Assembly: GCA_019775845.1 (NCBI GenBank)
Contig: JADQAV010000026.1
Coordinates: forward strand, 248,001-312,000
DNA: 64,000 bases
Reading direction: 5' to 3'
Origin: Myrmaecium sp. VS I D KN 1
Lineage: Eukaryota; Ascomycota; Dothideomycetes; Valsariales; Valsariaceae
The translations under genes and the position numbers were made by a program. This document shows, piece after piece, positions 1 to 64,000 of this stretch. Every line of letters begins with the position of its first letter. Positions within the stretch are counted from its first letter, which is position 1. The notes under the pieces are model-generated. The model ran no database searches, was not told where the DNA came from, and saw only the letters and a program-made list of their open reading frames with translations.

Positions 1-89
1 CTAGGTATAGTAGAGGGGCAATACACGAACCCATGGGCTTATCTACAGAATCAATACCTTATCTGAATCCGGACGTCCCTCAGCCTGGT

Positions 90-98
90 TATAAAAAG
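90..98 (+). promoter_or_regulatory. TATA-like box of the amine oxidase gene
   Basis: The sequence TATAAAAAG lies about 80 bases upstream of the chosen ATG at 172, a plausible distance for a fungal core promoter. Bases 1-171 hold no other feature that I can support. Confidence 0.45.
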
Positions 99-171
99 GT
101 AGTAGTTTCCTCACAGTGACTTGATATGCTCGGTGACCCCCCGAATTTCACCTTATATTGCACCAATCACA

Positions 172-2547
172 ATGTCTGCCCAGCCTGTCACTGCTACTCA
201 GCCTCGTTCAGCCTCTTCGGCGACCTTGGAGGCACATCCACTTGCACCTCTGAACGCCTCTGAAATTGTTGCTGCTGCTGACCTGGTGAGAAGCATCTGG
301 CCTGCTCATACCGACATACACTACAAGGGGATCACTCTGGAAGAGCCTCCGAAAGCCGAGGCAGTGCCGTACTTCGAAGCAGAAAACCATGGCAGACCAA
401 GGCCGACTATCGCACGGAGGGCTTTCGTAACTTATTACATCCGCAACACCGTGAGTCATTGAACATTGTGAGAAGCAGGTTGCACTAAGCCTTCGGCGAT
501 TAATTGTATGCCCAGGACAAATTCCACGAGGCTATTGTCAACCTCTCAACTGCAGAAGTTGAGACAAACCTGCGTCTGGGGCCGAACGTCCATGCGAGTG
601 TTGATGGTACAGAAGTACTCGCGGTCGAACGAGCTGCCCTGGAAGATGACGCTGTCAAAGCAGAGCTCGAAAAGCTCCGGCTACCAAAGGATACGGTAGT
701 GGTGGTCGATCCATGGATATATGGTAAGTATTGCGAGAACCTCAAGGCAAGCCTCCATTGACGACGGGCCGTTCCAAAAGGTTCTGATGGTGTCAACGAC
801 GATGAACGGATGTACCAATGCTTCATGTACATCAGGGATCCCAACAATCCTGCTGAAGCAGACTCGAACCATTACGCCCTTCCCATTCCGATATCACCAG
901 TGATCCAGGCGCCGACTATGAAGGTAATCCGAGTGGATGTGTTGCCAACCGGACCCGATGAGACGATTAAACCCCTTGGCCCTTACAAGCTGCAACCGCC
1001 AAATGAGTACATACCGGAAGCGCAGAACCTGAGAACCGATCTCAAGCCGCTCAATGTGGTTCAACCGGAGGGCGCCAGTTTCAAGGTCACTCAAGAAGGA
1101 ACGTCGGCAGTGTTGGAGTGGCAGAAGTGGTCATTCAGAGTGGGATTCAACCAAAGGGAAGGAATGGTGCTTTATAATGTAAGTTGTTCATATATTCCCA
1201 TGCCAGGCTTTGGAAACCGATGTCTTCCGACGAACCTCTAACATCTGTTAGGTCAGGTACGATGGACGAAGCTTGTTCTACAGACTGTCCTTGTCTGATA
1301 TGAATATTCCGTATGCGGACCCTCGCCACCCTTACCATAAAAAGTCCGCGTTTGACCTCGGAGATGCTGGGGCTGGCATCATGGCAAATAACCTGAAGCT
1401 CGGTTGCGACTGCCTAGGCTCGATATATTATCTGAGTTCCATTCTTTCCGATGACAATGGCGGGCCCATGCCCATGGAGAATGTTGTATGCATTCACGAA
1501 CAGGACGCTGGAATCGGCTGGAAGCACACGAATTACCGAACAGGAAGGGCTGCATTGGTTCGTAACCGAGAACTGGTGTTGCAATCGATCATCACGGTAT
1601 CCAACTACGAGTATATCCTCAACTTCATCTTCAACCAGGCCGGCGAGCTTGATTACGAAGTTCGCGCAACCGGCATACTCAGCACTCAGCCTGTGGATGA
1701 AGGTGTTGACGTTCCCTTTGGAACCGTCGTACACCCAGGCGTCCTGGCAGTACACCATCAGCATATCTTTTCATTGAGAATAGACCCGGCGATTGATGGG
1801 TACAAGAATCGCATCGTCTACGATGAAGCTCTGGCGATGCCACGCTCTGAGAAGAATCCGCATGGAACTGGTTACTTCGTCAAGGAAACGGTGATTGAGG
1901 AATCCGGAGGCTACGACACGAATTTCGAGAACAATCGCGTATTCAAAATCCAGAATACGGCAGTCCGGAACCCTGTCAATGGCAAACCAGTGGCTTACAA
2001 GATCATGGCGCCTCCTTTCCAGAAGATCCTCAGCGACAAAGACAGCTTCAACTACAAGCGCGCTGAGTTTTCTGATCACAACGTATACGTAAGAAAATCC
2101 ATTGCAACTGCTCTTCCTTTATCGCCTCTTATGCGAGTGGCCTTCGACTACCCTTACTGACAGGCATACTAGGTGACTAAGTATCGTGACGGAGAACTCT
2201 TCGCTGGTGGTAAATATACCAACCAGTCAAGGGGAGGTACAGGCGTTCGATCTTGGGCTGATCGCAAGGACCCTGTCAAGGATGAGGACATCGTTGTTTT
2301 TGTCCAGTTTGGAATTAACCACATTCCGAGGGTCGAAGATTTCCCCGTCATGCCTTGCGAGATACTGAGAGTCATGCTGAAGCCGGTCAATTTCTTTGAC
2401 AAGAACCCAGCCCTGGATGTTCCTCCCAGTGAACAACGGTTTAACAAGAGCGTTCAGCTCAGCGAAGCTCATCATCAGCCAGCTACGGAGGCCAAAGTGA
2501 AAGGCGATGGGACGATAGGGGAGGCGTGTTGCCCGAGCAAGGTCTAG
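172..2547 (+). CDS. Copper amine oxidase (primary-amine oxidase)
   Basis: This enzyme oxidises primary amines to aldehyde, ammonia and H2O2 with a copper-topaquinone centre, letting fungi use amines as nitrogen source. I read five exons: 172-450, 516-723, 781-1178, 1252-2088 and 2173-2547. The frame stays continuous and gives about 698 aa, close to the usual fungal size. The topaquinone precursor motif T-V-S-N-Y-E is present with the Tyr near residue 414. The copper ligands are H464 and H466 (HQH) and H624 (in GINHIPR). The likely catalytic Asp is D330 in AFDLGDAGAG, 84 residues before the Tyr, similar to the spacing in the family. The ATG at 172 was chosen because MSAQPVTATQ begins the conserved N-terminal region. 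Many fungal relatives are peroxisomal; this one ends in SKV, which is not a canonical PTS1. Confidence 0.93.
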
Positions 2548-2762
2548 ATATATACAGTAATAACGAGAAGCGTACATATTGCACTATGATTATCTCAGCC
2601 ATCTAGATAAAATGAGGTTAGTCTCTTTGACAAAATGCCCAATTCATCCATATCAAATACTGCAGCGTATGGCCCATAAAGTTCGCGAAGAGATCATCCT
2701 CGTCGACGGACTTATAGCATGCAACGTTGCTTCGAACCAGGGGCTTTGATTAGGTACATAGT

Positions 2763-2770
2763 AGGTACCT
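2763..2770. repeat. AGGTACCT palindrome within GTAGGTACC-rich tract
   Basis: Bases 2751-2787 are built from overlapping TAGGTAC and GTACCTAG-like words around a perfect AGGTACCT palindrome. A longer form, TAGGTACCTA, recurs at 42173-42182 in another non-coding region. Such words are common in ascomycete intergenic DNA as far as I know; no function is assigned. Confidence 0.5.
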
Positions 2771-2793
2771 AGTACCTTAGTAGGTCGGGCTAT

Positions 2794-2823
2794 GGCGGAG
2801 CGGAGGACAAGCGCCGCTCCGCC
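2794..2823. repeat. Perfect 10-bp inverted repeat upstream of CstF-64
   Basis: GGCGGAGCGG (2794-2803) is followed after ten bases by its exact reverse complement CCGCTCCGCC (2814-2823). It lies 131 bases before the ATG at 2955, so it could be a hairpin in a 5' leader or a dimeric protein site. Both are inference. Confidence 0.6.
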
Positions 2824-2954
2824 AAGTCATGCCAAGAAACGGCCGCATCTCCGCTGAGGGCAACCTATGCTCTGACGCCAGCCGAAGCTTCTTCATCTCA
2901 AACCAAACCCAACGTCAACACTTTCGAGAGGTCAACCTCCTTATCCTGCTCACA

Positions 2955-3986
2955 ATGCCGCCCAAAGAGAAGGCTGGGAAGGTCATCTTCATAGGCAATA
3001 TTCCATATGGTATGGCGACTGCGCTGATACAAAGACGACCTAACATTCGCGTTACTGACCGACTGTTCTTTGATGCAGGGGTCTCCGAGGAGATGATTAT
3101 CGACATATTCTCGCGCGTTGGACAGGTCGTAAGCTTCAGACTCGTCTCTGATAAGGATACTGGCCGACCCAAGGGCTATGGCTTCGCCGAGTATACCGAT
3201 CATGATTCTGCTGCTTCTGCCGTCCGCAACCTGAACGATCACGAGTTGATGGGCCGACGCCTTAGAGTGGATTGGAGTAATGACAATGGCTCTGGGGAGA
3301 ACGTGGGGGACAGCGCGCTCACGGGCTTCAATGCGACGATACCACAGTTTCAACAACAATTCCAACAGTTCTCCCAGATGCATAACCCATCGGATGCCAT
3401 GTCACAATCTGCACAAGCAAGCTCCACATTGCCGCCTCTGCCGCCAGGAGTGGATCTGAAGCCAGGACTCACTGCTCCTGACGCCATCTCTCAAACTCTT
3501 ACCGCGCTTCCAGCCCCTCAACTGCTCGACATCATTTCCCAAATGAAGGGCCTGGCTATGCAAGATCCAGCGAAGGCGACAGAGCTGTTTCGCGGTGCGC
3601 CGCAGCTGGCTTATGCGATATTCCAGGCTCTCCTCCTTCTCGGACTAGTCGATACCAATGTCCTCGCGAGCGTTATAGATACCACTGCGAGTGCTCCACC
3701 GCCCCAACAACCGTCCATGCCAGTCCCGCCGATGGCGCAACAATACCCTGGATACCCTACAATGCAGCAGCCAGGAATGAATGTACCCACTCCTCCCGTC
3801 CAGGCGCAAGCATATGCGCCGCCTCCTCAAGTGTCCACCGCGCCACAGGCAGCACAGACACCGGATAGACAGCAGCTGATACAGACCGTGTTGGCCTTGT
3901 CACAACAACAGATTGATGCGCTGCCACCGGACCAGAGAAACCAGATACTGGCGTTGAAGCAGCAGATAGTGGCCGGCGTTTTTTAA
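2955..3986 (+). CDS. RNA15: Cleavage stimulation factor 64 kDa subunit (Rna15/CstF-64)
   Basis: This nuclear protein binds U/GU-rich RNA near poly(A) sites as part of the cleavage and polyadenylation machinery (CF IA in yeast, CstF in animals). I read two exons, 2955-3009 and 3079-3986, giving about 320 aa. The RRM begins almost at the N-terminus with RNP2 (VIFIGNIPYG) and has RNP1 as KGYGFAEY. A CstF hinge follows (ALPAPQLLDIISQMK to LLLLGLVD), then a Pro/Gln-rich linker. The C-terminal helical domain (VLALSQQQIDALPPDQRNQI) matches the Pcf11/symplekin-binding end of the family. The intron is 69 bases, a multiple of three, and has no stop codon, so it can look like coding sequence; its GT/AG ends and position inside the RRM show that it must be removed. 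Confidence 0.95.
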   Translation: MPPKEKAGKVIFIGNIPYGMATALIQRRPNIRVTDRLFFDAGVSEEMIIDIFSRVGQVVSFRLVSDKDTGRPKGYGFAEYTDHDSAASAVRNLNDHELMGRRLRVDWSNDNGSGENVGDSALTGFNATIPQFQQQFQQFSQMHNPSDAMSQSAQASSTLPPLPPGVDLKPGLTAPDAISQTLTALPAPQLLDIISQMKGLAMQDPAKATELFRGAPQLAYAIFQALLLLGLVDTNVLASVIDTTASAPPPQQPSMPVPPMAQQYPGYPTMQQPGMNVPTPPVQAQAYAPPPQVSTAPQAAQTPDRQQLIQTVLALSQQQIDALPPDQRNQILALKQQIVAGVF

Positions 3987-4894
3987 ACAGCACAACTTCC
4001 TTGTGGGGCAATTGCTTCCCCAGGGTCTGTCGGGAATTCTTCACTCGCAGGGCATGGCGTTCTGGAACAGACAGGGATATTGTACTTTAATAAACTTTAA
4101 CGAACGGAAATATTTCAAACCTGGATAGCAAGTATGAGCCATGATATGTATTGGGGGAAGTTGGGTTTTTGGGAATGAATCTCTGGGTTTATCAAAGCCT
4201 CCCGGACTTGGAGCTTGTTCGGCGCCGCCCGGGCGGCTAAGGCTGCCGGGTGTGGAGACAAGCGCATGCCGGGGCATGTCAGGGTACGGTACTGCCGGCA
4301 GTAAAACGGCCGCCGAACACCTTTTCCCTGGCTGCAAGCAAAACTTATCATTTACAATATCGCAATGTATCAGCACAGTGACATTTTGTTGCCTAGAATA
4401 TCCTAGCCTCAGGCCAGGGCCGCAATGTGACCGCGCTCTCGCGGCTGGCTGACTCGCCGGCAGATGCTGCCAGTCCCGCTGCGGATCCCGGATCTCGATA
4501 TTGCGAGTGGCTGGGGGCGCAAGTGCCATGATCGACGGGCATGGGTTGCATCTCAGCTGCAGCGGCGGCACCTCCACCGAAACAGAACACAGGCCTCTCT
4601 TCTGATTGCCCGCCGCTCTCGCCCACTTCTCGACTTTCGGGAAGTCAGAGCTCCTTGCTTCTTCATCTTCGCGCTTTGTTCGCGGAACGTCGACGACCAT
4701 CGTCCATCTGCTTGTACTATATCATGACTTACGATTTGATGACTTTGAGCTTCCTGGATACCCAAACCGCTTGAACGACTTCTTTCTGTGACACCGAGTC
4801 TTCCTATCTGCCGTTTCACGCTCGAACCAACCGCTGCGCATCCCCTCTATTGAAGCTGACGCCTCCGATCCGGTAGCTACATGATATAGCTACC
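3987..4894. other. Intergenic region between CstF-64 and leashin, 908 bases
   Basis: A TTTAATAAAC element near 4087 may serve as the CstF-64 polyadenylation signal. Three perfect 14-bp palindromes sit between 4224 and 4303. The remainder is probably leashin promoter and 5' leader. A 219-codon open frame on the minus strand (4041-4700) resembles no protein that I know and I do not call it. Confidence 0.6.
4224..4303. promoter_or_regulatory. Cluster of three perfect 14-bp palindromes
   Basis: GCCGCCCGGGCGGC (4224-4237), CATGCCGGGGCATG (4265-4278; arms CATGCC/GGCATG around GG) and TACTGCCGGCAGTA (4290-4303) lie within 80 bases. The first and third are fully self-complementary; the second has 6-bp arms. 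All carry CCG/CGG half-sites of the kind that dimeric Zn2Cys6 regulators bind. They lie about 600 bases upstream of the leashin ATG. Function is inferred. Confidence 0.45.
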
Positions 4895-7800
4895 ATGTGG
4901 ACGAGGCTGACCGGCAAGAGCGATAGCTCTGCCAAACGTACCGGTCGCCGCAAAGAACCCCCTTCTACGCGCCGGGACGCGGGATCGGGTGCCTCGTCTT
5001 CGGGCCGTCGTCCCCCTCCTAGCGGTGACATATCCCACAGCTCATCTCCAACTACGGGCCCCGCCATGGTCGCTTCGAGCTACGCGACATACGGAAGCTC
5101 TCAGAGACGCGCTGACGCCATGTCCGACGGAACTTCTGGGCTGATCAGCGGCGTCGAAGAAAGATTTCCGCCGATGGAGGACGATGGTCGCTCAGTGGAC
5201 TCTTCGCGTTCCGATCGTCGCCGCGTCCATCCCCCTATTCGCTACGGCAAAGAAGGCGTGAAAGATTATTCGCGAATTCAGAACGGAAGCCGCAGCCGCG
5301 GTGACAAGAACCGGGGCGAGACCACACAGAACGAGAAGCGAGGAACTTCAGCCACTCCGGTTTATAGCGAACGTCCCAGGTACGATCATGACTATATCCA
5401 AGGACGTACATCAACATCGAGAGCTGTAGGGGCTGTAGTGGATGCAGGTAGACCTGCCAGCAGCCGGGCTAGCATCCCTGCTTTGTCGTCAGCTCCAAGC
5501 CGCGATAGAGCGCCGGCGGACTACCCAGTTCCCCAACGATCTTATAGCATGTCGACACATGTGCCTAGCCAGTTTTCAGGCCAACCTCCAGCTCAAACTG
5601 GCGTACCTTTCCCATATGGACAGCCCTCCGTTGACAGGCCATTCGGCGCGGCTGCTGAGTTTTATGGGGACCAGGGCGAGTCGGTTCTATCGCAACCTGG
5701 TGTTAGGCCTGTAGCCCCCCTGATCAACGCTCAGCCTCATCTTATGACCCCTTCCACGACCGCGAATCCACCACCTGAAACAGGTAATGGTGCCGCAGCC
5801 GAATTCTATGCGGACGACTCGCAAAACCAGTCGATACCGCCGAAGCCGCCTAGGCCTTTTACTTCGCCTGGGACGTTTGCTGACGAAGCTGTGCCGATGA
5901 AACCACCGAGGCCGGCTCTATACCACTCTGATATCAGCGCATCCAACCCTGCTTCTGTGCACGCAAACGGCCAAACCCTTTCACTCAACCACCAAGTAGC
6001 GCACATGGAAGGACTCGCTGAGAACAGCGCAGTACAGCAGGCTTTCAATGCATCCGTCTATGCTAATAGCTCAGGCTTACCTTCTAGCGGACACATGCAT
6101 GGTCATTCTGCGTCCGCACCTGCGGTACCTACTTTAGGAACACACACGTCATCCACCTATGCAGACCCTGCGAAGCCCGGTATGTACTCTCCCTTGCCAC
6201 CGAAGCCCAATGCTGGATTCTCTACAGCTGCGGCGTGCAGCTCGGCAGCCCAGGAATATGGGGCTCACCACAGTCCTCCTCACCACCACACCTCCGTTCC
6301 TACTGGGGCCTATCATGGAAGCCTTCAAGCTTCAGGCCAATCTGCATATTCATCTCCAGGTGCTATGGCTTTCGCTCATCAGCATCGTGGACCTCTGAGT
6401 CGGTTTGTGGAGTGGTGGAAGGATTACGAAGACATCCGAAAGATGGAAGAATACACAGAGTACATTGGAGTCTGCCGAGACTGTTTCGATCCATCCACGA
6501 ACCCGGGCGATGGCCCACGCCGACATCAATATTCACGTCGCCGCTCTGATGAAAGGCTGCGTCGAGGCAGAGTGGACAAGGAGTCTCGCTACTCCTCTTC
6601 TGACAATGAAGGAAAGCATAGGCGTAAAGCAGGCAACGGCATTACGGCTAGCATCGCTGGCATTGGCCTGGCGAAAGTTGGCAAAGCTCTGTTCACCCAG
6701 CGGAACGACTTCCAAGACACTTACAGTGTCAGGTCTGGTCATTCGTACCGTTCTTCACAAAGCTCTAGCCACGTCCGACGCAGCCACAATCGTTCTACGG
6801 AACAAGTGATCGACGTCCGCCACAGGACTACTCAGAGCAGGACTCATAAAGAGAAGGTCGACCGCTTCAACGGAAGCGGTATTGGTCATGGGGTCTCAAG
6901 GGCCAAATCCCGCTCACGTTCAACTTCCGGGAGTAGTAAAGGCAGTGTTGCGCTGGATGCCATATCTGACACTTTCGCTCCTCCATCACCACCGAGCCAT
7001 CGTAGGCATACGCGAAGGCCAGAGCAGCAGGCCGTGTATGGAGGCTCTTACAGTCACGGAAAACGCCAAAGCGCCGAGGACACCTTGCGGGTGCACCGTA
7101 ATTCTCAACACTCGCTCAGCTCTGCTGATTCCAACGCTACTCCATCGTCACCAGTAAAGGCGCCAAGTGGGTTTTTCTCAGGCTTTTTTGGTAACACTGA
7201 AACCCAGAAACGGGCGTATAAGCGTCCCAGGTCCCCTCCCAAGCGACGCAGGGGTTTCTTTAGCTTCGGAAGTTCCTCGTCGTCAGACGGGCTTGCTTAT
7301 GGGAGTGACTACATCGAAAAGCGAGAGATCTCTAAAGCAAGACGTAAGACGTCGGACGAGAAACTCGAGGAGACTCTGAAAGCCCTCAGCGCCACAGCAG
7401 GTGCTATAGCCGCCGTTCAAAGTAATCGAAACAACCGCAGGAAGAATAACCATCGCCGTGCTCTTGGACGAACCAAGAAAAAAGGCAAGCGACCGGTGTC
7501 AATGGTTGGGTCGTGGCAATCGTCCTCAGCTTCGTCGGAAGACGGCTGGGAGTCCGCTTCCGAAGCGGAAAGCTCTTCCCATTCGTCTAGCGTCGATTCT
7601 GCTCTTGCTTTTGGCGACTTCGTCTTTGAGGACAAACCGCGAAGTCGCCCGGGATCTGTTATTTCGAATGAATCAGCGGGGACCAGTAAATGGAGTTGGC
7701 GATGGGGAAATGGCAAGAAGAAATCGGCTCCCTCTCCGGCTCCCTCTCCGGCTCCCTCTCGGCAACACGAGCCCGTGGAAGGTAGCTTATATGCCGGCTC

Positions 7801-10800
7801 CTCTACCGCGACCGGCACCGGCCATGCTGCAAGTACAGTCTTTACTGGCCATGCTGAAAGCTCTGTGAGCAGCGCTACCAGCATACCTACTCTCCAAACC
7901 GTCTATCCCAAGGCAACTGCTGATCCTGCTTACATGGACGTCACTAGGCGGTCTTCTTCCGGCCATGTCCACCCCATTGTCACCTCGCGTCTGGAGAGCA
8001 TACCTTTGCGGCAGCCGCGGCCTATAACGCCAGTTCCGGAAGCCGTATATAACAGCGGAATGCAATCTCAATCTCCTACTGCGATCTCCTCCGCCCCTCC
8101 TAGATTCCCCGATTCCCAGTCCAGTGCCTTTGGGAGATCCCCGGTGCCAGCTGCTTCGACCGTCGAGGAGAGTCGCCGAAGCAAAGTACTCTCCAGTGCA
8201 TTCTCTTGGCATACTTCATATTCATCCATCAATCACAAGGAAGATATTGCATCAGGCGATGCCGCCGAACTACGGTTGAGAGACACCGAGAAGCGCCGCG
8301 ATACGGTCAGCTGTCCGCCTGGTGTTCGTTTCGAACTCACGGAAGATCAGGTGAAGAAGGAGCGACGCCGGGATCAACTGAACAGGGCAAAGCGAGACAG
8401 CTTAACGCGGAGTGGGAGGCTTGATGCTTCTTTGCCATACGAAGACCAGGGGACTCAAGCTCGGCGAGGGGCACAGTCCAAGGACCATCTTGACTACGGA
8501 GCCTTCGGAAAGGAGAATGTCGCCGTAGTAGGCGATACCACTTCGTCTGAAGCCACGGCAAAAGATGAGGCGAAACGTTTACGATTGGCATACAAAGCAG
8601 CACCAGCCAAAAGGGAACAGCTTGAGCGCGAGATTATGGAGATAAAAATGAAAGAAGACGAAGTGCAGAAGGCTTTTTCGAGCGGAGTACGAAATGAACC
8701 AGCCTCCGTGAAAGAAAACCCCATGCCAACTTCTGAAACCCATCAATCGCCCTCCAGTTCGCATGTACCGAATAACGAGCGCAGCACACCTGATGGCGCC
8801 GGCCGTCGCTCCTCAGAGGCGGTATCCAATATTGCCCGCAGAGCTTCTAACAGAATCCTTGAGGACCTCAAGAAAGAATATGAGGATCCAGCGGATGTTT
8901 TCGAAGACTTCGAGCGGAGATACACGGAACGCCCAGTTTCTGCAGCCGACATATCCGCGCCTCCGGAGCTTCTCGACAAGTCCGCTGGCCCGCCACCGAT
9001 TGATGTCGATGCTGGCACTCGCGTGCATGTATACAATGCCCACGCGATAGAAACCAGGGAACCTCCCAGGATGCCACCTTATCCCCCAGATTACTCCTTC
9101 ATCGTAGCGAAGGATGTGCCGCATAGTGCACGTATGGCACCGCCTTATCCCGTTCCAGAAATCAATCTGATCAAGCCTACTCCACCGGCCAGTTATGCTG
9201 GCTCGATTGTCGGGCGTTCAGCGTCAGCTTCCCCTTTGGCGACCGCGACCCAGGAAGTCAAGGATGAGAAAGAGGGGGAGGAAATCCCCCAGAAAGAGGC
9301 CAAAGTTAGCTGGGGCGAGCCACAAACCTTTCAGTATGAGATCATGACACCTGAGTCCAGCCACGATCATAATTCACCGGACCGGGAGTACTCAGGCCAT
9401 GAAACTATGGCGCCTGGATCGCCATCGAGGAATGAAGAAGAGGCTACCCCCAATACTCTGTCCGTAACGGAATCTCCAAAACAGGAGCCCTTTTCCACAG
9501 GGTCCTTTACTCCTGCTTTAGAAACCGACGAACAACGCGCGGAAGACGAGATAATTGGCCATATCCCAACAGATGGAGAAAAAGTTTACGAGGCCCACTC
9601 GCCAGAGGTGGAGCCGGTGGTCATAGAGCCAGGACCTACATTTTCATTTCGACGTCGCCCGATGTTCTATCGCTCTCCTTATTGCGAAACCGTCTCTGAT
9701 CTGACATTTGAGGACGATGACATTGTCCCAGGCAACTCACATGGCTTCGTAGAAGGTGAGATCGTCGAGTCTCCGGTTACTGTCTCTAGTTTGGATGTCC
9801 TTGAGGACCTGCCAGCGACTACTGATATGCCCGGGAGCTTCATCGAGTCCGAGACCCCCACTCCGAACGTGCAGGAGAAGCCTGATGCTACCGCTCCGCT
9901 GAGTAGAGCCGCAGATGGCAGACGTGAAACTAGGCAAGGATCTGATACCTCGGCCTCGGATTCTGTGGGTCCGAACGCCCCATGGCGCTTGCATAAGAGT
10001 AGAAAAAGCTTTGGCAAACAGAGCTCTGGTCGTGAGCATGTCGGTGGCACCCCAAAATCATCATCTGCCACTTCCGGTACCAGCTCAAATACCGGCCGGG
10101 TCATGCCGCTCAGAGAGGACAACGACTCGACTGCCTCAGAGGTCCCCATCCGGAACAGTGACGATGGTGACAGACCTCCAAATGGTGATCGGGATTCGAA
10201 GACCAGACCAGAAGTGGCAGAGCCCCAGCGAAAATATGTTCATATGGATCCTCGTCCGGATCCAGTAGGCAAGGCGAACTCCACCAACCGGGATGATAAT
10301 GTTCATGCACCGTTAGGTCTCGAAAGTGACCAAGGCAAGAAGACGGAGGCTGCATCTGAGAAAGCTTTTGCGATACCAGACCTATCAAGTCTGGACAAGG
10401 ACGGCCTTTCATCCACTACCACCAAGCCCGAAAAGAGCCGCACAAGCGTAGGCATACCAGATGTCCAAACGCATTTCAACGATCCTGGTAGAGAGACAGG
10501 GCAACGTACCGGCAGCCACAGTGCTCGAAGGTCTAGGGACCCTTTTGAGCGTAGCTGGAGCGAAACACGAGACGACTTCAAGATACCGTTTGTCGAGTCA
10601 CCCAACTCTGAAGACGAGAGCCGCCCGTTTCGATCTAAACGCAGGGTGAGTGAAGCGAGCATGGAGAATGGTCATCATGTGCGTTCTCACAGCGTACAAA
10701 GGGGGAAACCCCGAAGGTATTCTCTCAGTGATGCATATGATGAGACTCCGTCAACTGCTTCCCAAGATCGTTTGCCAGAGAGATCCGAGCGTCAACGGCA

Positions 10801-13800
10801 CCGCCGAAGCAATCGGACCAGCAATAGAGATGGTGAAGTTCAATCGATCAACCTGGGTGAGCTCGATCACAATGATGATGATAGTAGACCAAGCAAGTCA
10901 AGCCGTCGCCGTCGTTGCCGCCGATACAGTGACCAGGTAGATGCACCTAAATCGCCCACTCGCTCTTCAGCCGTCTCTGAACCGGTTGATATCTACGATG
11001 GGCAGAAGAAGTCGCGACGAAGGACCAAATCTAGCGACCGGTCTAATGATGGCCAGTCAGTAACGTCTTCTCCATCTCGTCACCGCGATGAACCTGTGAA
11101 ATCCCAGAAGGAGAGAAAAAGTGGTCTTTTGGGGTTCTTCGGAATTCGCAAATCTAGCGACAGCTTGCCTCAGCTAAGTAGGACCGGATCTCTTGATCTG
11201 GACCCGGATGATGAAGGCGGTACAGGCAAGAAGCGACGGAGACACAAACGCAGAGGTTCCACATATGGGTCTGAAGGCGACGACGAATCTTTGGCTAGGT
11301 CCTACGATGCCAAGAAGGCCAGAGAGCGCAACTTGGACGATTATAGCGTCAAACCGCCTCAGCGCAGGCGAAAGTCAGAAGCGGATGAGAGGGATTCTTT
11401 TTTAGGCGATCGGGCAGTGGAAGAGGGTTCACTGCCCGTGGCTGATGGGGTACTCCTCGATCAGCATACTCCTGAAAGCCCTCTCCAACATACCCAGGCA
11501 ACGAAAAGGAATCGGTTAGAGAAGGAAAGACGCGCCAGTTCTACAGGACTACGTAGGCATGGTTCACCATCCCCTGAGTCGCAAGACTTCGAACCGCAGA
11601 ATAGCGAGGTCGCTACTTATGACAACGTACCAGTAGAGATACCTCTACCAGCATCGCGTCCGGAAACACCTCACACAGAAACACCGCTGCCAACGACGCC
11701 TTCTCTCGCCGAATCCCGCGCCCATTCGACCACCGCTATACCATTCAAACTTCGCTTCGGCCGGTCTCCCGTCTCGCCCACATTCTCAAGGCGCGCAGAC
11801 CACAACCTTTCCTCGCCCCTTGGCCTTTCCTCAGCTCCTAGCTCTCCCTCTTCCACGCGCTCGCGGCACCGGAAGTCTAGCTCAGCGGACTTCAAACACA
11901 ACACGGAATCATTTCGCCCACTTTACCTCGTAGAGGTAAATCGCAAGTCCCTTACCCACCTCTCCGAACCGGAAGAAGAGAGCCTTCCGGCGCTCCCCAG
12001 CAGCAGGGAGCCCAGCAGAAGTCCGAGTCTGCAAGGGACCGAGGAAGATTGGGAGTCCGCGCGTGAGAGCCCGAGCATGAGCGGGGCAGAGCAGGTTTCC
12101 GAGAGTAGCCCGGAGATGCATGATGCTGAGGAAGGTGATTATCTCGGTAGTGGCCAGACTACACCGAAAGCGATGGAGTTTCCCGTCGAAGTAACAGATG
12201 TAAAGACGGACTTCAGGGAAGAATCCTCCTCTGCGACCTCAGATGATAAGAACTCAGATATCGAGCGGACTACTAAGATGGCAGAACCTGCCATGGGGTC
12301 TGATGCCCTGTCCATAAGGAAGGATGCTATAAGGGAGCCTGAATCTGTTTCAGTAGCGGAAGAAGGACCGCTCAAACATAACGAGTCAGGTGCAGCGCCT
12401 GATGTAGCCTTAGATGAATCTCGTGCGGAGAGCTCACAACCCGTCGGAGAAGAACCCGTTCATGAGACCCTAAGCACCGAACAGACCCAGCCTCACAGGT
12501 TTGAGGACGAACCTCTTGAACCGAAGCCTACGGACAAGAAAGGTATTGCATTGTCAGCAGCCGAGATGCCGCGTGGTTCATCACAGGAGAAAGGGAGTAC
12601 AAGTCTTCTCGCCATGGTCAAAGACGCCATTCTGGGACAAAGGTTTGATAAACAGCGGTTCTCTGCATCGCCTCTCAAGTCGGGTAATACGGACGTCCCA
12701 GATACGTCTACAGGCGCTGCATCCCCCAATCAAGCAAAGTCTGCGCCCGCGGAACCTAAGCATGCCGTACTGACGTCCGAGGAGACCCCCGATTTCAGCC
12801 AGGAACAGGGTCACGTCGAGGCAGGGTTGGAAAGTGGTTTCGGCGGTCTAGATGAACCAGTCAAGCAAAACAGCCTGCATGATAAGCGAGATGGCCTGCT
12901 GCATGCTGAACAACCGACCTCTACCGAAGAAGCCAGTGGCGATCCAAAGCCTTGCTCTAGGCCTGCATCTCAAATGCTCAATAATCTGTCAGACGACGCA
13001 CAGGACATGCAAATGCCTAACCCGGCGACTCCTGAGGGTAGTATTGCTCCGCCCCCTTCTGATTCTCAACGGCTTCAGATTGATACAGCGTTATCCCGCG
13101 TTGCGCCGGACCTGCTGGTCAATGATGAGGCTCCTAGTTCCGCACTAGAACCTGCCAACCCTCAACCTTGCCTCACTGAAGCAGAAGGTCTGGATACTCA
13201 GGGTGAAAAATCAGGCTCAACCAATCTACAGGGGGCGGGCAGAGTGGTTTCAACTTCGGAGGTGATCGGGGATGACTCTACGCAACTAGCTTCCAGAGAG
13301 GAGGAGGGAAAGAACAAGGGAAAGTCAAAGCAAACCGAGATTCCGGATGAAGATGTTGCCCTGGAGACCAACATATCCCAATCGACCACGGCGGATGCGA
13401 AGCCAGCTGATGAGCCTTCGGTTCCAGCGACCATGCCGAGAAACGTAGAGCCGTTTGTGGAGAGCGTCTTTAGCGATACTCCTAAGACGACCGACGGTGC
13501 TTCTCCTGACATTTGTCGCGCTGCTACTGATCAGGTAGCTGACCCAGTCGCTGCTTCCCACGACCAGGATATTGATCAGACCCCTCTCGAGCCGGATACT
13601 AAGCCCTCTGATAAGCTTGCTCTTCAGCCACTCGACTCTATGCCCGTCAGCACCGCTATCGAGCTTGAAGATAAGCGCGAGGCTGAGATTCCTGAACATG
13701 GTCTTTCTGAACGGATCGAGAAACCCACTGGACCTTTATTAGAAGGTAAAGGGTCTGAAGACCCTTTAGAATCTGTAACAGAGCCGCCCGATGATGTTCC

Positions 13801-16800
13801 CAATATGTCGCCAGTGGGAGAGACGAAGGATAATCATCCAGAGTCACGGGGAGTAACTTTTGGTGCAGACGAGGAAGCGAATTCTGTCAAATCGGACCAG
13901 TCCCCAGTTCAACATGACACAGAATCCGCAGAATCTTACAGAGCACCACAGACCTCGGATGGCACCCGAAATCCACCGACGTCAGCTATCGCGAAAATCT
14001 CTAAGGTGGCATTAGAACCGGATACCGCAACAAAAGCCTCATCCAACGCTACGTCTTCAGTGCCCCGCAAGAAATCGAAAGGGAAGAAGAAAAAGAAGAA
14101 CAAGACCACGGCCGTGTCAGATACAGCGGTTGACCCCGTGGCGACCCCTATCGCACCAGCAACTTCACGAGCCAAGGAGGGCTCTGCTCCTGAATCGACT
14201 GCCCCCGAAGCTTTCCAACAGCCTGACGAAGACGCTTCTGGGGAGCTGCTCGCCGAACGGGTCGTCCTTACCGGCGCTCAAGCGAGGAAGGCCGAACTGG
14301 AAAACGCAGATCCAACGCCACTATCTGGCGGTCCAGTGCAAGAGCTGCGATCTGATGAACCGTTCTTCCCTGAGTCTGCTAGTCTTCCGGTTGCCTCGGA
14401 CAATGTACCACCTAATCCATCCGCCGAGGGGTTTACTGCTGAAGCGAAACGTGCGGTTGAAGAACCTCATGCTCCCACTGCCAGTTCGTTTGAATCGAGT
14501 CAAGAAATACCATCTCATGGCCAACCCAGTTCTAGCTCATCGCTTGTGCCTTCTTCCAATACGACTGCGAATATCCCAAATGCGAAGCGAGCTCCCGTGC
14601 TTGATCCTGCCGCCAGTGGTGATGGACCCGGGGCGAAACCGGACTCGTCTACTTTGATGGCTGAACTGGCAGTCCTGCAAGATGATCCTACTATAGCCAG
14701 CGCTGACTCCAAAAATGAAGAAGCTTCACAACTAGATCTTGCTCAAGGTGATGTGCCGCTTGACCACTCTCCTATGATCCTAGGTAGAGACGATAGTTCG
14801 CAGGCTCTGTCTGGTGCGGTAACTGAAGTAACCCATGACCAAACGGAAGCCGCAACGATATCGACCCCTGATCCTGCAAGCCGGACGGATACTAGTGTCC
14901 AACTCGAAGCATCTGCCCACGCAGAAGGTACACCACAGGCTGGAGCTGGGTCTTTACAGGAAGCTTCTGTCGCAGAGGGAAAGGACCTACATGTAGATGA
15001 GGTTCATCACTTCATTGATGCACTGGAAGGGTTAGCACATAGTACGCCATATGAAGAGGCAGTCCAAGCCGCAAGCGAGTCCAAAGACAAAAATGCTTCT
15101 AATAAGGAAATCCCAGCAGACGCTTCGGCCCCTGACGCTACTGCAGAATTCAAGGCGCCGGGATCTACAGAAACCCATTCGGAGTTATCCTCTGCACAGG
15201 GGCCTGGTATCGCCCCTTCAAACAACGTGGAGCATGAGCTGGCGCCCGAAAATATCCCTCTTCCTCTGGATTCGCCATCTTGGAGCCTAGTTTCTATTGT
15301 TGCTGAACATGAGCTGGAGCCAGAACATATGCCCCTTCCTGAGAATTCGCTTGGGAGCCCGATTCTGAGCAAGGTTGAGCATGAGCGGAAGCCCGAGGAT
15401 ATTCCACTTCCTGAGGATTCGCTTGAGAGCCCAGCTCTGAGCAGCATTGAGCATGAGCTAGAGCCCGAAGATATCCCTCTTCCTACGGGTTCGCAAGCTG
15501 GGAGCCTAGATTCGAGTGATGCTGAACATGAGGTGGAGCCTGAAGACATCCCTCTTCCTGCAAATTCGCAGTCCGAGATCTCATTCTTGAATGACTTTGA
15601 GCTTGATCCGGAGCCCGAAGAAGTCCCTCTTCCTACGGATTTAGAATCAGGCAGTCTAGCCCTTGAACCCCAAGAGATTTCGGAACTTCCGGAGATCCCT
15701 GAATTCCAATCAGACACCAAGAGGGTTTCTAATGCTAGAGCCTCGCCCGAGCAGGGTACAGCAGCCTCGGAATTCTCGAAGAATGGAAAGGAGTCGACCG
15801 AATTGCCAACACTTGCCGTTGCTTCCAAGGATAACACCGCTGTGGTACGAACGGAGTCTACGAATGCAGATTTCCCCCAGCAACAAGAAGACTCCGACGA
15901 ACGATCACCTGGCGCCAAAGAATCTGATGAGTATAACATCCAGTTGGGGCCGGAGTCTCAGCCTGCATCTTGCGTAGTGGCACCTGAAGAGAACAAACAC
16001 TCGAACTTGGGCAATGCTACTGAGCAGCATTCTACCCTCGAGCCGAGCCAAAGCCCCAAGGTGGAGGATGGTCAATCGTCAAGGGATGGCCTCATATCAG
16101 TGGACAGACTCGATCACACCAAGGAGCATCAGCTTAGACCAGGTGGACTTAAGCCGCCCGTGGAAACCACCGATACTGACACCGAGAATCTTGGGGAGAC
16201 TGTTGCGCCACCGATTTTGGTGGCCGGGGGACCAGAGGCCAAGCCAGTGGAGGACACAAGTTTAGCTGAGACATCTACGGATGATACATCTGTTCCGATC
16301 AATGACCCTGAAAGCGAGATGGATGATCATGTGGTCGCGTACTGTGAACATTCCACGATGGCCGAAAAGATCGAAACCGGCCCTCCGAACCACGGAGAAG
16401 GTACGATTGAAGAAGCTCGGCAGGAAAAAACGATCGACACCGGCACGAATCCGACGGTCGACCCGCACAATGCCCACTTGTCGCAAGGAGAAGCGTCGTC
16501 GGCAGCAGAAATCCCACGTCTTGCAGAGGTTACCGACCGCGAACTCGGGAAACAGCTGGACGAGGTCAAGGATAATGGGAAGACCGACAACGATACGAAG
16601 GAACCACAACAGAATGCGGCATCATCTGCCCTAAACCTTGACACCGATGCCGCTTCGGGCCCGGCATCTTCAGGTCCTGCACCCGCCTTTGAAACAGTCC
16701 AGCCAGAGTATCCTGTAATGGAGCGTGCTGGTACAACACCGACGCCACAGCAAAGCATAATCGAAGTGACTGGGCCGGGCATTGACAAGAAAAAGAAAAA

Positions 16801-19800
16801 GAAGAAGAAGAGCAAGAAGGACAAGAAGGACAGAAAGGACCCGTTGTCAGTTGCAGTAGCAGAGGAAGAATCTTTGCCTGCCCAATCCACGACCTTACCT
16901 GATGAAGTTGACTCTGTGGATGGATCCGCGGGCGAAGGATCCACTGACCCCTTGCTCAGCGAACGTCCGTTATCAAATAATGACCATCTGAAGGTGAAAG
17001 ATCACCCGGAAATGCATTCTCTGTCCAATGCTTCTGAAGCAACTGCGCTTGCAACAAATTGCCCGGAACCAGAGACGCCGGAAGTGGCGAAAGCAGCAGA
17101 GTCGGTGACTGAACAACCAGTTGAATCCGATGAACTTGAGGCTATAATCCAACCTAATAAGGAGGGAAGTGAATTATCTGCAGGAAATGTACCGATACCT
17201 TCACAAGACAAGACTAAAGAGAGCGATTCAAGCACTGCGCCGGAGCAGACATCCCTCGATCAAATCTCTTCCCAAGGCGATGCTGTACCGACCTCGGCAG
17301 ATCCTACGGCCCCGGAAGCAAGTTCACCGACCTTGGGTCTGGACGACCAGCTTATTACCGCTCCGTCTGCTGCGCTTAGTGACGATGGTGCTGTGTTGTA
17401 CAAGCAAAGAGGCGAGACCACGCAGCTAACACAGCCTGGTTCGTGCGAGCCTAATTCCGCAGAAACGTGTCCAGATGTCCATGATGGAGCACGCATGGAG
17501 CATGGCATTGAAGAAACAGATTTTTTAAGGGACGGACCGTCCGAACTTCCACCCAATGTTGAAGGTCCCTCAACACGGGGTCCGCCTGAAACTATCACAC
17601 AGTCTTCCCCACTTACTCCTGACAATATCATCAGTACTGAGCCAGACCTTAGCCACGCAGTCACAAACGTTGCACCCGCGGATGTATCGAACCCGCCCCA
17701 TGATCCGAGCGACGTGAGCAACGCTCCTGCAGCTGATCAGCACGAAAACGACCAGCCTCCTATCCCAACCGGTGCAATGACCGCCGGCAAGAGCCCCGAC
17801 ATGGACCGTAATGCGACGTTAACTGCCAGTCAATCGGATAACATACCAGCCTCGTATGAATCAGCGCATTCCCAGTCACGAGAAAACGAACCAAACGACG
17901 AGTATCCCGCTATCGTAGGGGGTAAGCTCGCCGTAAGGGAAAGACCGCGAACTTGTGCTGAGCCAGATTCTCGGAATGTTTCAGAGGTTAAGACGGATGT
18001 GTCTGCCAAATATGATGCTGATTCCCGTCCATCGTCCAGTGATATGGCTCCCAAAAAGCAAAGTAAGAGGGAAAAACGGAAAGCGAAAAAGAAGTCTCGA
18101 ACTCAGGATAATGCCATTTTGACCGCTGAGGTCGAGCCCGACGTCCTAAGCTTACCATCACAACATGACTCCGGACTACTGCCTGAAGATACCCTTACCA
18201 GTGATACTGGAAAACCTGGTCAGCATTCCGGCAACAATGTTCCCGCGGACGGTGTTTCACGCCATAACGAGGCTACGAGTACTGAGAAGGCACTTCTCCC
18301 GCAAGATATTGCCGATGCTCCCACCCCTCTCTACGATCAGGAAGAAAAGGAGTGGAATGACCAGGTCAGTCAGGGATCCGAGGCCACGGGAAGAGAGACG
18401 GTCCAACCTACCTCGCGAGCTGCCTCCCTCGGGTTGAGGAATCAGGAAACTGATAGGGAGTTTACAGCAACCCTTGCTGCAGGCCTGGAAGGTTCTGGTT
18501 TCGATCCCAGAATAGTATTGCATGATCCGATTTATCGTAGCAAGAACGGATCTCTAGATCGGGCCCTCGATGCTGGCTCCGATCTACCAGGGGAATTAGC
18601 CGCCAATGATGCCAACCAAGATCATGGTCGTGCCTTGATGCCTGTGGTAGATATCGGAAATGCGCCACTGGATGGACCTGCAGTTGTGGAGGCAGCGGCT
18701 ACGGCTAAAGGTGAGGACAAGCAGCCCAAGTCTGGCGATCTTGACTTCACTGAAGCCATTGCCGCGGGGTTGGAAGGCTCGGGCTTTGACCCTAATATCG
18801 TGCTAAACGATCCACTCTTCAACCGAAGTGGATCGCCGTCAAGTGCTCTAGACTCGGAGCCTGACACCGGATTTGTTCTTCGCAAAAGACCGAGGAAAAA
18901 GAGAAACGGGGATCGCGCTTCTCCTCAAGCGGCATCCAGATCAAGTTCAGCAGAACTGGCCCCTTCTCATTCCCAAGAGACAGCATTAAACCAAGAGCCT
19001 CCCCTTACGGACAAGTCTGGTGCAGTTAAGGAAATCCCCTCTACAGAAGCTTTGGAACCCCATACCGAGTCGGAAATCAACGAGATTGCTGGTAAGCTTA
19101 TAGATGAAAGGGAGTCTGGCGCGGAAGGTGTAAAGAAAACAGTGGTAGCAGAAGCGCAAGATCATGTCTCAGCTGAAGATCTCGACGTCAACGAGAGTAC
19201 GGCACCAGTCATCGACGTACAACCGGAGCCTCCAGTCGAGGCTGAGGCTCGCGATGTGGCGGAGTCAACTGATCCCAAACCAGCAATTCGGTCGGACTCA
19301 GTAGAGGATCAGGAAGCTGAGAATCCAGCCGTTTCCGGAGGCCTCACAGAGACAACTGCCGGATTCGATGACCTCAGTAAAGCCAATGATGCAACTGCAG
19401 AGCCAAAGGAACTGAACGCTGCCATATTGGAATCAGAAGTGCGGGACAGACCCCTTGCTGATCAAGGCTCTTCAACGCAAAGTGAGGTTCAACAACCGGC
19501 GGACAAGGGATCAGGCGTGTTCCTCGAGCGTGGCGATGACGCAACACGGAGTGATAAGGTGACAAAACCGAAGGACAGTGGTGTTAGTACAGAGAAAGGT
19601 CTGGGCCTACTGAAACAAATGTGGGATGAAAGAGCACAAGCCGAGTCGCCTCTATGCCCCGTTGAAGAATCACAAGGCGATATTCTGGATACACGAGAGA
19701 GATTGCCGGCACAGGGAGAGGACCTTCCCACGCTGCAGGAGCCAACTTGGTCATTCGCTAACACTCGCGACAGCGTTGTCCATGTCGCGGACTCTCCGTC

Positions 19801-22800
19801 GCTCAGCAATAGCCTGGTCGGCGAACTCCAAGAGCATCAGCTGCGCGATAGCGGCTATCACGACGCTCAAACGAGTCTCATATTGCCATCCGGAGCGGAG
19901 ACCAATGCCGCTCCGTTATTGCAGGAAAGTCTGCCACATGGAGAGTCTAACCAGCCTTCACAATCTCTAGAACGAGACAACGGGGAGATAACTATGGTTC
20001 ACGATCCTGCTCAAGAGCAACAGGCGTCCTTAGAGCCCAGCAAGATGTCAACACCGACGGAGACCCGATTTTCACCACCATTGGGTTCCCTAGACAGACT
20101 GGCGACCGAGGGACTTGACTCCACCTCGAAAGCACGTAGCTCCTACTCATTCCGTTCCCCTCCCGAAGACGACGTAGAGCAGCCATCGGAGGCGCCGGCA
20201 GCCGAACAGCCTCCGGAAGTTTCCGAGCCTGAGGGTGTGCAGCAAGAAGAGACACAATCACCCGGGGGAACGAAGCCCGGTCAAACATGGACCTCCATCT
20301 TCGGCGATCCAGACTTGTCCAGCAGCAAGAAAATAGAGCCTTCTACTCCCCCAAGGCACTACCGGTCTCCAAGCACGCCTTTAGATACCATACGTGAGCA
20401 CAGCTCTGAAGGTTCGCCGCTCCGCAAGAAGGCTCGTGAGATACATGATGTGGGCATGCCGGAACGCGGAGTCAAGACAGCCAGGCGGTCCGCAACTCCA
20501 ATACCATTCCAGCGGCGGTCGAAGCCTCTAGAGGCTGATGCGCCTCTGCCGGATGAGGAAGGTGAAGTTGAGGGGCCATCGAAGACAGGGGAGGATGCAC
20601 AAACACATGCTCCCTGGGCTTCGATGGAAGGGGCCTGGGGAGTCGGTGACATCGACCGTGGTACCACCCTCAGCCCAGCGCGGCGGTTCCCAAGCCCCCG
20701 TGAAACGGTGCGGAACGTGCCCAGCCGGCAGTTCTCCCCCAGCGTGCAGAGCGAACGGTCGGCGAGCAATATTGGCCGACTGCGATCGCCGGACCCGCTG
20801 CGGCCTCTGAGCTCGTTGAGCTCGATGAGCCAGGGATCGGCCACGCCTCCGCTACGGCGGGTGGACCGCAGCCTGTCGGGCGATCTGCGGGCGGCAGCAC
20901 GGCTTGGCGAGGCGCGAGCACGGGCACAGCAGGGACAAGGGCAGGGGCAGGGACAGGGACAGGCGGGGCCACAGCCGAGTGGGATGACCGACCAGCCCGA
21001 ATCGCGGGCGGTTGGCGGCACTGATAAACCCCTTGACCGCCCCGGAACCCCCGAGCCCCAGCCCCTCCACCACCTCCACGACCCCGCCAACGACCGCCCA
21101 GCACATGCCCCCCCGCGCCCAACCACCCCTCCCAGCGACAACCGTCTTCCACCCGCGACCACTCGAAGCAGGGGCGTAGCTATGGCCGACGTCTATGTAA
21201 GTGTGATCTCCTGCATTCTTTCATCGATCAGAACTGATTTAGCTCAGGAGGGCTGGGGTGACGCCCAAGGATCGCCTGGCTTGTCTCCGACTCGTCCTGC
21301 CAGCATCCGCAAGCGCCAAAGCCTATACATCGTTGACCTGCAACACCAGCTCGACCAACTCGCCTCGGAGAACCGCGCGCTGCAGGAGGAGAGGGCCCGC
21401 ACTGCTGAGCTTATCCGCGAGTCCCAGCACCAGCATCAAGCCAACAACCAAGTCACCGCCGAGGCTGTGGATGCACGTGACCGTCAGCTGCGTGCCAACG
21501 ATGCCGAGATCACTCGTCTTCGCCAGGCCCTCGCAGCGGTGGAGAAGGAGGTCGCGAGGCTGACTGAAGAGAACTCTCGCCTCTCGGAGGCCAATAAGCA
21601 CCTCGTCGCTGATACCAATGACCGTTATGCCACCCTACTGAACGAACGCGAAGAGGAGAAGAAGCAGTTACGTGAAGCAACCGAATCTTTGGAAGCTTTG
21701 AAAGCACAGCACAGCACCCTCACTGCCGGTGTGGAGGAGGTCGTTCGCCAAGAGATAGGAGCTGCACTGGATGATAGAAACGAAGAGATTGACCGTCTCA
21801 ACAAAGCGCTAGACGCTGCCGTGGAGCAGATCAAGTCGTTGCAGAAGGAAATCATTGCTTATAAACGAGATCAAAGCTTTCTCACCGTGCGTGATGAGGA
21901 TTACTTTGACAGCGCCTGTCAGCAGCTTTGCCAGCATGTGCAACAATGGGTCTTGCGGTTTTCCAAGTTTTCTGACACCCGAGCATGCCGCCTTACTTCC
22001 GATCTCCAGGACGAAAAGATCGAGGCCAGACTTGACAATGCTGTCCTTGATGGCTCGGACGTCGATCAGCTTCTTGCCGACCGTGTTCGAAGGCGCGACG
22101 TCTTTATGTCCGTGGTGATGACCATGGTTTGGGAGTACATCTTCACACGGTATCTCTTCGGCATGGATCGGGATCAAAGACAGAGGCTCAAGCAGCTCGA
22201 GAAGACTTTGAGCGAAACAGGTATGTTTGTGTGCACTGATTCTTTCTGGCATATTGCTGATAAACGCGTTAGGCCCACCGAGAGCGGTCGCCCTCTGGAG
22301 AGCAATCACCTTGACTCTCCTCTCCAAACGCGAGGCATTCCTCGAGCAGCGCAAACAGGACACCGAAGCTGTCGTGCAAGAGATCTACACAACCCTTGCC
22401 ACCCTCCTCCCCCCGCCCCCCCATCTCGAGCGCCAGATCCTCGACTCGCTCCGGAACGTCATGCGCCTCGCCGTGGACCTCTCCATCGAGATGCGCACCC
22501 AGCGCGCAGAGTACATCATGCTTCCGCCCCTTCAGCCCGAGTACGACGAGAACGGCGACCTGGTCCGCAAGGTGTACTTCAACGCCGCCCTGATGAACGA
22601 GCGGAGCGGCGACACGACCTCGAACGCCGAGCTCGAGGCCCGCGGCGCCGTCGTCAAGATCGTCCTCTTCCCCCTCGTCGTCAAGAAGGGCGACGGCCTC
22701 GGCGACGGCGAGGACGAGATCGTCGTCTGCCCCGCCCAGGTCCTCGTCGCCACCCCCGCCGCGTCCAAGAAGGTCGTCCGCGTCCTCAGCGGCGCCATGG

Positions 22801-22880
22801 ACGTCGACCACCCTCAGCAACGCGCGCCCTCCTCCAACCGGTCCGTCATGTCGGATGCGATGGATATGAGCGTTGTTTGA
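4895..22880 (+). CDS. lah: Leashin-type giant Woronin-body tether (involucrin repeat protein)
   Basis: Leashins tether Woronin bodies to the septal pore so that damaged hyphal cells can be sealed. I read three exons: 4895-21196, 21248-22220 and 22273-22880, for about 5960 aa. The open frame that runs on to 23047 is read-through of the second intron. The N-terminal 500 residues are basic, disordered and have SH3-ligand-like PPKPPRP and MKPPRP motifs. A conserved block with RFVEWWKDYEDIRKMEEY and GVCRDCFDP sits near residues 503-534. The middle is a long acidic, Ser/Glu/Pro-rich region with degenerate repeats, three lysine-rich clusters, a six-copy EPEDIPLP array and two GLEGSGFDP modules. After residue 5434 comes a long coiled coil (IVDLQHQLDQLASENRALQE onward) and a helical C-terminal domain (LERQILDSLRNVMRLAVDLS). 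Neurospora splits the locus into LAH-1 and LAH-2; here the frame is continuous, as in Aspergillus. Confidence 0.88.
14066..14104 (+). repeat. Lysine-rich cluster 1 in leashin
   Basis: About 13 codons read RKKSKGKKKKKNK. It is the first of three similar basic patches (also near 16784 and 18050) in an otherwise acidic region. They could be nuclear-signal-like artefacts, or contacts for acidic partners or lipid; the sequence alone does not decide. Confidence 0.6.
15227..15646 (+). repeat. Six-copy HELEPEDIPLP tandem array inside leashin
   Basis: Copies start at 15227, 15302, 15374, 15446, 15521 and 15596, so the period is 72-75 bases (24-25 residues). The core is E-H-E-L-E-P-E-D-I-P-L-P followed by a Ser-rich spacer. 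Copies differ by several substitutions, and the last has diverged to DPEPEEVPLP, so this is an older, coding-frame-preserved expansion and not a recent microsatellite. Confidence 0.9.
16784..16839 (+). repeat. Lysine-rich cluster 2 in leashin
   Basis: This is a run of AAG/AAA codons with a few Ser, Asp and Arg codons: DKKKKKKKKSKKDKKDRK. It is the longest of the three basic patches in the protein. Confidence 0.7.
18050..18100 (+). repeat. Lysine-rich cluster 3 in leashin
   Basis: The codons read PKKQSKREKRKAKKKSR. It lies about 360 bases before the first GLEGSGFDP module. Confidence 0.6.
18458..18535 (+). repeat. GLEGSGFDP module, copy 1
   Basis: A 26-residue block begins EFTATLAAGLEGSGFDP and continues RIVLHDPIY. 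It matches the block at 18743-18820 at 18 of 26 positions by eye. It is predicted helical followed by a turn, in contrast to its disordered surroundings. Confidence 0.8.
18743..18820 (+). repeat. GLEGSGFDP module, copy 2
   Basis: This second 26-residue block begins DFTEAIAAGLEGSGFDP and continues NIVLNDPLF. Its start is 285 bases after that of copy 1. The differences are conservative (E/D, L/I, I/L, Y/F), which suggests a constrained binding motif and not drift. Confidence 0.8.
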
Positions 22881-23566
22881 GATCAGACGAAAAGAAAAAA
22901 ACAATACAAATCAAAATAAAGAAAGAGAGGGAGGGAGAGAACAAGAAGAGAAGAGAAACGGTTGTTTTGTTTGCTTTTCCAGAGCATCTTTGCTTACTGA
23001 TGACCGGGACGATTCATGTTATAGAAAAACCTTCTCTTTCGATTTGACTGAGAGAAGAATAACGAAGGAGAGTAACGAGAGCTCTCTCCGCTTGACGAAT
23101 TCCATTTTTCCTTTGTGTTACAGCATGATGATACCTTGTTTTCTCGTCCTTTTTCAATTCTCGATTCATGACAAACATCCCGAGCGATCTACTATACTCG
23201 TGTTTGTCGCCGTGCCGCGTTGAGCATGTTTATATTGATTGCATGTATGTAGCATGATATCAATTCTGCATTTGATTTCTCATTCTAGCATGCATGGTGC
23301 GTGCCCACGGATCAACGCACACGTGCCGGGCTAATTCGACAACCGAATTTCCACAAGAACAAGTGACTTTGGATCCATACGAAATTTCCAGAAATACACG
23401 CGTAGTGGGAAAGGTAAAGAAAACGAAAGAAAGCAAAAACAGGTGGAAACAAAGGAGAAAAACAGAAGGAGACAAGAGCAGGGGAATAAGAACAGATTCG
23501 GCAAAAGGGATGGCACAAGATCAAAGGGATGGGGAAGGGAATGAGAACAAAGCCTCCCTCGAGCGC
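22881..23566. other. Convergent 3' region, 686 bases
   Basis: This lies between the end of leashin (+) and the end of the H3-tail-like gene (-). It is richer in A and T than its neighbours, with A/G-rich stretches just after the leashin stop. It probably holds both 3' ends. I see no gene. Confidence 0.6.
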
Positions 23567-25051
23567 TTAGGCGCCCTCGTCTCCTTCCGTAGCTACATCG
23601 CCTTCGCCCTCCTCGGCCTCCTCGGCCTCGAGGTCGTAGATTTCGATGTCATCCTCCTCCTCTCCCACCTCGCCCTCATCATTGTCCAGGGCCTCTTGCG
23701 CCTCCGCACCCTCCGCACCCTCTTCATCGAGATCGTCTCCGTCCACGTCTTCGGCCTCAACCGAAGAACTGCGCTCCACCGCGGCGGCCAAGTGTCGAGG
23801 CGCCCTGCCGCCGGCGCCGGGGGTGTCGAGATAGCCGAGCGACTCCAGGATGCGGCGCTGGGTGGCCCGGCTGTACGGGCCCTTGAGGCGGTGCTCGCGG
23901 CCGAGGCGGGCGGCCACGTCGGCGGGGATGTGGGGGAAGATCTGGTCGCAGTAGAAGTCCCACCAGCCCATCCAGACGCGGGCCTCGCGCCGGAGCCGGT
24001 CGTTGTACCGCTCCAGCTCCGTCACTTTCTCGATCAGCTCCCGCCGCGGCGGCAGCTCCTCCTCGATCAGCCGGAGGACCAGCGCGCTGACGCCCTCCGT
24101 GAGGAGCTCTTCCGAGGTCGGCTGCGCGGCCAGCTGGGCCTCCAGCGCCCCGACGCGCGTCCGGAGGTCCGCGATGACGGCGGGGTCGATCGGCGGCTGG
24201 TCCGGCTGGGAATTGATGTGGTCCTCGAGCTCCTCGAGCCGGGTGAGCAGGTCCTGCAGCTGCGCCGAGTTTACCTGCGAGGCCGAACCGCTTTGCGCGG
24301 GCTGTGAGGTTGATGCCCGCCCGGTGGATTGGTAGCCCGCCTCAAGGTTGTCCACCCGCTTCCCGATGCGCTCGAGGTTTCGATCGGTGATACACCGGAC
24401 CCACGCCGCCACGTCCTCGGGTTTCAACTTCCTCTGTTGCCCGACGTTCATGGAAATGCCCCATTGCTTATCCCGGTGCATCTGCCGGTCGACCTTCTTC
24501 CGATAGTCGCGCACGTCTTCCTCAGTTGGCAGCTGTTCGCCGTCGTCTTTCTTGTCCTCGCTCTTTTTCCTTCCGCCTTTGCCCTTGTCCTTGTCGCCGT
24601 CTCCTTCGTCATCATCGCCGTCATCGTCATCGGGGTCTCCAGGATCAGCTCCGGCAGCTGTCGCTTTGCCCCGTTGCTGTTTTTTGGCCGGCTTCTTGGA
24701 TGGTTGGTCTTCATCGTCTCCGTCGCTATCGGCCTTGCGCTTCCTTCCTCCAACGCCAGCCTTGCCACCACGGCCGGTTTTAGTGGTGGTGTCGGCGGCC
24801 GCCGACTGCGCACCTGATTTGCCCCTGCCAGGAGAGTGATCTCCTTCACTCTCTTCTTCAATCGAGATATCAACCGGTGCGGCTGGACCCTTCCCGCCGG
24901 ATGTTGCACGTCCGGCCGGACCTTTCCCTCCGGTCGTTGGGCGCCCACCCGGACCTTTCCCGCCTGTGGTCGGACGGCGGGTGTTCGGTCCTTTTCCACC
25001 AGTGGTCGGGTGGGCTTTGGTGGGCTCCACGGAAGCGGCACGTCGAGCCAT
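23567..25051 (-). CDS. Charged protein with histone H3-tail-like N-terminal repeats
   Basis: I do not recognise a family. One exon encodes 494 aa. After MARRAASVEPTKAHP come four copies of T-(T/S)-G-G-K-G-P (residues 16-56), three preceded by R-P or R-A. This resembles the H3 tail segment ARKSTGGKAPR around Lys9 and Lys14. Next is a long Lys/Asp/Gly-rich disordered stretch with likely nuclear signals (GGRKRKADSDG, KKPAKKQQRGK). A more ordered central part has WVRCITDRNLERIGKRVDNL and heptad-like helices (residues about 205-330). A Trp/aromatic block, RVWMGWWDFYCDQIFPHIP, follows near residue 355. The last 70 residues are extremely acidic. This layout suggests a nuclear chromatin-associated protein, which is inference. 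The ATG is the first in frame and puts ARRA after Met removal, as H3 has ARTK. Confidence 0.75.
   Translation of the reverse strand: MARRAASVEPTKAHPTTGGKGPNTRRPTTGGKGPGGRPTTGGKGPAGRATSGGKGPAAPVDISIEEESEGDHSPGRGKSGAQSAAADTTTKTGRGGKAGVGGRKRKADSDGDDEDQPSKKPAKKQQRGKATAAGADPGDPDDDDGDDDEGDGDKDKGKGGRKKSEDKKDDGEQLPTEEDVRDYRKKVDRQMHRDKQWGISMNVGQQRKLKPEDVAAWVRCITDRNLERIGKRVDNLEAGYQSTGRASTSQPAQSGSASQVNSAQLQDLLTRLEELEDHINSQPDQPPIDPAVIADLRTRVGALEAQLAAQPTSEELLTEGVSALVLRLIEEELPPRRELIEKVTELERYNDRLRREARVWMGWWDFYCDQIFPHIPADVAARLGREHRLKGPYSRATQRRILESLGYLDTPGAGGRAPRHLAAAVERSSSVEAEDVDGDDLDEEGAEGAEAQEALDNDEGEVGEEEDDIEIYDLEAEEAEEGEGDVATEGDEGA
24884..25006 (-). repeat. Four-copy TTGGKGP repeat (H3-tail-like)
   Basis: Codons for residues 16-56 hold four heptapeptides TTGGKGP, TTGGKGP, TTGGKGP and TSGGKGP, spaced 11-12 residues apart. 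The DNA repeats are visible on the plus strand as recurring CGGACCTTTCC-like words with small differences between copies. Confidence 0.9.
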
Positions 25052-26725
25052 AACAAAAAATTGCTGGGTTTAGGTTCCTGGGTAACGTTGGTGCGGATGT
25101 GCCGTGATAGTTAGGTAGATGGTGATCGTCGACACCCAGTAGTGGTGAATCGTTCTTAACAGGGGGCCCATCCTCGCCCATCTTCTTAAAGATTTCATCG
25201 CGTCTTTGTTCCCGGATGCGGTAGAGATAGACGTTTCAAGTAGCCATTCATTAGTATGGACGCACGCGGATGTTACAACCCTGGGCCTCGAGTCCCTTTG
25301 TCATTCAGACAATGAACGCACAAGATTCGGTAATCGAGTAGCACCCAACATAGGCATCTCTTTCTTCTCACCGCGTACTGGAAGTCCGGGCTCGGTTTGG
25401 TATGCATTCCTGAGGGTGCGGCCTCAGCAGGAACAAAACACGTCTTCGTTCTGCCCTCTGCGCGCGGACGTCCCCTCTACTCTGCCCATTTTCCGGTTCC
25501 GGAAAGTCAATTGCAGTTCAAACTGTCCAATACTTCATCATCGACTGCCGCCCACCTGGATGATCTGCCTGGCCGGCTCGTCAGTTGCGCAGGAGACGAT
25601 TGGGGTGCGATAGTCCAGGGTTGCCGTGGTGCCTGAGGCGTGCACTGCACTCAGTGTGTCCTTGCTACGCGGCTGCGCCCCATGCCGACTTTCCCGCTTT
25701 ACCGAGGATGTTGCAGGCGGCAAGCAAGACGGATGCAAGTGATCGCTCTGGGTAGATGAATCCCCTCACTTGTAGCGTCCCCGACGCAGTCGTACGGGTG
25801 CACCCGACCGGCGGGTGTAATCAACTGTCCTCGCACGATGCGGACAGGAGACGTGCCGTCCCGATCTATCTCTAGTAACGTCGGCTCGGCCGAGGAGCCA
25901 TGGCATGGGATGGCATCTCATGTAAATCGTTGCCGCAAGGGAATCTTCCGGCCAGTCGCACTGTGGATAACTGAACTGATGTCAGCCGTGCTCGAGTCTT
26001 ATTTAGACCTCAGTGTGACTTTTCTTCGCGCTCGTACGTCTTCTCTCCGGTGTTGCGACCGCTTCTCCATCCCGCCTGTATATCTTTAGTCCTGAACTGA
26101 ACAGGCACGCTGCCAGCTATGGAAGCCTGACGAGATGAGCCCGACTTGTGAACGCGTGCCTGCATGCTTGCTGCGTACCGTTACACTCCCAACGGCCGGA
26201 GACCAGATGATCAGCGACCCACTTCTCCATGCTTGCACCGACAGGACTTGGGAGCGTCGGCGGCGGACGATCCTTGGAAGTGAACAGTGCTCCCCTTCAA
26301 GACCATCAAACGGTCGACCGCGGCCTCGTCACCCACTCGGTATCGGTGCTTTGGAAGCTGTGGTCCCCTCTTCCACCCCGATACGGAGACGGTCCTCGCC
26401 TCATGAAGCCGGGGAAGTCGTTTGGGCTTTTCCAATGGCAATCCTCGTCCTACCATTGCATGGACAGCGGATACCGTTGGCAGTTACCTCTCGGTCGCTA
26501 ACGTACCTGGGTTTGGTGCTCGGCAGAGATGCTTGACGGGAACTGGGCGATCCGGGCGGTGATCCATACTCGTCCCGAATTTGGCCACCCCAGAGCGGAG
26601 CAGTCAACCACTGTCCAGGATGTTTATAAATCGTCGTACTCCTCACCTTTCGGGGAAGGGATCCGTATCAATCTCAACCCTTTCCACTCCTGCATTCTGA
26701 ACTTCGTCTCTGCTGCCAAACAGAC
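25052..26725. other. Intergenic region, 1.67 kb
   Basis: The region lies between the H3-tail-like gene (-) and the P450 (+), so it should hold two divergent promoters. Short open frames in it (for example 25206-25613 and 26135-26536) have no recognisable domain, and no splice pattern joins them. A TATAAA lies at 26625-26630, about 100 bases before the P450 start. Confidence 0.55.
26625..26630 (+). promoter_or_regulatory. TATA-like box of the P450 gene
   Basis: TATAAA lies 96 bases upstream of the P450 ATG at 26726, in the context GTTTATAAATCG. Confidence 0.4.
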
Positions 26726-28532
26726 ATGTCTTTGCTCGACGGCCTCCTGTCCTCAGGGCCCCAAGGCTTGCTTAAAGCACTTGCAATCCTTGCGTTGTGG
26801 GTACGGTGCTCCGGATGGTGCACCCACTTAGCTTGTCGCTGATGGCTGTTCTCTTGACAGATCGCGCTGCATAGAATCTCCCTCATCACTTACAATATAT
26901 ACATTCATCCTTTGAAGCACATTCCTGGTCCACGCTTGGCAGTTGCAAGTTGTATCCCGTATGCATACCATCTCTACAAAGGAGACATGGTGCACTGGAA
27001 CCGGCGACTCCACGAAAAGTACGGAGATGTTGTGAGGGTAGCACCAAACGAAGTAAGATTTTCACTGCTTGAAAGACACGTGCGATGCCGAACGCGATAC
27101 GTGATTCCGAAATGCGGGAAAACGTATAAATGGCTGACACATTGTCCAGGTCTCCTTCATCACTGGAGAAACGGCCTTCCAGGACATCTACGGCTTCCGT
27201 ACCGGAAAGCACAAGACTCCTCCTTACCTCAAGGACCGAAACTGGTACAGCCCCCCGGTGAACAATACTCCGCACCTGATCATCGCAGATGAAGAGACGC
27301 ATTCCCGCTTCCGCCGATGCATATCCCATGGTTTTTCGGATAGAGCCCTCCGTGAACAGGAGCCTTTGATTCAATTCTATGTCAACCTTCTGATCGAAAA
27401 ACTCCGAGGCCAGGCGCAGGACAGTCCCGTCGGTGGTGTCGTCAACATGGTGCGTTGGTACAACTTCACGACCTTTGACATCATCGCCGACTTGGTATTC
27501 GGACAGTCTCTTGGATCTCTTGAAAGTGGAGAATATAACTTCATCATCGACATGGTCTTCAAAGCGATCAAGACAATCGGCTTCAATATAATCCTCAGAA
27601 GGTACCCGATCCTTGCAATTCTCACACGTAGGATGATTCCTCAGGATCTGCTGGAAAAGCGTGTAAGGTTCTTTAACTGGACCAAGGAGACGGTTGAAAA
27701 GCGAATTAATCTGGAGACGTCCAGGCCGGACATTATGGCATCCATTTTGCGGTTCAATGATGAGAAGGCCCTCTCAAGGGATGAAATCGACTCGAACGCC
27801 ACGCTCTTCCTGGTCGCGGGCAGCGAGACAACCGCGACCATGCTATCTGGCACCACATACGCACTGCTGAGGAGTCCAGACAAATATGAAAAGCTGGTCC
27901 AGGAAGTTAGAAGTGTGTTCAAGGATGACAGCGAAATCACAATTGAGAAGGTCTCCAAATTGAATTACCTACTCGCTGTTTGCTCTGAAGGTCTTAGGAT
28001 GTATCCGCCAATTCCCACTGGGTTCCCGCGAGTCGTCCCGAAAGGCGGCGATCACATTAGTGGATATTATCTTCCAGAAAGCGTAAGCTGCAGACCATTT
28101 CCTCTCGTTGAGCCTGGTAGCCTAGCAGCGATGTTAACCTACTAGACATCTACCTACGTCTCCCACTACGCGGCCTACCATTCCTCGCGGAATTTCGCTG
28201 AGCCCGACTCTTTCATACCAGAGAGATGGCTAGACGATGGCGATCCAATATTCGCGAATGACAAGCGCGCTGGGTTCCAGCCTTTCTCCTTCGGTCCGAG
28301 GAACTGCGTCGGCAAGAAGTGAGTTCCGCCGCCCAGAAAGTCGACATGGTGAGCTGATTCTTGATATAGCCTCGCTTATGCAGAGATGCGGTTGATCCTA
28401 GCCAAGGTGTTATTCCATTTTGATCTAGAGTTGGTGCATCCGGAGATGGACTGGTTTGCGGCAAATAGACACTACTCGCTCTGGGAGAAACCAGCCCTCA
28501 AGGTCCGGCTGAGGTCATTGCAGCGAACGTAA
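26726..28532 (+). CDS. Cytochrome P450 monooxygenase, isotrichodermin C-15 hydroxylase-like
   Basis: This is a haem-thiolate monooxygenase, probably held in the ER membrane by its N-terminal helix ([11 protein letters not shown] then [18 protein letters not shown]). Five exons, 26726-26800, 26861-27052, 27150-28082, 28146-28318 and 28370-28532, join in frame for about 511 aa, normal for the family. The proline hinge is KHIPGPRLA. The I-helix has AGSETT near residue 311. ExxR is E369-R372 (EGLR) and the haem loop is [11 protein letters not shown] with Cys454. The region [21 protein letters not shown] is typical of ascomycete P450s near CYP65/CYP68-type families; the exact family needs a database comparison. 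No polyketide synthase, NRPS, terpene cyclase or other tailoring gene lies nearby, so it appears to stand alone. All key motifs are intact. Confidence 0.92.
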
Positions 28533-29506
28533 TCAGCTCCAAGTAGGGAGAAGAACGGAGGATAGTGGTTGTTGCTTTGTGGTGATATCCAGAGTAACAT
28601 TGAGGGACTTAAACTGAGTCCTCTTTTGCGGAAGCTGGGGATTAACGATGTACAATGGACGAAAGGGTCCAGATTGATGCGAGAACGGTGTTCCTTGAGG
28701 GGTCATAGCATTGCGTGCAGTTTCAAAGAATAGTTGGACAAGCCTGCGCACTGTCGAGGTCTTCTCTCAAAGTGTCACAGCAGAGCGACCAGTGGTCATG
28801 CGCTGAGCCACTAAACTGAAGACAGCAACCGAGGACATGAACAAGACGAGGTTATAAAACTATATTGCTGATTTAGAATAACTGCTATATATAAGCTTAT
28901 AGCAGGGGCCCTGAATACTTACGGCCTTTCTTGAATATGCGCTCTCTTCAGCCTCCGTACGGGCCTCCACGAAAAGACGCCGAAGATTGGGTAGGTTCAA
29001 CGGCTACATGCGTTAATGAATAAGGCTTGGATATGACCCGTTCAGCGAAATACCATGATCAGAATCCCAGTTAGACCCTCTCAGAAAGCCAGTTCACGCT
29101 GTCGGAGCTAGAGCTTTCAAACCCAAGAGAGAGGTGGGATATCGTGGTGAGGAGTGTCGTACCGCTTGTAAGAGTAGAAGATGTAAGACCTGAGGACCTT
29201 GGAAATCCGGAGCCAAGCCCCGGTGATAACACGGGATGTCCGCAAGTAGCAGGGGGCTCTGGAGCACACCCCAAATCCAAAGGACACTCACCACATCTAA
29301 ACACCCCAGCCACTCCTTCAACTCTGTCTACCTCGAGCTGTATCACAACTTCTACGAGCGATTCCAGGGCACACTACAGCAGCAACATCACTCTCCCACA
29401 CGCGCCGCAAGCTTTCTCGGCCTGGTGTCGAGACAATTAGCGGGGTTCGCGAAGCTACCACGCGGGCCTGACAAGGCGTCGAATTCCTTGCGAGATAGTT
29501 CTGAAG
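28533..29506. other. Intergenic region, 974 bases
   Basis: I see no gene here. A short imperfect palindrome (CTGCTATA 28882-28889 and TATAGCAG 28898-28905, 8-base loop) lies in the AT-rich part. The right side should contain the AP-1 beta promoter. Confidence 0.55.
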
Positions 29507-32048
29507 ATGGCGGTCAATAGGATAAGAGGCGCTTTTGCTGTGCCTAAGAAGGGAGAGACGTTTGAGCTTAGAGCAGGCTTGGTGTAAGACACGCAGGGTT
29601 GGATGATAGTCTAGAACCGCGCTGACCATGCCCTTCCCTAGATCGCAATATGCATACGAACGGTGAGCGACGATGATGCCTATCATAAGGGAGTAAATAC
29701 TGATCATGATCCAGAAAGGAAGCTATACAAAAAACGATCCATGCGATGACGCTGGGGAAAGATGTCTCTTCCTTGTTTCCTGACGTACTTAAGAATATAG
29801 CGACGTCAGATCTCGACCAGAAGAAGCTGGTGTATCTATATTTGATGTATGCCGAACCGCCACCTAAGGATAGATTCGGTATTGACTTTGTTAGGAACTA
29901 TGCGAAATCGCATCCGGATCTCTGCATCCTCGCCGTAAACACATTTGTACAAGACTCCGAAGACCCAAACCCCCTTGTTCGCGCGCTAGCCATCCGAACC
30001 ATGGGCTGTATCCGTGTAGACAAGATGGTGGATTATATGGAGGAGCCATTGCGGAAGACTCTTAGGGACGAATCACCATATGTACGGAAAACAGCGGCAA
30101 TTTGCGTGGCGAAGCTCTTCGACCTCAATCCGCAGATGTGCATAGAGAACGGCTTTATCGAAACGCTACAGGAAATGGTGGGCGATCCGAACCCTATGGT
30201 TGTCGCGAACTCCGTTACCGCTCTCGTCGAAATCCACGAGTCCGCACCGCAGACGAAGGCGTTTGTTATAACTTCGGCCACGTTGAAGAAGATGCTCCTC
30301 GCTCTCAATGAGTGCACGGAGTGGGGCCGCGTCACAATCCTCACCTGTCTTGCGGATTACAAGGCCGCAGATGTCAAGGAAGCCGAACACATTTGCGAGC
30401 GGGTTTCCCCCCAGTTCCAGCACGTAAATCCGAGCGTCGTTCTAGCTGCTGTCAAGGTTGTCTTCTTGAATACCAAGGTCGTGGGTCCTGAACTTGCTAA
30501 ATCCTACCTCAAGAAGATGGCACCGCCGTTGGGTACGATCCTCTTCCTTGTTAACGAAGGCAGAGCTAACCTATCCAGTCACCCTTGTCTCGTCTGCTCC
30601 GGAAGTCCAGTATGTCGCTCTTCGAAACATTGACTTACTCCTCCAGAAACAGCCGGAGATTTTGAGTAAGGAGATGCGCGTCTTCTTCTGCAAGTACAAT
30701 GATCCACCGTATCTGAAACTTGAGAAGCTGGAAATCATGGTGCGGATAGCGAACGACAAGAACGCGGATCAGCTTCTCGCTGAGCTCAAGGAGTATGCAA
30801 TGGAGGTGGACATGGACTTTGTCCGGAGGGCTGTCAAAGCGATTGGCCAGGTTGCCATCAAGATCGAAAGCGCAAGCGAAAAGTGCGTCAACACGCTTCT
30901 AGATCTTATCGCTACCAAGGTCAATTACGTCGTGCAAGAAGCTATCGTGGTCATCAAAGATATTTTCCGGAAGTACCCTGGATATGAGGGCATCATCCCC
31001 ACATTATGTCAATGTATAGATGAGCTGGATGAGCCGAATGCACGAGGGGCCCTCATTTGGATTGTCGGTGAATATGCCGAAAAAATTAACAATGCCGGCG
31101 AGATACTCTCAGGCTTTGTCGAAGGGTTTAGCGAAGAATTTACTCAGGTCAGAATTATCAACTTTCTGTCGTCCAACTTCGAAAGCTGACCCTCTAGCAG
31201 ACTCAACTACAAATCCTCACTGCAGTTGTCAAGCTGTTCCTGAAGAAACCGGATCAATCGCAGGGACTCGTGCAGAAAGTCCTTCAAGAAGCTACCGCCA
31301 AAAACGACAATCCAGATGTTCGGGATCGTGCATATGTTTATTGGCGGCTGCTTTCTAGTGATCCCCAGGTCACAAAGAACGTCGTGCTGTCCGAGAAGCC
31401 GCCGATCACCTCAACCATCCACTCCTTACCACCCGCGTTACTCGAGCAATTACTTACCGAACTTTCCACGCTGGCTTCGGTTTACCACAAGCTACCAGAG
31501 ACGTTTTTGGGCCATGGTCGCTTCGGTGCGGAAGCCATGCAGAAGGCCGCTATCGAGTAAGCTTGTTCCGCATATACAATATATTGCAATTCGCGCTAAC
31601 GGATCGCAGGGAACAACAACAGATGGCCAGGGAAAATCCCATCGCCGCTGCCGCTGCTGCTGCCGCGGTGTCCGGAGGTACCTTGCCGCCGCAAAGCAAC
31701 GTCGAGAATCTGCTTGACATTGACTTCGATGGTGCTGCTCCGGCTTCCATGCAAAAAGAGCCAGTCTCGGGTACCTCTGGTTTGGAGGGTCTAGCCGGTA
31801 CACCACAACGAGTGGCGTCCCCTACCGCGAATGCACCCGCGGCAAGCAGCAACATGGAGGACCTTATGGGCATGTTCGGGAACGCGAACAACAATGCTCA
31901 TGCGCAGGCGCCAGCGAACAACGATTTGATGAATGGCTTTGCGTCGTTGGACCTGTCCGCCGGAAGTCAACCACCCCCGCCTGGTGAGCAGATGGCGAGT
32001 CCCGCCGGCGGCAAGAAGACGAATGAGGACCTTCTTGGTCTTTTCTAG
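29507..32048 (+). CDS. APL2: AP-1 complex subunit beta (beta-adaptin)
   Basis: This is the large subunit of the clathrin adaptor AP-1, acting in trafficking between the trans-Golgi and endosomes. Six exons, 29507-29583, 29642-29662 (21 bases), 29715-30532, 30579-31147, 31201-31556 and 31610-32048, give about 759 aa. The N-terminus [19 protein letters not shown] is typical of fungal AP-1 beta and argues against AP-2 beta. The adaptin HEAT-like trunk covers about residues 20-540, with conserved blocks such as [20 protein letters not shown] and [19 protein letters not shown]. The hinge holds a clathrin-box-like NLLDIDF, and the C-terminus ends EDLLGLF. There is no ear domain, as usual for fungal AP-1 beta. 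Vid27 follows 485 bases downstream on the same strand. Confidence 0.95.
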
Positions 32049-32533
32049 AGCTGTGATGTTTACTGTCATTTTGTGATTTGTTATTAGCGTTACTTGGGCA
32101 CCATAGTGGTTTCCATCGGCGGAGACACTGGGGCATGGTCTTTTTGGGTGGTGTACAAAAAGGAAAACGTGACAAAATGCTATTTGCATGAGACACGCAG
32201 ATGTCTATGAGCTTCCCAGAGTAGATAGTATGAATAATCAGCCATCACAAGTGGCCGTATACCATAGCGTGTTCGGTTTGCGGTCGCGGGTTGGGCGTGG
32301 GTGTTTGTTTTCCCCGGCAACAGCTAAGCGAAACACAGTTTGTGCCTGTGATGCAAGACTTGCTATTTAGAACCAAGGCAACCATACCCTGCCCGCATGT
32401 CTCAAACTGGCGCTTGAGCAGCCCAGTAGCTCCTGTTGCCCAGCCCATACTTTATGCAACGCCTGCAGCTTCCTCCCCCGCCACTAAAATACACCACTGC
32501 AACCGCACCGGTACGTTCGCCGTCAAAAGCAGC
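32049..32533. other. Intergenic region, 485 bases
   Basis: It holds the 3' flank of AP-1 beta and the Vid27 promoter. I see no gene or clear repeat. Confidence 0.6.
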
Positions 32534-35077
32534 ATGTTCATGATAAGGAACGGTATATGCCCCTCCTTCGCTTCTACCTCTGCCCCACCGCTTCACCCCA
32601 CGTCAACGATACTGACGACGTCTGTCTACAGTCAGCAAGTTCCTGTTCGGCGATAGTTCTAAAGAATCCATAATCGAGATCCCGCAAGGTCAACTTTACC
32701 TTGTCCGACCGCTTTCCGTCAAAGGCTACTCGGAGCTCATCTTCAAAGACGCCGCTGCCTCGATCCGACGCACCGGGCAGGAGTTTCAGTATCAGCTCGT
32801 AATCCAACGCGCATACGAAGAGGGTGAAGAGGAGCTCCTCGCAGAAGAAGACGGTGAGGAAGGCGATATCGAAGGTCTCGGACCAGAGAAAGACGAGAAG
32901 ACATTCTTGTTAGACGAAAGTCTACGGTTCCGTACCGACGTACGATCAACAGGCGAAAGGGTTTTCGCCTGGAAGGACCTTAGCGGCGACGAAGGCGACC
33001 TGTGGGAATTTGTCTGCGACTCTTCGGTCCAGTCAAGTACCATCGACTCATTTGAGCTCACCGCACTCCAGTGCCAGTACGAGAGGAAATATCGCAGAAG
33101 TCGTGATTACGCGACGGAAGCGGACCTGCGCGAGTTCGCTTTCACAGAAGCCACATCCCCAGCTGCCAGTCCGATAGCGAGTCACGCTTCTGCGTCCCTG
33201 ACCAACTCACCGCCATCAAGTCCTGCCAAATACTTCCCAAATACCGCGGACGAAGATATGACGAAGAAGGTTGTGCCAAAAGGCAAGGAGCCGGCCAAAA
33301 GTGCCAGCTCAGCTGTCGCTCCGCCATCAGCCGTTCGTCCAGAAGGAGAGGTCCTTGCCGAGGAAATTGCTGAGCTCCACATGTTCGACATCTCTACATG
33401 CGAGTTCAAGCTTCAGGACTCCACCGTTAGAGCTACTGTCACAGAGATTGGCAAATGGGAGTATTGGCTACAGATCACGGGTAAAGGCAGGGAATGGCTG
33501 GGTCAGCGGATTGTCCCGGAGATGAACCCCGTATGGAACTTCGAGTACCTTTCGTTTATCTTCAATCATTACACCGAAGATGGTTCGGCTTATTCCTGGC
33601 TTCTCCGCTTCAAGGAAGTGGAGGTTGAGGAAAGGTTCCAGGAAGGTGTGATGCAAGCGTTATGGGAGCATCTGAACGAGACGAAGTGGAACAAGGTGAA
33701 GGAAACTGAACGCGACTATGTCTTTGACGCGTTCCAGGACCTCCACATGGAAGATCATCCGGATGGGGAGGCGGAGGAGGAAGAAGCGGAAGAGGAGGAA
33801 GAGGAGGAAGATGACGACAGAAGGAGCGAGCATTACGACAGCGACGAGTCTGAGGATGATGTCGTGACTAGAGATGACGACGGTAATGTCAACTCCAAGC
33901 TCGCCGTTGGCTATAAGCATGACCGCTCGTTCGTCGTTCGGGGATCCAAGATTGGTGTTTTCAAGCATACACCAGACAACCGACTGGAGTTCTCCACAAA
34001 TATCTCCAAGGTCGCCACTCCGAAAGGCAAGCTATTCAGTCCAACCAAAGTTATGTTGCATCAGGAAGATAGCAATATGATCCTGCAGAATCCAGATAAT
34101 CCGCATGCCTTGTATCGCATGGACCTAGAGTACGGGAAGGTCGTGGATGAGTGGAATGTGCATGAGGATATTCCGATTACCGTGTTTGCTCCAGAAAAGG
34201 TCAGTACATCTCTATATCCGCTGCAAGTAACTTACTTACTGAATCACATTAGAAATTTTCCCAAATGACTGGCGAACAAACGTTCCTTGGGTTGTCTGGC
34301 AATTCCCTCTACAGGGTCGATCCACGTCTATCGGGGAACAAACTTGTGGAAGCGGAACTGAAGCAGTATGTTTCCAAGAACGACTTTTCAGCTGCCGCCA
34401 CCACCGAGAAGGGGTACATCGCAGTCGCTTCCAACAAGGGCGATATCCGCATGTTTGATCGCTTAGGGATCAACGCCAAAACCCACATACCTGCTCTTGG
34501 GGACCCTATTATCGGCTTGGATGTGTCTGCCGACGGTAAATGGGTATTGGCAACGACCAAGAACTACCTGCTCTTGATAGACGCCGAGCAAAAGGATGGC
34601 AAGAATGCCGGCAAGCTCGGGTTTGAGAAATCATTTGCTAAGGACTCCAAACCGCAACCGCGCCGCTTAGCTCTGACGCCCAGCCACGTTGCGCAGTTCA
34701 TGCATGAGACGAAAGCCCCCATTTCCTTCACACCTGCAACATTCAACACCGGTCTAGGCAGCGAGGAAACCACAATTATTACAGCAACTGGACCTTTCGT
34801 CGTAACATGGAGCTTGAAGAAGATCCTGGCAGGCCGCAAAGACCCCTACAGCATCAAACGCTATTCCGAGGATGTCAAAGCAGATAGTTTCCGTTTTGGC
34901 TCGGACAAGAACCTGATCGTCGCCTTGCCGAACGAGGTAAACATGGTGGCGAAACGGGCACTACAACGACCGACGAGGGAGAGCATCGCTTCGCCTTCGC
35001 GTGTCGGCTCGGGAAGGTTCAGCACTCCACGCAAGAGTTACCTTTCGAGGAACGATATAGTTGACAGTCCTTACTGA
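32534..35077 (+). CDS. VID27: Vid27 family protein
   Basis: Vid27 was named for vacuolar import and degradation in yeast; its molecular role is poorly defined. Three exons, 32534-32552, 32632-34199 and 34253-35077, give about 803 aa, the normal family length. The first exon codes only MFMIRN plus one base. Conserved N-terminal sequence follows: SKESIIEIPQGQLYLVRPLS, then a PH-like fold that includes FAWKDLSGDEGDLWEFVCD. The middle has a strongly acidic run (Glu/Asp at about 33765-33860). The C-terminal half is the beta-propeller-like Vid27 domain, with HDRSFVVRGSKIGVFKH, FLGLSGNSLYRVDPRLSG and GLDVSADGKWVLATTKNYL. The last about 40 residues are basic and Ser-rich. Everything expected for the family is present. 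Confidence 0.94.
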
Positions 35078-38000
35078 TTTCATGATATCCCGGTCAAGCC
35101 GAACCCTGATCCCAATTCTTCTACAGTACTCTTGATATCGATTCCTTTTCTAATTCAACCCGATTCGGGCCTCTTGATTTTATTTCCTAACATTTGCTGA
35201 TCTCTCGAATGTGACAACGGTAATGGTTGATCGAACGCTCAAAGGTCGCTTCCTGCCCCCCTGTGTCGATTACGCGAGCACAATACCTCGATTCTTCAAC
35301 AGATATCAGACATGATTGCATGGCTATTGCCCATGGCTTGCATGCGATCTTTGAGCACATCGATCAGGCCGATTGACCAATCGATTAAGTAGGGCTTCAA
35401 GCGAAATGCATGTCGCGCCCCTCTTGCAAGCGTCTCGGGCGTCTAAGGAATATGCATGCAGCAGTTGCCGTGTCCAGTGCTGCATGTCCAGGCGGTTGCT
35501 GACGAATATCTAGGCCAGATGTGATGTATCTGCTCTTATACTCTGTCTTTCCTTCTTCCCGTGGGCAAGACTTGCCGCCTTGCTTCCGCTTGATGATGCC
35601 ATCGACTATGGCGTCAAATGTCGCGCTTACGCTTGCTTTATTGCTTGCTCGCTACTTCGATGTTCCCTACAGCGATGGCTAGGATCATTTGGCGTCGCTC
35701 GCAGGTCGAATTCTGCTGATCCCAGTCCGCGAACCGCATCCATGCAACCTAAGACTCTTATGCCTCTGTTCTGCATATTCCGTTCATCGTCACTTGACTT
35801 TTCTGTACTTTCCCCGCTCTCGTATCGTGGCCATCCCGCCTACTTGCATGAGCTCCATCCGAAGGAAGCTGCTCAGCTTCAGTTGTCCCAGACAGCCTTT
35901 TCCCCCGCCAATTGGTAAAACGGCTCAGCGTGGCGGACAGCTATCACAGTGCTAAAGAGTGACTGCAGCATGTCGTGTGTCCCGCCCTCTCGACCTAACC
36001 AGGAGAGCTGAGCAATCGACTTCAAAAATGCAGGGACTGCTTCCCTTCTACACCGGCCATAAATAAGCGGCTTATCAGAGAGCTTCGTGGCTACAGCCAA
36101 CTTTTCTCACGATCTCTGGCAGCTCGTCGGCTGCGGTATGGGGAGAAGGTGGCGAATGGAGAATGCTATCCAACTCGGCAAAGGGTTTTGTGGGGACAAG
36201 GCTGAAGCAGTATCTAAGCTTCACTAGTCAAAGACCTTTTGACGCTGCTGGCAACGGTTTTGTCTCTGGACCAGGGCTGTGTTTGTTTGCGGTTCGCCTC
36301 AACCTACGCTGGGAGGCTTCTGAACCGGCAGCTCTTCCAGACTGAGAGGGCTTATATGCAAATACGACGTTCGTGATCCGAAACAGTGATGGGAGCAAGC
36401 GGCACTAGCCATACTCTGCTATCGGCCCAAACCCCAACAGAAAGCTGCGACACTCGATAGAACCGAATCAGATTTTCCTCTGGCTGATGAGCCTAGATCT
36501 CAGCTCCGCCGTGCCCTTTGCGATCGCCGAGAACAACGTGTGGATGGAGACGCGTCTATCCCCCACCGCCACTTTGGGATTTACTGTTATGGTATAACAA
36601 GGCGATTGGCGTCTGATGGGTACGAGAATCACAGTCATGAGGACAGCAAGGCATCAGACTAAACGTAGGTTGAAGGACAAATGAAGGCCAGGTTGAGGGA
36701 ACGAGCTTCATTAAAACACCCACAATGGCAGGGCACGGACGTGATTCACGAGCATGCCTGTACCGAGGAAGGGGAGGTGGGACAATGTGAATGCCTGCGG
36801 CGTCGTATGCCTGCGACAACATGCATTGGCGAGGTTGCTAGAGCACTGTGTTTGCAGCGCCCAGCTAGAAGGAGACGGCCAGGGACTACGCAGAGTTCTC
36901 GATAAGCAGGCCGCTCGATAAGTTCTTCGAACTATCGGCATGGCATGGTTCGCAAGTGAGGGAGTTTCCTTGACATAAACGTTCGGAGCATATTGGCTAC
37001 CGCAACGATGGCGAAGCCGGATAGAAGCTCTAAACCAGCCAATGGCAGCGAGGACTCACCGCCATCTCGTCCAGACACAGGTCGCGAACGGGGCACAGTT
37101 GGGACGCAAACAGTCGCAGGCAAAGCGATACCTGAATCGCGGATCGAAGATGTGGAACTCTGATGCGGCCGACAATTTCAGCTTTTTCAGCTAAGTTAGG
37201 TGCGGCCCCTGCTGTCGTTGTCCCTAGACGATGCCGCAACCGGTCGGTCCATCCGGGCAGCAGCTCATATGGGCGGCGTTGGAAGATGGATGCATTCAAA
37301 CAGACGGGAGGATGGACGTTGTCCCGCAGCATATGGATGAGTTCCCGGTACGGGGCATGTGAATTTTCCACCATCCCAACCAGATGCGTCCCAGGCGGTT
37401 CCTCTCCGTCGGAGCAATTGTCGTCATCGACTGGATCTACAGGAGAATTGACCAGGTGCGCGGCCAAAGGAAGCGAGCGGCTGTTTCACGGCCGGCTGCA
37501 CATGGTCTGACGAGCTAAAAAGGGCCCTCTTTTTTACCTTGGGCTTTGATCCGCCTGCCCCGGACCCAACGGCTATCCCACCAGCCAGCCCACCATCATC
37601 GTCATCTTCTCCATCCATCACCACCCAACGGCCGCCGCCTCCCGTTCCTGCCAGCCCACTAGCCCCTGGCCAGCAGAGTCGGTGGCAGGGACGGAGAATG
37701 GGGAAGGGAGAAGAACGTCCCTGGAAGAAGCGATGTCGAGTGCTAGGCCAGGCCAGGGTAAATATCTGACTGATCGTGATGATAATGCTGACGGCGATGA
37801 GCTAACCGCGTTCCGTCCGGGGGTGCGTAGACGGAATGGGCATCCCGACCGACCTCCCTCATGCGTGCGTTAGAGATTAGGTCTCTTCGAGGGCCCATGA
37901 CTCCGTAGCAGGTCTGATATGCAGCAAACTACCTACGCGGGCTGGTACCGGTAGCGGTGTTGTTATTGTTGTCTTCAACCCTACGAACGCACTGTACCTC

Positions 38001-39078
38001 TGCCAGCCTCCCGCCAGCATGGGCCCAGGGACTCGTGCGAGCAGAGCGACGGTGCATTGCTGGTTTGCAGCGCTTCGCAACCTACTGCTACAGCAACACG
38101 ACAGTAGCCAGCCTATATATCCTCACTCCCTCGGTCCCTCAGTCACTCTTATGGTGAGTGCAGCACAGCACAGTCCTCATCCGTACGGTACTGCGCTGCA
38201 CTGTCCTGGAATCAAACTGCCCGTTACGAGTACGTATCCGTACTGGCAAGGCTCTCCGGCTTCCTCCCTCCTCGTCCAAAGCTTCCATGGGATTTCCAGT
38301 CCATGCAGCCCAGCTGCACGATGCACGATCCTCGCCGTGCGATACCGCAATGAAGCGTAGCACGAGCTGCAGGAGCTGCAGGCCTTGCATGGCCTTTGCA
38401 CGACCTCCCCCCCTCCCACCTTCGCCCAATCTCCCCTCCAATTCCCCGATTCCCCCCATTCGCTGCCATCCACCCGTACCGCCATCGCTCACGAGCCATC
38501 GACATCACCGCTGTTTCCACCGTGCTATGCCAGGACCACCTGGACGCATTCTGTATGTACGATACCACCGCGTACGCATCCGCAGCCCCACTGGGTCGCC
38601 AAACTTTTTCCTCTGCACCGGCTCCCCTGCGCATGCCCCTCGTCGACCCTCACGGCTTACCTGCCGAGATCACTGATCTTCTAACCACGCCGCCTGCTCC
38701 CCATGTTCAATGGCACAGGCCGTCTTCGTATGCTGCTAGCTTCGTCCCTACCTGAGCCTTTGCCAGCAACGCGGGATGCTGGTCGCGCCATCTCCTGTTG
38801 ACAACACTCGTCAATCCCCTTCTGCTTGGCCGGCCGGGTTCGCGCCAGCTTCCCTTCACCGATTGGTAAGAAGGATTTTAATCTGTCTGCAGCCGTGTCC
38901 GCCTTTATAGGGAGGGAGTGACTCTTCCTTTCCAACGGCCATTCCATCCAACTACTTATCTCGTTCACTATCTGAACCGGGCGCTCCGAACGATTCTTCC
39001 ATCTGTGTCTCTCTTTTCAGTCACTCCGTCTACGCCACACCAAGTCTTTGTCTGACCAGTTCCCGATCACCACCCATC
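35078..39078. other. Long gene-poor region, 4.0 kb
   Basis: I find no open frame with a recognisable domain, no coherent splice pattern, and no tRNA-like cloverleaf. Minus-strand frames at 37030-37467 and 37424-37624 are open but look like chance in GC-rich DNA. The right end (about 38900-39078) should be the permease promoter and leader. The region does not look AT-rich or repeat-mutated, so it is not an obvious silenced transposon relic. Confidence 0.45.
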
Positions 39079-41253
39079 ATGGGTTCACCAGATTTGATAG
39101 GATCTTCGGGCAGCGACAAACCGCCTCCAACCCCGGCTGTGACTCTTCCAACCGATCAGAAGCCCAGTGAACAACCGGCTGTCACTCAACCACCCGGAAT
39201 GGCCAGCATTCAAGACGACGATGAGCGGCTGTTGGCCCGTATAGGGTACAAGCAAGTCAGTCCTGACGCTACCACCGTGGGGAATCCTGCCACTCACCCT
39301 TGCTTGCCAGGAGCTGAAGCGCGAGTTCAACAAATGGTCGACTGTGTCGTACGCCATCTCCATCTTGGGCGTGTTAGGGTCCGTCCCAGCGACGTTCGGG
39401 AGCCCAATCTCTGCTGGAGGTCCAGCAACGGCGGTATGGGCCTGGTTCACAGGAAGTATCATGGCATTCTGCATCGCAAGTTCGGGTAGGAGTTCCCATG
39501 AGCTGTATATTTGACCTAACAGCATGCTAACAAGACCAGTGGCGGAGCTGGTGTCGGCTTATCCAACTGCAGGTATGGCGCACTTCTTCGGAACGGGAAG
39601 GGCAGGTACTGAACCCAGCCAGGCGGAATGTACTTCGTTACGAAGCATGTCGTGCCCCCCGAGCACGTAGCGATCTGGGCCTGGATCATAGGGTGGTGCA
39701 ACTTCTTGGGCCAGGCGGCCGGGGTGGCCAGTTTGGCATATACCATTTCTCAGATGGTGTTGGCAACCGTAGTCATGAACGGATATACTTACGCTCCGTA
39801 TGCGTGACCACCGCCAAGTCTCCAGCACACGATGCTAACGTAGTAATGCAGGACAGCTCTGCACACCGTGCTGCTTGCCATCCTGGTCCTTTGCTTATTC
39901 GGGACCATATGCTCGCTGACCACCAAGTCGCTTCATCAGATCATCCTGTGGTTTGCGCCAATCAACAGTAAGCCTGACGAATTTTCGGCAACTTCGGGAC
40001 CCAAGGCTGACCTTATGCGACAGTTCTCGCTTCCGTAAGCATCTGCATTGCTCTCTTGACCCTGACCCCAGACAAACAAAGTGCGAAGTGGGTTTTCACC
40101 GAGGTCACCGATGGCTCCGGTTGGGGCTCCAAAGGCTTCTCTTTCCTATTGGGGTACGACTCCTCTTCCCTGGCCATACACGCCACAGTCTAACAGCGTT
40201 AGGTTCCTCTCGGTTGCGTGGACCATGACGGATTACGATGGCACGACCCAGTAAGTCGCGAACACGCATGCAGCATGAGGACTCCTTAATTGATATCGAT
40301 ACCAGCATGTCGGAAGAGACACACGATGCGGCAATCCGAGGTCCGGTGGCGATCCGGACAGCCGTGGTTGTCTCAGGCCTTGTCGGCTGGATGTTGACCG
40401 TGACTTTCTGCTTCTGCATGAACGATCCCGAAGGCATCATTAACAGCGCCACAGGTCTTCCCGTGGCCCAGATATTCCTGAACGCGGGAGGGCGCACAGG
40501 GGGTACTATCATGTGGTTTTTTGTCATTCTGGTCCAATTCTTCACTGGATGCTCTGCGATGCTGGCGAATGCTCGGATGGCTTACGCCTTTGCTCGCGAC
40601 GAGGCGTTGCCGTTTTCAGGGTATGTCAAGGCCCCCTGGCTCTGTCCACGCCGCCGCAGCATGCTAATCAGAGCCCCTGAACAGCTTCTGGGCCCAGGTC
40701 AACCGGCGAACGCAGACTCCTGTCAACGCGGTCTGGTTGGTTGTTGTTTTCTGCACCTGCCTGGATCTCATCGGGATCGGCAGCACACTCACCATCGTGG
40801 CCATATTCAACATCACCGCACCCGCACTGGATCTTAGCTACATCTCCGTGATCGTCGCCCATCGGGTCTACGAGCACCGAGTCCGATTCATCGAAGGACC
40901 GTTCACTCTGGGCAGATGGAGCAAGCCGGTCAACGCAGTTGCTGTGACATGGGTCCTGTTCATCAGCGTGGTCCTGTTTTTCCCCACGACAAGGCCGGTG
41001 ACGGCGCTGAACATGAACTATGCCATCTGCGTGGCAGGATTTATCGCTCTGTTTAGCATCACCTGGTGGTTCTTGGGCGCGAGAAGGTTTGTTTCCCTAC
41101 CGGGCATTAACCCCTGCAAATCCTTCTTGTCCGTTCTGCGCCTGGGGCTAACTTCGACAAAGGAAATACACCGGCCCACGCACCAAGGATATCATGGACA
41201 TGCTCCCCACCGAAGATCCCGAGGAGGTGTTGTCGGACTACGCCGCGCCATAA
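39079..41253 (+). CDS. Amino-acid/GABA/choline-type permease (APC superfamily)
   Basis: This plasma-membrane transporter belongs to the fungal group containing Uga4 (GABA) and Hnm1 (choline); the substrate cannot be fixed from sequence. Ten exons, 39079-39255, 39311-39485, 39540-39572, 39623-39797, 39852-39967, 40024-40153, 40203-40250, 40306-40620, 40685-41086 and 41163-41253, keep one frame for about 553 aa. A hydrophilic N-tail of about 60 residues precedes roughly 12 membrane helices. The first helix region, SYAISILGVLGSVPATFGSP, matches the family. The signature after helix 3 is SAYPTAGGMYFVTK. Later conserved parts include WTMTDYDGTTHMSEET, MLANARMAYAFARDEALPFS and WLVVVFCTCLDLIGIGS. 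The tail ends KDIMDMLPTEDP.. and is short. Ten small exons are many for this window, but each junction has GT..AG and correct phase. Confidence 0.92.
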
Positions 41254-42172
41254 CGGTTCGGTGAGGTGCAGATACTCGGCGTCCAGGGACGGCTACGTAT
41301 AAGATGATGATGTTATCAACGCCGCCAGAAGGGGAGAAACCGGCTAAGATCCTAGACAAGGGCGTACGGTTCTTTACTATGCTTGGAGGCGGACGATACG
41401 GCTCGGATCGAATGTGGTCGGAAATGCATACACTGGTGGGCATCCGCGAGGCTTTTGGTTCCCGGCGTTCTGGTCATAAAGGTGGGTATGGAAAAGGAGA
41501 CCCCAACCCTTGGTGGGTCCCATTTTTGAGGGTTATGTTTCGGGTTTTTTTTGGGGACGTCTCTTGATACCCAATCTATATGCAAGGGAAAATGGCGCCT
41601 TGCAATTTCTTCTACCCTAATCAACTCCGTTTCACTGTTGTTCTTTCCACTGGAGGCAGGTCGTCCGCGTCGCGCGACGAGAAAGCGAATCTGACCAAAG
41701 CCACCCCAACCCCCTGCACCGCGTTCCAACTAATGTACCTGCCAGTCTTTCGGGGCTCTTGCTCGCATCGGGCAGGCCGCTGGGAGTCAGACGTTCCATG
41801 CATCCCCACACGCTTAGCTCCGGGACCGTCGTTCCACACCGTGCACATTCTCCTGCCAATCACTTCCCGTCGGTTCCCTTCTCGCTTCCTCTGCTCCTCT
41901 GCTTTCGTCTTCGTTGTCTTTTCCTGTGCGTATCTCCGACCTCGCGCTGTCATCACCCTGCTCAGTTGTCCTCGGTGACCAGTACATCCCGGCTCCTGGC
42001 TTCCCGTCGCCGATACTCGACGCCGTAGGTACCGCTCGGTACATACCTGCAGGCTCCACCTCGCTGCGACCACGCCCACTGGACGTATTCCCGGGATAGC
42101 CAGGCGTCGTCCCTTGACCTAAATATACCGGGGAGAGGAAAACCCAGGTCACATTCTGGTACATCCAGGTAA

Positions 42173-42182
42173 TAGGTACCTA
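42173..42182. repeat. TAGGTACCTA palindrome
   Basis: A perfect 10-bp palindrome containing the same AGGTACCT core as at 2763-2770. No function is assigned. Confidence 0.5.
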
Positions 42183-43083
42183 CAGTAACCTACTACCAAG
42201 TTGTACAAACAAACCCCTCCCCTCGACACTAGGTAAACCCCCACCCACCCCGCTCTCGACCCTGCCCCTCACCCACGACCCCTCATCCCACGCCCCTCCT
42301 CACTCACTCACTCACCCCCTCTCACTCTTCCCCCCTCTCACCTTAGTACATACATCATCGTCCCACTATCCACATCCGGACGACGCCCACCAAACGCGCC
42401 GCCCGGGCCCCAGAAACGCGGAAAGCGGGCCGCCGCATTCCCGCCCCTTCGGCCGCACTGGCACACAGCCCTTCCTTCCCTCACCTCACACATAACCCAA
42501 CCCCCCCCTTCTCCACTTCTCCCCTTCTCCCCCCACCCGCTTCCCAAAGCGTCGGATCGGGCATCGAACCGCACAACGTCACACCCGGTCGTCGATCCCG
42601 GTGGTTCCCCGCTCCAATCCGCCTCCTCCTCGTTCTCTGACGACGCCGATGGCGCCGACGACGGTGGTCGGCGCATCGCGTTGCATACGACGTTGTACTT
42701 TACTCTTTCTTTTCTTCCCGTGATACAACGCATACCCGCATAAGTCTTCATATAGACAGCCGTGTACAGCTTGCTGCCAGGGCCGACGGGAGGAGGGATA
42801 GAAGCACATCCATTCATCCAGTTGTCCAGTATAGGTTCGGAGGGCGTGTTCAGCCCACCTCCCTCCTTCCCTGCCCATCCGCCACTGATGATCTGCTGAC
42901 GGTGCTCTGATGAGAATGGTAAACCGTCCATCCATATGTAATCATCAAGGTACGTGTGTGCGTGCTGGAAAGGGAGTGTACCGTACTGAACATGCTTCTT
43001 CTTCCCCCCCCCGTCCCCCATCCGCGCGCTCATTGTGGCTGGAATAAGTGTATGCAACCAGTCCCAACGACGGTAAAGCACTG

Positions 43084-43113
43084 TACCGTACCGCACCGTA
43101 CCCTATACCGTAC
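43084..43113. repeat. Short ACCGTACC direct repeats
   Basis: GTACCGTACC, GCACCGTACC and ATACCGTAC follow one another within 30 bases. Related words occur at about 42978-42986 (GTACCGTAC) and near 46743 (GTACGGTACC). Confidence 0.5.
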
Positions 43114-43214
43114 TTTATCATCTAGGGCCCGTCCCATGAGGAAGGCGGGGGAATTCAGAAGCGGGCGAACGGGGGGAAACAGACACCCGAACGAGCATGG
43201 ACGGGTGGGACGGC

Positions 43215-43271
43215 GGGGGGGGGGGGGGGGGGGGGGGGGNNNNNCCCCCCCCCCCCCCCCCCCCCCCCCCC
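43215..43271. other. Assembly gap (5 N) between a 25-G run and a 27-C run
   Basis: Bases 43215-43239 are all G, 43240-43244 are N, and 43245-43271 are all C. A G-run facing a C-run across an N gap is what sequencing or scaffolding failure at a homopolymer commonly yields. True length and content are unknown. Confidence 0.9.
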
Positions 43272-43849
43272 GAGGTACATGCCGGGTAAGGGGATATTTG
43301 GGACCGGGGGATAGGAAGAAGTGCGACGGCGGGCGAGAAACTCAAGCCCGAACGCAGACCGTATGATATATATATACAGTATATACAACAACCGGAATCT
43401 ATCCAAGCTCCTTCTTTCCAACATTCTCAAACCACCTCGTCTCATCTCGTCTCGCCAGTATTCTATACTCGAAAACCTCTCCTCGCTTCTCTTCTCTCTC
43501 CGATGCACATCAACACATAAAACGATACACATACACAGAAGTTAAAAAATACACGCACGAAAAGAAGCCGGTACAAATCAAAACCCAAAATGGCGAACCG
43601 AAGAAGACAGAAAGAGAGAAATAAGATGGGATGAGATCGGAATGAAAAAATGCGAAACGGTGAGGAGGATGCAATAGCAAGCAGCGTCGCGCAAGGGGAA
43701 GGTGAAAAGATTCGATCGATCGATACGCTGAGCAAGAATAAAATCTAAGAAAGAAAAGTCCAACAGCTCTAACCAAAACGCGGTGCAAGATAGTGCGATG
43801 CAACATCAAACGGAAGGACAAAAGAAGAAGAAGAAACAAAAAAAACAAA

Positions 43850-45357
43850 TCATGCAGGCATCATCTTCTCCGCCGCACCCAACGGCAACGAAGCACCATT
43901 AGCATGGGGCAGCGGGGGCGGGGGACCGAGCGCAGAGCCAGCGCCGCGATCAGAGCCGTACGCCCAGGCGACGGCGCGGTTGGTGAGGCGGGCGCACCAG
44001 GGGTCGACGTGCGCGACCCAGAGAGCGGCGGCGCGATAGAGGAGGTAGTAGAAGACGGCGAGGGCGCAGAGGGTGTGGAGGGGCCCCGGGCGACGGAGGT
44101 CCTGGGGTTGGCCGCGGTCGTCGGTGGGCGGGTGCATGGCCGAGGGCAGGTAGAGGAGCCAGGTCAGGACGGACTTGATGAGGGTGTTGTGCAGGAGGTA
44201 GACGGGGAAGGAGACGCGGCCGAGGAAGTTGAAGGCGGGCGAGGTGAGGAGGCGGCGGGCGGGGCCGGAGAAGAAGATGCCGATGAGGAGGAAGGAGGCC
44301 CCGAGGGAGTCCCAGTACCGGCGGATGTCGCTGTCCGCCGGCGTGATCGCCGTCATCCCCTTGGCCATCGTGTCCGACCAGCCGGCCCGGTCCCAGTTGT
44401 CCTGCGGGAAGCCGGACATGAACATGCCCAGCAGGATGAGCAGGCCCGGCACCGGCGTCGGCAGGATGGACGTCGCCTGGTCGCGGTATTCATTGTGCAG
44501 CTCCGCCATGAACATGCCGACCGCGAGGTTCATCGTCTTCAGCGGGCCCTGCGCCAGGCCCTTGCCTGTGGTATGGAAGATCCATTACGTCAGCCCTCTC
44601 TCTCTTCCATCTGATATTCGACATCCAGGGTCCATCACTTACGCTGCCCGCTCGCCCACGCGTACAGATACAGGATCACAAAGACGAGCTTCCGCGCCCG
44701 CGGCCGCACCATCACGCACGCCAGCATCGTGGTATACACGATCATGGCGCCCTCCAGGAAGAGGTGCAGCGTCCACTGCGTGCCGTCATACTCGTCCCAC
44801 CCCGTCGTCCACGTCTCGACCTCGGCGTGCAGCAGGCTGTACAGCGCGCCGGGGATGCTCTCGCTCGGGCCGTGCCAGCCCTGCCGGATCCAGGTCGAGT
44901 CGACGTGCTTGCACATGTGGTACGCGTTCGTCTGCGCGAGGAACCAGGAGATCGCGGTGGCCACCATGGTGGGCAGGACGAGCCGACCCGAGCGCGCCAG
45001 CGCGCTCCGGGCCATCCCCGTGAACGCGGCCTCGTGGTTGCCCGCGCGCGCCTTGGCGATCGGTCCGATGCTGTTCACGTAGCCGGTGATGAGGAAGAAG
45101 AGGGCGACGGCGGCGCGGCCGCCGACGCAGAGGCGGAGGAACGGCAGCTGGAAGAGCTCCGGCGGCTCCTCCTTGCCGGGGGCGGGCGAGTGCAGGTGCG
45201 GGACGAAGCTGGTGCAGAGGTGGCCGCAGACGACGACGAAGGAGGCCACACCGCGGAGGCCCTACGGTCGAGTTAGCGGTGATGCCGCGGGGGAGGTGAA
45301 TTGTTGGGGAAGGGCGAGGGGCCATACGTCAATCCAATTGGCGTCGCGTGGAGGCAT
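43850..45357 (-). CDS. Acyltransferase-3 family membrane protein
   Basis: Acyltransferase-3 proteins move acyl groups from a carrier to sugars, lipids or small molecules at membranes; the fungal branch is mostly uncharacterised. Three exons on the minus strand, 45328-45357, 44643-45261 and 43850-44565, give about 454 aa. The start MPPRDANWIDGLRG contains the hallmark DGLRG, interrupted by the first intron after the Asp codon. Next come VASFVVVCGHLCTSF with the family's N-terminal catalytic-region His, and FLRLCVGGRAAVALFFLITG, matching the family's R-x-x-V-x-x-F-F-x-(I/L)-S/T-G pattern. About ten hydrophobic helices follow, and FLGRVSFPVYLLHNTLIKS is the typical C-terminal helix region. The ATG at 45357 is the nearest one giving DGLRG in frame; a further upstream exon cannot be excluded. 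Confidence 0.87.
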
Positions 45358-46985
45358 GGCGGGAGGCGGGAGGAAGGGAGGACGGTCTTCGGAAGCGGTA
45401 CGTCGGTGTACGAGAGGTGGGACGAGGGTATATCAGGATGTCGCCGCGGTCACGGAGGGGGTATATCGGTGTCTCGCCAAGAAGGATGTGGTGTTGTACA
45501 AGGGTGAGAGAGAAAGCAAGAAGGGACAAAAAGGAGCGGCGGTCTGCACTCAACACATGGAGTGCAGTTGGAATGGCGCGGCGGCGGAGTTAAGGAGGGA
45601 GGCCGAGGAGAGAAGAAGGGAGGGAGGAAGGGGAGGAGAAGGAGGAGGAGAAGGAGGGGACGGATGGAAAGTATTTGGAGAGCCGGGCGGAGGTGAACGG
45701 AAGTCGGGAAGGGAGAGGGAAGAGAGGCAGATGGCAGATGGCAGATGCAGATGGGGATGCATGACGAGAACGAAAAGGCGGGATAGCGCGGTCGGTGGTC
45801 GGTTTGGTTGATGGGCGACGGGGATGAGATGGCGTGCGGAGGCGCTGCTGCTGCCGCTGGTGGTGCTCCTCCTGCGTGGGCGTTTGGCGTTTTTGGCGTC
45901 GGGCGTTTTGTTTGGCTTGTGAGACCAGTCCCAGTCCCAGTCCAGTCCGGATGGGGAATAATAAGAACAGCCAAGCCCGAGCCAAGGTGAGGGAGCCAAG
46001 CCCATCAGGCACCCACTCACGTCCCTGGACCGAGGTCCATCCCCGCTCAGGGTTCAGGGGTTGGTTTGGTCCCTTATTCCATAGTCTCCGGTCACGAACA
46101 ACAAGCAAGCAAGCAAGTACCATAGCGACGGCGGACGAGGTGCAATTAAAGTCAACACGAACTGACCGGTCCCGTGCTTCCCCCTCCCCCTTTATTTCCT
46201 TCTCATCTCGGGTTTACATAAGTTGGGAGTGTCTAGGGTCCCTATTTCTAGGGATAATACATAGATGAATGGGGAGGACGAGTGAGTGAATCTTTGGATA
46301 GACGGGATGAGATGGGATATAATATTTAACCCATGGCACGTGGTATATAACCTTGGTGGACGAGCATGCGGGAGACGATCCGTCAATCTTGTTGATCCCC
46401 GTCAATCACTTGCCTACCTTTTTTTCGATCGACAAACCGACCCGTTCGTTCGGATGGTCGGGGAGAGTGCAGAAAAGTACAGTAGATCTCTTGGATATAT
46501 CATCTTTCACCCTCTCCCTCTTTCTTTCTTTCTCTCCTCTGATCAGTTGGTGTTAAGGTTTCCTATGTACTTCTCTATCAAATATCCGCAAGATGCCCGA
46601 AGGCCAGGAAGGGGGACCCGCAGGGGATGTCTAAATTAAGAATGGACCACCAAGTCGTGTAGCATGGACGGAAGCACCTGCAAGCACCCGACCTGCAGTC
46701 CGGGATCCGGCTCCGGTTCCGGGCCGGGACCGGTTTGAGGTGGTACGGTACCGTTTACATAGGTAACCTCCGCATGCAGATGGGATGGATGATGGATGGT
46801 TCATCCCATGTCGAGGTGGGATTATTGAACTTATGCATCATTTTCTAGAGCCATGCGAGTCAGGCAGGATGCCGCGAGCAAGCACAACTACAACAACAGC
46901 TGCAGTAGTACATATGTGAAGATGCGACGCGATACGGCGTATATCGTACAATACGGTATATGTAAACAGCATGCCCTCCCATATT
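45358..46985. other. Intergenic region, 1.63 kb
   Basis: Upstream of the acyltransferase and downstream of GatB (both -). A purine-rich plus strand at about 45590-45740 (GGA/GAA words) means a pyrimidine-rich tract on the acyltransferase coding strand, as often seen just upstream of fungal transcription starts. AAGC repeats lie near 46105. Open frames on either strand resemble no protein. Confidence 0.55.
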
Positions 46986-48875
46986 TCACACCCCCAACAC
47001 CTCCCGCACCACCGCCTCCGCCCTCCTCGCCTCGACCCGTCCCTCCTCCCCCCGCCGCACCATCTGTCCCACAAACCACATCACCTTACCCACCTGACCC
47101 TTCTCCCGCACCGCCTGCACCATCGCCGGATTCTCCTTCACAATCACCTCGGCCAAAGCACGGTACTCCGCGTCCGTCATCGGGACCAGCACCAACCCCT
47201 CCGCCTCAACGATGTCGCGCACCGCCCGGCGGTCGCCGTGCGCGAGCAGGCCGAGCACGTGCTTGGCCGTCCGCCGGGTGATGCGGCGGGTGAGCAGAAG
47301 GTGGAGCAGCGCGGCCAGCGACGCCGGCTCGACCCGGTTTTCCGCCCACGACGCCGCCTCCGTCGCCGTGAGGAAGCCGCCGAGCTCGTGCAGGACCCAG
47401 TTCCCGGCCAGCTTGCCGGCGTCGTCCATAGCGGGAGCCGCTGGGGCTTCCTGCGAATCGGTGCGGCGGAGCTGTTCGTGGAGCAGGGAGACGACTTCGA
47501 CGTAGTAGTCGACCCGATCGCCGTCGTCGAGGGCGACGAGCGTGCGGGCGTCCGTGGGGCTGAGGTTGTAAGGGGTGGTGGTCAGCATGTCGATCATCTC
47601 GTCCGGGAGCATGGGCAGGGTGTCGTGGAGATGCTCGACCAGGTCGTCGCCGATGATGACGGGGGCCAGGTCCGGGTCCGGCATGTACCGGTAGTCGATC
47701 TCGCCTTCCTTGCCCCGCAGCTTCCGCGTCGCCGTGCTGCCGATCGTCCACCCTCGCGTCTCGCCCTCGACGACGCCGCCGGACTCGAGCAGGTCGATTT
47801 GCCGGTCCCGCTCCGCGATGATGGCCTCCTCGACGGCTTTGAAGCTGCTGAGGTTTTTGATTTCGGTGCGCTGACCCAGTCCGCTTACGCCGTGGTACGA
47901 GTTCCCCGGGGCGATGCCTTCGGGCGAATGGCGCTCCCGGACGGAGACGTTGACGTCTGCGCGCAGCCCTCCCATCTCCATGCCGGCGGTCACGGCGTCG
48001 ACGGTCTTGAGCACGCTTTGTATCTTTCGCACGAGCGCGGCGGCCGTGGCGGGGTGATGGATATGCGGAAGGGTGATGATCTCGATCAGCGGATGGGAAA
48101 CGCGGTTGAGGTCGAGGAGGTGGGTAGAGGGCGGCTGCAGGATCGTCTTGGCCGTATCTTGTTCCATCTGTATCTGCTTGATTCCAACTGTAATCGAGTC
48201 GCCGTCTTCGGGCGCAATGCCATCTTCTTTGTATAGGGTGATGTGTCCGTCCGTCGCGAAAGGCTCTGGAATGCGGTCAGAACTGCTATGAACGATGTTC
48301 TATCTTCGGTGACGCGTACCATAGTATTGGGTGATCTGGTAACCGTTAGGCTGGTCCGGGTAAAAGTAGTGTTTCCGATCGAAGCTGCTCTTCCGCTGGA
48401 TGTTGCATTGCAATGCGATGGCCGCTCGAAGCGCCGGTATCAGCGTCTCCTTCTGGAAAATTGGCTGTGTGCCCGGGAACGCAGCGTCGAAGAGGGCGAC
48501 GTGAGTGTTCGGCGGGTCGTTGGAGGAAGTGGCCGCGCCGGAGAAGAGCTTCTTCGCCGTGTTAAGTTCCGCATGGATTTCGATGCCCACCGTCAACTCC
48601 CATTTTTCCAGCCGGGGGTCGGTCCCCTTCGCCTTCTTCTTCGTGGATTTGGAGGATCCATCGGCGCGCTTCTTGCGGAGTTCGTCTTTCAGCTGCTTCC
48701 TGAACGCGACGACATCTTGAGCGGGCGCGGAGGTTGCTTGGAGGTTTCGACGATTGCGCGGGGCATTATGAGCCGGGACAGGTTGCGGTCTGGTCAGATG
48801 CAGACACGAAGGGCATATGTAGGGTAGCGGGGAATTGGTCGCTGCTAAAACAGCCCTCCGCGATTGTCTCAACAT
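46986..48875 (-). CDS. PET112: Glutamyl-tRNA(Gln) amidotransferase subunit B, mitochondrial (GatB/Pet112)
   Basis: With GatA (and GatF in yeasts) this subunit converts Glu-tRNA(Gln) to Gln-tRNA(Gln) in mitochondria. Two exons on the minus strand, 48320-48875 and 46986-48265, give about 611 aa. The N-terminus [13 protein letters not shown] is basic and hydroxylated as in a mitochondrial presequence. The GatB core starts [20 protein letters not shown] and continues with [20 protein letters not shown]. Family signatures include [27 protein letters not shown] and [15 protein letters not shown]. The C-terminal tRNA-tail (YqeY-like) domain fills the last about 150 residues, ending [16 protein letters not shown] linker rich in Lys/Ser (residues about 55-80) before the core is longer than in bacteria. 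Confidence 0.96.
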
Positions 48876-49515
48876 GGTGATACTTTCGAGAGGAGGCGCC
48901 CAGCACTCTCGATTGCTGTCGGAGAAGACCTCAGCTCCCGACCTCCGGAGATCTTGGCGCGGTGCAGGGTGAATCCCATCCCCGACCACCTGGCAGCCCG
49001 CCGTCCACCCTCAGGGAAGGCTCGGCCCGTAAGGCTCCGATGTCAGTGAATCCATCGGCACTGCCAATGGTCTCAACTCATGTCATGCTGTCTTTGTGCA
49101 GGACATCTCTCATATCCAAGGGACCGTCAAAGCCTTTAGATATAACGGAAAATATATACTCAGTTGGAAATCGAAGATGTGCGCGCAGTACCTAACCAGT
49201 TCGCCTCGACCATGAACTGAGCCTAGCTACTTCCGCCGTCTGTAACCGTCAACCGAAAATCTCAGCGCCGGTCATCGGAGGGAGGGCCTCAGAACGACTT
49301 TTTCCTTTACTTTTCCATGCCAAACGCAAAGCTTTCCGGTTCTCTATCTATCTGTTCTTCGCACCGATCATTATCAAAATTCGATTTCAGCAGGGCTGAT
49401 ACTGAACCGTTTTATCCCCACTCAGCCTTATAAGAGGCTCTGCAGCGTGACCCCACATAACCCCCCGCTCCGTCGCACCTGGCGTCCACTTCCGGACGGT
49501 GATAGGCAAGCCGTC
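48876..49515. other. Divergent promoter region, 640 bases
   Basis: This separates GatB (-) from the MFS transporter (+). A TATAAGAG at 49429-49436 lies 87 bases before the transporter ATG. I see no gene. Confidence 0.6.
49429..49436 (+). promoter_or_regulatory. TATA-like box of the MFS transporter
   Basis: TATAAGAG occurs 87 bases upstream of the ATG at 49516, in CAGCCTTATAAGAGGC. Confidence 0.4.
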
Positions 49516-51246
49516 ATGTCTCGTACCTCAGTGGAACTGCAGCCGGTCGTCACATATCCGGCCTCTGTGGCTTTGCCGACCCCGTCCGTCCGCTCCACTC
49601 AGCCTGCAAGCCGTCAATCCTTTCAGAGCGACGACGAGGGCCAAACGATCACCGGCGTTGAGAGCGTCCATTTCCCGGATGTCTCCAGAGGAAAGACTGC
49701 CATCATTATCACGTCCGTGACATGCATAACCGGCATCAGCAGCTTGCTGGCCGGTGTGGTTGGCGTGACTGTTCCGACCATGGCGAAGGATCTCGGGTTA
49801 CCTAATTCACTCCTGCTGTGGTACGTCTCCCTTACGATACGTATCCGATCTCGGCAAGTCTAACATACACGCAGGCCAGCTTCTATATACGCTCTGACGT
49901 GCGGTTGTACTCTGCTGCTCTCCGGTGCCATCGCCGATGTGGTCGGCTGCCGCATCATGTATCTCATCGGATGCATTCTGCAATCCGCGTTCACGCTCGC
50001 CTGCGGTCTCTCCCAGAACGGCATGCAGCTCATCGTCTTCCGGGCCTTCGCTGGTGTTGCCATCTCCTTTTGCCTGCCGTCCGCAGTGAGTATTATTACC
50101 AACACGTTCCCCAGTGGTAAGCGGAGAAACATTGCATTCGCCTCGATGGGCGGCGGCCAGCCGATCGGGTTCTCGATTGGTCTTACCATTGGTGGTGTCT
50201 TTGCAGATACCGTCGGCTGGCGATGGGGATTCCATATGGCTGCTATCCTGAACACTGTGATTTTCGTCATGGCTCTCTGGGGTTTGCCCAAAGATATCGA
50301 CAACCAAAGTCCAATCACTCTGCAACGCCTGACTCTGGATATCGACTGGATTGGCGCACTTCTGGCCTCCGCGTCCCTTGCCATGTTCTCCTACGTGTTT
50401 GCGTAAGTTCCAGCTTAATGCCCGTCAGGCTTCCTGTCTCACTAACAAAACACGCTCCTCAGCTCAATCACCGGCAACACCAGCAATATCCGCTCCCCTG
50501 CCGACTTAACCCTCCTGTGCCTGGCAGTTTTCCTAGTACCGGCTTTCATCTACTGGGTTGGGCGACAAGAACGTCTCGGCCGCCCTGCAATCATTCCCAA
50601 CTCCCTCTGGCGCAACCGCGTCTTCACCTCCATCTGTCTCATCGTGTTCTTGACCTGGGGTACCTTCAATGCCATCGAGAACATCCTCACCTTCTTTTTC
50701 CAATACGTCCAAGAGCTCTCCGCCATCGACAGCAGTCTGCGCTTTCTGCCCGCCCCCGTCGCCGGCGCTCTCGCCAACGTGATTATCGGTCTGGTCGTGC
50801 ATCGGGTGCGCGCCGACGCCGCCATCCTCGTCGCAACATCCATCAGCTGCATCTCTCCGCTGCTGATGGCCGTCACTCAGCCCCAATGGTCCTACTGGGC
50901 CGGCGCGTTCCCGCCCGTCCTCCTCAACCCCGTCGGCGCCGACACGCTGTTCACCATCAGCAACCTGCTCATCACGAGCGTCTTCCCTGCGCGCACGCAG
51001 GGGCTGGCCGGTGGGGTTTTCAACACCGTCGCTCAGATCGGGAAGAGCGTGGGACTGGCGACCAGCGCTGTGATCGCGGGCAGCGTGACGGCGAGGAGTG
51101 CCTATGCTGATAAAGATAGTCCCGAGGCGCTGCTGGAGGGCTATCGTGCGGCCTGGTGGTATTGCTTCGGCCTGAGCGTGTTGACGATAGGTATTGCGGC
51201 TTGGGGCTTGAGAAGGATTGGAAAGGTTGGCGTCAAAAGGGATTAA
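49516..51246 (+). CDS. MFS transporter, DHA2-like (14-helix drug:H+ antiporter type)
   Basis: A membrane exporter of the major facilitator superfamily; the substrate is unknown. Three exons, 49516-49820, 49875-50402 and 50463-51246, give about 538 aa. A Ser/Thr-rich cytosolic N-tail of about 65 residues precedes the first helix (TAIIITSVTCITGISSLLAG). The loop between helices 2 and 3 carries motif A in the form GAIADVVGCRIMY. Motif C-like glycine/proline sequence (ASMGGGQPIGFSIGLTIGG) follows, and the length and helix spacing suit the 14-helix DHA2 group. The last helices end WYCFGLSVLTIGIAAWGL with a short basic tail. No biosynthetic genes flank it, so a cluster-specific efflux role is not supported. 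Confidence 0.92.
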
Positions 51247-51670
51247 AAGCGTTACGCACCTGTAAGGTAAGGAACGTACTGTATATAGCAAGGAATCCGA
51301 TAGAAATCTCCACTGAAGCAAGGGTGGGGCACAGTTGCAGACTTTCTTTTGCGCACTGTTTGGCCGTAAGCATCTTCGTTCCTGCAATTTGAGCTTGCCA
51401 TGGGTGTAACTATGTGAGAAATCTCCTCTAAAGTTATTATAACTGGTCTTCATGGAGCATACTCTCTACTGTGGTGTACCTGAAGTAACCGACTGGTGGT
51501 ACTCAAGGAGCGCAAGGCTGCCGGGTGGGGCGGCCGGCTGCTCTACTGCCGAAGATCTGACGCCATCGACTGGCGGGGCTATTTTTCCACGGGAGCTCCT
51601 CCGGACCTTTCCATACAACATCAACCTCCATTAACACGACCATTGCTCACCCAGTCACCACCCAAACACA
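51247..51670. other. Intergenic region, 424 bases
   Basis: It holds the 3' flank of the MFS gene and the peroxiredoxin promoter. I see nothing else. Confidence 0.6.
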
Positions 51671-52604
51671 ATGGCTTCCTTCGTCCCTCGCGCAGCTCCC
51701 AGGCTCTTCAACGCCTCCCTCCGGGCCGTCGCCCGTCCCAACGTCCACCTCCAGCGCCCGGCCGCACCCCTCTTCCGCCGCTTCATCAACATCCCCTCGG
51801 AGCAGCCGCATCTCCGCCTGGGTTCCGTGGGTGCGTAGTGCCTCCCTTCCGTCTCCCGCAATGTTCTTTCTGTCATCTGACCAACAAAACACACAGCTCC
51901 CAACTTCACCGCGAAGACGACCCATGGCGAGATCGACTTCCACAAATGGATCGGCGACAGCTGGGCCGTCCTCTTCTCCCACCCGGCCGACTTCACCCCG
52001 GTCTGCACGACGGAACTCGGCGCGTTTGCCAAGCTGGCGCCGGAGTTCGAGAAGCGCGGGGTTAAGATGATTGGATTGGTATGACTCCTCAAACCTACCT
52101 TGCAAGGATACTGTATGGTATGGAGAGCGGCCGCAATGCTGACCCCCCAACGCGCCACAGTCCGCCGACGACCTGAGCTCGCACGAAGAGTGGGTGAAGG
52201 ACATCAACGAAGTCTCGCAAGCGAACCTGCAGTTCCCCATCATCGCGGACGCCGACCGCAAGGTCGCCTTCCTGTACGACATGGTCGACCAGCGCGACCT
52301 GGACAACATCAAGGAAAAAGGGCTGCCCTTCACCATCCGCTCCGTCTTCGTCATCGACCCGGCCAAGAAGATCCGGCTGATGATGGTCTACCCGGCCTCG
52401 ACCGGCCGCAACACCGCCGAGGTCCTCCGCGTCATCGACTCGCTCCAGACGGTCGATAAGAAGGGCGTGGTCACCCCGATTAACTGGACGGAGGGCGAGG
52501 ATGTGATCGTGCCCCCCAGCGTCTCCACTGAGGATGCGAAGAAGAAGTTTGGTGAGGTGAAGGAGGTTAAGCCTTACCTCCGGTACACCAACGTTAGCAA
52601 GTAG
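51671..52604 (+). CDS. PRX1: Mitochondrial 1-Cys peroxiredoxin (Prx1 type)
   Basis: This enzyme reduces H2O2 and organic peroxides in mitochondria. Three exons, 51671-51830, 51897-52078 and 52161-52604, give 261 aa, the size of yeast Prx1. The first about 40 residues are Arg/Ala/Pro-rich with almost no acidic residues ([20 protein letters not shown]), as in a mitochondrial presequence. The peroxidatic motif is [16 protein letters not shown] with Cys90; the only later Cys candidates do not sit where a 2-Cys resolving residue would. The conserved Arg lies in [16 protein letters not shown]. The C-terminal extension typical of Prx6/Prx1 ([20 protein letters not shown]) is present. Confidence 0.95.
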
Positions 52605-53897
52605 ATGGGGGTTTTGTTCTCAGTGGAGAGGCTGTGTGTATGATATGTCGGAGGTAGAAATCCAAAAAATCAAATCCAGTCATTGAACTATTGCGCTCCA
52701 AATGAGCAACGGCCTCCATTATGAGCGTCCATCTCAGAGAATATCCTTCCATAAAGAAACAATCGGTTGAAATCTCACATACCTTAGGTGCCTGTCCCCT
52801 TGGAAACGGACTGTTCTGCGATGCCCGGACAGCCGAGGGGGCCGAGTTCGGCCCCGCAAGGACCAGCGCCAGGTCGGGGGAGAAGGCGGGCATGCATGTG
52901 AAACTCAAACGTCTCAACACCACGCGCCTTTTCAGCGTATATATAGTTATATAGCGATCAGATCTTCCCTTAAAGTCACTTTAATATCGTCAACGGTCAC
53001 GACGCGACCATTCATGGTGATAGTGTGTATATATACGGCATGTGAGGTGTTTGACTACAGTACAGTACGTTCACATGCTGGCTTTTTCCGGAGAAGCGGG
53101 AGTGAAGAGATGAAAGGAATGATCCCCCTCCCTATAATATTTCATCCCATGTGATCCCGGTCCGGAGGAGGAAAGTAACTACCTAGAAAAAGATCAAAGA
53201 TCTCCACGTCGACGACGATGGCAGGCAGTTTGTCGGGCCGGCCGTCCGTACTTGTACCTGTACCCGACCGGTGGCTGCTACCAAGATGCCGAGGTGAACT
53301 GGAAGGAGGGATGGAAGGAAGGAAGGAAGCGTTGGTTGTGGTGGGCCCTGAGGTTCCCCGGATCTCAGGCACCGCACCTCAGGGCGGCACGCGCGAGAGA
53401 GGAGGGGGCGGGGAATGGAGGTCGGAGGTCACAGGCCGGCTTGTTTGTACAGCGTAGTATTTATATTATCCGACGCCCTCCTTTCGTCCTTGCTTACCTA
53501 CTACCTGCTTTCCTTTTTCTCCTGCTTTCTGTATCATTATTTCTCTGCTTCTTCTCCTCGCAGCTCCAAAATACCGCCTCTCCTCCCCCGGTTTTCGCTA
53601 GCTTTCATACCTACTGTAGCTTCAGAGCTGTGCCCCCACCCATACCCACAGGTCCCCCAGGTCTAGGTGCACGGCGCGCGCGATACCTGTACCTCGGTCC
53701 CTTTTCTCCGCTGACGACGGACGACCGACCGACCTGACCTACCTTGTTTCGCTTCCCCACATCATAGACGGCGGGCAGGCCCAGACAGAGATCATAAAAA
53801 GACAGCAAGAACCGCTGCTCTTCCGCTCACACTCTTGACCGACACGCACACCCACATACATACATACACGAGCAGCCGCAGCCCCCATTTCCCACCA
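52605..53897. other. Intergenic region, 1.29 kb
   Basis: Between peroxiredoxin and the carnitine carrier. A C/T-rich tract at about 53480-53590 and an ACACACC/CATACATA-rich leader right before the ATG at 53898 suggest the carrier's transcription start region. Open frames here have no recognisable domain. Confidence 0.55.
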
Positions 53898-55063
53898 ATG
53901 TCGCCAAAGTCCGCGTTAACGCCGGAGGGCGTGCACCTGCCGTCCAAGGAGGAGCTGAAGGAGGAGATCAAGGAGGAGGTCAAGGCCGTCAGCCAGGGCT
54001 CGCTGCAGAGCCTGCGCGCGCTGGCGGCCGGGGGCGTGGGCGGCGTCTGCGCCGTCGTCGTCGGCCACCCGTTCGACCTGGTCAAGGTGCGGTTGCAGAC
54101 GGCCGAGAAGGGCGTGTACGCGGGCGCGATGGACGTGGTTCGGAAGACGATTGCGCGGGAGGGTTTGGCGAGGGTAGGTTCCGGCGTTGCCTACGATCGT
54201 CTGGTCCCTCGGTCTTCGTATGCTGATTTGGTTGCTAGGGATTGTATGCCGGTGTTTCTGCTCCGCTGGTCGGTGTCACGCCGATGTGTATGTTGTTCCC
54301 CCGCAAAGCGCTCATGGAAAATCTGCTAACGTGTGAGAAGTTGCTGTGAGCTTTTGGGTATGACCGCCCCCCGTTCGTCCGTTCGTCCGTTGCATGACTG
54401 ACAGTCGCTCCGCAGGGGTACGATGTTGGGAAGCAGCTCGTCAGCGCTTTCTCGAAGGTCGAGAACAATCAATACAGCGTCGCGCAGATCTCCGCCGCCG
54501 GTTTCTTCTCCGCCATTCCGATGACGATCATCACCGCCCCATTTGAGCGCGTCAAGGTCCTCCTCCAGATTCAGGGGCAGAAGGAACTCAAGCCGGGCGA
54601 GAAGCCCAAGTATTCGGGCGGCCTGGACGTGGTCCGCCAGTTATACAAGGAAGGCGGCATCCGCAGCGTCTTCCGCGGCAGTGCGATGACGCTCGCCCGC
54701 GACGGCCCCGGTTCCGCAGCCTACTTCGCCACATACGAGATCATCAAGCGACGACTGACGCCGAAGGATGAGAAGGGCCAGCCCGGCCAGCTGAGCTTGA
54801 CCGCGGTGATGACGGCGGGCGGGGCGGCGGGCGTGGCCATGTGGATCCCCGTCTTCCCCGTCGACACGATCAAGAGCAGGCTACAGAGCGCCGAGGGACA
54901 CCCGACAATAGGGGGCGTGGTGCGCGAGTTGTATGGCCGAGGCGGCTTGAAGGCCTTCTTTCCGGGCCTGGGTCCCGCGCTGGCGAGGGCGGTGCCGGCC
55001 AATGCGGCTACCTTCTTGGGCGTGGAGCTGGCGCAGAAGGCGATGTCGAGGATGTTTGACTAA
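53898..55063 (+). CDS. CRC1: Mitochondrial carnitine/acylcarnitine carrier (Crc1/AcuH type)
   Basis: This inner-membrane carrier exchanges acylcarnitines for carnitine, needed for growth on acetate and fatty acids. Four exons, 53898-54173, 54239-54287, 54341-54357 (17 bases) and 54416-55063, give about 329 aa. Three mitochondrial-carrier repeats each have the signature: PFDLVKVRLQ, PFERVKVLLQ and PVDTIKSRLQ. Other features are GHPFDLVKVRLQTAEKGVYAG, shared with carnitine carriers, and RDGPGSAAYFATYEIIKRRL in repeat 2. An N-terminal acidic-basic extension of about 45 residues (EELKEEIKEEVKAVSQ) precedes the first helix. The very small third exon codes AVSFW and is essential for the second-helix frame. 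Confidence 0.94.
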
Positions 55064-55684
55064 GCACGAAATAACCATGATCATTGGATATTCCCATTCT
55101 TATTCACGGCCTTTGCTTTGCTCGTGCAGTTGGTGCATCTATCTATTCTTTGGGTTATTTTTCATCTTGTCTCTTATTTTTTCATTTCTTTCTCTGGAGC
55201 GTCACACTCATACTGCTTGCGATATCCTCTAGATTTCCGCGTCGCAAGCTATCATCATATACACGGGCATTCAGCCCATGGCTCTTTCTTCATTTGGCAT
55301 CGACCACTCTCCATCATGAACCACCACTCATGTATATGCAGTACCTTACGTTACCCCCTCACGCAGCACCGCAGCATCCAACCTTAGTTCACCTTACCAT
55401 CTATACGCTCTTATCTACAGTCTTCCCCTGAAGCGGCGCGAGGCGTGCTTCGCGCAAACGCGTCTAAGACAACTATTCCTACCGAAGTTATCCTAGACTT
55501 GGTATCCTCTAGCACCGAGCGTCTGCAATACCCGAGCGTTCCCAGGATACTCCGTGCAAGCAACCTCCAACGTTATCCGGGCTCTAGCAGAACCCGGTCC
55601 GCTCTTTGACTCGATCTCTGGGTGCGGCCGAAGGATCGGGTCAACCCCTACGAAAAAGAGGCTATCATTTGCACCGTCGGAGGA
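55064..55684. other. Intergenic region, 621 bases
   Basis: It holds the 3' flank of the carrier (T-rich) and the upstream region of the Pmp3-like gene. I see no gene. Confidence 0.6.
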
Positions 55685-56083
55685 ATGGCTTCCGCATCTC
55701 CAAACATGTCAGTATCTCGCCAGCCTCCAGCTGCCAACACATCAAGACACAACAACCGCTAACTTCACACGCAAAGGTCCTCCGCCCCTCCTCCAGAACC
55801 CGTTCCACCCAAACCCACCATCGGCGGCGACATCGGGCGGCTTTTCCTCGCGCTCGGGCTCGTGCTGCTCTCCGTCATCCCGCCGCTGGCCGTCTGCCTG
55901 ACGACGCCGACCTGGTTCCTGCGCAACAACCTCGTCGTCTCCGTCATCCTCACCCTGCTGTTCTGGCCGGCCGCCGTCGTCCACGCGCTTGGCACCGTGG
56001 TGGCGTGGTATGCGAGGACGGAGGCTCGACGGGCGAAGAGACGGCGGGCGGCGAAGGAAGGGCGTCGTGGGCAAGGGCTCTAG
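55685..56083 (+). CDS. Pmp3/UPF0057-like small membrane protein with basic tail
   Basis: Pmp3-type proteolipids are tiny two-helix membrane proteins linked to membrane potential and salt tolerance. Two exons, 55685-55707 and 55777-56083, give 109 aa. The intron splits the ATG of the eighth codon and its removal yields MASASPNMSSAPPPEPVPPK. The first helix is FLALGLVLLSVIPPLAVCLT, with the family's PPLAV. The second is NNLVVSVILTLLFWPAAVVH with HALGTVV after it, matching the family's LLT..P..iHA pattern. Classical members have about 55 residues; here a Pro-rich N-tail and a 25-residue Arg/Lys-rich C-tail (RTEARRAKRRRAAKEGRRG) are added. This suggests a diverged subgroup. Confidence 0.75.
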
Positions 56084-56597
56084 GTTGAGGGTGATTTGTT
56101 TGGTGGTTGCTGCTGCTGGTTGCGGCGGTTGACGGGCTTCTAGGCACGAAGACTACTGGTGGAGCGACATGATGTCTTTAGCATTCGTCTGAATCCAAAA
56201 ATTTCCGGTTCCCTCTTCGGAAGCACAGCAAAGTGTCCTGAATTCAGCAAGTTGACTTCCAGACTGCAGCTTCCCGCCTCGCCGGTCGCGATTACCATGA
56301 GATCTCAATTACGGCCCTACACGTTGAGATCTGCTCCAGGTCACTTCACGGGAACATTGCGCATCTTTCAACCTACGTATCCGCATTCCTTTTACATCAT
56401 CCTTGCATGTTTGATTCCTCTGTTTATTTCTTTTACTGTGAAACACCTCACCGCTTGAGACTTGCAACGGCGTATACCAAGCCGAAATAGCTCTGATTGT
56501 TTTGTTTCCGTCCCTCAAGACCTTGGTGCCGCGATATCCACCGCACCTTCCCCCCACCGCAAGGTTCAACCCCTCTTCTACTACCTATCACATACAT
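56084..56597. other. Intergenic region, 514 bases
   Basis: Between the Pmp3-like gene and the Cys-rich gene. I see no gene or clear repeat. Confidence 0.55.
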
Positions 56598-57652
56598 ATG
56601 TGCTTCACCAGAGCTGACAAGGGAGAAGCAGTGAGTCGAAGAGAGCCACCTTGCTTGCGGTGGGGGTTCCTATACGAACAACTTGCCACTACGGACCTGC
56701 TCGTTTGCAAGCCTCATAGGGAGTTTCCCCTGTTCTCTCAGATCCACAAAAGAACATGGAATTCCATCGTGGACTCAGCGCAAGCCGCCTCAACGTCGTC
56801 CTCCCGTCCATCGCCGAGGTCACCGCTTCGAGGGATCACGCAGATGGATACAGTTCGGGCTCGACCACCCCAAGCAGCACGCAACGCCGGGTCCAGCGGC
56901 ATCAAAAGTGGAAGCTTCGGGCGCGAGAAGCTCTGCATCATCAAACGTTCCTTCTGTGCCCCCGTTGTACCTGGCGATACCGGCTCCGAAAGGTCCTCCA
57001 CCACGAGCGTTTCATCCTGTGTCCCAAGTGTCGGCTGGAGGCGGAGAAGGCGAAGACGGTCCAGCCCAGCCCGATCGGACTGCTCTACGAGGCCCGCCTG
57101 GCCGAGTTCAACCGGTCATGCAGCGAGACCGCGTCCATCACGAACGTCAGCGCATGCACGCGGTGTCGGCACCGCCACCTTCCCGACGCAGCTCAGGACG
57201 CGTCCTCCGTGGCCGGCACCGACGCAACCACCTTCACCCACTGCATCGACTGCGGCCGGCACCTCCCCGCGCACGACGACGCGGTCGCCGTCGCCCCCGC
57301 CCTCGCCGGCACCGGCACCGACAGCCAGACGACCCTGCGGACGTACCCGCACTCGCACCCGCGCTCGCTGCCGATGAGCATGTCGACGATCGGCTGGCGG
57401 GCGTCGACGCCGGCGCCCCGCTCGCACAAGCGCTCCGACAGTCCGCCTGAGTCGTCGGCGCAGTGGTCGGACACCACCGGACCCCCGCCGTCGTCGTATT
57501 CCATGCCGCCGCGCTCCCGCACCGACATCCCGCTCATCACCATCTCCGAGGCCCCGGCGGAGCCGAGGGAGCGGATGGCGGATGAGGCGGGGAGCAGGCA
57601 ATGTCGGTCGAAGTCCCCGTCGTCCTCCATCTCCTCCGTGTGGAAACGCTAA
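56598..57652 (+). CDS. Unrecognised protein with several CxxC pairs
   Basis: I do not recognise the family. Exon 1 (56598-56630, MCFTRADKGEA) has a strong GTGAGT donor; joining to 56720 keeps frame with GVSPVLSDPQKNMEFHRGLS and gives about 321 aa. A zinc-ribbon-like part holds LLCPRC and, after 22 residues, FILCPKC, embedded in basic helices (WRYRLRKVLHHER). Two more pairs follow, SACTRCRHRHLP and HCIDCGRHLP, with similar C-x-x-C-x-x-x-x-L-P context. The C-terminal third is Ser/Pro/Thr-rich and probably disordered. Four CxxC pairs could bind two zinc ions. The stop at 57650-57652 may not be the true end: a different frame stays open downstream to 58274 and codes HRCHACSQLPAADR, a similar Cys context, but I could not find a good splice donor to join it. 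Confidence 0.6.
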
Positions 57653-58650
57653 TGGTGCAGTCCTCCCCAGAACAGCATATGAGCCGCGATCACACCCCCG
57701 TCCCATCGGCAGCGTGAAGCGGGACCCGCGTCCTCGCCCTCGCCCTAGCACCACATGGAACGACATCGACGACAGCGACGACCGATCAAACCAGTTCCTC
57801 CGCCCCCCTCCTCCACCACGCGCCGTCCGTCACCGTCACTCCTCCCCGGCCCTTTTACCGCCTACTCCCGCTTCGCACGCGCGGGACCCGCAACGCCGCA
57901 CCGCTTCCGTCCGCTCCTCCGACGCCGTGCCCAACCGTCACCTGCACTCCGAGCATCACCACCCCCTCGGCGCCGACGGTGGCGGCGGCGGCGGGCACCA
58001 ACATCACCACCACCACCCGCGCAACCACCCCGCGCATCGTTGCCACGCGTGCTCCCAGCTGCCGGCGGCGGACCGCACGCACCCGCGCCCCCCGCACCAC
58101 TGCAAGGACGGCTCCTCCCGTCGGCCGCGCGAGTGGACGTACGCTCCTGTGCCCGTGCCTATGCCCATGCCTGTGCCCGTGCCTTCGGTCCGGCAGCGGG
58201 TGTCGCGGGTCGTGAGGTGGCGGCGGCGACGACCTCCGCGAAAGGGGGAGCGGGGGGGTGGGGACGTGAGGTGATGGTGTGTGGGAAAAGTTGGGAGAGA
58301 GGATGGAGAGTAGGGAGGGAAAGAAGGCGGCTTGCCTTATGAATCGATCGGCTGCTGGTTGCATCATGTACATGACCAGTGAGGCTCGCATGATTCTTGC
58401 TGTACGTGCTTGGGCTTGTGATTAGGGAGATGGAAAGCTATCGGTCGAAAGACAGAGAAAATGATACACATTATCCGGAGGGGCCAAAGAAATTAGAAGG
58501 ACGGGAGAAACGAGGAACGCGAAATGAGAATCATTAGAGGACAAATAAAGCCAAAGAGCAAAACCCCGCCACGTTACCATCATCATACTCATTACCCCAC
58601 AAACCTCACACATCCAAACCGACGGACACCCCCCTCCCCTTCCCCCCTCC
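57653..58650. other. Convergent region with a possible extra coding exon
   Basis: An open frame on + from about 57671 to 58274 starts after a CCCCAG acceptor-like site. It encodes a plausible disordered stretch (TTWNDIDDSDDRSNQFLR), a His-rich run, HRCHACSQLPAADR and HHCKDGSSRRPREW, then a basic tail. It may be a C-terminal exon of the preceding Cys-rich gene or a separate gene. The remaining 375 bases (58275-58650) seem to be 3' sequence of the converging genes. Confidence 0.35.
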
Positions 58651-60159
58651 TCAAGACCTCACCACCCCCGCCGCTGCCGCAACCGCCATAGCAAGCATCG
58701 CCCCATCATCAGCCCCAGCGCCCGCATCAGCATCAGCATCAGCATCAGCATCAGCATCAGCATCAGCATCAGCATCAGCCCCAGCCCCAGCGCCCCTCTG
58801 CCCCCTCACCCTCCGTCGCCGCTGCGTCGTCGTGCGGGCCTTGAAGCTGCGGAAGGAAGGGGGCGGAGGTAGAGGTAGAGGCGGCGGTAGCGATAGAGGG
58901 GATGACTGGCTCGGGTCAGGGTGAGGGTGAGGGTTGAGGGAGACCATGACGTCCTTGAGGGTGGTGATGATGGGGGGTGGATAGAGTGGAGGAGGGGGTG
59001 AGGGGGGATGGTCGGTGGAAGGAGGGAGGGATAGGGTGAGAGGTATGGTGAGGCCGGCAAGGACGTCGTGGTTCGTGCCGCCGCTGCCGACGACGGCTGG
59101 CTCCTCCGGTTCTTCGATGACGGGCGAGAGCGGGAGGCCGGGTTGGCCGGAGGCGCCGATGGATTTGCGACGAGTGGCCGCGGCGGAGAGGAGCGTGCTC
59201 CAGAAGTCGTCTCGTCGTCGGCGGGGGCCGGGTGGGTTGGGGTTACTGCTGCTGATGCTGCTGCTGCTGCTGCTGCTGCGCTCTTCGACCGGCATGTCGG
59301 TGAGCTGGCGGAGGATGCCGTCGAAGGTGACGGGCGCGGCGGCCGGCGATTCGACCTGGTCTTCCTGAGGGGTCGGAGGGGGCGGAGGGGGCGGAGGGGG
59401 AGGCGGAGGGGCAGGCGCCGATGCAGACGCAGATGCAGACGCTGACGCAGATGCAGGCACTGGTTGTTCATCACGAGCTGGCCTCGTAACAGCAGCCTTC
59501 TGGGCGCCAAATTGCGGACCCCATCGGCACTCGCTGGGGAAGTCGCAACGGTTCCAGCAATCTTTCGTTGGCCTCGTCGAACTGTAGTCCCTCCTCCGCT
59601 GCTGGCACCCGGATCGCGAGCTGGTGGAGGAGTCCGACTCGGAGGAGGAGGAGAGGATGGCGATGGCGTCAGTTGAGTCGTCGGAAGAGAACGAGTCGGA
59701 GTCGGAGTCGGAGGACGAGTCCCAGGAGAAGCTGCTGGTGTGGTAGGCAGTCGAGTCGCGCCGCCACTCGCCCCAGGCCTTCCAGCCCTGATAGTCGAAC
59801 TCGCTCGGGCAGGCCTTGGACCGCCGGGCCCGGCGGGAGCCGCGGGCCTTCCGCCACGTCTTGACGGTCGTCGTGCCAGCGCAGAAGAAGTGGCCGTCGT
59901 CCAGGCAGCGTCGGGTGACGCCGAGAGCGTAGGTTTGCCGGCAGAGGTGGCACTGCCAGAGCCACTGCAGCGGTTCCGTCGGGGGAGGCTCCTTGGGGCA
60001 GAACTCCGTCTCCTGGCGGCTGTAGTAGCTCGGTCGACGGTCCAAGGGATGCGGTGGGGTCAAGGGCATCCGGGGAGAGAAGGGCGAGGGTGGGATGGAG
60101 AGGAAGGTCGGCTTGAAGGGAGCCGGCGTGACCTTGAGCGTCCTTGATTTCGGAGACAT
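58651..60159 (-). CDS. Unrecognised Ser/Pro-rich protein with a Cys/Trp motif block
   Basis: I do not recognise a named family. One exon of 502 aa. The conserved-looking block (residues about 68-135) has WLWQCHLCRQTYALGVTRRC, then LDDGHFFCAG, ACPSEFDYQGWKAWGEWRR; spaced Cys and His residues may bind zinc. A Ser/Asp-rich acidic stretch follows (SSDSDSDSFSSDDSTD), with a second Cys cluster KDCWNRCDFPSECRWG. The rest is low complexity: alternating Ala-Ser then a Pro run (about 59368-59462), Pro-rich segments, and a terminal Asp-Ala repeat (about 58730-58785). The Cys/Trp block is likely the only folded part. The start MSPKSRTLKV is the first ATG of the frame. The gene points towards the Cys-rich gene at 56598. 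Confidence 0.7.
   Translation of the reverse strand: MSPKSRTLKVTPAPFKPTFLSIPPSPFSPRMPLTPPHPLDRRPSYYSRQETEFCPKEPPPTEPLQWLWQCHLCRQTYALGVTRRCLDDGHFFCAGTTTVKTWRKARGSRRARRSKACPSEFDYQGWKAWGEWRRDSTAYHTSSFSWDSSSDSDSDSFSSDDSTDAIAILSSSSESDSSTSSRSGCQQRRRDYSSTRPTKDCWNRCDFPSECRWGPQFGAQKAAVTRPARDEQPVPASASASASASASAPAPPPPPPPPPPPPTPQEDQVESPAAAPVTFDGILRQLTDMPVEERSSSSSSSISSSNPNPPGPRRRRDDFWSTLLSAAATRRKSIGASGQPGLPLSPVIEEPEEPAVVGSGGTNHDVLAGLTIPLTLSLPPSTDHPPSPPPPLYPPPIITTLKDVMVSLNPHPHPDPSQSSPLSLPPPLPLPPPPSFRSFKARTTTQRRRRVRGQRGAGAGADADADADADADADADADAGAGADDGAMLAMAVAAAAGVVRS
58733..58779 (-). repeat. Coding hexanucleotide microsatellite (GATGCT)n
   Basis: The plus strand repeats GCATCA about eight times without a break. 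On the coding strand it reads GAT GCT, giving a poly(Asp-Ala) tract near the C-terminus. Pure repeats of this sort usually vary in length between strains. Confidence 0.9.
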
Positions 60160-61995
60160 GGCTGCCGTGCTCGACTGCAGCGATCCTGCGGGTTTGGCTG
60201 ACGCTGCTGGCGCGGGTACTGCTGGATGGATCAGATAGAGAGAGCGGTATCAGAAAGACGAAGAGCCTGCTTCGTCTGCTGAGAAATGCTGATGCCGGCA
60301 GGCCTATGTACCGTGGCAGCTGTGAGAAGAGACCGAAAAAAGAGACCAAAAAAGAAGGGACGGGGACGAAAGTCCGCGGAAAGTTTCAAACATCCGAACT
60401 GGCACTTGGAAGACGCCCGCGCGAGGTCCGAACGGGGAGCTCGATATTAATCAATTCCAAATGTGCCCTCGAACCCTCCCCCCCGATGAAGTCATTGCCA
60501 TGGTAGTCCGGGGGTTCGCCGCCTCCACGTTGGCGCCGACATTTTTGGCTTCCCCCTAAGAGCCGCTTTGTTCTATAGCTCTGTCCCCGCCCCACATGGC
60601 CGTCGTGGTGGTTTTTTGGCGTTGGTTACCTCGAGGGCGCTGGATATCTGATGCGGAACAAAGGAAAGCCCCTTCCCCCTTAGGGTGCCCCTTGTGTTGT
60701 TTCTTTGTCGGGGAGGGCGATCGAGGCTTCTTCGACTCAACACCAAAAACCGCGGTAGAGAGAAAGACCGGGATCCCCGGGATTTTTTCGACTTTTGGTT
60801 TCCGGGGGCCGTGGACGGGTGAGGGGTCGTCAAAGGACGAGGGACAAAGCGACGTTGATGATGGACTCTGCTCGACTGGAGATTGGATTGAGGGAGAGGC
60901 GAGGAGAGACGAACGGGCATAGTGGATGAGATGGCTACTATTAGCAACGGAGGAGGAATAATTTGACTATTTATGAAGAAGGGAGGCGATGAAGATGGCC
61001 CAGATGAGATGAAGTCGGGATATCGCTTGACAGATTGAGGTAGAGACGACCCAGACAGAATGTTGGAACCTACCAAGAGGGAAACGACAAAATGCCAGCC
61101 GAACCTACTACCTCACCCACATTAATGTATATTTAACACATCCATAAAAAAACTATTTCATCTCCCCCGCAAAGGCAAGCGAGAGATCTGATCAGGTCCG
61201 AGACGCGGCGGCGGTCAGCGGCATGTGAGTCGGATGGAAGCCGAACCCCTCTCCGCCGCCGCCGCCGCCGAGCTCTGACGTAGCGACATCACGGACCACA
61301 TCGAAATACCATGACAGATGTTGCTGTACCTTGATCGCGAGAAAAACCAAGGACGCACAAGAGCAGTTCTTGTAATTCTTGGCAGCTTCAGTGTGGACGA
61401 TACAAACATCAATGGATACGTGTAAATACTTTCATTGTCGATACGAAAAAAATAAGTATAAAAAACCACCTTCCATCTGAAAGCCCCTGACAATTGGCCA
61501 AGATCTAAATATAGACAAAGAGACACGGTAGGTACGGTAGGTAAGGTGAATAATACAGAATTTTAGTTTTGGCTGGATAATCAAAGTAGTAATGGTGATG
61601 ATGACGGGGGGAAGTGAACCTCACCCCCTCAATTCCCATTCCCATTTCCAGAAATAGAAACAAGAAGATAGAATAACAAAAAGGTCGGAAACCATCCCAA
61701 CCAAACCCAGCCCAAACGAACCCATTTTGTTTGTTTGAACCCCTCTCCAACATCGAGAACAAAATAGAGAAGAAAAAAAGCACCCGGAAAACAAAAGTGG
61801 TATCCAACTCCGGTGACGATGCTCCGAACCAAGAGAAACAAAAGGGGGCCCGCGGAAGGGAAAGATATACAGGGAGAAAATGATAATAAGAAATCAAAAG
61901 TGCGCTCAACGGCGGTAACCCTCAGGCGTAATGGTATGCGGGAATCTAGCGGAAAGTCGAGAAGAGAAGAAGATCCAAACAAGGACTGCAGACGC
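60160..61995. other. Intergenic region, 1.84 kb
   Basis: Between the start of the Ser/Pro-rich gene (-) and the end of the ammonium transporter (-). It includes the former's promoter and the latter's 3' flank. A GCC trinucleotide run lies near 61255-61270, and A/T-rich sequence at 61400-61800. I find no convincing gene; minus-strand open frames at 60573-61076 and 61215-61526 lack any domain. Confidence 0.5.
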
Positions 61996-63928
61996 TCAGG
62001 GCCGGTCGGCGGGGACGGACTCGCCCGTCGCGGGCTGGTGATGCGCCTCCCGCTCCACCTTCTCGTACATGGGGGCGTGGCGGTCGCCGCCAACACCGGT
62101 GTGTTCGGCCCCGCTGCTCTCGCTGGGCGCCTTGCCCTCCAGCATCTGGCTGTGTTGGGCGATGCCGTGACGCTCGCCCTGGGGGATCTGGTGCTCCTCG
62201 CTGGCCGGCTCCGCCTTGGCCGGCGTCCAGGCCAGGTAGTCACGGCGGACCTCGACGTAGTCGTAGGCGAATTCGCCGAGCTGATCGTCGTCCATGCCGA
62301 GGAGTTCGGCCTCCTCGGAGGCGCGCAGCTGCAGACCCGGGATCTTGTTGATGGCGAAGGCGATGATGGCGCTGACGACGAAGGCGTAGGCGGTGCAGGC
62401 AACGATGTAGGCGATTTGGATGTACATTTGCTTCCAGTTGTGCTGGATCCAGCCACCGTCGATGAGACCCGTGTTGACGCCGTCAAGGCCGATGATGTAG
62501 CTCGCGCCGAAGATACCGTTGAAGAAAAGGCCGATCATGCCAGCAACGCCGTGTTCAGCGAACACATCCATCGCGTCGTCGATGCGGATCCAAAACTTGA
62601 CTGTTCAAAATCATTAGCACTTAGCCCAGGTGAGAGCCGGGAGAGATCACTCACTTTTGGTGGCAAAGTTGCACACAACACCGGTCACGATACCGAGAAC
62701 AACGCTACCCCAAGGTGTGATGAAACCGGAAGCAGGAGTTGCAGCAACGAGACCGGAGATGGTACCGGAACACCAGCCGACCATGGACCACTTGCGAGCC
62801 AATCTCCAATCCAGAACAACCCATGCAATCGAGGCGAACATCGCGGTGATGTTGGAGTTCCAGCAGGCCATCGTCGCACGCAGGTTGGCACCGAAAGCCG
62901 AACCGCCGTTGAAACCGAGCCATCCGAACCAAAGCAAGACGGTGCCCAAGGTGATGAGGGAGACGTTGTGCGGACGGAAGTTGAGCATCATCTTCTCTTG
63001 ACGGCGGCCGAGGACCCAGGAGTACGCGAGGGCAGACATTCCAGAAGCAATCTCGACGGGCCCCCCACCAGCGTAATCGAGCACACCCCACTTGTAGCCC
63101 CAGCCATTGACGTTCCAGGCCCAGCACGCGATCGGGCAATAGACGATCGTCGCCCAAAAGAAGATGAAAACCATGCAAGGAATCAGTCGTCCACGTTCGG
63201 CAACGGCACCAACGGTGATAGCCGCAGTGACGGCACAAAATTGCATCTGGATCAACCGAGTCAGTTTTTCATCGACTCATTTTGGATTTCGACAGTGCCA
63301 GGATGCATACCTGATAGAAAGCGTAAAGGAGGTCCGGAATCAGCGGGCTACCCGGGCTCGGTGCGCCCAAGGTCTTCATCAAACCGAATTTCTGCAAGTC
63401 ACCGATGAACCCGTTCGTAGCGTACTGGCTGAAGGCCAGCGAGTATCCCCAGAAGTACCATTGGAACGTGATAATGGAGCTGGACGCCATGCACGCCCAG
63501 ATCATCGACAGAGCGGATTTTCGTCGCGCGAGACCGGAGTAGAGGAAGCCGAGGCCAGGCACCATGATCAAGACCATGGCGGAGGCCACGATGATGTAGG
63601 CCTGATCACCGGATTGGTACCATTGGTTCAAGTTCGTGGTATCTACCATTACATTTCTCCTGTCAGCTCCGTGCTTTTCTTCTCTTTTCTTTTCTCTCTC
63701 TTGAATATATTTGACTCTTTTTGAACAGTGAAGTTGCCGTCTCATCATTCATCGCGCAGTGTGCTTGGCACGTGATGGGGAGATCGAGAACGCCACGTGC
63801 GAACGGATCGGGAAAGGGAAAGCTTGTCGGGTCGGAGAGGCAGCACGGGAAGACTCACCAGAATCACCGCCGAGCTCCGGGTCTGTGCCATTGAAGGTCG
63901 TGGGCGCGCCGACCCACGAGTAAGACAT
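61996..63928 (-). CDS. Ammonium transporter, Mep/Amt family (Mep1/3-like)
   Basis: This plasma-membrane channel-like transporter takes up ammonium. Four exons on the minus strand, 63859-63928, 63311-63642, 62655-63246 and 61996-62600, give about 532 aa with eleven expected helices. The N-terminus MSYSWVGAPTTFNGTDPELG, then NLNQWYQSGDQAYIIVASA, fits filamentous-fungal Mep proteins. Family blocks are MVPGLGFLYSGLARRKSALS, GGGPVEIASGMSALAYSW and FNGGSAFGANLRA. The first pore position of the twin-His pair is Glu199 (in PVEIASG); the second is His348 (VFAEHGVAG). Glu at the first position is characteristic of Mep1/Mep3 and argues against a Mep2-type sensor. The cytosolic tail of about 110 residues is acidic and Gln/His-rich. 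The first intron (216 bases) contains another in-frame ATG (MVDTTNLNQW), a possible alternative start. Promoter sequence is limited to 72 bases. Confidence 0.94.
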
Positions 63929-64000
63929 GGTAAGGGAAAGGGGAAAGGCTCGGTGGAGGTGTTGCTGCTGCAGTGCAGTGCGGACGGGGCGGGAGGAGGA
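63929..64000. other. Upstream flank of the ammonium transporter, cut by the window
   Basis: Only 72 bases are visible. I see no GATA (HGATAR) nitrogen-regulator site in them. Confidence 0.5.

Follow-up and report, generated by a model that had tools for sequence, protein, structure and literature searches.

Does the repetitive N-terminus of the 494-residue protein encoded here copy a histone tail and, if so, which one? The gene lies in the window, the 64,000-nucleotide stretch of DNA that we analysed. The sequence-only reading had taken its product for a mimic of the H3 tail, with four evenly spaced TTGGKGP copies behind MARRA, followed by nuclear-signal-like stretches, a coiled-coil-like core and a very acidic tail. 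The gene and the parts of its protein are as follows.

23567..25051, minus strand: single-exon ORF of 494 aa, an uncharacterised repeat protein starting MARRA
24986..25012, minus strand: repeat 1, HPTTGGKGP, residues 14-22, Lys20
24950..24976, minus strand: repeat 2, RPTTGGKGP, residues 26-34, Lys32; the identical 9-mer occurs in a protein on contig 66
24917..24943, minus strand: repeat 3, RPTTGGKGP and then AGRA, residues 37-45, Lys43; site of the best match to the fungus's own H2B tail
24884..24910, minus strand: repeat 4, RATSGGKGP, residues 48-56, Lys54
24665..24745, minus strand: bipartite-NLS-like basic stretch, RKRK ... KKPAKK, residues 103-129, read from sequence
23762..24526, minus strand: helical, coiled-coil-like core, residues 176-430, from AlphaFold2 and heptad counts, low confidence
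23570..23815, minus strand: acidic tail, residues 413-494, from charge and D/E composition

A repeat protein and the conservation of its motif

Because only six sense codons separate the ATG from the upstream in-frame stop, this ATG is probably the true start, unless there is a 5′ exon. The layout described earlier is largely borne out. Four GGKGP-bearing repeats are present behind MARRA, within residues 14-56; GGKGP begins at residues 18, 30, 41 and 52, placing the lysines at 20, 32, 43 and 54 with a nearly even spacing of 12, 11 and 11. The TTGGKGP description fits three copies, which read [HR]PTTGGKGP, but the fourth is the variant RATSGGKGP. Residues 1-59 carry a net charge of +10 and are 73% G, P, S, T or A, and further basic Gly-rich stretches lie downstream of the repeats. 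Nuclear-signal-like basic stretches can be read by eye from the protein sequence, and among them residues 103-129 look NLS-like. The core has a coiled-coil-like character in a low-confidence model (AlphaFold2, single sequence; helices only, mean pLDDT 52.7), and the last 82 residues are indeed very acidic, at 41% D/E and a net charge of -31. Inside the ORF, residues 1-186 have a GC3 of 0.55-0.61; the value jumps to 0.81-0.97 in residues 187-434 and is 0.69 thereafter.

The protein is encoded by a single copy in its own genome (25.66 Mb, 66 contigs), where the second match is weak and falls in a Gly/Lys-rich stretch (contig 27, E 0.09, residues 73-132, 36% identity). Searches of Pfam, NCBIfam (bacterial and archaeal models) and the PDB gave no match above cut-off. 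The best Pfam match below it was HSBP1, with an E value of 0.074 when the whole protein was searched and of 0.0079 with the core alone; the PDB matches all had E values of at least 0.66, and residues 1-60 had no PDB match. Pfam listed no histone fold (PF00125) at E values up to 10, which argues against membership of the core histones, and at the same limit no AT_hook, although HMMER filters drop most weak matches; nor did it match a bromodomain or transposon domain. Pattern matches to the protein in viral_contigs (304) and genome_contigs (587) yielded none confirmed by tblastn, in collections that are viral and prokaryotic and hence uninformative on fungi.

Tandem Repeats Finder reported the repeats as one array with a period of 33 bp, 2.6 copies and 78% matches. 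Between the four repeats pS was 0.71 and pN 0.08 (six pairs, which are not independent of one another). When the observed numbers of base changes were placed at random on a consensus used as the starting point, 10.7 amino-acid changes were expected among the repeats against 3 observed, and none of 20,000 simulations gave a count as low; in the same simulation, an invariant GGKGP core across all four repeats had a p value of 5e-5. The repeats thus differ mostly at silent sites, so the motif was kept while the DNA drifted, and it is conserved at the amino-acid level between copies.

Which histone tail the repeats resemble

Reference tails were read from the fungus's own genome: H3 (contig 17), H2B (contig 29) and 18 residues of H2A. 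Comparing the third exon of the H2B gene with the PDB bore out its identity, whereas H2A was named from sequence. The best ungapped 12-mer against the H2B tail paired PTTGGKGPAGRA with PTTGGKAPAGKA, 10 of 12 residues being identical (BLOSUM62 score 57), whereas the best against the H3 tail paired NTRRPTTGGKGP with QTARKSTGGKAP and scored 38. As background we used the 553 stop-to-stop window frames of at least 60 aa (69,132 residues), most of which are not real genes. The next best of these scored 35 against H2B, 22 points below the 494-residue ORF, and 37 against H3, a single point below it; against the H2A tail, the ORF was outside the top six frames. At lengths of 9, 12 and 15 residues, none of 400 composition-preserving shuffles of residues 1-70 attained the H2B score, and 3, 0 and 4 of 400, respectively, attained that for H3. 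By both the frame and the shuffle scores, then, H2B likeness lies well above background and H3 likeness barely so.

The individual repeats point the same way, with H2B/H3 scores of 37/31, 47/35, 47/29 and 27/26 for repeats 1 to 4, although repeat 4 does not discriminate between the two tails. Repeat 3 and its flank have PTTGGK-x-PAG-[KR]-A in common with the H2B tail. Unlike H2B, the 494-residue protein has no histone fold match, carries the motif fourfold and continues into a helical core and an acidic tail. Judged by these comparisons, the repeats are closer to the fungus's own H2B tail than to H3. Of the mimicry first proposed, the histone-tail-like GKxP repeats stand out from background and are retained, but the tail is that of H2B rather than H3. 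Likeness to H3 is weaker than had been claimed, and since the H2B match is far stronger (57 against 38), H3 mimicry was set aside as the leading reading.

The motif elsewhere in the genome and a protein on contig 66

Genome patterns were picked after the sequence had been seen, so their counts are descriptive. Codons for PTTGGK occur at five places: three lie in the 494-residue ORF, and H2B and a contig-66 protein have one each (reversed control, 0). TGGK[AG]P is found at 10 sites against 2 in the control: three in the ORF, one each in H3, H2B and contig 66, and four others that lie in short or unrelated frames. Motif-like strings therefore also arise by chance. With one mismatch allowed, the same pattern was uninformative (141 matches against 169 in the control). 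For GGK[AG]P[RS]K there are six sites, five in the contig-66 protein and one in H3 (control, 1). Four candidate loci (L016, L018, L022 and L024) were rejected as being at about control level. Two AT-rich, H3-like stretches with in-frame TAA codons, L008 on contig 64 and L010 on contig 5, are perhaps RIP-mutated H3 relics. When the H2B tail, residues 1-59 or the contig-66 array served as a protein query against the genome, each recovered only its own place.

The contig-66 locus (L052; 3230 to about 3806 and about 3871-5543) encodes a second histone-tail-like repeat protein, this one H3-like. With splice sites judged by eye, it is probably a two-exon gene, comprising a probable first exon and a 482-residue C-terminal part. 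Its array, RPTTGGKGPRKSVGGKAPRKSVSGKPPRKLVGGKAPRKTVGGKAPRKTVGGKAPRK, is preceded by S[YV]GGK repeats. The best H3 match of the array pairs RKSVGGKAPRKS with RKSTGGKAPRKQ at a score of 52, reached by 0 of 400 shuffles, against 38 for H2B, reached by 7 of 400. A weak Myb-like match was below cut-off (E 0.06), and of 145 pattern matches in genome_contigs, a collection that is not fungal, none was confirmed.

The two proteins have in common the identical RPTTGGKGP, an array of GGK-x-P and a very acidic C-terminal part. A contig-66 unit differs from repeats 1 to 4 by 6, 6, 8 and 7 silent and 1, 0, 0 and 2 non-silent changes, and the units of the contig-66 array differ among themselves with a pS of 0.51 and a pN of 0.16. 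In BLASTP the repeats of the two proteins align at E values of 1e-4, 3e-4 and 0.005. Other pieces, among the matches listed, had E values of at least 0.18, and in these nothing above chance level linked the contig-66 protein to the helical core. Unlike the array of the 494-residue protein, that on contig 66 is H3-like (TVGGKAPRK...) and internal, and the proteins are otherwise dissimilar.

A possible acetylation scaffold and its alternatives

G-K-x-P is the recognition sequence reported for Gcn5 in excerpts of three papers (PMC4964394, PMC3344931, PMC5575660). Each of the four repeats, reading GGKGP, has this sequence around its lysine, as expected of a Gcn5/KAT2 substrate. The fungus's own genome has 11 bromodomain matches, and scanning the frames of six of these loci revealed a GNAT+bromodomain gene on contig 18, an SNF2+bromodomain gene, a bromodomain+BAH gene and two with a bromodomain only; the sixth frame gave no match. 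As GNAT+bromodomain and other bromodomain genes are common in fungi, their presence is permissive only.

Our tentative best explanation, to which we give a probability of roughly 0.4, is that the protein is a nuclear scaffold whose disordered N-terminus offers four G-K-x-P sites, nearest to the fungus's own H2B tail, to an acetyltransferase and to acetyl-lysine readers. The four repeat lysines would be substrates of a Gcn5/SAGA-type histone acetyltransferase and, once acetylated, could offer bromodomain readers a multivalent platform, or else compete for these readers with histone tails. The helical core may self-associate or bind a partner, and the acidic tail might bind basic histones, which its strong acidity would suit. 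Non-histone chromatin targets of Gcn5 are on record, including Snf2 and Rsc4 K25 (excerpts of PMC4803063). Yeast Rsc4, a non-histone chromatin protein acetylated at that lysine, offers a model of how the repeats might act, but it has its own tandem bromodomain, going by the title of a paper cited there, whereas the 494-residue protein has no bromodomain match.

The scaffold reading is weakened by the motif itself, a short string of G, P, T, K, R and A, residues common in disordered regions. It is also weakened by the lack of H2B preference in repeat 4 and by genome protein searches that found only their own queries. Nearly as probable is an ordinary basic, Gly/Pro-rich disordered tail, serving in nucleic-acid contact, as a spacer or as an NLS helper, whose histone likeness is convergent composition. 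The makeup and charge of residues 1-59, the further basic Gly-rich stretches and the lack of a family match above cut-off all suit such a tail. Moreover, the four tandem copies arose by duplication and amount to one independent resemblance. Convergent composition fits less well with an H2B match that beats 400 of 400 same-composition shuffles and exceeds all other window frames by 22 points, or with an exact GGKGP preserved through heavy silent change.

We consider it unlikely that the gene is a lineage-specific or transposon-derived orphan in which the helical core does the work and the tail is a passenger. The GC3 rise could mark a composite gene, and the collections searched held no relative; but these cover viruses and prokaryotes, where missing relatives are expected, the gene is single copy without a Pfam transposon domain, and the repeats are conserved within the supposed passenger. 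True H3 mimicry is less probable still, and we regard it as very doubtful. TGGK-x-P is common to H3 and three of the four repeats (the fourth has SGGK), an Arg stands six positions before the Lys in three of four, as Arg8 does before Lys14 in H3, and the 12-mer score was reached by none of 400 shuffles. Removal of Met would presumably expose Ala-Arg, which we count in its favour. Yet Ala-Arg is all that ARRA has in common with the ARTK of H3, Lys4 is missing, and K9 has no equivalent (RKS in H3, RPT here). The score of 38 hardly exceeds the background of 37, and every repeat scores higher against H2B, if only by 27 to 26 in repeat 4.

Histone-tail-like motifs in non-histone proteins are already known (excerpts of PMC10208167). 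Influenza NS1 and SARS-CoV-2 ORF8 resemble the 494-residue protein in carrying a short motif of this kind (same source), but these viral mimics copy ARSK/ARKS of H3, whereas here a GKxP array sits in a fungus's own gene. Among the open-licence literature matches listed, we found no endogenous fungal protein with an H2B-like GKxP array; nor, judging by titles and the starts of abstracts, did the listed papers on histone mimics describe anything resembling this one. TTGGKGP, TTGGKAP and GGKGPRK occur in no paper of the open-licence collection searched, and the listed papers with GGKAPRK deal, by title, mostly with H3 and with its modifications and peptides.

Should the lysines prove to be acetylated and read, the cell's own protein would hold several histone-tail sites in one chain and would give a clean way to ask whether non-nucleosomal tails titrate or recruit the writers and readers of histone marks. 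Among fungi with differing H2B tails, the repeats should then track the H2B of their own species. It is conceivable, though improbable, that this fungus has a small class of non-histone proteins copying different histone tails as multivalent arrays, H2B-like here and H3-like on contig 66, which would act as acetylation-dependent platforms or decoys buffering histone acetyltransferases and bromodomain proteins.

Elsewhere in the window, ten other ORFs were scanned. Nine matched copper amine oxidase, CSTF2, P450, adaptin, VID27 (twice), GatB, MFS and ammonium transporter, and the tenth had an acyltransferase match below cut-off. Neighbours such as VID27, together with small introns, point to a fungal origin of the DNA. 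Positions 4895-23047 hold a giant ORF of 6050 aa with repeated EHELEPEDIPLP-like units; its last part is probably intron read-through, since the frame at 22227-22880 has a more protein-like C-terminus.
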